In this document: one piece after another, positions 1-41,605 of the stretch
How the letters are laid out: the number at the start of each line of letters is the position of its first letter
Numbering within the stretch: the first letter of the stretch is position 1
Assembly (NCBI GenBank): GCA_022827025.1
Contig: JAJDTT010000058.1
Coordinates: forward strand, 1 to 41,605
From: Acidobacteriota bacterium
Lineage (GTDB): Bacteria; Acidobacteriota; UBA6911; RPQK01; JAJDTT01
DNA: 41,605 nt
Reading direction: 5' to 3'
Notes under the pieces: model-generated
What the model saw: the letters and a program-made list of their open reading frames with translations, nothing else
Told to the model about the DNA's origin: nothing
The model's database searches: none
Made by a program: the position numbers and the translations under genes

Positions 1-1233
1 ACTGCGGGAATTGAAGGTGGCCACCGCGATCTGGTCGTTGGACTTGATCTCCCGGGAGAAGTCGGCCGATGCTCGTTGGAGCAGGTCCAGATGGGGCCGC
101 GTGCTTCCGCTCACGTCCAAGAGCAGGAGCACCCGGAACGGCGCCTCGGCGGGTTCGAACTTCTCGATGTTCTGGAGCACGTCGTCCTCGTAGACCAGGA
201 AGTCGTCCTGCGTCAGGTTCGAGACGCTCCGGTTGTTCCGCGGGTCCCGAACGGAGACGTTCAGGTAGACCCAGTTCACCAGGACCTTGAGAGAGTATCC
301 GGAGCCCGCAGCCGATTCTTGAGTACGCACCGGATCGCCGGGTCCCTCAGACTCTTCCAAATCGTCGGATCGAGGGTTCTCCGCAACCGGCGGCGGAACG
401 TCTCGATCCTGATTCGCCTCCGGCACATGGGAAATGGGTTGGACCCCGGCCGGGGGAAGCAATCGTTCGACCGGCACCCGGTCCACTCTCTTCGGCGGTT
501 TTCGAAAGCCGTCGGGCCGGAAGATCTTGCAGAGCACGTTGCCGCTGAGGCTGCTGGCGTAGAGCAGCGGCCCCCCGGCCCCGAGGTTCCTCTGCAGGGA
601 TCCGTTCTGCAATTCCAGTTCCCCGTTCCAGGAGAGGGTGCCGCCGGCTCGGATCCATCCACGGAGGTCCAGATCCGGGCTCAGTTGACAGGTGATTTTT
701 CCCCCGAACGACTCCAGGCGGATGTCGCCGCGGGGTTGGGTCCCGGTCCGGAAGAGGATGTCGCCGCTCTGGGTGCGAAGAGATACGGAAGAGGTCACGT
801 CCTCCGAGGTCAGCAGTCCGGAGAGGGTCCAGGCCTGCACCGGACCTTCCAACCCGTGGAGTTCGATGGCACTATGGGTTCCCCACACCAGGATGCCGAG
901 CGAGCGTGGAGCATGAATCTCCAGGTAGGCGGATTCGGACACGTGATCGTCGAATCGAACCGAGATCTGCGTCTGCTTGGGGCCTTCCCGGGTCTTGAGG
1001 GTGATCTTGTCCAGACGATTCGGATCGGAAGCCAGCTTCCGAAACCGGAGCTTCACCCGGTCGCCGTCCCAACCCCGGATGAACGTTCTCCCGAAGTCGT
1101 TGTGGACCTGGAGCGTTCCCCCTGGCGCCACCGACAGCAGTTGCTCGTCGGTGGATTCGGAAGCCCGGGAGGCGGGAGTCAGAAGCAGGGTGACGAAGAG
1201 GAGTGGAATTGGCGCGCCTGAGATTTGTCTCAA
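1..1233 (-). CDS. Secreted DUF4097-like / VWFA-domain protein (3' end outside window)
   Basis: Partial gene running off the left edge; 411 codons are visible. No ATG fits. The first usable start is a TTG at 1233, a few bases after AGGAAGACGAAAGG and followed by a signal peptide with hydrophobic core PIPLLFVTLLLTP. Residues about 35-240 are beta-rich (SVAPGGTLQVHND, LEIHAPRSLGILVWG, SGDILFRTG) and resemble DUF4097 putative-adhesin repeats. A Pro-rich linker follows. From about residue 315 the sequence matches acidobacterial VWFA-related proteins: WVYLNVSVRDPRNN, LTQDDFLVYED, then an intact metal site DVSGS at 373-377. The protein is probably exported and binds a ligand through the VWA fold. 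Partner and process are unknown. The adhesin/VWFA fusion is an inference from fold-like patterns. It is divergent from the gene at 1343. Confidence 0.75.
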   Translation of the reverse strand, partial: MRQISGAPIPLLFVTLLLTPASRASESTDEQLLSVAPGGTLQVHNDFGRTFIRGWDGDRVKLRFRKLASDPNRLDKITLKTREGPKQTQISVRFDDHVSESAYLEIHAPRSLGILVWGTHSAIELHGLEGPVQAWTLSGLLTSEDVTSSVSLRTQSGDILFRTGTQPRGDIRLESFGGKITCQLSPDLDLRGWIRAGGTLSWNGELELQNGSLQRNLGAGGPLLYASSLSGNVLCKIFRPDGFRKPPKRVDRVPVERLLPPAGVQPISHVPEANQDRDVPPPVAENPRSDDLEESEGPGDPVRTQESAAGSGYSLKVLVNWVYLNVSVRDPRNNRSVSNLTQDDFLVYEDDVLQNIEKFEPAEAPFRVLLLLDVSGSTRPHLDLLQRASADFSREIKSNDQIAVATFNSRS

Positions 1234-1342
1234 CCTTTCGTCTTCCTGATTTCATCTATCTAGACGAGGGGGCCGCGTATTGGGTTCAGCGGCAGCGAGA
1301 ATTGGAGACCGGTTAGAATTCCGGATCGTGGAGTGCTGGCAT

Positions 1343-2188
1343 ATGTGGAAGAGGCCGGGAATGTTTCTGGGACTGATGGTCTGGATCCTCTCCGGAGGTT
1401 CCGCCGTTGCGGAGGAGTCCCCGTACTTTCTCTATCTGTCCGATCAACGTGTCGTGACGGTGGAGTTGCTGGACCCCGGGATGGCGATCCTAAATTTCAT
1501 CAACTTGGGAGACAGCTTCGAAGCGGTGCGCGCTTACGAGTTGGTGCTGGTGGACGCGGAGGAGCGAACCGGCCGGGGACACCTGATCGTCCGGGAGGAT
1601 CCGCCCAGCCCGAGAGAGGTCTATCAGGTGAGCGGCCTGATCAAGCCCCACTCCTTCCTGGGATACAACATCGCGGGGCGGTATCAATTCGCCACGCCAC
1701 CGGAAAGGTGCTACCTCAAGGTGGGCGGACGCATTCTGGAGCTGGAGCCCCTGAACGAGGAACAATTCGACCAGTTGGCCTCCATGGTGACCGAGTTGGA
1801 CCTGAAGGCGGCCAATTCGGCCGCCATGGTGCGGGACGTGGGTTTCACCCGCGGGTATGGCATTCTCCACAAGGCCTCGGACATCGACGCCCGGCTCCGC
1901 GGCTACTTTCCCGACTCGGAGGTCATTCCCACCGTTCTCGCGGAGGGTTCCGAACCGCAACTGCCGAGCGACGCCGCCCACCTGGAGGATCCGGTGGTGG
2001 TGGTCGTCAGCGTCATGATCAGTCCCTGGGGAGGCGTCTACGATCTTGAAGTGGTGGAGGGCGTCGACGAGAAGCTGGATCAGATGGCCCTCGACACGGT
2101 CCGCAACTCGTGGCGCTTCCTGCCGGCCATCTCCAAGGGAGAGATCGTCACCAGCGAGCTGACCCTGAACGTCCGGTTCAGGAGGTAG
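1343..2188 (+). CDS. Secreted protein with TonB-C-like C-terminal domain
   Basis: 281 residues from the ATG at 1343, which has GGAG nine bases upstream. An upstream in-frame start at 1280 would put 21 polar residues before the signal peptide and is less likely. Residues 1-25 (MWKRPGMFLGLMVWILSGGS) form a signal peptide. The middle is unassigned. The last 70 residues (VVVVVSVMISPWGGVYDLEV, then LDQMALDTVRNSWRFLPA, ending in LTLNVRFRR) follow the beta-alpha-beta pattern of TonB C-terminal domains, including the residue order before a W-x-F-x-P-A turn. There is no N-terminal anchor helix with a Pro-rich spacer, so it is not a classical TonB. In acidobacteria such domains occur in soluble periplasmic proteins of unknown role. 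Divergently transcribed from the VWFA gene, with 109 bases between them. Confidence 0.6.
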   Translation: MWKRPGMFLGLMVWILSGGSAVAEESPYFLYLSDQRVVTVELLDPGMAILNFINLGDSFEAVRAYELVLVDAEERTGRGHLIVREDPPSPREVYQVSGLIKPHSFLGYNIAGRYQFATPPERCYLKVGGRILELEPLNEEQFDQLASMVTELDLKAANSAAMVRDVGFTRGYGILHKASDIDARLRGYFPDSEVIPTVLAEGSEPQLPSDAAHLEDPVVVVVSVMISPWGGVYDLEVVEGVDEKLDQMALDTVRNSWRFLPAISKGEIVTSELTLNVRFRR

Positions 2189-2245
2189 GTGGAGCGGGTT
2201 TGTCGGTCGGAACCGGTCCAGCCGCAATCCTTGGGGCGGCGGGGA

Positions 2246-2395
2246 TCACGCCAGGAAATACCGGAAATCCGTATAGTCACCCGCCAGGACGATGTCGCCC
2301 TTGCGGGCCACGGCGGCAACAGCGATAGGTCCGTAGGGGCTCCCCTTGTGGGTGCCCTCTTGCCGTAGAAGCGAGCCATCACCCCAGGTAAGGCG
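2246..2395 (-). pseudogene. Possible C-terminal remnant of a coding region, containing a family B repeat
   Basis: An open frame on the minus strand ends at a TGA (2246-2248) with the peptide KGDIVLAGDYTDFRYFLA. It has no start of its own and its upstream part runs into the end of the nucleotidyltransferase gene in another frame. The middle of the frame (EGTHKGSPYG) is simply a translation of the repeat at 2333. It may be the tail of a lost gene into which the repeat inserted, or chance. Confidence 0.25.
2333..2365 (+). repeat. Family B dispersed repeat, copy 1
   Basis: Reads GTAGGGGCTCCCCTTG followed by TGGGTGCCCTCTTGCC. It aligns along its length with the copies at 13228-13270 (reverse orientation) and 28013-28042. 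The core is weakly palindromic. It lies just downstream of the nucleotidyltransferase gene, which ends at 2379. Confidence 0.6.
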
Positions 2396-3179
2396 AAATG
2401 GTCGGCCAAGCCCCTCGAACGCGCCCGTAGTGGCGTGTCAGCCGGGGAAAGTCGGGCGAAGCCGGATCCGGCGTCCGAGGCTGTAGATCCGGTCCGAGAT
2501 AGAGGCAGCCCACCTCTTCAGGAGGGAGTTCGCTCACGGTCGTTGTCGCCGAATCCACCGCCGCGATCCAGCGCCGCTTCAGTCTCCTGAGATCAAGCGG
2601 TTTCCTCAAACTGAGACGATCGAGATCCGTCTTCCGGTAGGCGACGTGTCGTCCCATTTGGTCCAACAGGAACTCCGGCGTTAAGCCGGGGTCTTTGCCG
2701 CTGGCCGCCCATACCAGAGCGCCAAGCGAAAGATACGTATCGTGCTGGTGCAACACATCCACGAAGTCGCGAATTTCACTGCGTCCTGCCAGGGCCAGAA
2801 CCTTGTTGGTCGCAGCGTCGGCGTCATGGAGGCGATAGCCGCAGAGGTCGTCTTTTTGGACCGGAAAAAAGCGGAACGCGCTGTCGTAGGCCCATTCCAT
2901 TTTCAACTGCTGATCCGCGATTTCCACAAGAGCTCGATGGAATGTTGGGGTTCGCAGTACCCATGAGATCACGTATCCGGCATGCCGAAGCGATTGAGCA
3001 TCCGCCGCCGCACTCTGGGCGATGCTGTCTTCCACACCGCGGAACAGATCGATGTCGTCTGAGAATCGTGGCGAATTGGCGTCTCGATGGAGGACCGTAG
3101 CGTCGGCAACGTCGCTTTCCGGGCTGCGATTCGAGGCGATCTGGCGCAGAATTTCGGCTTGCGCAGAGGTTAGCGGCAC
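2379..3179 (-). CDS. AbiEii/AbiGii-type nucleotidyltransferase, putative toxin of a two-gene pair
   Basis: 266 residues from a GTG that overlaps the end of the upstream small gene by 10 bases. The nucleotidyltransferase-fold signature is PRFSDDIDLF (residues 37-46), with the metal-binding acidic pair D42 and D44. Before it comes ADATVLHRDA, where related proteins carry a glycine-containing AGGT or AGAT loop, so one glycine of the phosphate-binding loop is Asp here. Later segments such as RLHDADAATNKVLALAGR, EIRDFVDVL and the ending VRGAWPTI look full length for this family. AbiEii proteins transfer nucleotides to RNA or protein targets and can be toxins of type IV toxin-antitoxin or phage-abortive systems. 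The function of this copy is not shown. It sits between a TonB-C-like gene and the hem operon. Confidence 0.75.
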   Translation of the reverse strand: MPLTSAQAEILRQIASNRSPESDVADATVLHRDANSPRFSDDIDLFRGVEDSIAQSAAADAQSLRHAGYVISWVLRTPTFHRALVEIADQQLKMEWAYDSAFRFFPVQKDDLCGYRLHDADAATNKVLALAGRSEIRDFVDVLHQHDTYLSLGALVWAASGKDPGLTPEFLLDQMGRHVAYRKTDLDRLSLRKPLDLRRLKRRWIAAVDSATTTVSELPPEEVGCLYLGPDLQPRTPDPASPDFPRLTRHYGRVRGAWPTISPYLG

Positions 3180-3418
3180 AGCTTCGCGGCGAGCAGAAAT
3201 CCGGAATGGCCACCGTTCTTTCTCAGGCCATCGACAATCATGGGGAGGTCTGCAAGCGTGATTTCCAGATCAGCGCGCAGGTACCAGAAGCACTGTGCGT
3301 GGAATCGGCGAAAAGCGCGCCTCGCCGTGCGCAAACGAGCCTCGTCGGTCAGATCGGACGATGTCGTCGAGGGTTCCTCTTGAGTTGAAACGCGCCGTTG
3401 CACCACCTCCGTCTGCAT
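3170..3418 (-). CDS. Small protein, partner (possible antitoxin) of the nucleotidyltransferase
   Basis: 82 residues. The ATG is well supported by AAGGAG seven bases upstream (the best ribosome site in this part of the window), and the stop overlaps the GTG of the nucleotidyltransferase gene, so the two are translationally coupled. The protein starts with a polar, Thr/Ser-rich stretch, then has a compact region RTARRAFRRFHAQCFWYLRA, DLEITLADLPMIVDGLRKNG and GGHSGFLLAAKLC. It has no visible HTH, so it is not the usual AbiEi regulator. Gene order (small first, nucleotidyltransferase second) suits an antitoxin or an accessory subunit. I do not recognise a named domain. Confidence 0.65.
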   Translation of the reverse strand: MQTEVVQRRVSTQEEPSTTSSDLTDEARLRTARRAFRRFHAQCFWYLRADLEITLADLPMIVDGLRKNGGHSGFLLAAKLCR

Positions 3419-3552
3419 GACGAATCTCCTTCGGGCGCCGGCCCAGTTTCCAACGTTTCTCGAAGTTTACCAGTCCGCGCAAATTGTCGTAGAGAATCGG
3501 CTACGGTTAGCCTTGGGGGAGCCTTATCGGAGGATCCTCGACGTGAAATTCT

Positions 3553-4356
3553 TCAGATTCTGCTCCAGTCAGCCTTCCGATCGCAGTATCCACAGATAGC
3601 GCCGAACAGCCCCGGGATGGTGGATTCCCGGGATTCGACGGCTACTTGGAATCCATAATCGCGGGCCGTTGCGGCCGTGATGGGGCCTATGGCGGCGCAG
3701 GGAACGGATCGAACGGCGTCCGGATCTGTCGCCAGCTTCATCAGGTGGCGTACTGTGGAGGAGCTCGTGAAGGTAATGAGATCGGGTGTGCCCGTGTCGA
3801 GGGCCTGCTTGAGGGCCAATCGACTCTCCTCCGGAACCACCGTGTCGTAGACGGGAACCACTTCCACCCGGGCGCCGTAGCGGCTCAACTCCCGGGGCAG
3901 CAGGGAGCGGGCCTGGCTGGCTCTCGGAATCAGTATGCTCAAGTCCTCGATTTGGTTCGAGTGAAGTTCCAGAAACGCCTCCAGGACACCCTCCGCCTGG
4001 TAACGCGCCGGCACCAGGTGAACCTCCCGGCCAAACCGTTGCACTCGCCGGGCCGTGGCTGGTCCGATGGCGCAGATTCGGGGGGATGGTTCGTCCTTCC
4101 CGGACAAGGGCGAGTCCAGCTCCCGAGCCCGCGAGAGGAAGATCTCGGCGCCGTTGACGCTGGTGAAGAAGAGCCAGTCGAAGCGGTGGGCCCTGGCGAT
4201 GCAAGGATCCAGCTCCCGGTTGGGCCGGGGCACGATCTCGATGGCCGGGATCTCCACGACGTCAGCGCCCGCTTCGCGCAGAAGCCGGGAGAACTCGCCC
4301 ACTTGCGCGCGGCTCCGGGTCACCAGGATTCTCCGTCCTTCCAGCGGACCGCTCAT
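3553..4356 (-). CDS. hemD: Uroporphyrinogen-III synthase
   Basis: 267 residues starting at the ATG that overlaps the hemC stop in an ATGA (4353-4356). A longer open frame reaching to 4680 is only the antisense shadow of hemC. HemD closes and inverts ring D of hydroxymethylbilane to form uroporphyrinogen III. Visible family features are the start RRILVTRSRAQVGEFSRLLR, the FDWLFFTSVNGAEIFLSR segment ending the first half, the hinge CAIGPATARRVQRFG, and the second-half LITFTSSSTVRHLMKL and CAAIGPITAATARDYGF. HemD sequences diverge strongly, so the operon position after hemA and hemC is important evidence. It is the last gene of the operon. No hemB follows; the next gene downstream is the nucleotidyltransferase pair. 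Confidence 0.92.
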   Translation of the reverse strand: MSGPLEGRRILVTRSRAQVGEFSRLLREAGADVVEIPAIEIVPRPNRELDPCIARAHRFDWLFFTSVNGAEIFLSRARELDSPLSGKDEPSPRICAIGPATARRVQRFGREVHLVPARYQAEGVLEAFLELHSNQIEDLSILIPRASQARSLLPRELSRYGARVEVVPVYDTVVPEESRLALKQALDTGTPDLITFTSSSTVRHLMKLATDPDAVRSVPCAAIGPITAATARDYGFQVAVESRESTIPGLFGAICGYCDRKADWSRI

Positions 4357-5291
4357 ACCGGACCCCTTTCCTCCAGTTCCCGAAGGATTTCGCCGCCTCC
4401 CCGGGAGAGGATCGACTCGGCGGCGTCGAGGGCCATCTGCGGAAGCTCCCGTTCGGGTCCGTGGACGTGGTGGCGGAGGCTTATCGGCCGGTAAGGGCTG
4501 GCCAGAATGGCCTGAAATTCGCCGCCGTCGGACGTGAGCGAGGCATGAGCCCCCATGGGAACCTGGCAGCCTCCGCCCATCCGCTCCAGGAACCTCCGTT
4601 CGGCGTCGGTGCAGATTCGGGTCGGAGGATGGTCGATGGCAGCCAGCAGCTCCCGGGTCTGCCGGTCGCCGCAACGGCATTCCACGGCCAGGGCGCCCTG
4701 TCCGATGGCGGACAGCATCTGGTCCTGGGAGAAGGTGAATGCGATCCGGTCTTCCAGGCCGAGTCTCTTGAGGCCGGCGGCCGCCAGGACGATCCCGTCC
4801 AGGCGCTGCTCTTCCATCTTCCGGATTCGCGTCCCCACGTTCCCTCGAAGAGGGAGGATCTCCAGGTCGGGACGAAGAAGCCGCAACTGGACGGTGCGTC
4901 TCAGGGAACTGGTGCCGATCCGGCCGTTTCGGGGGATCTCCTGGGGACTTCTCGTCTCAAGCAGCGAGACCAGGGCGTCGCGCGGGTCCTCGCGCTGGGG
5001 GATGGCGGCCAGGCAGAGCCCGGGGGGCAACTCGGAGGGCAGGTCCTTGAGGCTGTGGATCGCCAGGTCGATCTCCTCCTGCAGGAGGGCGTCCTCGATC
5101 TCCTTGACGAACATCCGTTTCACCGAGAGCCCCGCGAACTGCGGTTCGGGCCGCGGCTGGTCTCCGCTGGTTCGGATCACCCGGACCCCGGTTTGGATAT
5201 CGGGATGGCGCCGCTCCAACTCGTGGCAGACGATCTCGGCCTGCCGCAACGCCAGGGGGCTTCCCCGCGACCCCACCCGGATCCGTCTCAT
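4353..5291 (-). CDS. hemC: Porphobilinogen deaminase (hydroxymethylbilane synthase)
   Basis: 312 residues, normal length. It polymerises four porphobilinogens into hydroxymethylbilane in the cytoplasm, using a dipyrromethane cofactor bound to a cysteine. Visible features are the N-terminal RIRVGSRGSPLALRQAE, the catalytic-Asp segment HSLKDLP (D83), the Arg-rich IGTSSLRRTVQL, and the cofactor attachment site MGGGCQVPMGAHA with Cys242. It overlaps hemA upstream by four bases (ATGA at 5288-5291) and hemD downstream by four bases, so all three are probably translated from one message. All expected catalytic residues are present. Confidence 0.96.
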   Translation of the reverse strand: MRRIRVGSRGSPLALRQAEIVCHELERRHPDIQTGVRVIRTSGDQPRPEPQFAGLSVKRMFVKEIEDALLQEEIDLAIHSLKDLPSELPPGLCLAAIPQREDPRDALVSLLETRSPQEIPRNGRIGTSSLRRTVQLRLLRPDLEILPLRGNVGTRIRKMEEQRLDGIVLAAAGLKRLGLEDRIAFTFSQDQMLSAIGQGALAVECRCGDRQTRELLAAIDHPPTRICTDAERRFLERMGGGCQVPMGAHASLTSDGGEFQAILASPYRPISLRHHVHGPERELPQMALDAAESILSRGGGEILRELEERGPV

Positions 5292-6553
5292 TCCCCTTTG
5301 TCCAGATCGAAGGCCTGCTTGATCATCTGGATGTTGTGCAATCGCCGCTGCGGGTCCTGGGCCGGTGACTTGATCTCCATGATGATGGGGTGCGCGATGC
5401 GGCGCGCCGTCTTGCGGAGAATCTGTTCCATCCGGGTGGAATCGGTGTCGTTCATTCCCTGGCGGCCCGGTTCCAGTTGAGCCAGGCAGATTTCTTCGAG
5501 GCGGCCCCTCAGGCCGGCGATGAGCGGTCCCAGGCTCATGGAAGCGATGCGCTGCATGTGGCGCTCGGATTCCTGCCGGACGATCTCCTCGGCCAGCTCG
5601 GCTTCGCGCCGGCGTTCCCGCAAATTGGCGCCGATCACAGTCTGCAGGTCGTCGATGTCGTAGAGGAAGACGTTTTCGATCTGGTTCACCCGGGGGTTCA
5701 CGTTTCTGGGGACCGCGATGTCGATGATGAACAGGGGTGCGTATTTGCGCCGGTGGACCGCGTCGTTGACGGTCTCGGGACCCAGGATGTAGGAGTCGGA
5801 ACTGGTGGAGACCAGCAGGATGTCCGACTCGGGAAGGCGCTCTTCCAGGTCGGCCATGGGAATCGACGTGGCGCCGAACAGGGAGGCCAGTTGTTGGGAT
5901 CGCGCCTCCGTCCGGCTGGCGACGAAGACCCGGGAGATCCCGGAGCGGACCAGGCTGCGGGTGGCCAGTTCGGCCATCTTGCCCGCGCCCAGCAGCAGAA
6001 CCGACTTGCCCTTGAGACTCCCGAAGATCTTTCGGGCCAGCTCCACCGCCACCGAGCTGACCGAAACCGCGGATTGGGAGATTCCGGTATCGGTCCGGAC
6101 CCGTTTGGCGACCCGGAACGCGGACGGAAGGAGGGCCTTCAGCGCCGTTCCCGCGGCTCCCGACTGCCCCGAAACGGCGTACGCCTGTTTCAACTGTCCC
6201 AGGATCTGGGCTTCTCCGGGAACCATGGAGTCGAGGCTGCTGGCCACCCGGAAAACGTGTACCACGGCATCCCGTTCGCGCAGGGCGTACAGGTATTGCT
6301 CGAGCGAATCGGGCTCCAGCGAGTGGTAGCGGTAAAGGAAGTCCTTGATACCGGCGATGGCCTCTTCGTCGTCTCTACCCTGGGCCAGGATCTCGACCCG
6401 GTTGCAGGTCGACAGGATCATGCTCTCCCGAATCTGGTAGTCCCGGCGCAACGCCGCCAGGGCGGACGTGACCGCTTCCTCGCGGAAGGCGACGCGTTCC
6501 CGAATCTCGATGGGAGCCGTCTTGTGGCTCAATCCGACTAGGACAGGATGCAT
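5288..6553 (-). CDS. hemA: Glutamyl-tRNA reductase
   Basis: 421 residues. It reduces glutamyl-tRNA(Glu) to glutamate-1-semialdehyde, the first committed step of C5-pathway tetrapyrrole synthesis. Residues 1-20 (HPVLVGLSHKTAPIEIRERV) and the catalytic cysteine motif STCNRVEI with Cys50 are typical. The middle has VFRVASSLDSMVPGEAQILG, the NADPH-binding VLLLGAGKMAELA and the aspartate region IDIAVPRNVNP. The C-terminal dimerisation helix ends at SPAQDPQRRLHNIQ. The gene is first of the overlapping hemA-hemC-hemD set and lies 33 bases after ccsA. That spacer holds a small inverted repeat (CTCCAC and GTGGAG) that could affect hemA translation. Confidence 0.96.
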   Translation of the reverse strand: MHPVLVGLSHKTAPIEIRERVAFREEAVTSALAALRRDYQIRESMILSTCNRVEILAQGRDDEEAIAGIKDFLYRYHSLEPDSLEQYLYALRERDAVVHVFRVASSLDSMVPGEAQILGQLKQAYAVSGQSGAAGTALKALLPSAFRVAKRVRTDTGISQSAVSVSSVAVELARKIFGSLKGKSVLLLGAGKMAELATRSLVRSGISRVFVASRTEARSQQLASLFGATSIPMADLEERLPESDILLVSTSSDSYILGPETVNDAVHRRKYAPLFIIDIAVPRNVNPRVNQIENVFLYDIDDLQTVIGANLRERRREAELAEEIVRQESERHMQRIASMSLGPLIAGLRGRLEEICLAQLEPGRQGMNDTDSTRMEQILRKTARRIAHPIIMEIKSPAQDPQRRLHNIQMIKQAFDLDKGE

Positions 6554-6586
6554 GGTCGAGGCCTCTCCACTCCGAATGTGGAGGGA

Positions 6587-7390
6587 CTAGAACTGGTGAA
6601 GGCCTCCAAAGTAGCTGGCGCCCAGATAGGTGAACAGCACCCACAGGAATCCGGCCATGCTCACCACCGCGGCTCTCTTTCCCCGCCAGCCCGCCGTCAG
6701 CCGCAGGTAGATCAGAGCCAGATAGATGCACCAGGTGACCATGGCCGAAACGACCTTGGGATCCTTGTGCCATCCGTTGACCCAGTCCTGCTCGGCCCAG
6801 ACGATCCCCGTCAGGAGCCCGGCGGTCATGAAGCAGAATCCGGCCACCAGGAATTTCAGGAACAGGTCGTCCAGCGTGGTCAGGGAAGGGAGTTGGTAGT
6901 AGAAGGTCTTGGGTTTCTTGTTTTTGAGCTCCCGCTCCTCGAATACGTAGAGGACGCCCGCCACGAAAGTGACCAGAAACATGCCGTAGGCCAGGAACAT
7001 GAGCGGGGTATGCACGTAGAGCCAGGCGCTGCTCAGCATTGGCTTGATGGGAGAGGCCTTCAGAAAGACCGTTCCCAGCATCAGCGCCGCCACCGCCGGC
7101 AGCAGGAAAGTGCTCAGGGCCCGGATCCGGTACCGGACGTAGGAAACGAAAAAGCAAAGGGAGACGGTCCAGGCGAAAAACGCCAGGGAATCGCGAAGAC
7201 CGGTGAGCGGGAAATGTGCCGTCTCCACGGCGGATGCGATGAGGAATCCGGAGTGCAGCCCGAAGCCGATTCCCACCGTAATGACCGCAAGCCGGAAGAG
7301 GGTCGTCTTGTTGGAGAAGAAGACGAGAGTGCTGAAGCCGAGTCCGGCCACGTAAAATGCAAAGGCGGTGTTGAAGAGGAGGCCGCTCAC
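6587..7390 (-). CDS. CcsA/HemX-like cytochrome c assembly membrane protein
   Basis: 267 residues beginning with GTG. Eight or so hydrophobic segments are visible, for example FAFYVAGLGFSTLVFF, LAVITVGIGFGLHSGFLIA, SLCFFVSYV and FLLPAVAALMLGTVFL. The conserved tail motif WAEQDWVNGWHKDPK corresponds to the Trp-rich heme-handling loop of the CcsA/CcmC/HemX family. A His in YVHTPLMFLAYGMFL and His46 in the second helix are candidate heme ligands. Family members deliver heme to apocytochrome c or, as HemX, affect GluTR levels. Its place directly before hemA fits the HemX arrangement. I cannot separate the two roles from sequence. It is the first gene of the minus-strand hem operon and starts beside a repeat block. 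Confidence 0.85.
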   Translation of the reverse strand: MSGLLFNTAFAFYVAGLGFSTLVFFSNKTTLFRLAVITVGIGFGLHSGFLIASAVETAHFPLTGLRDSLAFFAWTVSLCFFVSYVRYRIRALSTFLLPAVAALMLGTVFLKASPIKPMLSSAWLYVHTPLMFLAYGMFLVTFVAGVLYVFEERELKNKKPKTFYYQLPSLTTLDDLFLKFLVAGFCFMTAGLLTGIVWAEQDWVNGWHKDPKVVSAMVTWCIYLALIYLRLTAGWRGKRAAVVSMAGFLWVLFTYLGASYFGGLHQF

Positions 7391-7398
7391 GGGGGGCC

Positions 7399-7404
7399 AT
7401 TATA
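7399..7404 (-). promoter_or_regulatory. Candidate -10 box for the ccsA-hem operon (possible leaderless start)
   Basis: A perfect TATAAT on the minus strand ends eight bases before the ccsA GTG. An 18-base spacer upstream lies GCGACA, a partial -35, which falls in the hairpin at 7411-7430. No Shine-Dalgarno is present, so transcription may begin at the GTG itself. Read by eye only. Confidence 0.35.
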
Positions 7405-7570
7405 GTGGAGCGGCGACTCTCCTGTCGCCGAAGGAGCGGCGGCATCCCTGCCGCGGAGCAGGGGGGTAGGGACGGCAGTCTCCCCTTTACACTTGCCCGC
7501 TATATAGGTAGGCAAAGACAGGGCGACTAGAAATCGCCCTTCCTGGTGGGCGATTGGAAATCGCCCCTCC
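7405..7570 (+). repeat. Family A hairpin mosaic between ccsA and trpS
   Basis: The 288-base spacer between the divergent ccsA and trpS genes is mostly repeat. Four hairpins are visible: 7411-7430 (CGGCGAC/GTCGCCG), 7439-7454 (GCGGCA/TGCCGC), 7521-7539 (GGGCGA/TCGCCC) and 7548-7566 (GGGCGAT/ATCGCCC). Between the second and third is a G-rich linker, CAGGGGGGTAGGGACGG then CAGTCTCCCCTTTAC (7458-7490), which recurs at 35129-35160 (inverted) and 41388-41410. Between 7571 and 7678 I see no further feature apart from GGGAGA serving trpS. Confidence 0.8.
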
Positions 7571-7678
7571 TCCGGTTGCGAGACGGGGGGATCTGGTAAA
7601 TCATGGGCGGCGCATTCGAATGGGGACGGCGGCCGCGGCAATAGGGAGTCCGGGCAGGTTGACTGGGAGACCGGAATC

Positions 7679-8686
7679 GTGACCAAGAAGCGGGTTTTCA
7701 GCGGAATGAGGCCGACGGGCCGGTTGCACCTGGGACACCTCATCGGCGCCCTGGACAACTGGGTCGGGATGCAGGAGGAGTACGATTGCATCTACGGGAT
7801 CGTGGATTGGCACGCGTTGACCTCCGAGTACCAGGACACCCGCGCGGTGCAGGACAACGTGATCGAGATTGCCATCGACTGGATCGCGGCCGGGCTCGAT
7901 CCTGAAAAGTCGGTCCTGATGATCCAGTCCCTGGTGCCGGAGCATGCCGAGCTCCATCTGCTCTTGTCCATGGTGGTTCCCGTGCCCTGGCTGGAGCGGG
8001 TCCCCACCTACAAGGAGCAGGTCATGCAGTTGCGGGAGAAGGATCTCTCCAACTACGGCTTCCTGGGTTACCCGGTTCTGCAGGCGGCCGACATCATGAT
8101 CTACAAAGGAGAAGTCGTGCCCGTGGGCGAGGACCAGGTGTCCCACCTGGAGTTGGTGCGGGAGATCGCCCGGCGCTTCAACCATTTCTTCGGACGCGTC
8201 TTTCCCGAGCCCCAGGCCAAGCTCACCACCACGCCGCGGCTGCCGGGCACCGATGGCCGGAAGATGAGCAAGAGCTACGGCAACGTGATCCAGTTGTCGG
8301 AAGACCCGGGCAAGATCCACCGCAAGGTGATGACCATGGTCACCGACCCGGCGCGGGTGCGCCGGACCGACCCGGGTGACCCGGAGGTGTGTCCCGTCTT
8401 CGACCACCACAAGGTCTTCACGCCGCCGGAGGGGCAGGCCTGGGCGGCGCAGGGTTGCCGGACGGCGAAGATCGGCTGCATCGACTGCAAGCGCCGGCTG
8501 CTCGAAGGAATGCTCCCGGTCGTGGAGCCTTTGCACCAGAAGCGGGTCGAATTGGAGAAAGACCGGGAGAGCGTGAAGGAGATCCTGGTGGAGGGCAGCC
8601 GGCGGGTTCGGGGGCGCGCCCGGGAGACCTTGGGGGAGGTGCGTCAGGCCATGAATATAAATTACGACCGGCGTTCGCAATGGTGA
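7679..8686 (+). CDS. trpS: Tryptophanyl-tRNA synthetase, iron-sulfur (Thermotoga-like) type
   Basis: 335 residues from a GTG with GGGAGA nine bases upstream. It charges tRNA(Trp) with tryptophan. The class I signatures are TGRLHLGHL (residues 13-21, HIGH motif) and KMSKS (195-199). VVPVGEDQVSHLELVREIARRF is a typical substrate-pocket segment. Four cysteines in the anticodon-binding half, Cys238, Cys260, Cys267 and Cys270, are spaced C-x21-C-x6-C-x2-C. This is nearly the C-x22-C-x6-C-x2-C pattern of the [4Fe-4S] cluster in Thermotoga maritima TrpRS. The stop overlaps the scpA start by seven bases, so the gene heads the trpS-scpA-scpB string. Confidence 0.95.
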   Translation: MTKKRVFSGMRPTGRLHLGHLIGALDNWVGMQEEYDCIYGIVDWHALTSEYQDTRAVQDNVIEIAIDWIAAGLDPEKSVLMIQSLVPEHAELHLLLSMVVPVPWLERVPTYKEQVMQLREKDLSNYGFLGYPVLQAADIMIYKGEVVPVGEDQVSHLELVREIARRFNHFFGRVFPEPQAKLTTTPRLPGTDGRKMSKSYGNVIQLSEDPGKIHRKVMTMVTDPARVRRTDPGDPEVCPVFDHHKVFTPPEGQAWAAQGCRTAKIGCIDCKRRLLEGMLPVVEPLHQKRVELEKDRESVKEILVEGSRRVRGRARETLGEVRQAMNINYDRRSQW

Positions 8687-9393
8687 CCGAGACGGAGACT
8701 TGCCAGGTTCAGCTCGATGTCTTCGAGGGCCCGCTGGACCTGCTGCTCCACCTGATCCGGACCCAGGAACTGGACGTCCGCGACATCCCCATCGCCCGGG
8801 TGACCCGGCAATACCTCGACTACCTGCAGTTGATGCGGGATCTGAACATGACCGTGGCCGGTGAATACCTGGTGATGGCGGCCACGCTGATCCACATCAA
8901 GTCCAAAATGCTCCTCCCCGAGGACGACTTGTCCGAGCCGGAACCGGAGGAAGACCCCAGGGAGGAACTGGTCCGGGATCTGCTCCAATACGAGCAGTTC
9001 AAGAAGGCGGCCCACCTGCTCCACGAAAAAGAGATCATGGAGCAGTCGTCCTGGACTCGGGGAACCAACGAGTTCGAGGAGGAAGAGAAGGAGATGGTCG
9101 TGGTCGACCTCTTCGACGTGGTCCGGGCGTTCCACCGGATCGTGAACCGGTACAAGGATCGGATTCTGGTGGAGATCGATCGGGACGACGTAACGCTGGA
9201 AGGCAAGATCTACGAGATTCGCCGGCTCCTTCAAGTGGAGGGCGAATTCTTCTTTTCCCTGTTCTTCAAGCGGGGCATCTCCAGGCGCCACCTGGTGGTC
9301 GCTCTCATGGCGCTCCTGGAACTGGTCCGTCTGGGCGAGGTCCGCCTCCTCCAGAAAGGCGCCTTTCAGGACATTCGAATCGTGGCATGTTGA
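8680..9393 (+). CDS. scpA: Segregation and condensation protein A (kleisin)
   Basis: 237 residues from the ATG at 8680, overlapping the trpS stop. A GTG one codon later is an alternative. ScpA bridges the heads of an SMC dimer and, with ScpB, forms the condensin that organises the chromosome. Typical features are VQLDVFEGPLDLLLHLI near the N-terminus, IPIARVTRQYLDYLQ, the AGEYLVMAATLIHIKSKMLL helix, an acidic linker (LSEPEPEEDPREELVRDLL) and a C-terminal winged-helix-like end (VVALMALLELVRLGEVRLLQ). It is followed by scpB with a seven-base overlap. No smc gene lies in the window. Confidence 0.95.
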   Translation: MVTETETCQVQLDVFEGPLDLLLHLIRTQELDVRDIPIARVTRQYLDYLQLMRDLNMTVAGEYLVMAATLIHIKSKMLLPEDDLSEPEPEEDPREELVRDLLQYEQFKKAAHLLHEKEIMEQSSWTRGTNEFEEEEKEMVVVDLFDVVRAFHRIVNRYKDRILVEIDRDDVTLEGKIYEIRRLLQVEGEFFFSLFFKRGISRRHLVVALMALLELVRLGEVRLLQKGAFQDIRIVAC

Positions 9394-9920
9394 AGGACCC
9401 GCTCGCTTCGCAGATCCTGGCGGTTCTCTTCGTCGCCAAGGAGCCGGTTTCCATTTCTCAACTCCACCAGGTCTTTCCGGAGACTTCCTCCCAGGACCTT
9501 TCCCGGCTTGTTAAGGAGGTGGCGGAAGAGTTCAACACGGTCCAGGATTCGGTGGAGGTCCGGCAGGTCGCGGGAGGCTACCGGATGAACAGTCATGCCC
9601 GGCACCACGAGACCATCCGGCGGTATCTGAAGAGCCGGCCTTCGGCCCGGCTCTCCCTGGCCGCACTGGAGACGCTGGCGGTCATTGCCTACAAGCAGCC
9701 GGTGACGTTGCCCGAGATCGCCGAGATCCGGGGCGTGAAGGGAACCTCGACGATTCGGACCCTGCTGGAGAAGAAGCTCATCGAGGCTCAGGGCCGCAAG
9801 AAGACGGTGGGGCGGCCGATCCTCTACGGCATCGGACGGCAGTTCCTGGTCCACTTCGGCCTCAACGACCTGAGCGAGCTTCCGACTCTCGCAGAGTTCG
9901 AGGAGATTCTTTCCAGTTAG
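9387..9920 (+). CDS. scpB: Segregation and condensation protein B
   Basis: 177 residues, start ATG overlapping the scpA stop. ScpB is the winged-helix dimer that binds ScpA in the SMC condensin. Visible are the first winged helix (ILAVLFVAKEPVSISQLHQV) and the highly conserved core LAALETLAVIAYKQPVT followed by EIAEIRGVKGTSTIRTLLEK and GRPILYG, which identifies the family. Length is normal. About 12 bases after its stop a family A repeat begins. Confidence 0.96.
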   Translation: MLKDPLASQILAVLFVAKEPVSISQLHQVFPETSSQDLSRLVKEVAEEFNTVQDSVEVRQVAGGYRMNSHARHHETIRRYLKSRPSARLSLAALETLAVIAYKQPVTLPEIAEIRGVKGTSTIRTLLEKKLIEAQGRKKTVGRPILYGIGRQFLVHFGLNDLSELPTLAEFEEILSS

Positions 9921-9932
9921 GATATTCCCCGC

Positions 9933-10060
9933 CGGGAGGAGCGGCGGTTTCCAACCGCCGGACTCCCGTGGGAGAGCGGGGTAGGCGGTGAACGGGAGAA
10001 AGAGGAGGGGACAAGGAGACGGGGGGACAGGAAAGTCCCCCCTCCTACCCCCTCCTCGTG
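9933..10060 (+). repeat. Family A hairpin mosaic between scpB and rluB
   Basis: Two strong hairpins are visible: 9942-9960 (CGGCGGTT, loop TCC, AACCGCCG) and 10021-10042 (GGGGGGAC, loop AGGAAA, GTCCCCCC). The DNA between is purine-rich on the plus strand (GGGAGAAAGAGGAGGGG), and CTCCTACCCCCTCCTC follows. Genes on both sides run in the same direction, so the block is inside a possible operon. It has no T-run and does not look like an intrinsic terminator. Confidence 0.75.
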
Positions 10061-10080
10061 CTTAAGATTCATTGAGAACG

Positions 10081-10854
10081 ATGTGGCGATTGCAGAAGAT
10101 CATGGCCCATGCCGGCTTGGCTTCCCGGCGGAAGTCGGAGGAGCTCATCCTCCAGGGCCGGGTCACGGTCAACGGGAGAGTCGTCGACCGGCTGGGAACC
10201 CGGGCGGATCCGGTCCGGGACGAGGTGCGGATCGACGGTGTCCTGCTCCGTCCGGAGAAGACCGAATACTACATCGTGAACAAGCCGCGGCGCGTCCTGA
10301 GCGCCGTCTCCGATCCTCGCGGCCGGCCCGTCGTCACCAAGCTCGTCCCCTCCCGGGTCCGGTTGGTTCCCGCGGGCCGGCTGGACTTTCAGAGCGAGGG
10401 CCTGATGCTGCTCACCAACGACGGCGACCTGGTCCGAACCGTCACCCGAGCCGGCGGGCTGGAAAAGGTCTACCACGTCAAGGTGGCGCGGCGCCCCTCG
10501 CCGGCCGCGCTTCGGTGCCTCCAGCGCGGCATTCGTTCCGGCGGCAAACGGATGGCTGTCCACCGCATCCGGTTGCTGGAGCCGGGGAAAAATCCCTGGT
10601 ACGAGGTGGTACTGGTGCAGGGCAGGAACCGGCAGCTCCGGATCATGTTCGAGGCCGTCGGCCACCGGGTCATGAAGCTGAGACGGGTGGCCATCGGCCA
10701 CTTGAAGCTGGGACGACTGGCCCCGGGACAATACCGGGAACTCGCGGATTGGGAGGTCCGCCGGCTCAAGCGGGGGAATCGAGCGGCCAGCCGGGAGGGT
10801 GTCAGCCCCCGTCGTAGTAAACTGGGCAGGCGCCGAGCCGCGAAGCGAGGTTAG
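10081..10854 (+). CDS. rluB: RsuA/RluB-family rRNA pseudouridine synthase
   Basis: 257 residues from the ATG at 10081. A TTG at 10072 would add three residues. Residues 1-60 form an S4 RNA-binding domain (RLQKIMAHAGLASRRKSEEL, then GRVTVNGRVV). The catalytic domain has YYIVNKPRRVLSAVSDPRGR, the active-site segment PAGRLDFQSEGLMLLTNDGD with the catalytic Asp, and the late motif EVVLVQGRNRQLRIMFEAVG. Family members isomerise uridine in 16S (RsuA) or 23S (RluB/E/F) rRNA. Position next to scpAB is the common genomic neighbourhood of RluB, hence the symbol. The basic tail (SKLGRRRAAKRG) is longer than the core needs. ribE begins seven bases after the stop. Confidence 0.9.
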   Translation: MWRLQKIMAHAGLASRRKSEELILQGRVTVNGRVVDRLGTRADPVRDEVRIDGVLLRPEKTEYYIVNKPRRVLSAVSDPRGRPVVTKLVPSRVRLVPAGRLDFQSEGLMLLTNDGDLVRTVTRAGGLEKVYHVKVARRPSPAALRCLQRGIRSGGKRMAVHRIRLLEPGKNPWYEVVLVQGRNRQLRIMFEAVGHRVMKLRRVAIGHLKLGRLAPGQYRELADWEVRRLKRGNRAASREGVSPRRSKLGRRRAAKRG

Positions 10855-10861
10855 AATTCGG

Positions 10862-11482
10862 ATGTTCACCGGAATCGTACGGGAGACGGCCCCGATCAGG
10901 GAGCAGGAGATGGGACCCTGGGGCGCGAGGCTGACCCTGCAATGCAGCCCCGGACTCCTCGGCGAGTTGGAGATCGGCCACAGCATCAGCGTGGACGGCG
11001 TGTGCCTCACCGTGTTTCGCATGACGGAACATGCGTTCCAGGTTGAGGCGACGCCCGAGACCCTGCTCCGCACCAATCTTTCGGACAAACGGGTCGGAGA
11101 TCCTCTGAACCTGGAGCCGGCGGCGAAGCTTTCCGATTTCCTGGGAGGTCACCTGGTGCAGGGACATGTGGACGCGCCTGGGCTCCTGGTCTCCAAGCAG
11201 CCCGAAGGGAACTCGTGGATCTTCCGGATCGAAGCCCCGCCGGAAGTGTTGCGTTACTGCACCTTCAAGGGGAGCATCGCCGTCAACGGCGTGAGCCTGA
11301 CGCTGTCGGCGTTGAATTCCAAGGGGTTTGAGGCCACAATCATCCCCCACACCATGGCGGTCACGAACTTCGGGACGATGACGGTCGGGGATCGAGTGAA
11401 CCTGGAAGCGGATCTGATCAGCAAGTATGTGGAAACACACGTTCGTCACCATACTGGGCAGCCTGCTGATTTTTCCGGCTAG
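10862..11482 (+). CDS. ribE: Riboflavin synthase alpha chain
   Basis: 206 residues from the ATG of MFTGIV, the diagnostic start of the family. It dismutates two 6,7-dimethyl-8-ribityllumazines to riboflavin plus the pyrimidinedione. Two internal repeats are visible: residues 1-95 with SISVDGVCLTV and LSDFLGGHLVQGHVDAPG bridging to the second, and 98-200 with SIAVNGVSLTL. The first repeat keeps the N-terminal active-site region. The last 56 bases overlap the next gene in another frame. No FMN riboswitch is visible upstream. Confidence 0.94.
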   Translation: MFTGIVRETAPIREQEMGPWGARLTLQCSPGLLGELEIGHSISVDGVCLTVFRMTEHAFQVEATPETLLRTNLSDKRVGDPLNLEPAAKLSDFLGGHLVQGHVDAPGLLVSKQPEGNSWIFRIEAPPEVLRYCTFKGSIAVNGVSLTLSALNSKGFEATIIPHTMAVTNFGTMTVGDRVNLEADLISKYVETHVRHHTGQPADFSG

Positions 11483-12056
11483 CTCGAAGGCGGCAGGCGC
11501 CGGATCCTTGGAGGTGGGGCCCAACTCGGTTCTCATCTACAAGAGCTACTCGGGCCCCGTGGAACGGGAGTGGATCCTGCGGCTGGCGCGTTTCGGTCCC
11601 GACGTGGTCCTGGAGTGGGAATCCTTCGCCAATCAGGGGACCCTCCATCTCTTCCGCAACTCCGTGCTCAACGGGACCAGTTTCAGTCTCTTCGGACTCT
11701 TCGAGCCGGGTGTGGAGAAAGAGTCCAAGAAGGTCATGACGATCTGGTTCTCGCGGAAGACCTATGGAGAGCTCGTGTCCAGGGGCAGGACCCGAATCAA
11801 GGTGAACCGCTTTCCCCGCAAGCTCGAATTGCTGGAGGAAGATCGTTTCCGGCTCAGTGTGAATCGGCGCCCGCACGAGGTGTCCGTCATCCGGGCGGAG
11901 GATGACCGGGGCGCCGAATGGGTGTTGTTGAAGGATCCGGACAATCCCGTCCTCCTGGAATATACGGAGCGCAAGTATCGTCTCGCACTGGTCAGTTTCC
12001 AGACCCGGTCCCAGGTTTCGCTGCGTTGGCTTCGCCGGCTCCCGCCGGTGAAGTAA
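11427..12056 (+). CDS. Secreted protein of unknown function between ribE and ribBX
   Basis: 209 residues. The ATG lies inside the end of ribE (56-base overlap, different frame). An N-terminal signal peptide is clear: MWKHTFVTILGSLLIFPASS followed by KAAGAGS. The rest is a mixed, beta-rich sequence: VLIYKSYSGPVEREWILRL, VVLEWESFANQGTLHLFRN, VMTIWFSRKTYGELV, VLLKDPDNPVLLEYTERKYR and a basic end. The pattern resembles DUF3108-like beta-sheet secretory proteins only loosely. I do not recognise the family. Its position inside a riboflavin operon, despite being exported, is unexpected. Codon use looks like its neighbours. Confidence 0.7.
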   Translation: MWKHTFVTILGSLLIFPASSKAAGAGSLEVGPNSVLIYKSYSGPVEREWILRLARFGPDVVLEWESFANQGTLHLFRNSVLNGTSFSLFGLFEPGVEKESKKVMTIWFSRKTYGELVSRGRTRIKVNRFPRKLELLEEDRFRLSVNRRPHEVSVIRAEDDRGAEWVLLKDPDNPVLLEYTERKYRLALVSFQTRSQVSLRWLRRLPPVK

Positions 12057-12085
12057 GGGAAAAATTACAGGAGTAGTCTTCAGAG

Positions 12086-13222
12086 ATGAGCCTGGATTCC
12101 ATCGAGAGCGCCATCGAGGACATCTACGACGGCAAGATGATCATCGTGGTGGACGAGGAGGACCGCGAAAACGAAGGCGACCTGACGATGGCGGCCGAGC
12201 GGGTGACGCCGGAGAGCGTCAACTTCATGGCCACCCACGGACGCGGCCTGATCTGCATGCCCATGACGCCCGAACGGCTGGACCGGTTGGAGATCCCTCT
12301 CATGGTCTCCAGGAACGAGTCGATGTACGAGACCGCCTTCTGCGTCAGCATCGAGGGCCGCCGGAACGTCTCCACCGGAATCTCGGCCGCGGACCGGGCC
12401 ACCACCATCCTGACCGCCATCGACCCCCGCACCCGGCCCGAGGACTTGATCCGGCCGGGGCATGTTTTCCCACTTCGGTCCCGTCCCGGAGGAGTCCTGG
12501 AACGGGCCGGCCAGACCGAAGCGGCCGTGGACCTGGCCCGGATCGCCGGCCTCGACCCGGCCGGCGTCATCTGCGAGATCATGAACGAGGACGGCACCAT
12601 GGCGCGGTTGCCCGACCTCCAGCGATTCGCCGCGAGGCACGGCATCAAGATCGTATCGGTCGTCGACCTGATGAAATTCAGGCTCCGGACGGAGCGGTTC
12701 GTCAAACGCATCCAGGAGACCCCCTTCGAGGGTGAGCAGGGCCGGTTCCAACTGGTGCTGTATGAGAATGAACTGGACGGGAACCGTCACGTGGTCCTGA
12801 CCAAGGGCAGGGTGAACACCGATGAACCGGTCCTGGTTCGAGTCCACTCCGCACTGCTGTTGGGAGACGTCTTTTCCGGATTGAAGCATGACTCGGGACG
12901 CGAGCTGCGGAAGGCCCTGGAGATAATCCAGGCCGAGGGCCGGGGAGTCCTGGTCTATCTCCGGTATACCGACAAGGAGGACCGGCTGTTGCGGGAGATC
13001 ACCGGGGAGATCCAGTATCCCGCCAATTTCCGGGACTATGGAGTCGGAGCCCAGATTCTGGCCGATCTGGGCCTGCGCAACATCCGGGTGCTCACCAACC
13101 ACCCCAAGAAGATCGTCGGGCTGGAGGGCTTCAACCTGAACGTGGTGGAGCAGTTGAGCATTCCGGTACACGGTGCGGGAGACCGGCAGGAGGAGCCGCG
13201 GGGAGTGAGGAGCGAGAAGTAG
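12086..13222 (+). CDS. ribBX: RibBX-like protein: DHBP synthase with a degenerate GTP cyclohydrolase II half
   Basis: 378 residues. The N-terminal half (1-200) is 3,4-dihydroxy-2-butanone-4-phosphate synthase, which makes the four-carbon unit of riboflavin from ribulose 5-phosphate: DEEDRENEGDLTMAAERV, GISAADRATTI and RPGHVFPL are intact. The metal-binding His of the usual GHTEA motif is Gln143 (AGQTEAAVDL). The C-terminal half (205-360) has the GTP cyclohydrolase II fold, but all three zinc cysteines are gone: HSECLTGDVF is HSALLLGDVF (Leu257), and RCDCG is KHDSG (His268, Ser270). The usual RQEGRG region reads RYTDKED. RDYGVGAQIL and VLTNHPKK remain. GTP cyclohydrolase II activity is therefore not expected. 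This matches the RibBX arrangement described mainly in proteobacteria. Confidence 0.88.
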   Translation: MSLDSIESAIEDIYDGKMIIVVDEEDRENEGDLTMAAERVTPESVNFMATHGRGLICMPMTPERLDRLEIPLMVSRNESMYETAFCVSIEGRRNVSTGISAADRATTILTAIDPRTRPEDLIRPGHVFPLRSRPGGVLERAGQTEAAVDLARIAGLDPAGVICEIMNEDGTMARLPDLQRFAARHGIKIVSVVDLMKFRLRTERFVKRIQETPFEGEQGRFQLVLYENELDGNRHVVLTKGRVNTDEPVLVRVHSALLLGDVFSGLKHDSGRELRKALEIIQAEGRGVLVYLRYTDKEDRLLREITGEIQYPANFRDYGVGAQILADLGLRNIRVLTNHPKKIVGLEGFNLNVVEQLSIPVHGAGDRQEEPRGVRSEK

Positions 13223-13270
13223 GGATTGGGGCGCCCGCACGGAAGAGGGCACCCGCAAGGGGCGCCCCTA
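13220..13270 (+). repeat. Family B dispersed repeat, copy 2, filling the ribBX/VWFA spacer
   Basis: In reverse orientation this reads GTAGGGGCGCCCCTTG, then CGGGTGCCCTCTTC, then CGTGCGGGCGCCCC. It occupies the whole spacer between two convergent genes. Both genes end in TAG at the two ends of the element: ribBX at 13220-13222 and the VWFA gene at 13268-13270 on the other strand. Confidence 0.7.
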
Positions 13271-14299
13271 CCTGTCTTTCTTTTCGCCCAGGTAGCCTCT
13301 CCGGTGGGCGACCTTGAGCTTGTCGATCTTGCCGTCCCCGTTGATGTCCACCTTCACTTCCACCTTGATCCGGCGCAGTTTCCCGTCCTTCTTGGTGTTG
13401 GTCGAGATATAGCCCAGGGAGTACTGGTTCCGGAGAAGGTTGGCGATGGTCAGAAAGATGTTGGGGAACTGAGTCGTGAACCGGGGGAAGAACGCCTCTC
13501 CTCCGGTGTACTTGGCCATCTCCTTCAGAACCACGTCGGCCTGGTAGAAGTCCATCCTCGTCGTGCTCGAAAAACGGTCTTCGTACCGGAGCCTCAGGTT
13601 CTGGCCGATGCTGACCGGATAGATCACGGCGTTGGTTCTCTTGACCTTGTCCAGGGCCTCTCCCATGTTCTTCCGGCTGAAGGTGTCCAGGCCGGAAGAG
13701 ATGAGCACCACGGCGGTCTTGCCTTCCGCCTCTTCGATTCGATCCAGGACGTCGAAGACGGTGTCGTAGAGGTTGCTCTCCCGGAATCCGGGATAGTTGA
13801 GGCGCTGGAGGGCCCGGTAGACCTCGAACTTGTCCTGGGTGAAGTCCACCAGGATTTCCGGCTTCAGGTCGTAGGCGACGACTGCGATCCAGTCATCCTT
13901 TCGCATGTTCTCCGCGAAGATTCGGGACCCGAGCCAGGCTTCGTAGAGCATCTCCCATGGCAGGACGGCGCTGTATTCGGTCACCAGGACGGCCGTGATG
14001 GGAGCTTCGATGGGGCTGAAGTGGGTGAGCTTCTGCTTCACCTTGTTTTCGTAGACGTCGAAGTGTTCTTGCTGAAGCCCTTGGATCAGGTTTCCCTTGC
14101 GGTCACGGACCGTGACGTCCAACCGCACCTGATCGACCTCAACGGTCAGGGCGGCCCGGCCCTGGGGCCGATCCCGCTCCTCCTCGATCTGCCGGGATTG
14201 GCGGTCCGATCCCTGGCTCACGGCCAGGACCGCCGTTTGCGCCAGTCCGATGGTACAGAGGAGAGCGGCCAGCAACAGACTCCTAGGCGTTGGTTTCAT
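13268..14299 (-). CDS. Secreted VWFA-related protein with a degenerate metal site and an EF-hand-like loop
   Basis: 343 residues from the ATG at 14299 (GGGAGAAACC upstream). Residues 1-29 form a signal peptide (SLLLAALLCTIGLAQTAVLA). It follows the acidobacterial VWFA pattern: VDQVRLDVTVRDRKGNLIQG, QEHFDVYENKVKQKLTHF, TAVVLISSGLDTF and LLRNQYSLGYISTN. The normal MIDAS D-x-S-x-S is replaced by VTEYSAV (residues 106-112), so the usual metal-dependent adhesion chemistry is probably lost. Near the end lies DINGDGKIDKL (318-328), a calcium-loop-like motif of EF-hand/dockerin type, just before the family's terminal RRGYLG. Role unknown. The stop codon is in the family B repeat. Confidence 0.85.
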   Translation of the reverse strand: MKPTPRSLLLAALLCTIGLAQTAVLAVSQGSDRQSRQIEEERDRPQGRAALTVEVDQVRLDVTVRDRKGNLIQGLQQEHFDVYENKVKQKLTHFSPIEAPITAVLVTEYSAVLPWEMLYEAWLGSRIFAENMRKDDWIAVVAYDLKPEILVDFTQDKFEVYRALQRLNYPGFRESNLYDTVFDVLDRIEEAEGKTAVVLISSGLDTFSRKNMGEALDKVKRTNAVIYPVSIGQNLRLRYEDRFSSTTRMDFYQADVVLKEMAKYTGGEAFFPRFTTQFPNIFLTIANLLRNQYSLGYISTNTKKDGKLRRIKVEVKVDINGDGKIDKLKVAHRRGYLGEKKDR

Positions 14300-14339
14300 G
14301 GTTTCTCCCAGGCTTGAGGACGCCGGTTGGATTGCTTTC

Positions 14340-14348
14340 ATACTAACA
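14340..14348 (-). promoter_or_regulatory. Candidate extended -10 promoter of the VWFA gene at 13268
   Basis: TGTTAGTAT on the minus strand is an extended -10 like sequence (TG, one base, then TAGTAT). It lies about 40 bases upstream of the ATG at 14299, leaving room for a leader with the GGGAG site. A good -35 is not visible. Confidence 0.3.
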
Positions 14349-14453
14349 TATGGGGAGGCTCCCGACCGGGACCGGCCCCGCGGCCGAATCCATGAAATCA
14401 TCCGGACCCGCTCCTCGTTTCTCACGCCTCCTCCTGGTGGTAGAATCGCGGCA

Positions 14454-15284
14454 GTGAATCTCGAAGAGAAAGAAACGAATCTCTTTCAGTACCTCAAGCG
14501 GTACCGCCGCGTCATCGTGGCCTTCAGCGGCGGCGTCGACAGCAGTTACCTGGCCTTCTGCGCCCACCGGGTGTTGGGCCGCGAGGCGCGGGCCGTCACG
14601 GCCCTTTCGCCCTCCGTTTCCGCATACCAGCGACGGCTGGCTCTGGACTTCGCCCGGCGCTACCGGTTGAATCACACGCTGGTCGAGACCCAGGAGATGG
14701 ACAATCCCGACTATGTCCGGAATCCGACCAATCGATGCTATTTCTGCAAGGACGAACTCTACGTTCACCTGAAGCGGCTGATTCGGGAATGGGATGCGGA
14801 AGCGATTCTGGACGGCTCGAACATGGACGACATCGGGGACTACCGGCCCGGCCGGCGCGCCTCCCGGGAGCAGGGCGTCCTGAGTCCCTTCATCAACGTG
14901 AAGCTGAGCAAGGACGAGATCCGGTCGCTGTCGCTCAAACGGGGGCTCCCCACCTGGGACCTTCCGGCCATGCCCTGCCTCTCCTCCCGCTTTCCCTACG
15001 GCGTCGCCATCACCGAGGAGAAGCTGCAACAGGTCGATGCGGCCGAAGCCTACATCCGGAGCCTGGGGGTGATCAGCTTCCGGGTGCGGCATCACGAGGA
15101 ACTGGCCCGGATCGAGGTCGACCGGGCGGAGCGCCACAAGCTGATGGACCCGGATCTTTTCGACGACATCAACCGCAAGCTCCGCTCCCTGGGGTACCGG
15201 TACGTCACGCTGGATTTGCAGAGCTTTCGGTCCGGCTCCCTGAACCAGGTGGTGAACCTGGAACTTTCTTCCGGACAGGGCTAG
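14454..15284 (+). CDS. larE: LarE-family ATP-dependent sulfur transferase
   Basis: 276 residues from a GTG at 14454. An upstream open frame from 14250 is antisense to the VWFA gene. The PP-loop ATP site is AFSGGVDSSYL (SGGVDS at 25-30). LarE adenylates and thiolates pyridinium dicarboxylate for the nickel-pincer cofactor. Some members use their own cysteine and others an iron-sulfur cluster. Three cysteines are placed as in the cluster type: Cys95 and Cys98 (NRCYFCKDELY) and Cys175 (MPCLSSRFPYG). Also typical are ILDGSNMDDIGDYRPG and the GVAITEEKL segment. No larA, larB or larC is in the window. A TAGAAT seven bases before the GTG may be a -10 giving a leaderless transcript. The stop codon is the first part of the 166-base palindrome. 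Confidence 0.9.
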   Translation: MNLEEKETNLFQYLKRYRRVIVAFSGGVDSSYLAFCAHRVLGREARAVTALSPSVSAYQRRLALDFARRYRLNHTLVETQEMDNPDYVRNPTNRCYFCKDELYVHLKRLIREWDAEAILDGSNMDDIGDYRPGRRASREQGVLSPFINVKLSKDEIRSLSLKRGLPTWDLPAMPCLSSRFPYGVAITEEKLQQVDAAEAYIRSLGVISFRVRHHEELARIEVDRAERHKLMDPDLFDDINRKLRSLGYRYVTLDLQSFRSGSLNQVVNLELSSGQG

Positions 15285-15446
15285 GAGTCTGCGCGGTAGA
15301 AGTGATCGTAGCGAGAAAGTGGAGAAGCGAGGCCAGATTTTCACGATTTAGAGGCGCATAGTTGTTCTATTCGCCGAGAAATCGGGGAAATATGGACCGA
15401 TTATACGCTTTCGCAGCAGATCAATTTCTGCCGCGCAGGCTCCTAG
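15281..15446. repeat. 166-base near-palindromic element (family C) at the end of larE
   Basis: The ends are CTAGGAGTCTGCGCGG and, on the other side, CCGCGCAGGCTCCTAG. The outer 27 bases of both arms match with few differences down to GATC. Inner parts also align (CCAGATTTTCACGATTT against the reverse complement of AAATCGGGGAAATATGG). The centre is a clean hairpin, GGCGCATAG (15353-15361), loop TTGTT, CTATTCGCC (15367-15375). It begins inside the larE stop. It contains no gene. A MITE-like element, a conserved structured RNA or a large terminator are all possible. From 15447 to 15514 nothing else is visible. Confidence 0.75.
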
Positions 15447-15514
15447 GCCACCTGACGCCCGAAACCCTGATCCATTGACTCCTGGACACGACCTCGAATA
15501 GCCGGAATCACACC

Positions 15515-17233
15515 ATGATTTCCCTCCACCGTGCGGCAAGAACACCCCGGCTGCCGGGCTGGCTTTTGCTCCTCTTCGCCGTCTCGGGTCTCCTCTCCTG
15601 CCGTCCAGAGGTGGCGGCTCCGGGCCCCACCGTCGCCTCCCGGGGGATGGTGGTCAGCTCCAACCCGCTGGCCAGCCAGGCGGGCGTCGACGTCATGCGG
15701 GAGGGCGGGAACGCCATCGACGCCGCAGTCACCGTGAGCTTCGCGCTCGCCGTGGCGCACCCCATCGCCGGCAACGTGGGGGGCGGGGGGTTCCTCCTCT
15801 ATCACGACGCCGAAACCGGCCGGGAGATCAGCGTGGACTATCGTGAGATGGCCCCCGGCGGCGCCGGCCGCGACATGTATCTGGACGCTGCGGGAGAGGT
15901 GGTTCCGGAGTTGTCCACCGTCGGTTACCTGGCGTCGGGAGTTCCGGGGTCCGTGGCCGGACTCCACTTGGCCTGGAGCCGTTTCGGAACGCTTCCCTGG
16001 GGCCGGTTGCTGGAGCCGGCCATCGATCTGGCCCGAAACGGCTTCGTGGTGGAAGAGCACTTCGCCCGATCGCTGGAGTCGGCCGCTCCCCTCCTGGAGC
16101 GATTCGATGAGACCCGCCGCATCTTCTTGCCGGGAGGAAGTCCCCCTGCGTCCGGCCGGACCTTCACTCAGCCCGACCTGGCGCGCACGCTGGAGGCCAT
16201 TGCCCGGGACGGCGCCGAGGCCTTCTACTTGGGCGAGGTCGCCGAGCTGATCGAGCGGGACATGGAGGCTCATGGCGGGCTCATGACGCGGGAGGACCTG
16301 GCCAACTACGTCGCCCGGATCCGTCCTCCCGTTCGGGGCCGCTACCGGGACTATGAGGTCGTGTCCATGGGGCCTCCCAGCTCCGGAGGCGTGATCCTCA
16401 TCGAGATGCTGAACATGCTGGAGTTGGCCGGACGCCGGCAAGAGGCCGCTTCGCGGCTTCACCTTCTGGCGGAATGCATGCGCCGGGCCTTCGCCGACCG
16501 TGCCGCGACCATGGGCGATGCGGATTTCGCCGACGTCCCCGTGGATCGGCTCCTGTCCAAGGAACATGCCCGGGAACGGTTGGCGGACCTGGACGAGACG
16601 GCCGCCACCGGGAGCCCGCAGGTGGCCGCGGGGCCGCAGGCGGAGGAATCGCCCCAGACCACGCATCTCTCGGTGGTGGACCCCGAGGGAAACGCGGTGG
16701 CCATCACCACCACCATCAACGGCAATTTCGGTTCCGGTGTCACCGTCAAGGGGGCCGGGTTCCTGCTGAACAACGAGATGGACGACTTCACCTCCCGGCC
16801 GGGAGTCCCCAACATGTTCGGACTGCTCCAGGGGCAGGCCAACGCCATCGCTCCCGGAAAGCGGCCGCTGAGCGCCATGACGCCCACCCTGGTCAAGCAG
16901 GACGGCAAAGTGTTGCTGGTTCTGGGGAGTCCCGGCGGACCCACCATCATCAACACGGTGCTGCAGATCATTCTCAACGTGTTGGACGAGGGAATGGATC
17001 TGTACGAGGCGGTCGATGAGCCCCGAATCCACCACCAGTGGATGCCCGACCGGTTCGTCGCCGAGACGGGCGCCCTGTCCCGAGAGGTCGAAGCCCGGTT
17101 GGAGTCCCTGGGACACGAGGTGGTCTACCGCGGCCGGATCGGCGATGCCCACTGCATCCGGGTGGACCCCGAAACCGGTCTGCGGGAAGGTGTGGCCGAC
17201 CCTCGCCTCTGGGGGGAGGCGCGCGGTTTCTGA
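15515..17233 (+). CDS. ggt: Gamma-glutamyltransferase, lipoprotein form
   Basis: 572 residues. It hydrolyses or transfers the gamma-glutamyl group of glutathione and related peptides, and matures by self-cleavage. The N-terminus is a lipoprotein signal (WLLLLFAVSGLLSC, lipid cysteine Cys29), so the enzyme is likely membrane-anchored in the periplasm. Family features are ASRGMVVSSNPLASQAGVDV, GGNAIDAAVTVSFALAV, GNVGGGGFLLYH and DYREMAPG. The cleavage/nucleophile motif is QTTHLSVVDPEGNAVA; the new N-terminal Thr of the small subunit should be Thr382. The late GSPGGPTIINTVLQ is intact. No strong Shine-Dalgarno is visible. It converges with the glycerate kinase gene eight bases away. Confidence 0.95.
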   Translation: MISLHRAARTPRLPGWLLLLFAVSGLLSCRPEVAAPGPTVASRGMVVSSNPLASQAGVDVMREGGNAIDAAVTVSFALAVAHPIAGNVGGGGFLLYHDAETGREISVDYREMAPGGAGRDMYLDAAGEVVPELSTVGYLASGVPGSVAGLHLAWSRFGTLPWGRLLEPAIDLARNGFVVEEHFARSLESAAPLLERFDETRRIFLPGGSPPASGRTFTQPDLARTLEAIARDGAEAFYLGEVAELIERDMEAHGGLMTREDLANYVARIRPPVRGRYRDYEVVSMGPPSSGGVILIEMLNMLELAGRRQEAASRLHLLAECMRRAFADRAATMGDADFADVPVDRLLSKEHARERLADLDETAATGSPQVAAGPQAEESPQTTHLSVVDPEGNAVAITTTINGNFGSGVTVKGAGFLLNNEMDDFTSRPGVPNMFGLLQGQANAIAPGKRPLSAMTPTLVKQDGKVLLVLGSPGGPTIINTVLQIILNVLDEGMDLYEAVDEPRIHHQWMPDRFVAETGALSREVEARLESLGHEVVYRGRIGDAHCIRVDPETGLREGVADPRLWGEARGF

Positions 17234-17241
17234 ACAGGCGC

Positions 17242-18600
17242 CTACTTCCCGACCAGGATGAACCGGAGGTCCATCACGTTGGTCTGGGTGGGGCCGGTGA
17301 CGATGAGGTCGCCCAGCTTCTCGAAATAGTGGTAGGAGTCGTTGTCGCTCAGGTAGGACTCCGGATCGAGTCCCAGTGAGCGGGACCTCCGAGCGGTTTC
17401 CGGTGTGGCCCAGGCCCCGGCGGCGTCGGTGGGACCGTCGTTGCCGTCCGAACCGATGGAGGCGATGAGCACCGGCTCGTCTCCCCAACTCTCCATCTCC
17501 CGGGCGCACCAGAGGGCGAACTCCTGGTTCCTGCCGCCCTTTCCCGATCCGGTGACTCTGACCGTGGTCTCGCCTCCGGAAATGATGCAACAGGGCGGGG
17601 CCACCGGGAGGCTGCTCCGGAGTACTTCCCGGGCAATGCCCACGTGGACCTTGGCCACGTCCTCCGTGTTGCCGTAGATGGAAGAGGAGAGGATCAGAGG
17701 AGCGAAGCCCAGGCGGCGCGCTTCGGCTGCCGCCGCCTTCAGAGCCAGGATGTTGCTTCCCACCACCCTGTTTTGGACCTTCACGAAGGCCGGGTCGTTC
17801 TCTTTGGGGGTCTCCCGGGGCGCGTCCACTCCACCGGCCGCGCCTTCCTGCAGGTACCGCAGCACGGGACCGGGAACGGCGGTCCGGATGCCGTACTGCC
17901 TCAGGATTCCCAGGCAATCCTGGAAGCGGGTGGGATCGGGAACGGTCGGTCCCGAGGCGATGCTACTCAGGTCGTCCCCGACCACGTCGGAGAGGAGCAG
18001 GGAAACCACCTGGGCGCCGTGGGTGTGCCGCAACAGGCGGCCTCCCTTGAAACGGCTCAGGTGCTTCCGGATCGCGTTGATCTCGTGGATGGTGGCGCCC
18101 GAGTTCAAAAGGACCGAGGTGGCCGCCTGCTTGTCGGAGAGCGTGATTCCCGGGACCGGGCAGGGAGTCAGGGCCGATCCGCCCCCCGAGATGAGCACCA
18201 GGAGAAGGTCCTGGGGCGTCAGGTTCCGGTCCAGGAATTCCAGGATCCGGGACGCTGCGGCAACGCCGTTCTCATCCGGTTCGGGATGTCCGGCCTCCAG
18301 CACCCGGGTCCTGTCCAGGACTCCGCCGTGCCCGTACTTGACCACCACCAGGCCACTGGTCAGACGATCTCCCAGGATCTGCTCGACGGCGCCGGCCATG
18401 GGAACGGCGGCCTTGCCGGCGCCGGCCAGGAAGACCCTGCGGAACTCCCTCAGCGGGTAGGTCCGGTCTCCCGCGCGAAGTACTTCATCGTCCAGAGATA
18501 AAGAGTCTCGAACCGTCTGGCCCGGGTCCACCGCCGCCAGAGCCGCACGGTAGACAAGCTCGAGGGTCCTCCCAAACTGGATTGAATTCCCTCCGGTCAT
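17242..18600 (-). CDS. Glycerate 2-kinase (MOFRL family)
   Basis: 452 residues from the ATG that overlaps the upstream stop by four bases (18597-18600). It phosphorylates D-glycerate to 2-phosphoglycerate with ATP. Visible are the N-terminal VFLAGAGKAAVPMAGAVEQI, the GHGGVLDRTRVLEAGHPEPD segment, LVLISGGGSALTPCPVPGIT, the KHLSRFKGGRL helix and LLLSDVVGDDLSSIASGPTV. The C-terminal MOFRL domain has IISGGETTVRVTGSGKGGRN and SDGNDGPTDAAGAW. Length and motifs are complete. The gene is last of a minus-strand string of envelope genes, with no other glyoxylate or serine-cycle genes nearby, so the metabolic context is not shown. Confidence 0.93.
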   Translation of the reverse strand: MTGGNSIQFGRTLELVYRAALAAVDPGQTVRDSLSLDDEVLRAGDRTYPLREFRRVFLAGAGKAAVPMAGAVEQILGDRLTSGLVVVKYGHGGVLDRTRVLEAGHPEPDENGVAAASRILEFLDRNLTPQDLLLVLISGGGSALTPCPVPGITLSDKQAATSVLLNSGATIHEINAIRKHLSRFKGGRLLRHTHGAQVVSLLLSDVVGDDLSSIASGPTVPDPTRFQDCLGILRQYGIRTAVPGPVLRYLQEGAAGGVDAPRETPKENDPAFVKVQNRVVGSNILALKAAAAEARRLGFAPLILSSSIYGNTEDVAKVHVGIAREVLRSSLPVAPPCCIISGGETTVRVTGSGKGGRNQEFALWCAREMESWGDEPVLIASIGSDGNDGPTDAAGAWATPETARRSRSLGLDPESYLSDNDSYHYFEKLGDLIVTGPTQTNVMDLRFILVGK

Positions 18601-19733
18601 GTTTTTCGGAATCCGGCCCAGTAGGGCCTCTTGACGCGGTCCGGCGTGGGAGCGGCGCCCGACAGGTTCAGTCGTATGGCGTCGTTCCTGCCCGCCCACA
18701 GCGGGTAGGTTTCGTCAATCCGGTGCCAGATGTATCCGAGGAGAAAGCCGAACCCGAGACTGCCCACGATGAAGCAGACTGTGGCCAGTGCCGTGCGCAA
18801 CAGCATGTCCAGAAAACTCCGGGCCTCGCCCCTCGGCTCCACTTGAACGGTCCGGTCGTGGACCCACTGCACCGCCGGCGCCCATTGAACCTCTCCCAAC
18901 ACGGCCTGTGCCTGGGATTCCGTCCCCAGAAAGAGGGCCAGCAGCACGCCGCTCCGCTTGATGTAGATGCCGTCGGGAGAAAAGAACGAATGCAATGAGT
19001 TCTGCAGCTCGAGGAAGTAGTCGGCCGCCACGGCCGGCGTCGGGTAGGCCAGCAGAAACAGGGAACCGCCCTCCGGCCCATAATCCGCGAAGGCGACTTC
19101 GACCCGGTCCTGAAAGCCGATCTTGTCCATGAGGGGATCGGGGAAGCGATCGTTGTAGGCCAACGCCGCCGGCCCCAGATAGATGCCCACAGACTCCGTG
19201 ACCAGGTCCTGGCGCGGCAGGTGCAGCACCGTCACGGGATGGAGGTTGACGATGGGGATCGCGTCCACGAGAGCCGCCACGGCGCCCTTGAGCTGGTCCC
19301 GCGCCCGGGGTCCCGGTCCGGCGGTGAGGCGGAACAGAAAGGGGCCCCGCCAGAAGACACAATTCCGTTCTCCGTAGCGGTTCTCTACCGGCAACTCGAG
19401 CCGGTCCCCGGTGCCGGGCCGCAGCAACGAATCGAGGCGGTACATCCCGAACGCTCCCTGTTGATGCAGCATCTCGTGAACTTCCATCACCAGGGAGGAG
19501 TCGCCGGGCCCCTGGAGCCGCCAGCGGGAATAGGACTGAAGGGCGTACTCTTCCAGTACAGGCCGCGAAAAGTCCCCGGCCGGCCGTTCCAAGCCGGCGG
19601 ACTTCTCGAGCAAGCGGAATCGGTACTCGGACAACCCCTCCAGATACCGCTGAACTCCCACGGGCGCTTCCTGGGAATTGAGCGGTGTCAGGAACGCGGA
19701 GGCAATAAACACACAGAGCAAGGGAAATCTCAC
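18597..19733 (-). CDS. Secreted membrane-anchored protein, DUF6599-like
   Basis: 378 residues. An N-terminal signal (MRFPLLCVFIASAFLTPL) is followed by a large extracytoplasmic part with ALQSYSRWRLQ, VEVHEMLHQQGAFGMYRL, CVFWRGPFLFRL, VTVLHLPRQDLVTESVGIYL and FADYGPEGGSLFLLAYP. It ends with one membrane helix (LATVCFIVGSLGFGFLLGYI) and a short basic tail. The pattern recalls DUF6599 proteins common in acidobacteria. This name is from memory and is tentative. No catalytic motif is visible. It lies 19 bases after the cell-wall amidase and overlaps the glycerate kinase start, so it belongs to this operon. Confidence 0.7.
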   Translation of the reverse strand: MRFPLLCVFIASAFLTPLNSQEAPVGVQRYLEGLSEYRFRLLEKSAGLERPAGDFSRPVLEEYALQSYSRWRLQGPGDSSLVMEVHEMLHQQGAFGMYRLDSLLRPGTGDRLELPVENRYGERNCVFWRGPFLFRLTAGPGPRARDQLKGAVAALVDAIPIVNLHPVTVLHLPRQDLVTESVGIYLGPAALAYNDRFPDPLMDKIGFQDRVEVAFADYGPEGGSLFLLAYPTPAVAADYFLELQNSLHSFFSPDGIYIKRSGVLLALFLGTESQAQAVLGEVQWAPAVQWVHDRTVQVEPRGEARSFLDMLLRTALATVCFIVGSLGFGFLLGYIWHRIDETYPLWAGRNDAIRLNLSGAAPTPDRVKRPYWAGFRKT

Positions 19734-19752
19734 CGCTCAACCGCCTCTTCTC

Positions 19753-21393
19753 TCACTGTCCACTCCTCGCTTCCGCCAACTCCGGCTTGGGAACCGCGAT
19801 TCCCAAGTCCTGGAGGTACTGTTTTACACCCTCGAACAGGGCTTCGGCGACCCTTTGGTGGTTCTCGGAAGTGTTCAGGAACTTCTCTTCGTCGGGATTG
19901 CTGATGAATCCGACCTCGGTGAGGATACTGGGCATGCTCGCTCCCATGAGCACGATGAAGGGAGCCGTCTTGACACCGCGGTTCCGGAAGGGTCGGCGGT
20001 GCTTCTTGATTCCCGAGAACAGGTTGGTCTGCACCACGCCCGCCAACTTGCGCGACTCGGCGTTGTGGGTCCCCTTGGTGATCTGGCGCACCAGGTCTTC
20101 GAGCTCCCCGACCGTGCGTTGGGATGCGGCGTTCTCCCGCGTGGCCACTTCCTGCGCCGAGGCGGACTGGGCAAAGTTCAGGTAGAAGGTTTCCGCCCCG
20201 GTGGCCCGTCTCCCGTGGCTGGAGTTTCCGTGAATGGAGATGAAGAGATCGGCTTGGTGCTGGTTGGCGATGGCGGTGCGCTCCTCCAGGGGGATGAAGC
20301 GGTCGTCGTCCCGGGTCATGATCACCTCGGTGCCCAGGCGCTGTTCCAACAACGGCTTCAGGCGCTTGGCGATGCTCAGGACCAGGTCCTTCTCCCGCAG
20401 GCCGCCGGGACCGATGGCTCCCGGGTCATGACCGCCATGGCCGGGGTCCACGACGACCCGTCCCACCTTCAGTCCCAACACCCGGGTGAGGGTGAGGTCT
20501 TCCTGCGGGCCGGGTTTGGCGGCCCGCCGCGTTTCCAAAGGTTTTCTGCGCGTCGGAGCGGCCGAGGGGGTCGGACGGGCCTTTCGGGCAGTGCTGAATT
20601 CCCGGGTCGTTTCGGCCTTCCGGTCGGAGCCGTGACCATGGGTATCGATGATGATGCGAAACGGTTCGAACAGGGCGAACACGGTGTGGTTTCGGATCTT
20701 GTGATAGTCCAGGACCACGCGGGCCACCTCCGGGCGGTTCCGGGCGACGCGGATCCGCTTGATGAAGACGCCGTCCACGCTGATGGTGCGTCCATTCAGA
20801 TCGGGTCCCGGGCGGGTTCCCGCCAGGTCGAAATAGATCCTGTCGGGTGACTGGAGCACCTGTTTCTCGAACTGCACCTCCCGGTCCAGTTGGATGACGA
20901 CCCGGGTGTAGTTCTGGTTGGCGCGGTAGCGAATCTCGGAGACCACGGCCAGCGGCGTCTGTCCGGAAACCGGGACCTTTCGGCGGGCCGCCGTTTCCAA
21001 CTGGGCGGCCCGGTCGAGGGCGGCATGGCGATGGCGCGACCGCGGATGTTCCCGGGCCAGGCGGCGATAGGCGCGAACGGCTTCCCGGCCGTATCCGCCC
21101 TGAGGCGCAAGATCGGCCATGCGGTCGTACAGGGTAGCGACGGCGTAGAGGGAGTCGGCGGCGATCTCCGGAGGCGGATCGAGGTCGACGACCCGGCGGT
21201 AGAGTGAGACGGCCTTCCGGTAATCGGGAATCGTGCGCCGGGATTCCGGTTTGGCCAGCAGCTCAAGTCCGAACCGGAAGGCCTCGGCGTAGGCCGACTC
21301 AGCTTCAGCGGGCTTGCGTACATGACTCAGGATCGGGGACCCGCCGGCCAGCACCAGGCACAGCACCGGAAGCAGACGAAATCGGATCAGCAC
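19753..21393 (-). CDS. N-acetylmuramoyl-L-alanine amidase (TPR-like region, AMIN, amidase_3)
   Basis: 546 residues. The GTG at 21393 is chosen because AAAGGAG lies seven bases upstream and a signal peptide follows (LIRFRLLPVLCLVLAGG). Residues about 30-135 contain helix pairs like tetratricopeptide repeats (YRKAVSLYRRVVDLDP, GREAVRAYRRLAREHP). Residues 147-255 form an AMIN domain that targets septal wall or secretin sites. A basic, Pro-rich linker follows. The zinc amidase spans 312-535: VVVDPGHGGHDPGAIG (His319), LREKDLVL, FISIHGNSS and SILTEVGFISNPDEE with the catalytic Glu. It cuts the bond between MurNAc and the stem peptide in the periplasm. The lytic transglycosylase is next upstream, so both cell-wall hydrolases are probably expressed together. 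Confidence 0.93.
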   Translation of the reverse strand: MLIRFRLLPVLCLVLAGGSPILSHVRKPAEAESAYAEAFRFGLELLAKPESRRTIPDYRKAVSLYRRVVDLDPPPEIAADSLYAVATLYDRMADLAPQGGYGREAVRAYRRLAREHPRSRHRHAALDRAAQLETAARRKVPVSGQTPLAVVSEIRYRANQNYTRVVIQLDREVQFEKQVLQSPDRIYFDLAGTRPGPDLNGRTISVDGVFIKRIRVARNRPEVARVVLDYHKIRNHTVFALFEPFRIIIDTHGHGSDRKAETTREFSTARKARPTPSAAPTRRKPLETRRAAKPGPQEDLTLTRVLGLKVGRVVVDPGHGGHDPGAIGPGGLREKDLVLSIAKRLKPLLEQRLGTEVIMTRDDDRFIPLEERTAIANQHQADLFISIHGNSSHGRRATGAETFYLNFAQSASAQEVATRENAASQRTVGELEDLVRQITKGTHNAESRKLAGVVQTNLFSGIKKHRRPFRNRGVKTAPFIVLMGASMPSILTEVGFISNPDEEKFLNTSENHQRVAEALFEGVKQYLQDLGIAVPKPELAEARSGQ

Positions 21394-21493
21394 AGTCACA
21401 CTCCTTTGTGGCCCCGGGGTGGACTGATACCGCCCGCAATTGTACACACTGCGGCTGTCAACTTCGAAGCGGAGCGGGTCGGTTGAGCCGTTG

Positions 21494-22201
21494 CTAGTAG
21501 GGGGTCGATTGGGGGATGTTGGTCAGCAAGATCCGTCCCCCCGGTTGCTCCACGCGAAGAATCCGGTCCCTGGGAGCGCGCGCCGAGGCAAACCCGTAGA
21601 GCCGCCGGACCTTGTTCACGTAGTCGATGGTTTCCGGGTACGGCGGCACGCCGCCGTAACGGATCACAGCGTTCTCTCCCGCGTTGTATCCCGCCAGAGC
21701 CAGTTCCAGATCGCCCTGGAAATAGTCGAGAAGGAATTCCAGGTATCGAACTCCCCCTTCGATGTTCTGGACCGGATCGAACACGTCGCGGACGCCGAAC
21801 CGGCGAGCCGTATCGGGATGCAGTTGCATCAGTCCCAGGCATCCCTTGGGAGAGACGGCTTCCGGGCGGAAGTTGCTCTCGACACGGATCACGGCGTTCA
21901 CCAGATCCATGTCCACGCCGTAGCGCCGGGAGACCTCCTGAACCGCGGATCGATAGAGTCCAGCCTCCTGCCCGGGTTGAGTCCACAGGAGGTCTGGCGC
22001 CGGCCGGGGCGGGACCAGGTTGGTGAGCACACGCACGCCGTCTTCACTCCAATAGCTGTGAATTCGGTTCGCCAGCAGGGAAGGCGACGCCACCAACAGC
22101 ACCAGCAGCCAAGCGATCATTTGCCGGATAGGATGCGCCGGACGCCGGAATGGCCGAGTCGAAATTCGAATGCTTCGATGCGTTGAGGCGGAAGCTGCCA
22201 T
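21494..22201 (-). CDS. Lytic transglycosylase (SLT/LysM-less soluble type)
   Basis: 235 residues from the ATG at 22201. An ATG at 22120 would start directly on the hydrophobic stretch IAWLLVLLVASPSLLA. Neither start has a strong ribosome site. The SLT domain (residues about 80-205) has the catalytic Glu in VIRVESNFRPEAVSPKGCLG, then LMQLHPDTARRFGV, NIEGGVRYLEFLLDYF and LALAGYNAGENAVIRYGG. It cleaves the MurNAc-GlcNAc bond with formation of 1,6-anhydro-MurNAc. N- and C-terminal flanks carry similar short motifs (YWSEDGVRVLTN, and QPGGRILLTN), as in DUF4124-like segments. It lies between alaS and the amidase. Confidence 0.9.
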   Translation of the reverse strand: MAASASTHRSIRISTRPFRRPAHPIRQMIAWLLVLLVASPSLLANRIHSYWSEDGVRVLTNLVPPRPAPDLLWTQPGQEAGLYRSAVQEVSRRYGVDMDLVNAVIRVESNFRPEAVSPKGCLGLMQLHPDTARRFGVRDVFDPVQNIEGGVRYLEFLLDYFQGDLELALAGYNAGENAVIRYGGVPPYPETIDYVNKVRRLYGFASARAPRDRILRVEQPGGRILLTNIPQSTPY

Positions 22202-22202
22202 C

Positions 22203-22219
22203 CGGGTTAGTATAACCCG
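22203..22219. other. Small perfect hairpin between alaS and the transglycosylase
   Basis: CGGGTTA, loop GTA, TAACCCG. It sits in the 22 bases between the alaS stop and the ATG at 22201. There is no T-run, so it is not a typical intrinsic terminator. It could block the first ATG and favour the start at 22120. Confidence 0.5.
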
Positions 22220-22223
22220 AATC

Positions 22224-24869
22224 TCAGTTCAGCGACTCTTCCACCAACCGGTAGGTCTGCTCCAGGGCCTCCCCGAGCCGGGAAACGTCCCTGCCTCCCG
22301 CTTCGGCCATGTCGGGCCGCCCGCCGCCGCCGCCGCCCACCAGCCGGGCCAGCTTGCGGATCAGTTGATGGGCCTGGATCCGGTCGGTCAGATCGTCGCT
22401 GACCATGGCGACCAGGCTGACCTTCCCGCCAATGGGGGTTCCCAGGACCACGATCCCCGACTGGAGCCGGTTCTTGAGTTGATCGGCCAACTGGCGCAAC
22501 GAACTCCGGTCCAGATCCGCCACCTCTTCCGCCACGACGCGGATTCCCCGGACCCGGCGGGACCGGTCCAGGGTGTCCAGGCTCTTCTGACCGGCCACCT
22601 TCAACTGCAGGGCGTCGACCTGCTTCTGGGCCTGCTTGAGGTCCTCGAGAGATTTTCGGATCGCCTCTTCCAGGTCCGTCATGGGAGTCTTCAACCGCCG
22701 GGACAGGCTGGAGACGATGGCGTCCATCCGGGAGTAACGGGACATCGCCGCCTCTCCCGTCAGGGCTTCGATTCTCCGCACGCCGGCGGAGACGCTTCCT
22801 TCGCTGGTGATCTTGAAGAGTCCGATCTCACCGGTTCTGCCCACGTGGGTCCCGCCGCAGAGTTCCATGCTGAAATCCGGAATGGAGACCACCCGCACCT
22901 GGGAATCGTATTTCTCCCCGAAGAGGGCGGTGGCGCCTTCCTCAAGAGCTTGATCCAGGCTCCGGACACGGGTGTCGACACCGCTGTCGCGGCGGATTTC
23001 CCGGTTGACCAGGTCCTCCACCTGGGAAAGCTCCTCCGGCGTCACCGACCGGAAATGGGTGAAGTCGAACCGGAGCCGGTCGGGGGAGACAAGGGATCCG
23101 GCCTGCTTGACGTGGACTCCCAGGATCCGGCGCAAGGCGGCGTGCATGAGGTGTGTCGAAGTGTGGTTTCGGGCCGTGGCCTGCCGCCGGGGAAGATCCA
23201 CGCTGGAGCGAACGGCGTCCCCCGGCTTGAGCTCGCCCTGTTGCACACGGACGCGGGAGAGGAGCAGGCCCTGGGCTGGAGCGTAGGTGTCGAGGATCCG
23301 GAACTGAGCGGCGTCGGTCTCCAGGGTCCCCTGGTCTCCGACCTGCCCTCCCGCTTCGGCATAGAAGGGACTGCGGTCCAGCACCACTTCGCCCTCTTCT
23401 CCCGGTCCCAACCGCGGCACCAGTTGCTGGTTCCCCACCAGAGCCAGGACCGAGCCCGGGACCGCGTCCAGTTGCTCGTAACCCGTAAACTCCGTTTCGT
23501 ACCCCTTTCCGGCCAACTCCTGGTGCACCGGCTGCAGCGCCTTGCCCGCCCCTTTCCAACTGGCTCGGGCCCGCTGCCGCTGCTTCTCCATCTCGGCGAA
23601 GAAACCCGGCTCATCAATCTTGAGAGAGCGCTCCTGGGCCAGGTCCCGCGCCAGGTCCACGGGAAACCCGTAGGTGTCGTAGAGCCGGAAAAGATCCTTG
23701 CCCGGAAGCGTTCGGCCATCCGATCCCTGAACCCGATCCACGATCTCTTCGAACAGGCCCATACCGTGGTTGAGCGTGGCCCGGAACTTCTCCTCCTCGT
23801 AGCGCACCACGCGCGCCAGGTACTCCCGTTGGGGCTCCAGATCGGGATAGGGTTCGCTCATCAGATCGGCCGCCAGGGTGGCCAGCGTGAACAGGAAAGG
23901 CTCTTCCTTGCCCAGCAACTGGCCGTGGCGGGTGGCGCGCCGCAAGATTTTTCTGAGCACGTAGCCGCGGCCCTCGTTGTCCGGAATGACCCCGTCCCCG
24001 ATGAGGACGGCACAGGCACGGCTGTGGTCGGCAAGAATGCGAAGGCTCACGTCCGTCTGCTGGTCGTCCCCATAGGAGGTGGCGGTCAGTCGTTCGGCCT
24101 CCCGGATGAGGGGCCGGAACAGATCGGTGTCGTAGTTGCTGGTGACTCCCTGAAGGATGGCGGTGATCCGCTCCAGGCCCATGCCCGTATCGATGGACGG
24201 GGAGGGCAGGGGAGTTGTGCGGCCCCGGGAATCCCGGTTGAACTGCATGAAGACCAGGTTCCAGATCTCAACGTAGCGGCCGCATTCGCAGCCGAATTCG
24301 CAGTCCTGCTGTTGGCATAAAGAACTGTCCTCCAGGTCGTAATGCAACTCGGCGCAGGGGCCGCAGGGACCGGTGTCTCCCATGGCCCAGAAGTTCTCCT
24401 CCGCGCCCAGGCGGTAGATCCGCTCCTGGGGAATGCCGATGAAGTCTCGCCAGAGACCGTAAGCCTCGTCGTCGTCTTCGTAGACCGAGGCGATGAGCCG
24501 CCGGGGCGCGAGGCCGTACACTTCCGTGCACAAATCCCAGGCAAAGCGGACGGCCTCCCGCTTGAAGTAATCTCCGAACGAGAAGTTCCCCAGCATCTCG
24601 AAGAAGGTATGGTGCAGGGGCGTTCGCCCCACCGTGTCCAGATCGTTGTGCTTGCCGCTCACCCGCATGCATTTCTGGCAGGTGGTGGCGCGCTTGTAAT
24701 CCCTCTGTTCCAGCCCCAGAAAGACGTCCTTGAACTGATTCATCCCGGCGTTGGTGAAGAGCAGCGTCGGGTCGTCTCCCGGAACCAGGGAACTGCTCTT
24801 GACCACGCGATGGCCTCGTTCCCGGAAGAAATCCAGAAACGTGGTGCGGATTTCCGTGGACGTCTTCAT
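22224..24869 (-). CDS. alaS: Alanyl-tRNA synthetase
   Basis: 881 residues, full length. It charges tRNA(Ala) and edits mischarged Ser or Gly. The class II core starts with TEIRTTFLDFFRERGHRVVK and FTNAGMNQFKDVFLG; SGKHNDLDTVGRTPLHHTFF and GDYFKREAVRFAWDL follow. The editing domain has the zinc-type motif HTSTHLMHAALRRILG and, later, CGGTHVGRTGEIG. The C-terminal C-Ala oligomerisation domain ends with the Gly-rich LVGGGGGGRPDMAEAGG. All are intact. A cysteine-rich insert near residue 178 (CQQQDCEFGCECGRYVEIW) is the family's normal segment but unusually Cys-dense. It is first of the minus-strand string that continues to the glycerate kinase. Confidence 0.97.
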   Translation of the reverse strand: MKTSTEIRTTFLDFFRERGHRVVKSSSLVPGDDPTLLFTNAGMNQFKDVFLGLEQRDYKRATTCQKCMRVSGKHNDLDTVGRTPLHHTFFEMLGNFSFGDYFKREAVRFAWDLCTEVYGLAPRRLIASVYEDDDEAYGLWRDFIGIPQERIYRLGAEENFWAMGDTGPCGPCAELHYDLEDSSLCQQQDCEFGCECGRYVEIWNLVFMQFNRDSRGRTTPLPSPSIDTGMGLERITAILQGVTSNYDTDLFRPLIREAERLTATSYGDDQQTDVSLRILADHSRACAVLIGDGVIPDNEGRGYVLRKILRRATRHGQLLGKEEPFLFTLATLAADLMSEPYPDLEPQREYLARVVRYEEEKFRATLNHGMGLFEEIVDRVQGSDGRTLPGKDLFRLYDTYGFPVDLARDLAQERSLKIDEPGFFAEMEKQRQRARASWKGAGKALQPVHQELAGKGYETEFTGYEQLDAVPGSVLALVGNQQLVPRLGPGEEGEVVLDRSPFYAEAGGQVGDQGTLETDAAQFRILDTYAPAQGLLLSRVRVQQGELKPGDAVRSSVDLPRRQATARNHTSTHLMHAALRRILGVHVKQAGSLVSPDRLRFDFTHFRSVTPEELSQVEDLVNREIRRDSGVDTRVRSLDQALEEGATALFGEKYDSQVRVVSIPDFSMELCGGTHVGRTGEIGLFKITSEGSVSAGVRRIEALTGEAAMSRYSRMDAIVSSLSRRLKTPMTDLEEAIRKSLEDLKQAQKQVDALQLKVAGQKSLDTLDRSRRVRGIRVVAEEVADLDRSSLRQLADQLKNRLQSGIVVLGTPIGGKVSLVAMVSDDLTDRIQAHQLIRKLARLVGGGGGGRPDMAEAGGRDVSRLGEALEQTYRLVEESLN

Positions 24870-24931
24870 GGTTTCGTACTCAAGTTGAGGGAGGCGGCTC
24901 GGAGGGGCGGAAGGAGCGTTTCAGGAATGAG

Positions 24932-24951
24932 CCGGTCTCCGTCGAGACCGG
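24932..24951. other. Hairpin between ilvE and alaS
   Basis: CCGGTCTC, loop CGTC, GAGACCGG, a perfect 8-base-pair stem. It lies 37 bases after the ilvE stop and 63 bases before the alaS start (both minus strand). No T-run follows, so it might be a Rho-dependent or attenuating structure, or an operator. The rest of this 118-base spacer has nothing recognisable. Confidence 0.5.
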
Positions 24952-24987
24952 GGTGGGAACCCCGCGCTCCTCCGTGAGCGACGCGGG

Positions 24988-25932
24988 CTAAGCTCCGACG
25001 CGGGCCTCCCGATAGACGCTGGTCATCCAGCCGTGCCGATCCTCCACCTTGCCCCCGACGTAGTCGAAGAAATCTTCCTGAATCCGGCTGGTGATGGGTC
25101 CTCGTCTCCCCGGACCCACGCCGATGCCGTCCACGGAGCGGACGGGAGTGACCTCGGCTGCCGTGCCGGTCAGGAAGACCTCGTCGGCAATATAGAGGCG
25201 CTCGCGGGAGATCTGCTCTTCGATGACGGGGTAGCCTCGTTCGCGGGCCAGCGTGATGACGGCGCCCCGGGTGATTCCCGGAAGGATGGCGCTGACCACC
25301 GGGGGCGTCGAAATCCTCCCGTCCTGAATCACGAAGATGTTCTCTCCCGCTCCCTCGCTCACCAGCCCGTTCGTGTCGAGGGCGATGCCCTCGGTGTAAC
25401 CCTTGAGGGTGGCCTCCATGTTGATCAGGGTGCTGTTGATGTAATTGCCGCCCACCTTGGCCAGGGTCGGAAAGGTGTTGGGAGCGGCCCTGGCCCAACT
25501 GGAGACGCAGACGTCGACCCCCTGTTCCAGGCCGTCCTCCCCCAGGTAGCGCCCCCATTCCCAGACCAGAATGACCACGTCGATGGGGTTCTTGAGGGGG
25601 TTGACGCCCAATTCCCCGTAGCCCCGAAAGATCAGGGGCCGGATGTAGCACGCCCGCAGAGAGTTGGCCCGGATCGTCTCCAAGATCGCCTCCTCGATTT
25701 CGGCCGGAGAAAAGGGGATGTCCGTCCGGTAGATCTTGCAGGAGTTGAAGAGGCGCCGAACGTGCTCCCCGAATTGGAAGATCTCGGGACCGCGGCGAGT
25801 CTCGTAGCAGCGGATCCCCTCGAACCACGAGGTGCCGTAGTGAAGAGCGTGGGACATGACGTGAACAGTCGCCTTTTCCCACGGAACCAGCTTTCCGTTG
25901 TACCAGACGAAACTGCTCTTGGGCTCGGTCAT
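24988..25932 (-). CDS. ilvE: Branched-chain amino acid aminotransferase
   Basis: 314 residues, class IV PLP enzyme. It makes the last transamination in Val, Leu and Ile synthesis. The N-terminus has VWYNGKLVPWEKATVHVMSH and HYGTSWFEGIRCYETRRGPE. Also present are RPLIFRGYGELGVNPLKNPI, the PLP-lysine segment TLAKVGGNYINSTLIN, GLVSEGAGENIFVI and LTGTAAEVTPV (phosphate and carboxylate binding). D-amino acid transaminases share the fold, but the length and GYGELGVNP favour IlvE. It stands alone and is followed by alaS on the same strand. Confidence 0.92.
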   Translation of the reverse strand: MTEPKSSFVWYNGKLVPWEKATVHVMSHALHYGTSWFEGIRCYETRRGPEIFQFGEHVRRLFNSCKIYRTDIPFSPAEIEEAILETIRANSLRACYIRPLIFRGYGELGVNPLKNPIDVVILVWEWGRYLGEDGLEQGVDVCVSSWARAAPNTFPTLAKVGGNYINSTLINMEATLKGYTEGIALDTNGLVSEGAGENIFVIQDGRISTPPVVSAILPGITRGAVITLARERGYPVIEEQISRERLYIADEVFLTGTAAEVTPVRSVDGIGVGPGRRGPITSRIQEDFFDYVGGKVEDRHGWMTSVYREARVGA

Positions 25933-26049
25933 AACGATTCAGAATAGGTGCCGCTCCGGTTCAAGTCAAACTCCGGAACCGGGAACTTCACCTCCTCCAA
26001 TAATAGCGACCCACAGGTGACATCCGCTTTGATGGCCACCCGGCGGTGG

Positions 26050-27027
26050 TCATTCCCCGGTCTTCTCCGGGCCGCCGAAATATCCCTTCTTGGCCTGAAT
26101 CGTCAACTTTTTTGCCCCGGGGTTTCTGAGTCGGACCTCGATGTTCCGCCAACCGCCGTTGGTCAACGAATTGGGGGTGATGTAGGCGATCCGGTACTGG
26201 TTCCTGAGTTCGCTGGCGATTCGTCGAAAGACGTCATTGAGCTCGTAGAGCTCCTCGGGAAAGTAGACCTTGGCTCCGCTCTGTCCCGAAATGGAATCGA
26301 CCGTGGCCCTCAGCTTGTCGTATTGGGATTTGAACACGCCGAAGAAGCCCCGGTCCCGGCTCAAAGACTGGTCCAGCAAGGCCACCACGTAGAGTTGGAC
26401 TTCGTTGGACCGGGCGATCTTCTCCAGGAGCTCTTCATGCCGGTAGTAGCTGTCCTTGTCCTCGCCGTCGGTGAACACGGTGACCACCTTCTTGGCTTCG
26501 GACCCGTTCTGCGCCTTGTCGAGAGCGAGATAGATGGCGTCGTAGAGGGCGGTTCCCCCGCCCACGACGGTGTTGTCCAGCATGTCCCGGATATCTTCCG
26601 GGTCCCGGGTGAAGTCCTCTTCCAAGTTCACGTCGTCGTCGAACATGATCAGGAAATGTTCATTGTCCGGATGGCTCAGCGCAAGAAACAGCTTTGTCGC
26701 CCGGTGGGCCAGGTCCTGCTTGGCCCTCATGCTGCCGCTCTTGTCCATGACGATTCCACTGGTGGAGGGAACGTCGTCCTGACCGAAGTAGGTGATCTCC
26801 ACCTCGGCTCCATCTTCCGAAACGGCGAAGTCCTCCGAGGTCAGTCCCGAAACCAGTTCGCCGTCTTCGTCATAAACGGCGGCGTAAAGGACCACCTGGT
26901 CGACTTCGGTACGGAAGAAGGGGCGATCCCGTCCGGCGTCCGAGCCGCCCGATGATTGTGCCGCCAGGGCGGGATTCAGAATGAGGAAACCGGCCAGAGT
27001 GGCCCTGATCGAAGTGGAAAGGAACAT
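26050..27027 (-). CDS. Secreted VWFA-related protein with intact MIDAS (second of tandem pair)
   Basis: 325 residues from the ATG at 27027. Signal peptide is MFLSTSIRATLAGFLILNPA. Acidobacterial VWFA features: EVDQVVLYAAVYDEDGELVS, LTSEDFAVSEDGAEVEITYF, MIDAS MDKSGSM (residues 94-100), HFLIMFDDDVNLEEDF, GGGTALYDAIYLALDKAQNG (MIDAS threonine), KVVTVFTDGEDKDSYY, and the final ELRNQYRIAYITP and QAKKGYFGG. Ligand and partners are unknown. It follows the next VWFA gene after a 26-base gap, so the two are almost certainly co-transcribed. They may act as a heterodimer or in the same complex; this is inference. Confidence 0.88.
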   Translation of the reverse strand: MFLSTSIRATLAGFLILNPALAAQSSGGSDAGRDRPFFRTEVDQVVLYAAVYDEDGELVSGLTSEDFAVSEDGAEVEITYFGQDDVPSTSGIVMDKSGSMRAKQDLAHRATKLFLALSHPDNEHFLIMFDDDVNLEEDFTRDPEDIRDMLDNTVVGGGTALYDAIYLALDKAQNGSEAKKVVTVFTDGEDKDSYYRHEELLEKIARSNEVQLYVVALLDQSLSRDRGFFGVFKSQYDKLRATVDSISGQSGAKVYFPEELYELNDVFRRIASELRNQYRIAYITPNSLTNGGWRNIEVRLRNPGAKKLTIQAKKGYFGGPEKTGE

Positions 27028-27053
27028 GGCGGTGACCCGGACTCCGCAAGCGG

Positions 27054-27947
27054 CTACTTGTTGGGAGCGAAATAACCCTTCTTGGCGCGGACGATCAACC
27101 TGGGCAGTCCTTCGGGGGGATCCAGCTTGACCTTGATCTTCCGCCATTTACCGTTGAAGGTTCGATCCGTGGGGACGTAGCCCAACAGGTACTGATTGCG
27201 AAGCTCGGTGTGGATCAGGTCCACGAAGTAGTCCAACTGCTTGAAGTTGTTGGGAAAGAACGCCCGCCCGCCGGTCAGGCTGATGATCTCGGCGATGATG
27301 TCCCGGCCATAGGGAAGCCGGCCCCGTTCCCCGATCACGTAGAGTTGGACATCCGATTCCTTGACGTATTGTTTCAGTTCGCTGAACGTGTATCGGCTGC
27401 TGTTGTCTTCCCCGTCCGTGATCACGATCAGAGCCTTCTTGTCGTGGCGCGCATCGCGAATCTTTTCCAAGCCCAGATAGATGGCGTCGTAGAGGGCGGT
27501 CCGACCCTTGGGGTTCGAGATGGTGACCTGATTCTGGACGTTCTCGCTCTGAGCAGTGAAGTCCTGGACCACCGACGTCCGGTCGTTGAAGGTGATCAGG
27601 AAATACTCGTCCTGGCGGTTGCCCTGTTTCAGGAAGCGGACTACGGAATTGCGCGCACTCATCATGTTGTCGCCCATGGACCCGCTTCGGTCCAGGATGA
27701 TGCCGACGCTGATGGGCGCCTTGTCGACGGAGAAGTGGATGATGGACTGCTCGACCTTTTTTTCGAAGACTCGGAAGTGCTCGGGTTCGAGGCCGATCAC
27801 ATAGCGGTTCAAGGGATCGGTCACGGTGACCCGAAGGGCCACCATGTCGACATCCACCCGGAACCGGGGAGGCAGGTCCCGCTCGTTGGCGTTAGCCCAG
27901 GGACTCCCCAGCAACAGTATGAGTGCGGCCGGGAGAAAACTACCCAT
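27054..27947 (-). CDS. Secreted VWFA-related protein with intact MIDAS (first of tandem pair)
   Basis: 297 residues. Signal peptide MGSFLPAALILLLGSPWANA. The domain reads FRVDVDMVALRVTVTDPLNR, EPEHFRVFEKKVEQSIIHF, IILDRSGSMGDN (MIDAS Asp86, Ser88, Ser90), YFLITFNDRTSVVQDF, GRTALYDAIYLGLEKIRD, ALIVITDGEDNSSRYTF, TGGRAFFPNN, ELRNQYLLGYVPT and RAKKGYFAPN. Compared with its downstream neighbour it has the same domain order but low identity, so the duplication is old. The spacer to ftsK is 223 bases and holds family B repeats. Confidence 0.9.
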   Translation of the reverse strand: MGSFLPAALILLLGSPWANANERDLPPRFRVDVDMVALRVTVTDPLNRYVIGLEPEHFRVFEKKVEQSIIHFSVDKAPISVGIILDRSGSMGDNMMSARNSVVRFLKQGNRQDEYFLITFNDRTSVVQDFTAQSENVQNQVTISNPKGRTALYDAIYLGLEKIRDARHDKKALIVITDGEDNSSRYTFSELKQYVKESDVQLYVIGERGRLPYGRDIIAEIISLTGGRAFFPNNFKQLDYFVDLIHTELRNQYLLGYVPTDRTFNGKWRKIKVKLDPPEGLPRLIVRAKKGYFAPNK

Positions 27948-28012
27948 GTACTGAACCCATTCTATGGCATACGTTTAAAAAGTAAAAGGTCGTGTCCGGA
28001 CCCCGGCACGCC

Positions 28013-28042
28013 GTAGGCGCGCCCCTTGCGGGCGCCCTCTTC
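28013..28042 (+). repeat. Family B dispersed repeat, copy 3
   Basis: GTAGGCGCGCCCCTTG followed by CGGGCGCCCTCTTC. It lies between ftsK and the VWFA pair. The rest of the 223-base spacer is GC-rich with no gene seen. Confidence 0.65.
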
Positions 28043-28142
28043 GATCCGTGCCAGAAACCGATCCAGCCCACCGCCGGGACGTGTGCGGGGGGCGCAGCGG
28101 AACGTCCAGGTGATCTTGGCCGCTGATGCCGGGCGGGCGACA

Positions 28143-28159
28143 CACAAGGGGCGCCCCAG
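28143..28159 (+). repeat. Partial family B repeat
   Basis: CACAAGGGGCGCCCCAG, half of the family B core in the opposite orientation to the copy at 28013. The two could form a composite of about 150 bases directly after the ftsK stop. Confidence 0.45.
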
Positions 28160-28170
28160 CGGTACCCGAC

Positions 28171-30507
28171 TCAACTCCGATTGTCCACTTCTTCGAAGTA
28201 GTCGGGCGCCACCAGAATGTCCCGGGCCTTGCTTCCGTCGGGGGGGCCGATGATGCCCTCGTGCTCCATGATGTCCAAGAGCCTGGCGGCACGTCCGTAT
28301 CCGATTCTGAGCCTCCGCTGCAGGAGGGAAGTGGAAGCCTTGCCGGTCGCCACCACCAACCGGGCGGCCTCATCGAACAGGCTGTCTTCCGCGGGCGAGA
28401 CGCCGCCGACGGCTCTGGGTTCGTTCTCCTCCTCGGCTCCGGCAAGGATCTCCTCGCGGTATTCGGGATTGCCCTGGTCCTTGATGAAGGAGGTCAGGCG
28501 ATTGATTTCCTTCACGCTCACCCAGGCCCCGTGGGCGCGAACCAGGCGCGAGGTTCCGGGAGACAGCACCAGCATGTCTCCCATCCCCAGCAACTGCTCC
28601 GCGCCGTTGCCGTCGAGGATGGTTCTGGAGTCGATCTTGGAAGAGACCCGGAAGGAGATCCGGCTCGGGAAGTTGGCTTTGATCAGGCCGGTGATGACGT
28701 CCACCGACGGGCGCTGAGTGGCCAGAATCAGGTGGATCCCGATGGCCCTGGCCATCTGGGCGAGTCGAGTGACGGCAGTTTCCACTTCCTTGCCCGTGGT
28801 GAGCATGAGATCGGCCAACTCGTCGACGATGACGACGACGTAGGGAAGGGGACTCTCTTCCGACCGGTCCGGATCTTCGGTCACCAGCTTGTTGTATTCC
28901 CCAATGTCGCGAACACCGGCGTGCGCCAGCGTGCGGTACCGCTGCTCCATCTCTCCCACCGCCCAGTTCAAGGCGTTGGCCGCCTGTTTGGGCTCCGTGA
29001 CGATCGGCGCCATCAGGTGCGGTATGTCGGCGTACAGCCCCAGCTCAAGCCGTTTCGGATCGATCATGATGAATCGGACTTCTTCCGGGCTGGCCTTGTA
29101 GAGGATGGAGCAGACGACGCAGTTCAGGGCCACGCTCTTCCCCGATCCGGTGGCCCCGGCGATGAGAAGATGCGGCATTCGCGACAGGTCCGCCACGTAG
29201 TTGGCGCCGTGGATGGTCTTCCCGAATCCCAGAGCCAAAGGGGATTCCATCTGGTGGAAGCTGCCGGACGAAAGAATCTCTCTCAAATGGATGATCTGGC
29301 GATCCGAGTTCGGGACTTCGATGCCGACGGTGTTCTTTCCGGAAATCCGTTCGATGCGGACCGACTCGGCCTTCAGAGCCAGGCAGAGATCGTCCGACAG
29401 ATTGGTGACGCGGCTGTACTTGATGCCCGGATCCGGCTTGAACTCGAAGGTCGTGACCACGGGTCCGGGATGGATCTGCAACACCTGTCCCAAGACTCCG
29501 AACTCGGCACACTTGGTCGCCAGGATATGGGCTCTTTGAATGAGGTCGGCCTCGTCGATCTCCTGCTTGATCAGATTCTCTTCCAGGTAGTCCAGAGGAG
29601 GGAGCGTGTAGGTGGCGGAAGCGGTCTGCGGCGGCCGGTCGATCCGAGTCGACTCCTCGGGAAACGCTGCCACCGGCACCGCGACGGCGTCGGCATCGGA
29701 TCCGGAATCCGGTTCGGTCTCGGGCACGGTGGCCGGAATGGCCGGCGGGACGGTCGTTGCCACGGTCTGTGAAACCGTTTGTGGAATGGTTTCCGGGATG
29801 GTCTCGACAGGAGGCTTGCCTTCGGACTTGACCCCGTCCCAGGTCATCTTCCTCGGCATCGGTTGCGCCACCCGGGACTCCGTCTTCTTGTTCCAGGTCA
29901 CCGCTTCCTTTTTCCGTCGCCGTTCTTGAGTCCACGCGGAAAAGTTCTCCCGGACGGCCCGAAAGACGTTCCAATTGTGGTTGCCGATCCAGATCAGGAA
30001 CCGGTTCACGGAAAAAGTGGTGCCGGCGACCAGAGACAGGATCAGGACCGTAGCCAGGAAGAGCAGGGCCCCGGGACGGTTCAGCAGGGAGGTGAGGTAC
30101 TGCGACAGCATCACTCCCAGGATTCCGCCGGGCGAAAAGTTCACCTCAGGACGGACGGGAGGAGGAACGATGGAGAAAGCCGCACTCAAGCAGATCAGGC
30201 CGGAAACGGCGCAGAACAGCTTCAGGAAGGGGTCTTCGAGCCGCCGTCTCCGAAGCCACCGGTATCCCAGAAGCAGGAACGGAATGGGCACGCAAAGGGC
30301 CGACCAACCGAGCAACTGGTAAAGGACGTCCGAGCTCAAGGCGCCGAGCTTGCCCGCCAGATTGGCATAGATCTGGCTGGACGAGGCAACGCTGAATGAA
30401 GCGTCGGTGGGATCGTAGCTCACGAGGGACAGGATCAGCAGGGCGGACCCGAAAAGAAGGGAGAGTCCCATCAATTCCGAAACGCGCTGGTAGGCCTGGA
30501 TGCTCAT
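28171..30507 (-). CDS. ftsK: DNA translocase FtsK
   Basis: 778 residues, start supported by AAGGAA six bases upstream. It pumps DNA at the septum and activates dif recombination at chromosome segregation. Four N-terminal membrane segments are visible (LSLLFGSALLILSLVSY, LLGWSALCVPIPFLLLGYRW, LKLFCAVSGLICLSAAFSIV, LFLATVLILSLVAGTTF). A Thr/Val/Pro-rich linker with a repeated pattern follows (TIPETIPQTVSQTVATTVPP). The motor domain has FGKTIHGANYVADLSRMPHL, Walker A AGATGSGKSVALN, VVIVDELADLMLTTGKEVE (Walker B) and RPSVDVITGLIKANFPSRI. The gamma winged helix is at the end (LLQRRLRIGYGRAARLLD, EHEGIIGPPDGSKAR) and should recognise KOPS. It is downstream of RNase J. Confidence 0.96.
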   Translation of the reverse strand: MSIQAYQRVSELMGLSLLFGSALLILSLVSYDPTDASFSVASSSQIYANLAGKLGALSSDVLYQLLGWSALCVPIPFLLLGYRWLRRRRLEDPFLKLFCAVSGLICLSAAFSIVPPPVRPEVNFSPGGILGVMLSQYLTSLLNRPGALLFLATVLILSLVAGTTFSVNRFLIWIGNHNWNVFRAVRENFSAWTQERRRKKEAVTWNKKTESRVAQPMPRKMTWDGVKSEGKPPVETIPETIPQTVSQTVATTVPPAIPATVPETEPDSGSDADAVAVPVAAFPEESTRIDRPPQTASATYTLPPLDYLEENLIKQEIDEADLIQRAHILATKCAEFGVLGQVLQIHPGPVVTTFEFKPDPGIKYSRVTNLSDDLCLALKAESVRIERISGKNTVGIEVPNSDRQIIHLREILSSGSFHQMESPLALGFGKTIHGANYVADLSRMPHLLIAGATGSGKSVALNCVVCSILYKASPEEVRFIMIDPKRLELGLYADIPHLMAPIVTEPKQAANALNWAVGEMEQRYRTLAHAGVRDIGEYNKLVTEDPDRSEESPLPYVVVIVDELADLMLTTGKEVETAVTRLAQMARAIGIHLILATQRPSVDVITGLIKANFPSRISFRVSSKIDSRTILDGNGAEQLLGMGDMLVLSPGTSRLVRAHGAWVSVKEINRLTSFIKDQGNPEYREEILAGAEEENEPRAVGGVSPAEDSLFDEAARLVVATGKASTSLLQRRLRIGYGRAARLLDIMEHEGIIGPPDGSKARDILVAPDYFEEVDNRS

Positions 30508-30539
30508 GGCGATTCCTTCCGGCGATCGATGCGTCCTGG

Positions 30540-32207
30540 CTAAAGGGCCAGCGTCATCGGGACGATCAAGGGCCTCTTCCTCGTGCGTTTGCGCAGGAAA
30601 CGCTTCAAGCCGGTCTGCAGCATCTCTTCCAGCAGGCCTTCGTCCCGTTTCCCGTTGGCGCCGGTTTCGGACACGAGACGGCGGATCCGGGCCCGGGTCT
30701 CCCGCATCAATTCCTGCGAGTCCTCGGGTTGAACGAATCCACGGGAAATCAGCTCCGGCTCGCCAATGAGTTCCCAGCTCATGCGGTCCAGGCGAAGTCC
30801 CACCACCAGAACCCCGTCGGTGGCCAGGAAACGGCGGTCTCTGAGCAGGTCCTGATCCACTTGCCGCCGGATGCCCTCATCGATGAAGCGGCGTCCTGAC
30901 GGGACCCGGCCCAGGATCTCGGCCTTGTCGGGACTCAAGCCCAGGACTTCTCCGGATTCCATGAGATGGACCCGGTCCGGGGGGATCCCCTGGCTCCGGG
31001 CCAGACTGGCGTGGGCCGCCAACTGCCGGAACTCGCCATGGATGGGAACGAAGAACCGGGGCCGCGTCAGGTCGATCATGAGCTTGAGGTCTTCCCGGTA
31101 ACCGTGCCCGGAAGCGTGGATCGGCTCATGGCGGGAGTCCAGCACCCGGGCTCCTCTGCGGTAGAAATGGCTGATCATCTGGCCGATGGCCTTCTCGTTT
31201 CCGGGGATGACGCGGGAAGAGAGGAAGACGAGGTCGCCGGGCTCGATTCGGACTTGCCGGACCTGGTCCACGGCCAGCCGGCTCATGGCCGACCTGGACT
31301 CTCCCTGGCTGCCGCTGGCCAAGACGATGAGGCGTTCCGGCGGAATCCGTGCCAGATCGTCCCGTGATCTCAAGACTTCGCGGTCGGTCCTCAGGTATCC
31401 CAGCCGGGATGCCAGGCGGATGTTGGAGACCATGCTCCTCCCCATGGGAACCACCTCGCGCCCCACCTCCCGGGCCAGGTCCAGGACGATCTGGATCCGG
31501 TGCATGCTGCTGGCGAAGGTGGCCAGGATGATCTTGCCGCCGGCCTGGCGAAACAGGTTTTCCAGGGGCTCGCGGACGGACGACTCCGAAGGAGAAAGAC
31601 CCGGGACGTCTGCGTTGGTGCTGTCCGAAAAGAGCGCCAGGACACCCTCTTGCCCCAATTCGGCGAGTCTCGCCAAGTTGCTCCTGTGGCCGTCGATGGG
31701 GGTCTGGTCGAACTTGAAGTCTCCGGTCCAGACGATCCGGCCTGCGGGAGTCCGAATCGCGAAGCAAAAGCTTTCGGGAAAGGAATGGGTCACCCGGAGG
31801 GGTTCCACCTGGAAAGCTCCCAGGTCCACCGGACGATCGGCTTCCAGCGATCGAAGGTCCGCCTCCTTGTCCAGTCCTCGTTCCCGTAGCCGCGATGAAA
31901 CCAGGCCCAAGGTCAGCCGGTTGGCGTAGACCGGGACCCGAAGCTGATCAATGACGTAGGAGACGCCCCCGGCGTGGTCCTCGTGGCCGTGGGTCAACAC
32001 GATGCCCCGCAACTGGCGCCGGTTTTCCAGGAGGAAGCTGATGTCGGGGACCATCAGATCCACGCCCAGGCTGGTCACCGGGCGACGGCCCGGAAGCATC
32101 ATTCCGGCATCGACCAGAATCAGGTCGCCTCCGGCCCGGAGGGCGGCACAGTTCATCCCGAATTCGCCCAGCCCTCCCAGGGGAATGACTTCCAATCGAC
32201 CGCTCAT
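30540..32207 (-). CDS. rnj: Ribonuclease J
   Basis: 555 residues from the ATG at 32207. A longer open frame to 32735 is the antisense shadow of rsmA. RNase J is a metallo-beta-lactamase/beta-CASP 5'-exo- and endonuclease in mRNA decay. Features are VIPLGGLGEFGMNCAALRAG, ILVDAGMMLP, the zinc motif LTHGHEDHAGG, IVWTGDFKFDQTPIDG, ALFSDSTNADVPG and GKIILATFASSMHRIQ. The beta-CASP continuation has VVLDLAREVGRE-like helices, LASGSQGESRSAMSRLA and SSRVIPGNEKAIGQMISHF. HASGHGYREDLKLMIDLTRP and VPIHGEFRQLAAHASLA complete the active site. The C-terminal dimerisation part ends basic. It lies 11 bases after rsmA. Confidence 0.95.
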   Translation of the reverse strand: MSGRLEVIPLGGLGEFGMNCAALRAGGDLILVDAGMMLPGRRPVTSLGVDLMVPDISFLLENRRQLRGIVLTHGHEDHAGGVSYVIDQLRVPVYANRLTLGLVSSRLRERGLDKEADLRSLEADRPVDLGAFQVEPLRVTHSFPESFCFAIRTPAGRIVWTGDFKFDQTPIDGHRSNLARLAELGQEGVLALFSDSTNADVPGLSPSESSVREPLENLFRQAGGKIILATFASSMHRIQIVLDLAREVGREVVPMGRSMVSNIRLASRLGYLRTDREVLRSRDDLARIPPERLIVLASGSQGESRSAMSRLAVDQVRQVRIEPGDLVFLSSRVIPGNEKAIGQMISHFYRRGARVLDSRHEPIHASGHGYREDLKLMIDLTRPRFFVPIHGEFRQLAAHASLARSQGIPPDRVHLMESGEVLGLSPDKAEILGRVPSGRRFIDEGIRRQVDQDLLRDRRFLATDGVLVVGLRLDRMSWELIGEPELISRGFVQPEDSQELMRETRARIRRLVSETGANGKRDEGLLEEMLQTGLKRFLRKRTRKRPLIVPMTLAL

Positions 32208-32218
32208 TTGGCGGCCAA

Positions 32219-33019
32219 CTATAGCATGCGTGCCAGACACACAAACTGTTCCAGAGACACCTCCTCCGCCCTCTGCCGGAGTTCGATTCCGGCGCTTTCG
32301 AAGGCCGGCTCCAGGTGTCCCTTCCAGGGTCCGAACGCGCTCCGGAGATTGTTCCGGAGAGTCTTCCTGCGCTGGCGGAATCCGGTCCGGATCAGCCGCA
32401 GGAATCGGTCGTAGCAGGGGAGATGGGCCGGTTGTGGGCGAGGGATCAACTGCATGGCGTGGGAGCGGACCTCGGGTGGAGGGGAGAAGGCGCCGGCCGG
32501 CACGTCGAAGCCGCGAATCCGGGAGAAGCGGTATTGGAGAACCAGCGTGAGATAGCCGTAGCTCTTGGAGCCGGGGCGGGCCAGAATGCGCTCGGCGACC
32601 TCCTTCTGGACCATGAAAGTGAGGCTGTGAAACCGATGGCCGAAAGGAATCATCTTTGTGAGTATGGCGGTGGAGATGTTGTAGGGAAGGTTGCCCACCA
32701 GCTTGACGGGATCTTCGGGCAAGGTCGCGTCCCAATCGAGATCCAGGACGTCCGATTGGATCAGGGTCAGCCGCGACAGGGACTCGGGCCTGAGACTGCG
32801 CTTGAGATGGTCCACCAGGTCCCGGTCGAATTCGATGGCGACCACGTCGCGGGCCCGTTCCAGGATGAGCCGGGTGAGCTGTCCGGTGCCCGGGCCGATT
32901 TCGATGACGGTGTCCCGGCCGGCCGGCGCCGCCAACCGGACCATCCGGCGGCAGTAGCCGGCATCGTGGAGGAAATGTTGCCCCAGGGAACGCTTGGCCC
33001 GGGGGAAGTTCGGAGTCAT
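32219..33019 (-). CDS. rsmA: 16S rRNA adenine dimethyltransferase (KsgA)
   Basis: 266 residues from the ATG of MTPNFPRAKRSLGQHFLHD. It dimethylates the two adjacent adenines in helix 45 of 16S rRNA (A1518 and A1519 in E. coli) as a late check on the small subunit. The SAM-binding motif is VIEIGPGTGQLTRLIL, followed by VVAIEFDRDLVDHLK and the catalytic motif VGNLPYNISTAIL. The C-terminal domain (LIRTGFRQRRKTLRNNLRSA) is typical. First gene of the rsmA-rnj-ftsK series. Confidence 0.95.
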   Translation of the reverse strand: MTPNFPRAKRSLGQHFLHDAGYCRRMVRLAAPAGRDTVIEIGPGTGQLTRLILERARDVVAIEFDRDLVDHLKRSLRPESLSRLTLIQSDVLDLDWDATLPEDPVKLVGNLPYNISTAILTKMIPFGHRFHSLTFMVQKEVAERILARPGSKSYGYLTLVLQYRFSRIRGFDVPAGAFSPPPEVRSHAMQLIPRPQPAHLPCYDRFLRLIRTGFRQRRKTLRNNLRSAFGPWKGHLEPAFESAGIELRQRAEEVSLEQFVCLARML

Positions 33020-33065
33020 ACGTGGGACCGCAGGCAGTCCGCGGCGACTTTCAACGCAGGCTCCT

Positions 33066-33074
33066 ATGTTAACA
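33066..33074 (-). promoter_or_regulatory. Candidate extended -10 promoter of rsmA-rnj-ftsK
   Basis: TGTTAACAT on the minus strand, the same TG-T-TA--AT form as the one before the VWFA gene at 14340. It lies about 47 bases before the rsmA ATG in the spacer divergent to trxA. No clear -35 is visible. Confidence 0.3.
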
Positions 33075-33125
33075 TGTGCCGCGGTGAGCGCTCCGGTTTC
33101 TGCGCCGCCGCAATCAGAGGGAAGG

Positions 33126-33143
33126 GGGGACATTCTCGTCCCC
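33126..33143. repeat. Single family A hairpin in the rsmA/trxA spacer
   Basis: GGGGAC, loop ATTCTC, GTCCCC, with further G and C around it. It is a lone copy of the hairpin seen at 10021-10042, in the 243-base divergent spacer. The rest of the spacer has no gene; a strong ribosome site (AGGAGG, 33252-33257) precedes trxA. Confidence 0.6.
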
Positions 33144-33262
33144 TCTTGCGACCGGGTCTCTGTGCCACCGCACGAAGAGGCAGTTGTCTAAGGTTTCTGA
33201 AGGTCAAGCGGGGCCGGCGGCGGCGTTGGGCGCCCGCTCGAAAGAGATTTCAGGAGGTCAGG

Positions 33263-33589
33263 ATGAGCGACAAGGTTCAGGACGTTACCGATCAGAGTTT
33301 CGAGACCGACGTTTTGCAGTCGAGCGATCCGGTGCTGGTGGATTTTTGGGCGGCTTGGTGCGCGCCCTGCCGGATGCTCTCTCCCACCATCGATCAGATT
33401 GCCCAGGACTTTTCCGGTCGCGCCAAGGTGGTCAAGCTCAACGTCGACGACAATCGCGAGACCTCGGCCAAATATGGGATCCGGGGCATTCCGACGCTGC
33501 TGCTCTTCAAGAATGGGGAACTCAGGGATCAGGTCGTTGGCGCCACGTCCCGAGAGAACATCGCCCGGCTGATCGAGAACCAGCTCTAG
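33263..33589 (+). CDS. trxA: Thioredoxin with a CAPC active site
   Basis: 108 residues. The start is fixed by a perfect AGGAGG five bases upstream. Thioredoxin is the cytoplasmic dithiol reductant for ribonucleotide reductase and others. It has DPVLVDFWAAWCAPCRMLSP, then KLNVDDNRETSAKYGIRGIP with the cis-Pro, and LLLFKNGELRDQVVGA. The active site is WCAPC rather than the usual WCGPC; Ala at this place is found in other thioredoxins and should keep function, perhaps with altered redox potential. Monocistronic: a terminator follows. Confidence 0.95.
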   Translation: MSDKVQDVTDQSFETDVLQSSDPVLVDFWAAWCAPCRMLSPTIDQIAQDFSGRAKVVKLNVDDNRETSAKYGIRGIPTLLLFKNGELRDQVVGATSRENIARLIENQL

Positions 33590-33666
33590 CCGTCCCGGCA
33601 TTCGGAGATGGATGGCTTACCCGGTTCAAGGACTTTGCGCGCGGAGTCGATTGCAGCTTGTCCTGA

Positions 33667-35085
<1,419 letters not shown>

Positions 35086-35128
35086 CGTATTCTTCCGCGT
35101 TGCCCCGGGATTTGGCCGAGGGAAATCG

Positions 35129-35160
35129 TAAAGGGAACTACCGTCCCCCCTACCCCCCTG
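35129..35160 (-). repeat. G-rich linker module of family A, inverted copy
   Basis: On the minus strand it reads CAGGGGGGTAGGGGGGACGG then TAGTTCCCTTTAC. The same module is at 7458-7490 and 41388-41410 on the plus strand. It lies between the purA hairpins and the tandem array. Confidence 0.65.
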
Positions 35161-35162
35161 GG

Positions 35163-35291
35163 TTGGCGGCTGGAAACCGCCTCTCCCGTTGGCGGTTAGA
35201 AACCGCCTCTCCTGTCGGCGGCTGGAAACCGCCTCTCCCGTCGGCGGCTGGAAACCGCCGCTCCTTCGGCGATTGGAAACCACCGCTCCCC
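35163..35291. repeat. Tandem array of five 26-base hairpin units
   Basis: Units start at about 35163, 35189, 35215, 35241 and 35266, each like TTGGCGGCTGGAAACCGCC followed by TCTCCCG. Unit 2 has the full stem GGCGGTT, loop AGA, AACCGCC. Unit 5 has a broken stem (CGATTGGAAACCACCG). The array ends at the stop codon of the receptor fragment (35292). There are no unique spacers between units, unlike CRISPR. Confidence 0.8.
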
Positions 35292-35549
35292 TCAGAACTC
35301 GTACTCCAGTCCCACGTAGAAATTCCGCCCCATCTCGGGGACCCGGCGGCGGGTGAAGGGATTGGGAGAGTTGAGGTGATTGCTGTAGAGCCGGTCACCC
35401 AGGTTTTCGATCCCGGCCTTCAGCGTCCATCCCGAGGTGAGAGACGCCCGTGCTCTCAGATCGACGACGGTATATCCGCTGGTCACCTGCTCGAACCGCC
35501 TGGCGGCCACCCGGGTTTGACGATCGACCAGGGTCACGGCCAGATCCAT
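35292..35549 (-). pseudogene. C-terminal fragment of a TonB-dependent receptor
   Basis: 85 codons from an internal Met; the frame stays open upstream to near 35610 but no longer looks like a receptor there. The protein reads as the last strands of an outer-membrane beta-barrel: SGYTVVDLRARASL, WTLKAGIENLGDRLYSNHL, SPNPFTRRRVPEMGRNFYVG and a final LEYEF with the C-terminal Phe needed for barrel insertion. Whole receptors are 600-1000 residues; signal, plug and most of the barrel are missing. It follows the ABC permease gene on the same strand. It is most likely the leftover of a deletion or rearrangement next to the repeat array. Expression as a functional protein is not expected. Confidence 0.75.
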
Positions 35550-35610
35550 CCATGTTGGGGTAGACCTTGCGTGTCGGGGGCCAGCACATCCTTTGCACGT
35601 CCAGGTGAGT

Positions 35611-36980
35611 TCAGCCGTGGCGGACCCAGCGAACGATCTCGGGCAGGCTGGCGCGCTGTCCCCTCATCAAGATGCCCACGCGATAGATTCGTCCGGCCAT
35701 CCAGACTGTGGCCGCCACGGACGCGGCCAAGAGGACGAGGGAGATCGCCCATTGCCAGAGGGGCACCTCGGTTGCGAAGAGCCTGGAGGGCATCACCACG
35801 GCATTGAAGGGTGGGACCATCGACAGAATCACGGCCCATCGGTTGTTGGGACTCTCCATCAGCAAGGGGCCCGCGAGGAGCGAGATCATGCTGACGAAGA
35901 CGATGGGCGTGATCGCCTGTTGGGCGTCCTGAAGATCGCTCACCGTGGCTCCGGCGGCGGCGAAAACCGAGGTGTAGAGGAGATAGCCGAGCAGAAAGAA
36001 GAGAACGGCAAGGATGACGCTGTCCCACGAAATCGAGCCCGAAATCAGGTCGAGGCCCCCCAACTCGGCGGCGTCGCCTGCAAGAGGGCCGGGAGTGGGA
36101 GCAACGGACGCGAGGCTCGACAGGCCGCCGCGAGTGAGAGCGTAGCCCGCGGTGGCCGCCACCATCAGCGCCCAGATTCCGATCTGAGCCGCTGCCATGG
36201 CGCCGCATCCCAGTATCTTCCCCAACATCAGTTCCCAGGGGCGTAACGACGATGCCAGGATTTCGACGATGTTCGATTGCTTGTCCTCGATGGTCGACAT
36301 CAGGACCATCTGCCCGTAAGCCACCAGGAGCATGAAATAGAAGTAGACGACACCCATGCTGGCGATGGTCTGAATGGTCTGAGAGCGGGTCTCGCCCGTG
36401 TCGGTGACGTTGACGGCGTTCAATCGAGGTCTGCGCAACAGCTCTCGAGCGTCCACCGCCTCGACTCCCGCCGCTTGGAGCCGAGTTTGCAAGAGAGCCC
36501 GTTGGAGCGCATTCCGGGCCGATCTCCGGGTTCCCGACGGCACCTTGTCCCTGGCCAGCAAGGTGGCGGTCACCCGGTCCTCGTTGTCATCCGTTTCCTC
36601 CCGGCTCGCGGCGGGAGCACCACGGGCCGAGGCGGCGGCTCCAGCCGGCAGAATCAGCAGGTAGTCGAACGGCGTCGAAAGGAAACGCTCCCGGATTGCG
36701 GCAGCGGGAAGATCTTCCAGGTCGCCCGCCCGCGACGCCGTGACGGAACCGTCGTTCAATTCCTCCACCAGCAGGTTCGCTACGGTTCCGTCGGAGTCCA
36801 CGACGCCAATGGTCTTCCCCTTCTCGGAGTCCTCCACGTCCCGCATCGCGAAAACGATCAGGAATGCCACTCCGACCATGAGCACCGGCATTCCGATGGT
36901 GCCCAGGATGAACCACTTGGTCCTGACGCGTTGCATGAACTCACGCGCCGCAACGGCCAGAACATTGGGCGTAAACGGGT

Positions 36981-36984
<4 letters not shown>
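35611..36984 (-). CDS. ABC-2 type permease, NatB-like
   Basis: 457 residues. N-terminal VLAVAAREFMQRVRTKWFIL and a first helix (GMPVLMVGVAFLIVFAM) are followed by a large outside loop of about 170 residues, with GKTIGVVDSDGTVANLLVEE and an Ala/Arg-rich piece. Five more helices follow: VVYFYFMLLVAYGQMVLMST, MAAAQIGIWALMVAATAGYA, ILAVLFFLLGYLLYTSVFAA, ITPIVFVSMISLLAGPLL and WAISLVLLAASVAATVWMAG. The cytoplasmic EDKQSNIVEILASSLRPWEL is the typical NatB coupling segment. NatB-type exporters move Na+ or other small substrates; the substrate here is unknown. Its start overlaps the ATPase gene stop by four bases. Confidence 0.88.
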
Positions 36985-37937
<953 letters not shown>

Positions 37938-38055
37938 GCGAGCACCATAACAATTCCCGTTGCTATGCCGCCACCGGGACCCGGCGTGGATTTCAGGCTA
38001 GAATGATTCCGAAACTGAGACGAAACGAACACCCCGGTTCAGCGGAGGATCCGCG

Positions 38056-40566
38056 ATGAATTCGAGCTCCCGACGGATGCTGGCTCCGATCCTGGTCTTG
38101 CTCTTTTTCCCCGGGGAGGTGGCCTCACAGAATTCGTCCGAGCCCATCGATCTGACTCGCTATCGGGTTCAACCGGGCGATCAGGAAGGGGATCCCACCG
38201 GATTCCGGTTGAATTTTGCGGGAGAGGCCGGACATCGGCTCCAATTCCACTACGCCGCGGCGGAACCGGTGGAGTTGGAGGTGGCGGTGGGGTTTCCCGC
38301 AGGCGGGGCGCGAACCGAGCGGCGGCTTCTGGAGCCGGGCGCGGAAAACGTTGCGATCAGCTTCGATCTGGGCCCCCTTCTGGGCCACGGCCCTTACCGG
38401 CCCCTCCCTGCGACCAGCCACAAGGGACCTCAGGAGAGGGTCCGGGGATACTTGCGGACCGGCTGGTGGATCGACACCCACGATCCCGGCAACTACCTGC
38501 TGACGGTGAAGGGAAGACGGATCCGTGACGACCGGATCCTCTTCTCCAACGATTTTCGGCTTCCGGTCCAGACCTGGGTCGGAGCGGATCTGGACCGCTT
38601 GGCCTATATCGACGACAACGCCGCCGAGGTAGAGGTCTGGCTCGAGAAGGGCGCGCCGGTCCGGGAACTGGCCGTGGAGGTCGATCTGGTGGAAGCTGCT
38701 ACCGGGCGCGTCCGGTCTCCCTCCAGACGGGTCCGGCTCACCCGGGATCGGGCCCCTGTCGCCTTCGATCTCTCCGGGCTGAAAGCAGCCACCTATCACG
38801 TGCGGGTGAGGCCCCGAGTCGACGGACGCCTCTGGGAGGACGGGGTCCGCAGGGCGTTGTACCTGCACCGGAACGGGCCGCCGCCGAAACCGGAACCGCC
38901 GCTTGAGATCCCCGTGGCTCCCCAGTTGTTCGTGGACGACTACCTGATTGACGAGCAGCAGGGTCTACGAAGGGTCTTTCATCCGGCCCGCAAGTTGGAG
39001 GACCGGCCCCTGTTTCGGCCCGACCGGCCCTGGGAGGGTCACAGCGTCATTCTTTCCGAAGGAGCCGTCCCAGTCTTCAATCGGGAGAAGCAGCGCTACG
39101 AGTTGGAATACATCAGCGCGACCCGGTACCGGCTGCTGGCCGTTTCCAGTGACGGGAACCGTTGGACCAAGCCGGAACTGGGTCTGGTGGAGTTCCAGGG
39201 TTCCCGGGCCAACAACATCCTGGAGAAGATGGCGTCCCGGGGCCACGTGGGCGAAGGAGAGAAGTTCGGCGGGCTGTGGGACTACCGAACCCGCGGCATC
39301 CCCGATCTGCGGACCGCGACCCGGGTCGGCAGTCCCAAGTACCCGGACATGGATTTTCAGCGGGGGATCTACCTGATGGTCCGGGATTCCGAAGGGGTGG
39401 CCTATCTCACCACGGAACGCCCCTTCATGCGTGTTCACCTGCAACTGGAATCGCTGGACAGCCCCACCGACAACCTGGGCCCCATGTTCTACGACGAGCG
39501 CACCGGGGAACTGGTGCTCTATTTCGCGGCCCATCCTCCCTCCAAGGGAAGGGCGTTGGTGCGCTACGACAACAAGTGGGCCGTCTCGCGGAACCTGGGG
39601 CGGATGACCACGCGCGACGGGGTGAACTGGAACCGGAGCTACATCTGGGCGCCGCCGCGGGAGCACCCCAAACACCAGAGCTACGGGATGCAGCGGGTGA
39701 AGCGGATCGGCGACCTCTACGTCGCCTTCTTTCCACTCTATGATTGCGGGACCCAGCGGATGTCGATCCACCTCTGGGTGAGCCGCAACGGGATCCACTG
39801 GGAGGATCTGGGAGGGGATCGGGCCTGGATCCCCAGCGGACCCGAGGACAGCTTCGATTACGGGATCGTCTACGGTTTTTCGGAGGGCCCGGTGGAGGGG
39901 GACCGGTCCATCGGCTTCTACCACGGCACCAACACCCTGCACGTCAACGCCTGGATCCGGGACAAGCTGGTGGGCGGCGGGCCGGGTGACACACCGATTC
40001 CCGCCTCCGGGATCTTCGACGAGGTGCAGTACAACGGCCGGGCCTACCTGTCGCCGCCGGCGCCGGTGGAACCGGGTTGGGCTCTGTACGACTGCATCTG
40101 GAGTTGGTGGCGGCCCCGCTGCAGCCGGACGGTGGAGGAGGTCCGGGAGGCATTCTGGGCGGAGCTCGAGGCCAATACGGGCCAGACCCGGGAAGACCAT
40201 ATCGAAAAGAGCCGGGTGTTCCAGATTGCTCCCGCCCGGGTGGAGTACCGCACCAATGGATTCGCGTCGCGTCGGGCCGGCGAGCGTGAGGGCGCACTGA
40301 CGACCCATCCCCTGATCTTTCAGGGGAGCCGGTTGACGGTCAACGCCGCGGCCGCCGAGGGCCGCGTAGCGGTGGAGGTCTTGGACGAAGCCGGGCGGCC
40401 GGTGTCCGGTTACGGCCGGGACGAATGCCTGCTCACGGCCTTCGACAGCACCCGGAAGGAGGTGACCTGGAGAGAAAAACCGGATCTGTCTTCGGTGCGA
40501 GGCCGGCCGGTCCGGCTCCGCTTCACCCTGCAGAACGCCGACCTGTACGGCTTCCGGATTCGATAG
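38056..40566 (+). CDS. Secreted beta-propeller protein, glycosidase-like, unknown substrate
   Basis: 836 residues. Signal peptide MLAPILVLLFFPGEVAS (residues about 8-24). Residues 30-290 form beta-sandwich-like segments (DLDRLAYIDDNAAEVEVWLE, AATYHVRVRP). From 298 the protein has PQLFVDDYLIDEQQGLRRVF, then repeating blade-like units with WEGHSVILSEGAVPVF, YRLLAVSSDGNRWTKPELGL, LGPMFYDERTGELVLYFAAH, MTTRDGVNWNRSYIW and LWVSRNGIHWEDLGG. These (S-x-D-G-x-x-W) repeats resemble GH32/43/117-like five-bladed propellers often found in marine acidobacteria and planctomycetes. I cannot place the catalytic acids with confidence. A SD GGAGG (38044-38048) lies in a small hairpin GCGGA/TCCGC. The next gene starts seven bases after its stop. 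Confidence 0.7.
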   Translation: MNSSSRRMLAPILVLLFFPGEVASQNSSEPIDLTRYRVQPGDQEGDPTGFRLNFAGEAGHRLQFHYAAAEPVELEVAVGFPAGGARTERRLLEPGAENVAISFDLGPLLGHGPYRPLPATSHKGPQERVRGYLRTGWWIDTHDPGNYLLTVKGRRIRDDRILFSNDFRLPVQTWVGADLDRLAYIDDNAAEVEVWLEKGAPVRELAVEVDLVEAATGRVRSPSRRVRLTRDRAPVAFDLSGLKAATYHVRVRPRVDGRLWEDGVRRALYLHRNGPPPKPEPPLEIPVAPQLFVDDYLIDEQQGLRRVFHPARKLEDRPLFRPDRPWEGHSVILSEGAVPVFNREKQRYELEYISATRYRLLAVSSDGNRWTKPELGLVEFQGSRANNILEKMASRGHVGEGEKFGGLWDYRTRGIPDLRTATRVGSPKYPDMDFQRGIYLMVRDSEGVAYLTTERPFMRVHLQLESLDSPTDNLGPMFYDERTGELVLYFAAHPPSKGRALVRYDNKWAVSRNLGRMTTRDGVNWNRSYIWAPPREHPKHQSYGMQRVKRIGDLYVAFFPLYDCGTQRMSIHLWVSRNGIHWEDLGGDRAWIPSGPEDSFDYGIVYGFSEGPVEGDRSIGFYHGTNTLHVNAWIRDKLVGGGPGDTPIPASGIFDEVQYNGRAYLSPPAPVEPGWALYDCIWSWWRPRCSRTVEEVREAFWAELEANTGQTREDHIEKSRVFQIAPARVEYRTNGFASRRAGEREGALTTHPLIFQGSRLTVNAAAAEGRVAVEVLDEAGRPVSGYGRDECLLTAFDSTRKEVTWREKPDLSSVRGRPVRLRFTLQNADLYGFRIR

Positions 40567-40573
40567 GCGGATC

Positions 40574-41362
40574 TTGTCCCAAGCCAGTCACGATCCCATC
40601 ATCTCCATGCGCCGGGTCCGGAAGTCGTATGGAGACCTCCTGGTGCTGGACGATCTCGACCTCCAGGTGCCCCCCTCCCAGAAGCTGGCCCTGATCGGAC
40701 CCAGCGGATCCGGCAAGTCGACCATTCTCCGAATCCTCATGACTCTGGAGCGCGTGGACTCGGGCCAGGTGCTCATCGACGGCCAGGCGGTCTGGGAACG
40801 GGACCACCGGGGACGGCAGGTTCCCGCCGGCTCCCGCCGCCTGAGGGAGATTCGGAGCAAGGTGGGCATGGTCTTCCAGCAGTTCAATCTGTTTCCCCAC
40901 ATGACGGTGCTGAAGAACCTTACGGTGGCGCCCATGCGGGTCCTGCGACTGTCCAGGGACACGGCGCGGGAGCGGGCACTGGCCCTGCTGGAGAAGGTCG
41001 GCCTGCTGGACAAGATCGATTCCTATCCGGCCCAGCTCTCGGGAGGTCAGAAACAGCGGGTGGCCATCGCCCGGGCGCTGGCCATGCAGCCCCGGATCAT
41101 GCTCTTCGACGAGGTCACGTCGGCGCTCGACCCCGAGTTGGTGGGCGAGGTGCTCCAGGTTTTGGAAATGTTGGCCCAGGAAAGCGACATCACCATGTTG
41201 ATCGTGACCCACCACATGGGATTTGCCCAGGACATCGCCGACCGGGTCGTCTTCCTGGACCGGGGACGGATCGTGGAGGACGCGGCGCCCGGGATCATCT
41301 TCTCGCAACCGCGGAAAGCCCGGACGCGAAAGTTCCTGGGAAGCATCCTGGCCGCCCGGTGA
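40574..41362 (+). CDS. Amino-acid-type ABC transporter ATPase (EhuA/GlnQ-like), orphan
   Basis: 262 residues from a TTG at 40574, seven bases after the propeller stop; GGCGG lies just upstream. An ATG 11 codons later (MRRVRKSYG) is the alternative start. Walker A is LIGPSGSGKSTILRIL, the Q-loop is VGMVFQQFNLFPHMTVLKNL, the signature LSGGQKQRVAIARALAM, Walker B IMLFDEVTSALDPELVGEVL and the H-loop IVTHHMGFAQDIADRVVFLD. DGQAVWERDHRGRQVPAGSR is an insertion typical of the ectoine transporter ATPase EhuA. These ATPases power polar-amino-acid or ectoine importers. No permease or binding-protein gene is in the window, so its partners must be elsewhere. The stop TGA touches a family A repeat. Confidence 0.9.
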   Translation: MSQASHDPIISMRRVRKSYGDLLVLDDLDLQVPPSQKLALIGPSGSGKSTILRILMTLERVDSGQVLIDGQAVWERDHRGRQVPAGSRRLREIRSKVGMVFQQFNLFPHMTVLKNLTVAPMRVLRLSRDTARERALALLEKVGLLDKIDSYPAQLSGGQKQRVAIARALAMQPRIMLFDEVTSALDPELVGEVLQVLEMLAQESDITMLIVTHHMGFAQDIADRVVFLDRGRIVEDAAPGIIFSQPRKARTRKFLGSILAAR

Positions 41363-41462
41363 GGAGCGGCGACATCCTTGTCGCCGACCAGGGGGGGTAG
41401 GGGGGACGGCATTCCCTCCGCATGGTGTCTTCCAAGAGGGCGATTAGGAAATCGCCCCTCCT
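41363..41462 (+). repeat. Family A hairpin mosaic between the ABC ATPase and DUF1501 genes
   Basis: Hairpins at 41367-41386 (CGGCGAC, loop ATCCTT, GTCGCCG) and 41438-41457 (GGGCGATT, loop AGGA, AATCGCCC), with the G-rich linker between (41388-41410). It fills the whole spacer between the two convergent genes and repeats the order seen at 7405-7570. Confidence 0.8.
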
Positions 41463-41605
41463 TTACACCAATAGTTTTTCCATCACCCGGCCGGCCACGT
41501 CGGTGAGCCGGAACTCGCGTCCCATGTAACGGTAGGTGAGCCGCGTGTGGTCGAGGCCGAGGCAGTGCAGCAGGGTGGCCTGCAGGTCGTGGACGTGGAT
41601 CGGGT
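41463..41605 (-). CDS. DUF1501 family protein, C-terminal end (start outside window)
   Basis: 47 codons at the right edge, read on the minus strand: [20 protein letters not shown], then [20 protein letters not shown] and EKLLV before TAA. This is the C-terminal signature of DUF1501 proteins (alkaline-phosphatase/sulfatase-like fold). These proteins are usually exported and are often encoded with DUF1549/DUF1553 cytochrome-like proteins in acidobacteria and planctomycetes. The TAA stop stands at the edge of the family A repeat (GTAAAGGAGGGGCG on this strand). The role is unknown. Confidence 0.85.

Follow-up and report, generated by a model that had tools for sequence, protein, structure and literature searches.

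MITEs derived from ISMac2, a member of the IS1182 family, are present in Methanosarcina acetivorans as elements of 160 and 169 bp (PMC3852290, Table 4), and the 160-bp form, with 14 copies, has 26-bp inverted repeats and 4-bp direct repeats (PMC3852290). A further IS1182-linked MITE, MITEPye1, is known from Paracoccus yeei (PMC11578231), and IS1272 of Staphylococcus aureus, also of the IS1182 family, is reported to transpose by replacing inverted repeats (PMC5678879).

The element considered here lies in a 41,605-nt stretch of DNA from an Acidobacteriota bacterium (the whole stretch is referred to below as the window). As judged from their descriptions, the ISMac2-derived MITEs are like it in size class, in their inverted repeats of 25–26 bp, in the link to IS1182 and, for one of them, in the 4-bp direct repeat, but their host is archaeal and they number 7–14 copies rather than about 90. 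MITEPye1, again by description, has IS1182-like ends, direct repeats, a long predicted stem-loop and a mostly intergenic location in common with our element, and differs in its host and in having only 1–3 copies per chromosome. IS1272 resembles the putative mover in its transposase family and in its interest in palindromic targets; however, it leaves no target repeat and removes an inverted repeat of 22–30 bp, whereas insertion of the present element gives a net gain of 162 bp at short sites at most testable loci. No description of this particular family was found in the freely accessible papers searched. It is an ordinary but abundant new MITE family, of a kind (IS1182-linked MITEs) that has already been published.

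The palindrome after larE

The sequence immediately 3' of larE (assigned by TIGR00268, E 4e-94) is an imperfect palindrome over its full length, and the gene downstream of it encodes a gamma-glutamyltransferase. The features are as follows.

14250–15284, + strand: larE (LarE, TIGR00268), which precedes the element
15281–15446, no strand: whole palindrome with its flanking CTAG repeats (166 bases, as delimited in an earlier note)
15281–15284, + strand: left CTAG target repeat, in which TAG is the larE stop
15284–15443, no strand: MITE proper in the 2-bp register, GGAG...CTCC, 160 bp (register from the bases next to GAG and CTC, and from empty sites; see below); if the target repeat is taken as 4 bp, the MITE is GAG...CTC, 158 bp
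15284–15307, + strand: left terminal inverted repeat, GGAGTCTGCGCGGTAGAA..., with the same ends in IS1182-family elements
15333–15395, no strand: inner arms and TTGTT loop, free of coding sequence
15420–15443, − strand: right terminal inverted repeat, reading GGAGCCTGCGCGGCAGAA... on the − strand (inner boundary approximate)
15443–15446, + strand: right CTAG target repeat

The earlier note, made from the sequence alone, had described a near-perfect palindrome that begins within the larE stop, is centred on a TTGTT loop and is lower in GC than its surroundings. The position and loop are as it described: the TAG stop (15282–15284) falls within the left CTAG, TTGTT is at the centre of the fold, and a 191-base stretch has a folding energy of −95.7 kcal/mol, where composition-matched shuffles average −58.1 (sd 4.2; z −9.1; equalled by none of 200). 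“Near-perfect” is apt for the ends, where ungapped outer arms of 24 nt are 88% complementary, and less so for the middle, where the inner arms (29 nt) are 76% complementary. The GC content is indeed low, with 50.6% in the element compared to 60–67% in the preceding coding sequence and 62–75% afterwards. The 160 bp contain no gene of their own, and are too short to encode a transposase.

A stem-loop right at a stop codon would suit a terminator that acts in both directions between larE and its downstream neighbour, the gamma-glutamyltransferase gene; a terminator was one of the identities that the note had offered. The stem is not followed by a T-tract, however, and a scan of the window gave neither terminator-like nor promoter-like consensus sites within the element. 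In addition, the copy is missing at the orthologous larE locus of G003, where LarE extends three residues beyond the window's LarE at its C-terminus. We regard a terminator as extremely unlikely.

Copies, ends and empty sites

The earlier note had proposed a search for further copies, and stated that it would be refuted if there were no second copy anywhere and no covariation among relatives; the results do not refute it. A 20-base probe from the asymmetric centre matches 92 places in the same genome (reversed-pattern control, 0), and a 15-base probe from the end matches 214 (control, 23). A similarity search of this genome gave 40 scored places at 93–100% identity, from 151 first-look candidates, together with two reverse-strand self-matches. 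Many contigs start or stop inside a copy, as expected of an assembly that breaks at repeats. All three congeners carry the same element, at 92–95% identity, as does G011, which belongs to another family of the same order, at no more than 89%. The remaining 13 genomes of that order and the 42 class- and phylum-level relatives searched gave no copy, and searches of IMG/VR and of plasmids gave no match. The family thus has the attributes that we used to recognize a MITE: many dispersed and similar copies shorter than about 600 bp (here 160 bp) that lack a transposase gene, and terminal inverted repeats.

Several variants were seen among the copies. Versions with internal deletions, 46–110 bp long and with both ends kept, occur at L021:1500-1545, L032:1500-1553, G001:C22, C13, C25, C32 and G002:C626. 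In L169, L202 and L200 (G000:C81, C110 and C22), a few tens of extra bases are inserted immediately internal to one end; those of L169 and L202 form a small hairpin of their own (GGGGGGACTTTTAGTCCCCCC). At L008:2447-2472 (G000:C271:19030) there is a lone right end (CCGCGCAGACTCCTAG) with the rest of the element missing; the gene upstream of it may encode a uracil-DNA glycosylase, which it resembles.

The boundaries of the element were placed by comparing 91 complete copies, which run GGAG...CTCC. GAG is preceded by G in 89 of them, and CTC is followed by C in 88. Outside these ends the dinucleotides, for the most part TA, are variable, as are the bases beyond them, chiefly C and G. Variation is 11–39% at the flank positions and 0–4% at the adjoining element bases. 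The target is mostly CTAG, usually on both sides, and the remainder are CTGG, CCAG, TTAG and others. For copies with non-TA dinucleotides, the two sides agree 13 times where 2.6 would be expected, a number reached by none of 50,000 shuffles, and this agreement demonstrates that 2 bp of the target are duplicated, or 4 bp with the adjoining C and G included. Target-site duplications, which the earlier note had suggested looking for, are therefore present, although in about 30% of copies the two sides are unequal. The repeat was at first read as 4 bp. That reading was given up, since the innermost flank bases hardly vary and the outermost ones show no duplication; L003, L011, L191 and L230 still look like longer duplications.

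An extragenic palindrome in high copy also brings to mind the REP/REPIN type, which is moved by a Y1 (RAYT) transposase. Here, though, the length is 160 bp, versus 20–40 bp for REP, the ends start with GGAG and not with GTAG or CGTC, and there are direct target repeats; the ends in particular largely exclude such an origin, to which we give almost no credence.

When the joined flanks were compared with sister-genome DNA, an empty counterpart in G001 or G003 could be aligned for 16 insertion sites. In most of these comparisons, removal of the 160 bp and one dinucleotide results in a gap-free alignment. L003 (GTTA|GC in both), L019, L132 and L183 (CCTG|GG in both) are clear cases, while L011, L013, L015 and L026 have indels at or near the join. 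Replacement of an inverted repeat in the manner of IS1272 is not supported by the empty sites.

These sites also bear on another identity raised in the earlier note, a conserved structured RNA, or an mRNA 3'-end element, with a cellular function and spread by some other duplication process. The very strong fold noted above would fit this reading. Moreover, 35 diverse copies retain pairing in 98.2% of pair cells, with a covariation score above those of 500 shuffles and of all slid versions; the covariation measures beat most controls, and the shuffles ignore the relatedness of the copies. In the covariance check that the note had called for, double changes are found in only 3 of 58 pairs, with pairing otherwise kept mainly through invariance and G-U changes. 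The one clear compensatory pair (G-C to C-G, columns 12/156) belongs to the terminal repeats, and two ends that follow the same transposase would account for it equally well. Rfam gave no match at the gathering threshold anywhere in the window, the copies adjoin unrelated sequence, and the 16 sites empty in sister genomes imply that the element is dispensable there. We see no need for an RNA function, and consider it highly improbable as the primary identity; a transcribed hairpin of such strength may, however, affect the larE message.

IS1182-family elements with the same ends

Complete IS1182-type elements of approximately 1.5 kb, with ends GGAGTCTGCGCGGCAGAA and flanks CTA|...|TAG, are found in other bacteria. 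Their terminal 18 bases occur as either end of the MITE with one mismatch, and the transposases of three of them (L264 from Aquincola, L277 from Roseateles, and L284) score above the IS1182 equivalog cut-off. Unlike the MITE, these elements are autonomous, with a transposase of 437–442 aa; the comparison covered their ends and flanks. A pattern combining the MITE end with the start of the transposase protein, run over the GTDB genome collection, gave 41 stretches. A few of these are chance matches; most are of IS1182 type, and many of them are complete, the right end matching and CTA|...|TAG lying on either side. The hosts of the IS1182-type matches are Burkholderiales, other proteobacteria, Nitrospirales, Myxococcales, Planctomycetota and an acidobacterium. 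Several GGAGTCTGCG matches inside other transposase genes proved to be coding sequence and not ends. In OY282353.1, two IS1182 elements (L290 and L295) are inserted right at the CTAG of a neighbouring IS1182 end.

Within the order, G011 has a contig that begins inside an IS carrying the exact MITE end. Its gene starts MGTSFRRYEPDQLLL, like those of other IS1182 transposases, and the first 23 bases of this IS (its left end) are identical to the right end of the G011 MITE. Only end fragments of this GCGCGG-ended IS are assembled, along with the start of the transposase gene. The transposase search in the genus led to related IS1182 elements with TCCGAGAA ends. Three IS1182-family elements of the genus (L082, L095 and L122; NCBIfam NF033551, E < 1e-120) are flanked by CTAG and begin GGAG.CTGTCCGAGAA; they have the outer GGAG.CTG and the CTAG target in common with the MITE, but a different inner end sequence. 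A second palindromic MITE of about 115 bp, also with CTAG flanks, occurs at L247:267-382 (G001) and L086:1290-1406 (G000:C269), and its ends, GGAGCCTGTCCGAGAAC, match IS1182 elements of the genus.

A cognate IS in the same genome is usual for an IS1182-linked MITE, and is not strictly required. Here the search of G000, the draft genome to which the window belongs, gave no intact IS with precisely the GCGCGG ends; this absence counts against the IS1182 explanation and is possibly a gap of the draft assembly. None of the DDE_Tnp_1, DUF772, DDE_5 or DDE_3 transposases of the genus have the exact GCGCGG ends.

A mover from another family that shares a TA or CTAG target, e.g., IS630/Tc1 (TA) or IS5/IS701, was considered as well. 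The flanks fit the 2-bp TA duplication that is the hallmark of IS630/Tc1-mariner, and IS630-type transposases are present in G001. On the other hand, G000, G002 and G003 all carry the MITE and have no DDE_3 (IS630) match, the IS630 and DDE_5 loci identified have other ends than the MITE, and it is in IS1182-family elements that the exact ends and target are present. A different transposase family is largely excluded on this basis, and remains very unlikely.

Because of the shared GGAGTCTGCGCGGCAGAA ends, the CTA|...|TAG flanks, the IS1182 transposases and the 23-base identity in G011, we consider it highly probable that the palindrome is a MITE whose ends are recognized by an IS1182-family DDE transposase, which mobilises it in trans. 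Cross-mobilisation as such, judged from the common ends and target, is very probable. The MITE-like option of the earlier note is thus strongly supported by the roughly 90 copies, the defined ends, the target repeats, the empty sites and the autonomous elements with the same ends. In the proposed mechanism, the 160-bp gene-less MITE would be recognized in trans at its terminal inverted repeats, GGAGTCTGCGCGG, by the IS1182-family transposase, which would excise or copy the element and place it in rare sites that resemble CTAG (mainly CTAG, CTGG and CCAG), leaving a short target sequence on both sides. At larE, the element would have landed in, or created, a TAG stop, so that the upstream gene keeps a stop codon. 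We further infer that the interior of the palindrome serves no function of its own.

Unequal flanks, CTAG avoidance and significance of the family

In the copies with unequal flanks (approximately 30%), the two dinucleotides nearly always differ as TA versus something else. Examples are L005, L008, L028 (TTAG/CTGG), L134, L184 and L188, and one side is usually CTAG. The inequality extends to the youngest copies, and this counts against plain duplication: of the copies with a neighbour at ≥98.6% identity, 8 of 24 have unequal flanks. At two sites whose empty counterpart is clear, one flank corresponds to the empty site and the other is CTAG: L134 has CGAG/CTAG flanks and an empty site of CGAG, and L184 has CTAG/CTTG flanks and an empty site of GTTG. 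Rearrangement between copies is excluded as the cause where both flanks are contiguous in a sister genome.

CTAG is strongly avoided in this DNA, with an observed/expected ratio of 0.09 in the window and 0.05 in sister DNA. In the window and the G003 stretches L301-L374, CTAG is depleted 10–20 fold and TTAG and TTAA about 10 fold, and CTGG and CCAG are in excess. This word bias resembles that attributed to very-short-patch repair in other bacteria. One explanation for the unequal flanks is accordingly a biased decay of the avoided CTAG into CTGG and CCAG. Alternatively, IS1182-type transposition might carry the donor CTAG along, with each side then resolved to either the donor or the target sequence; the unequal young copies and the patterns of L134 and L184 are the grounds for this reading, which we put forward only tentatively and think rather unlikely.

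Elements of this kind are known, but for the host group, the Acidobacteriota, we found no earlier report. The family accounts for some 90 otherwise puzzling palindromes and, in these draft assemblies, for many contig breaks; its copies should be masked before searches for structured RNAs or regulators in this clade. IS1182 is a poorly characterised transposase family, and the abundant IS1182-linked MITE family in this order of Acidobacteriota offers enough copies and empty sites for a study of target choice.
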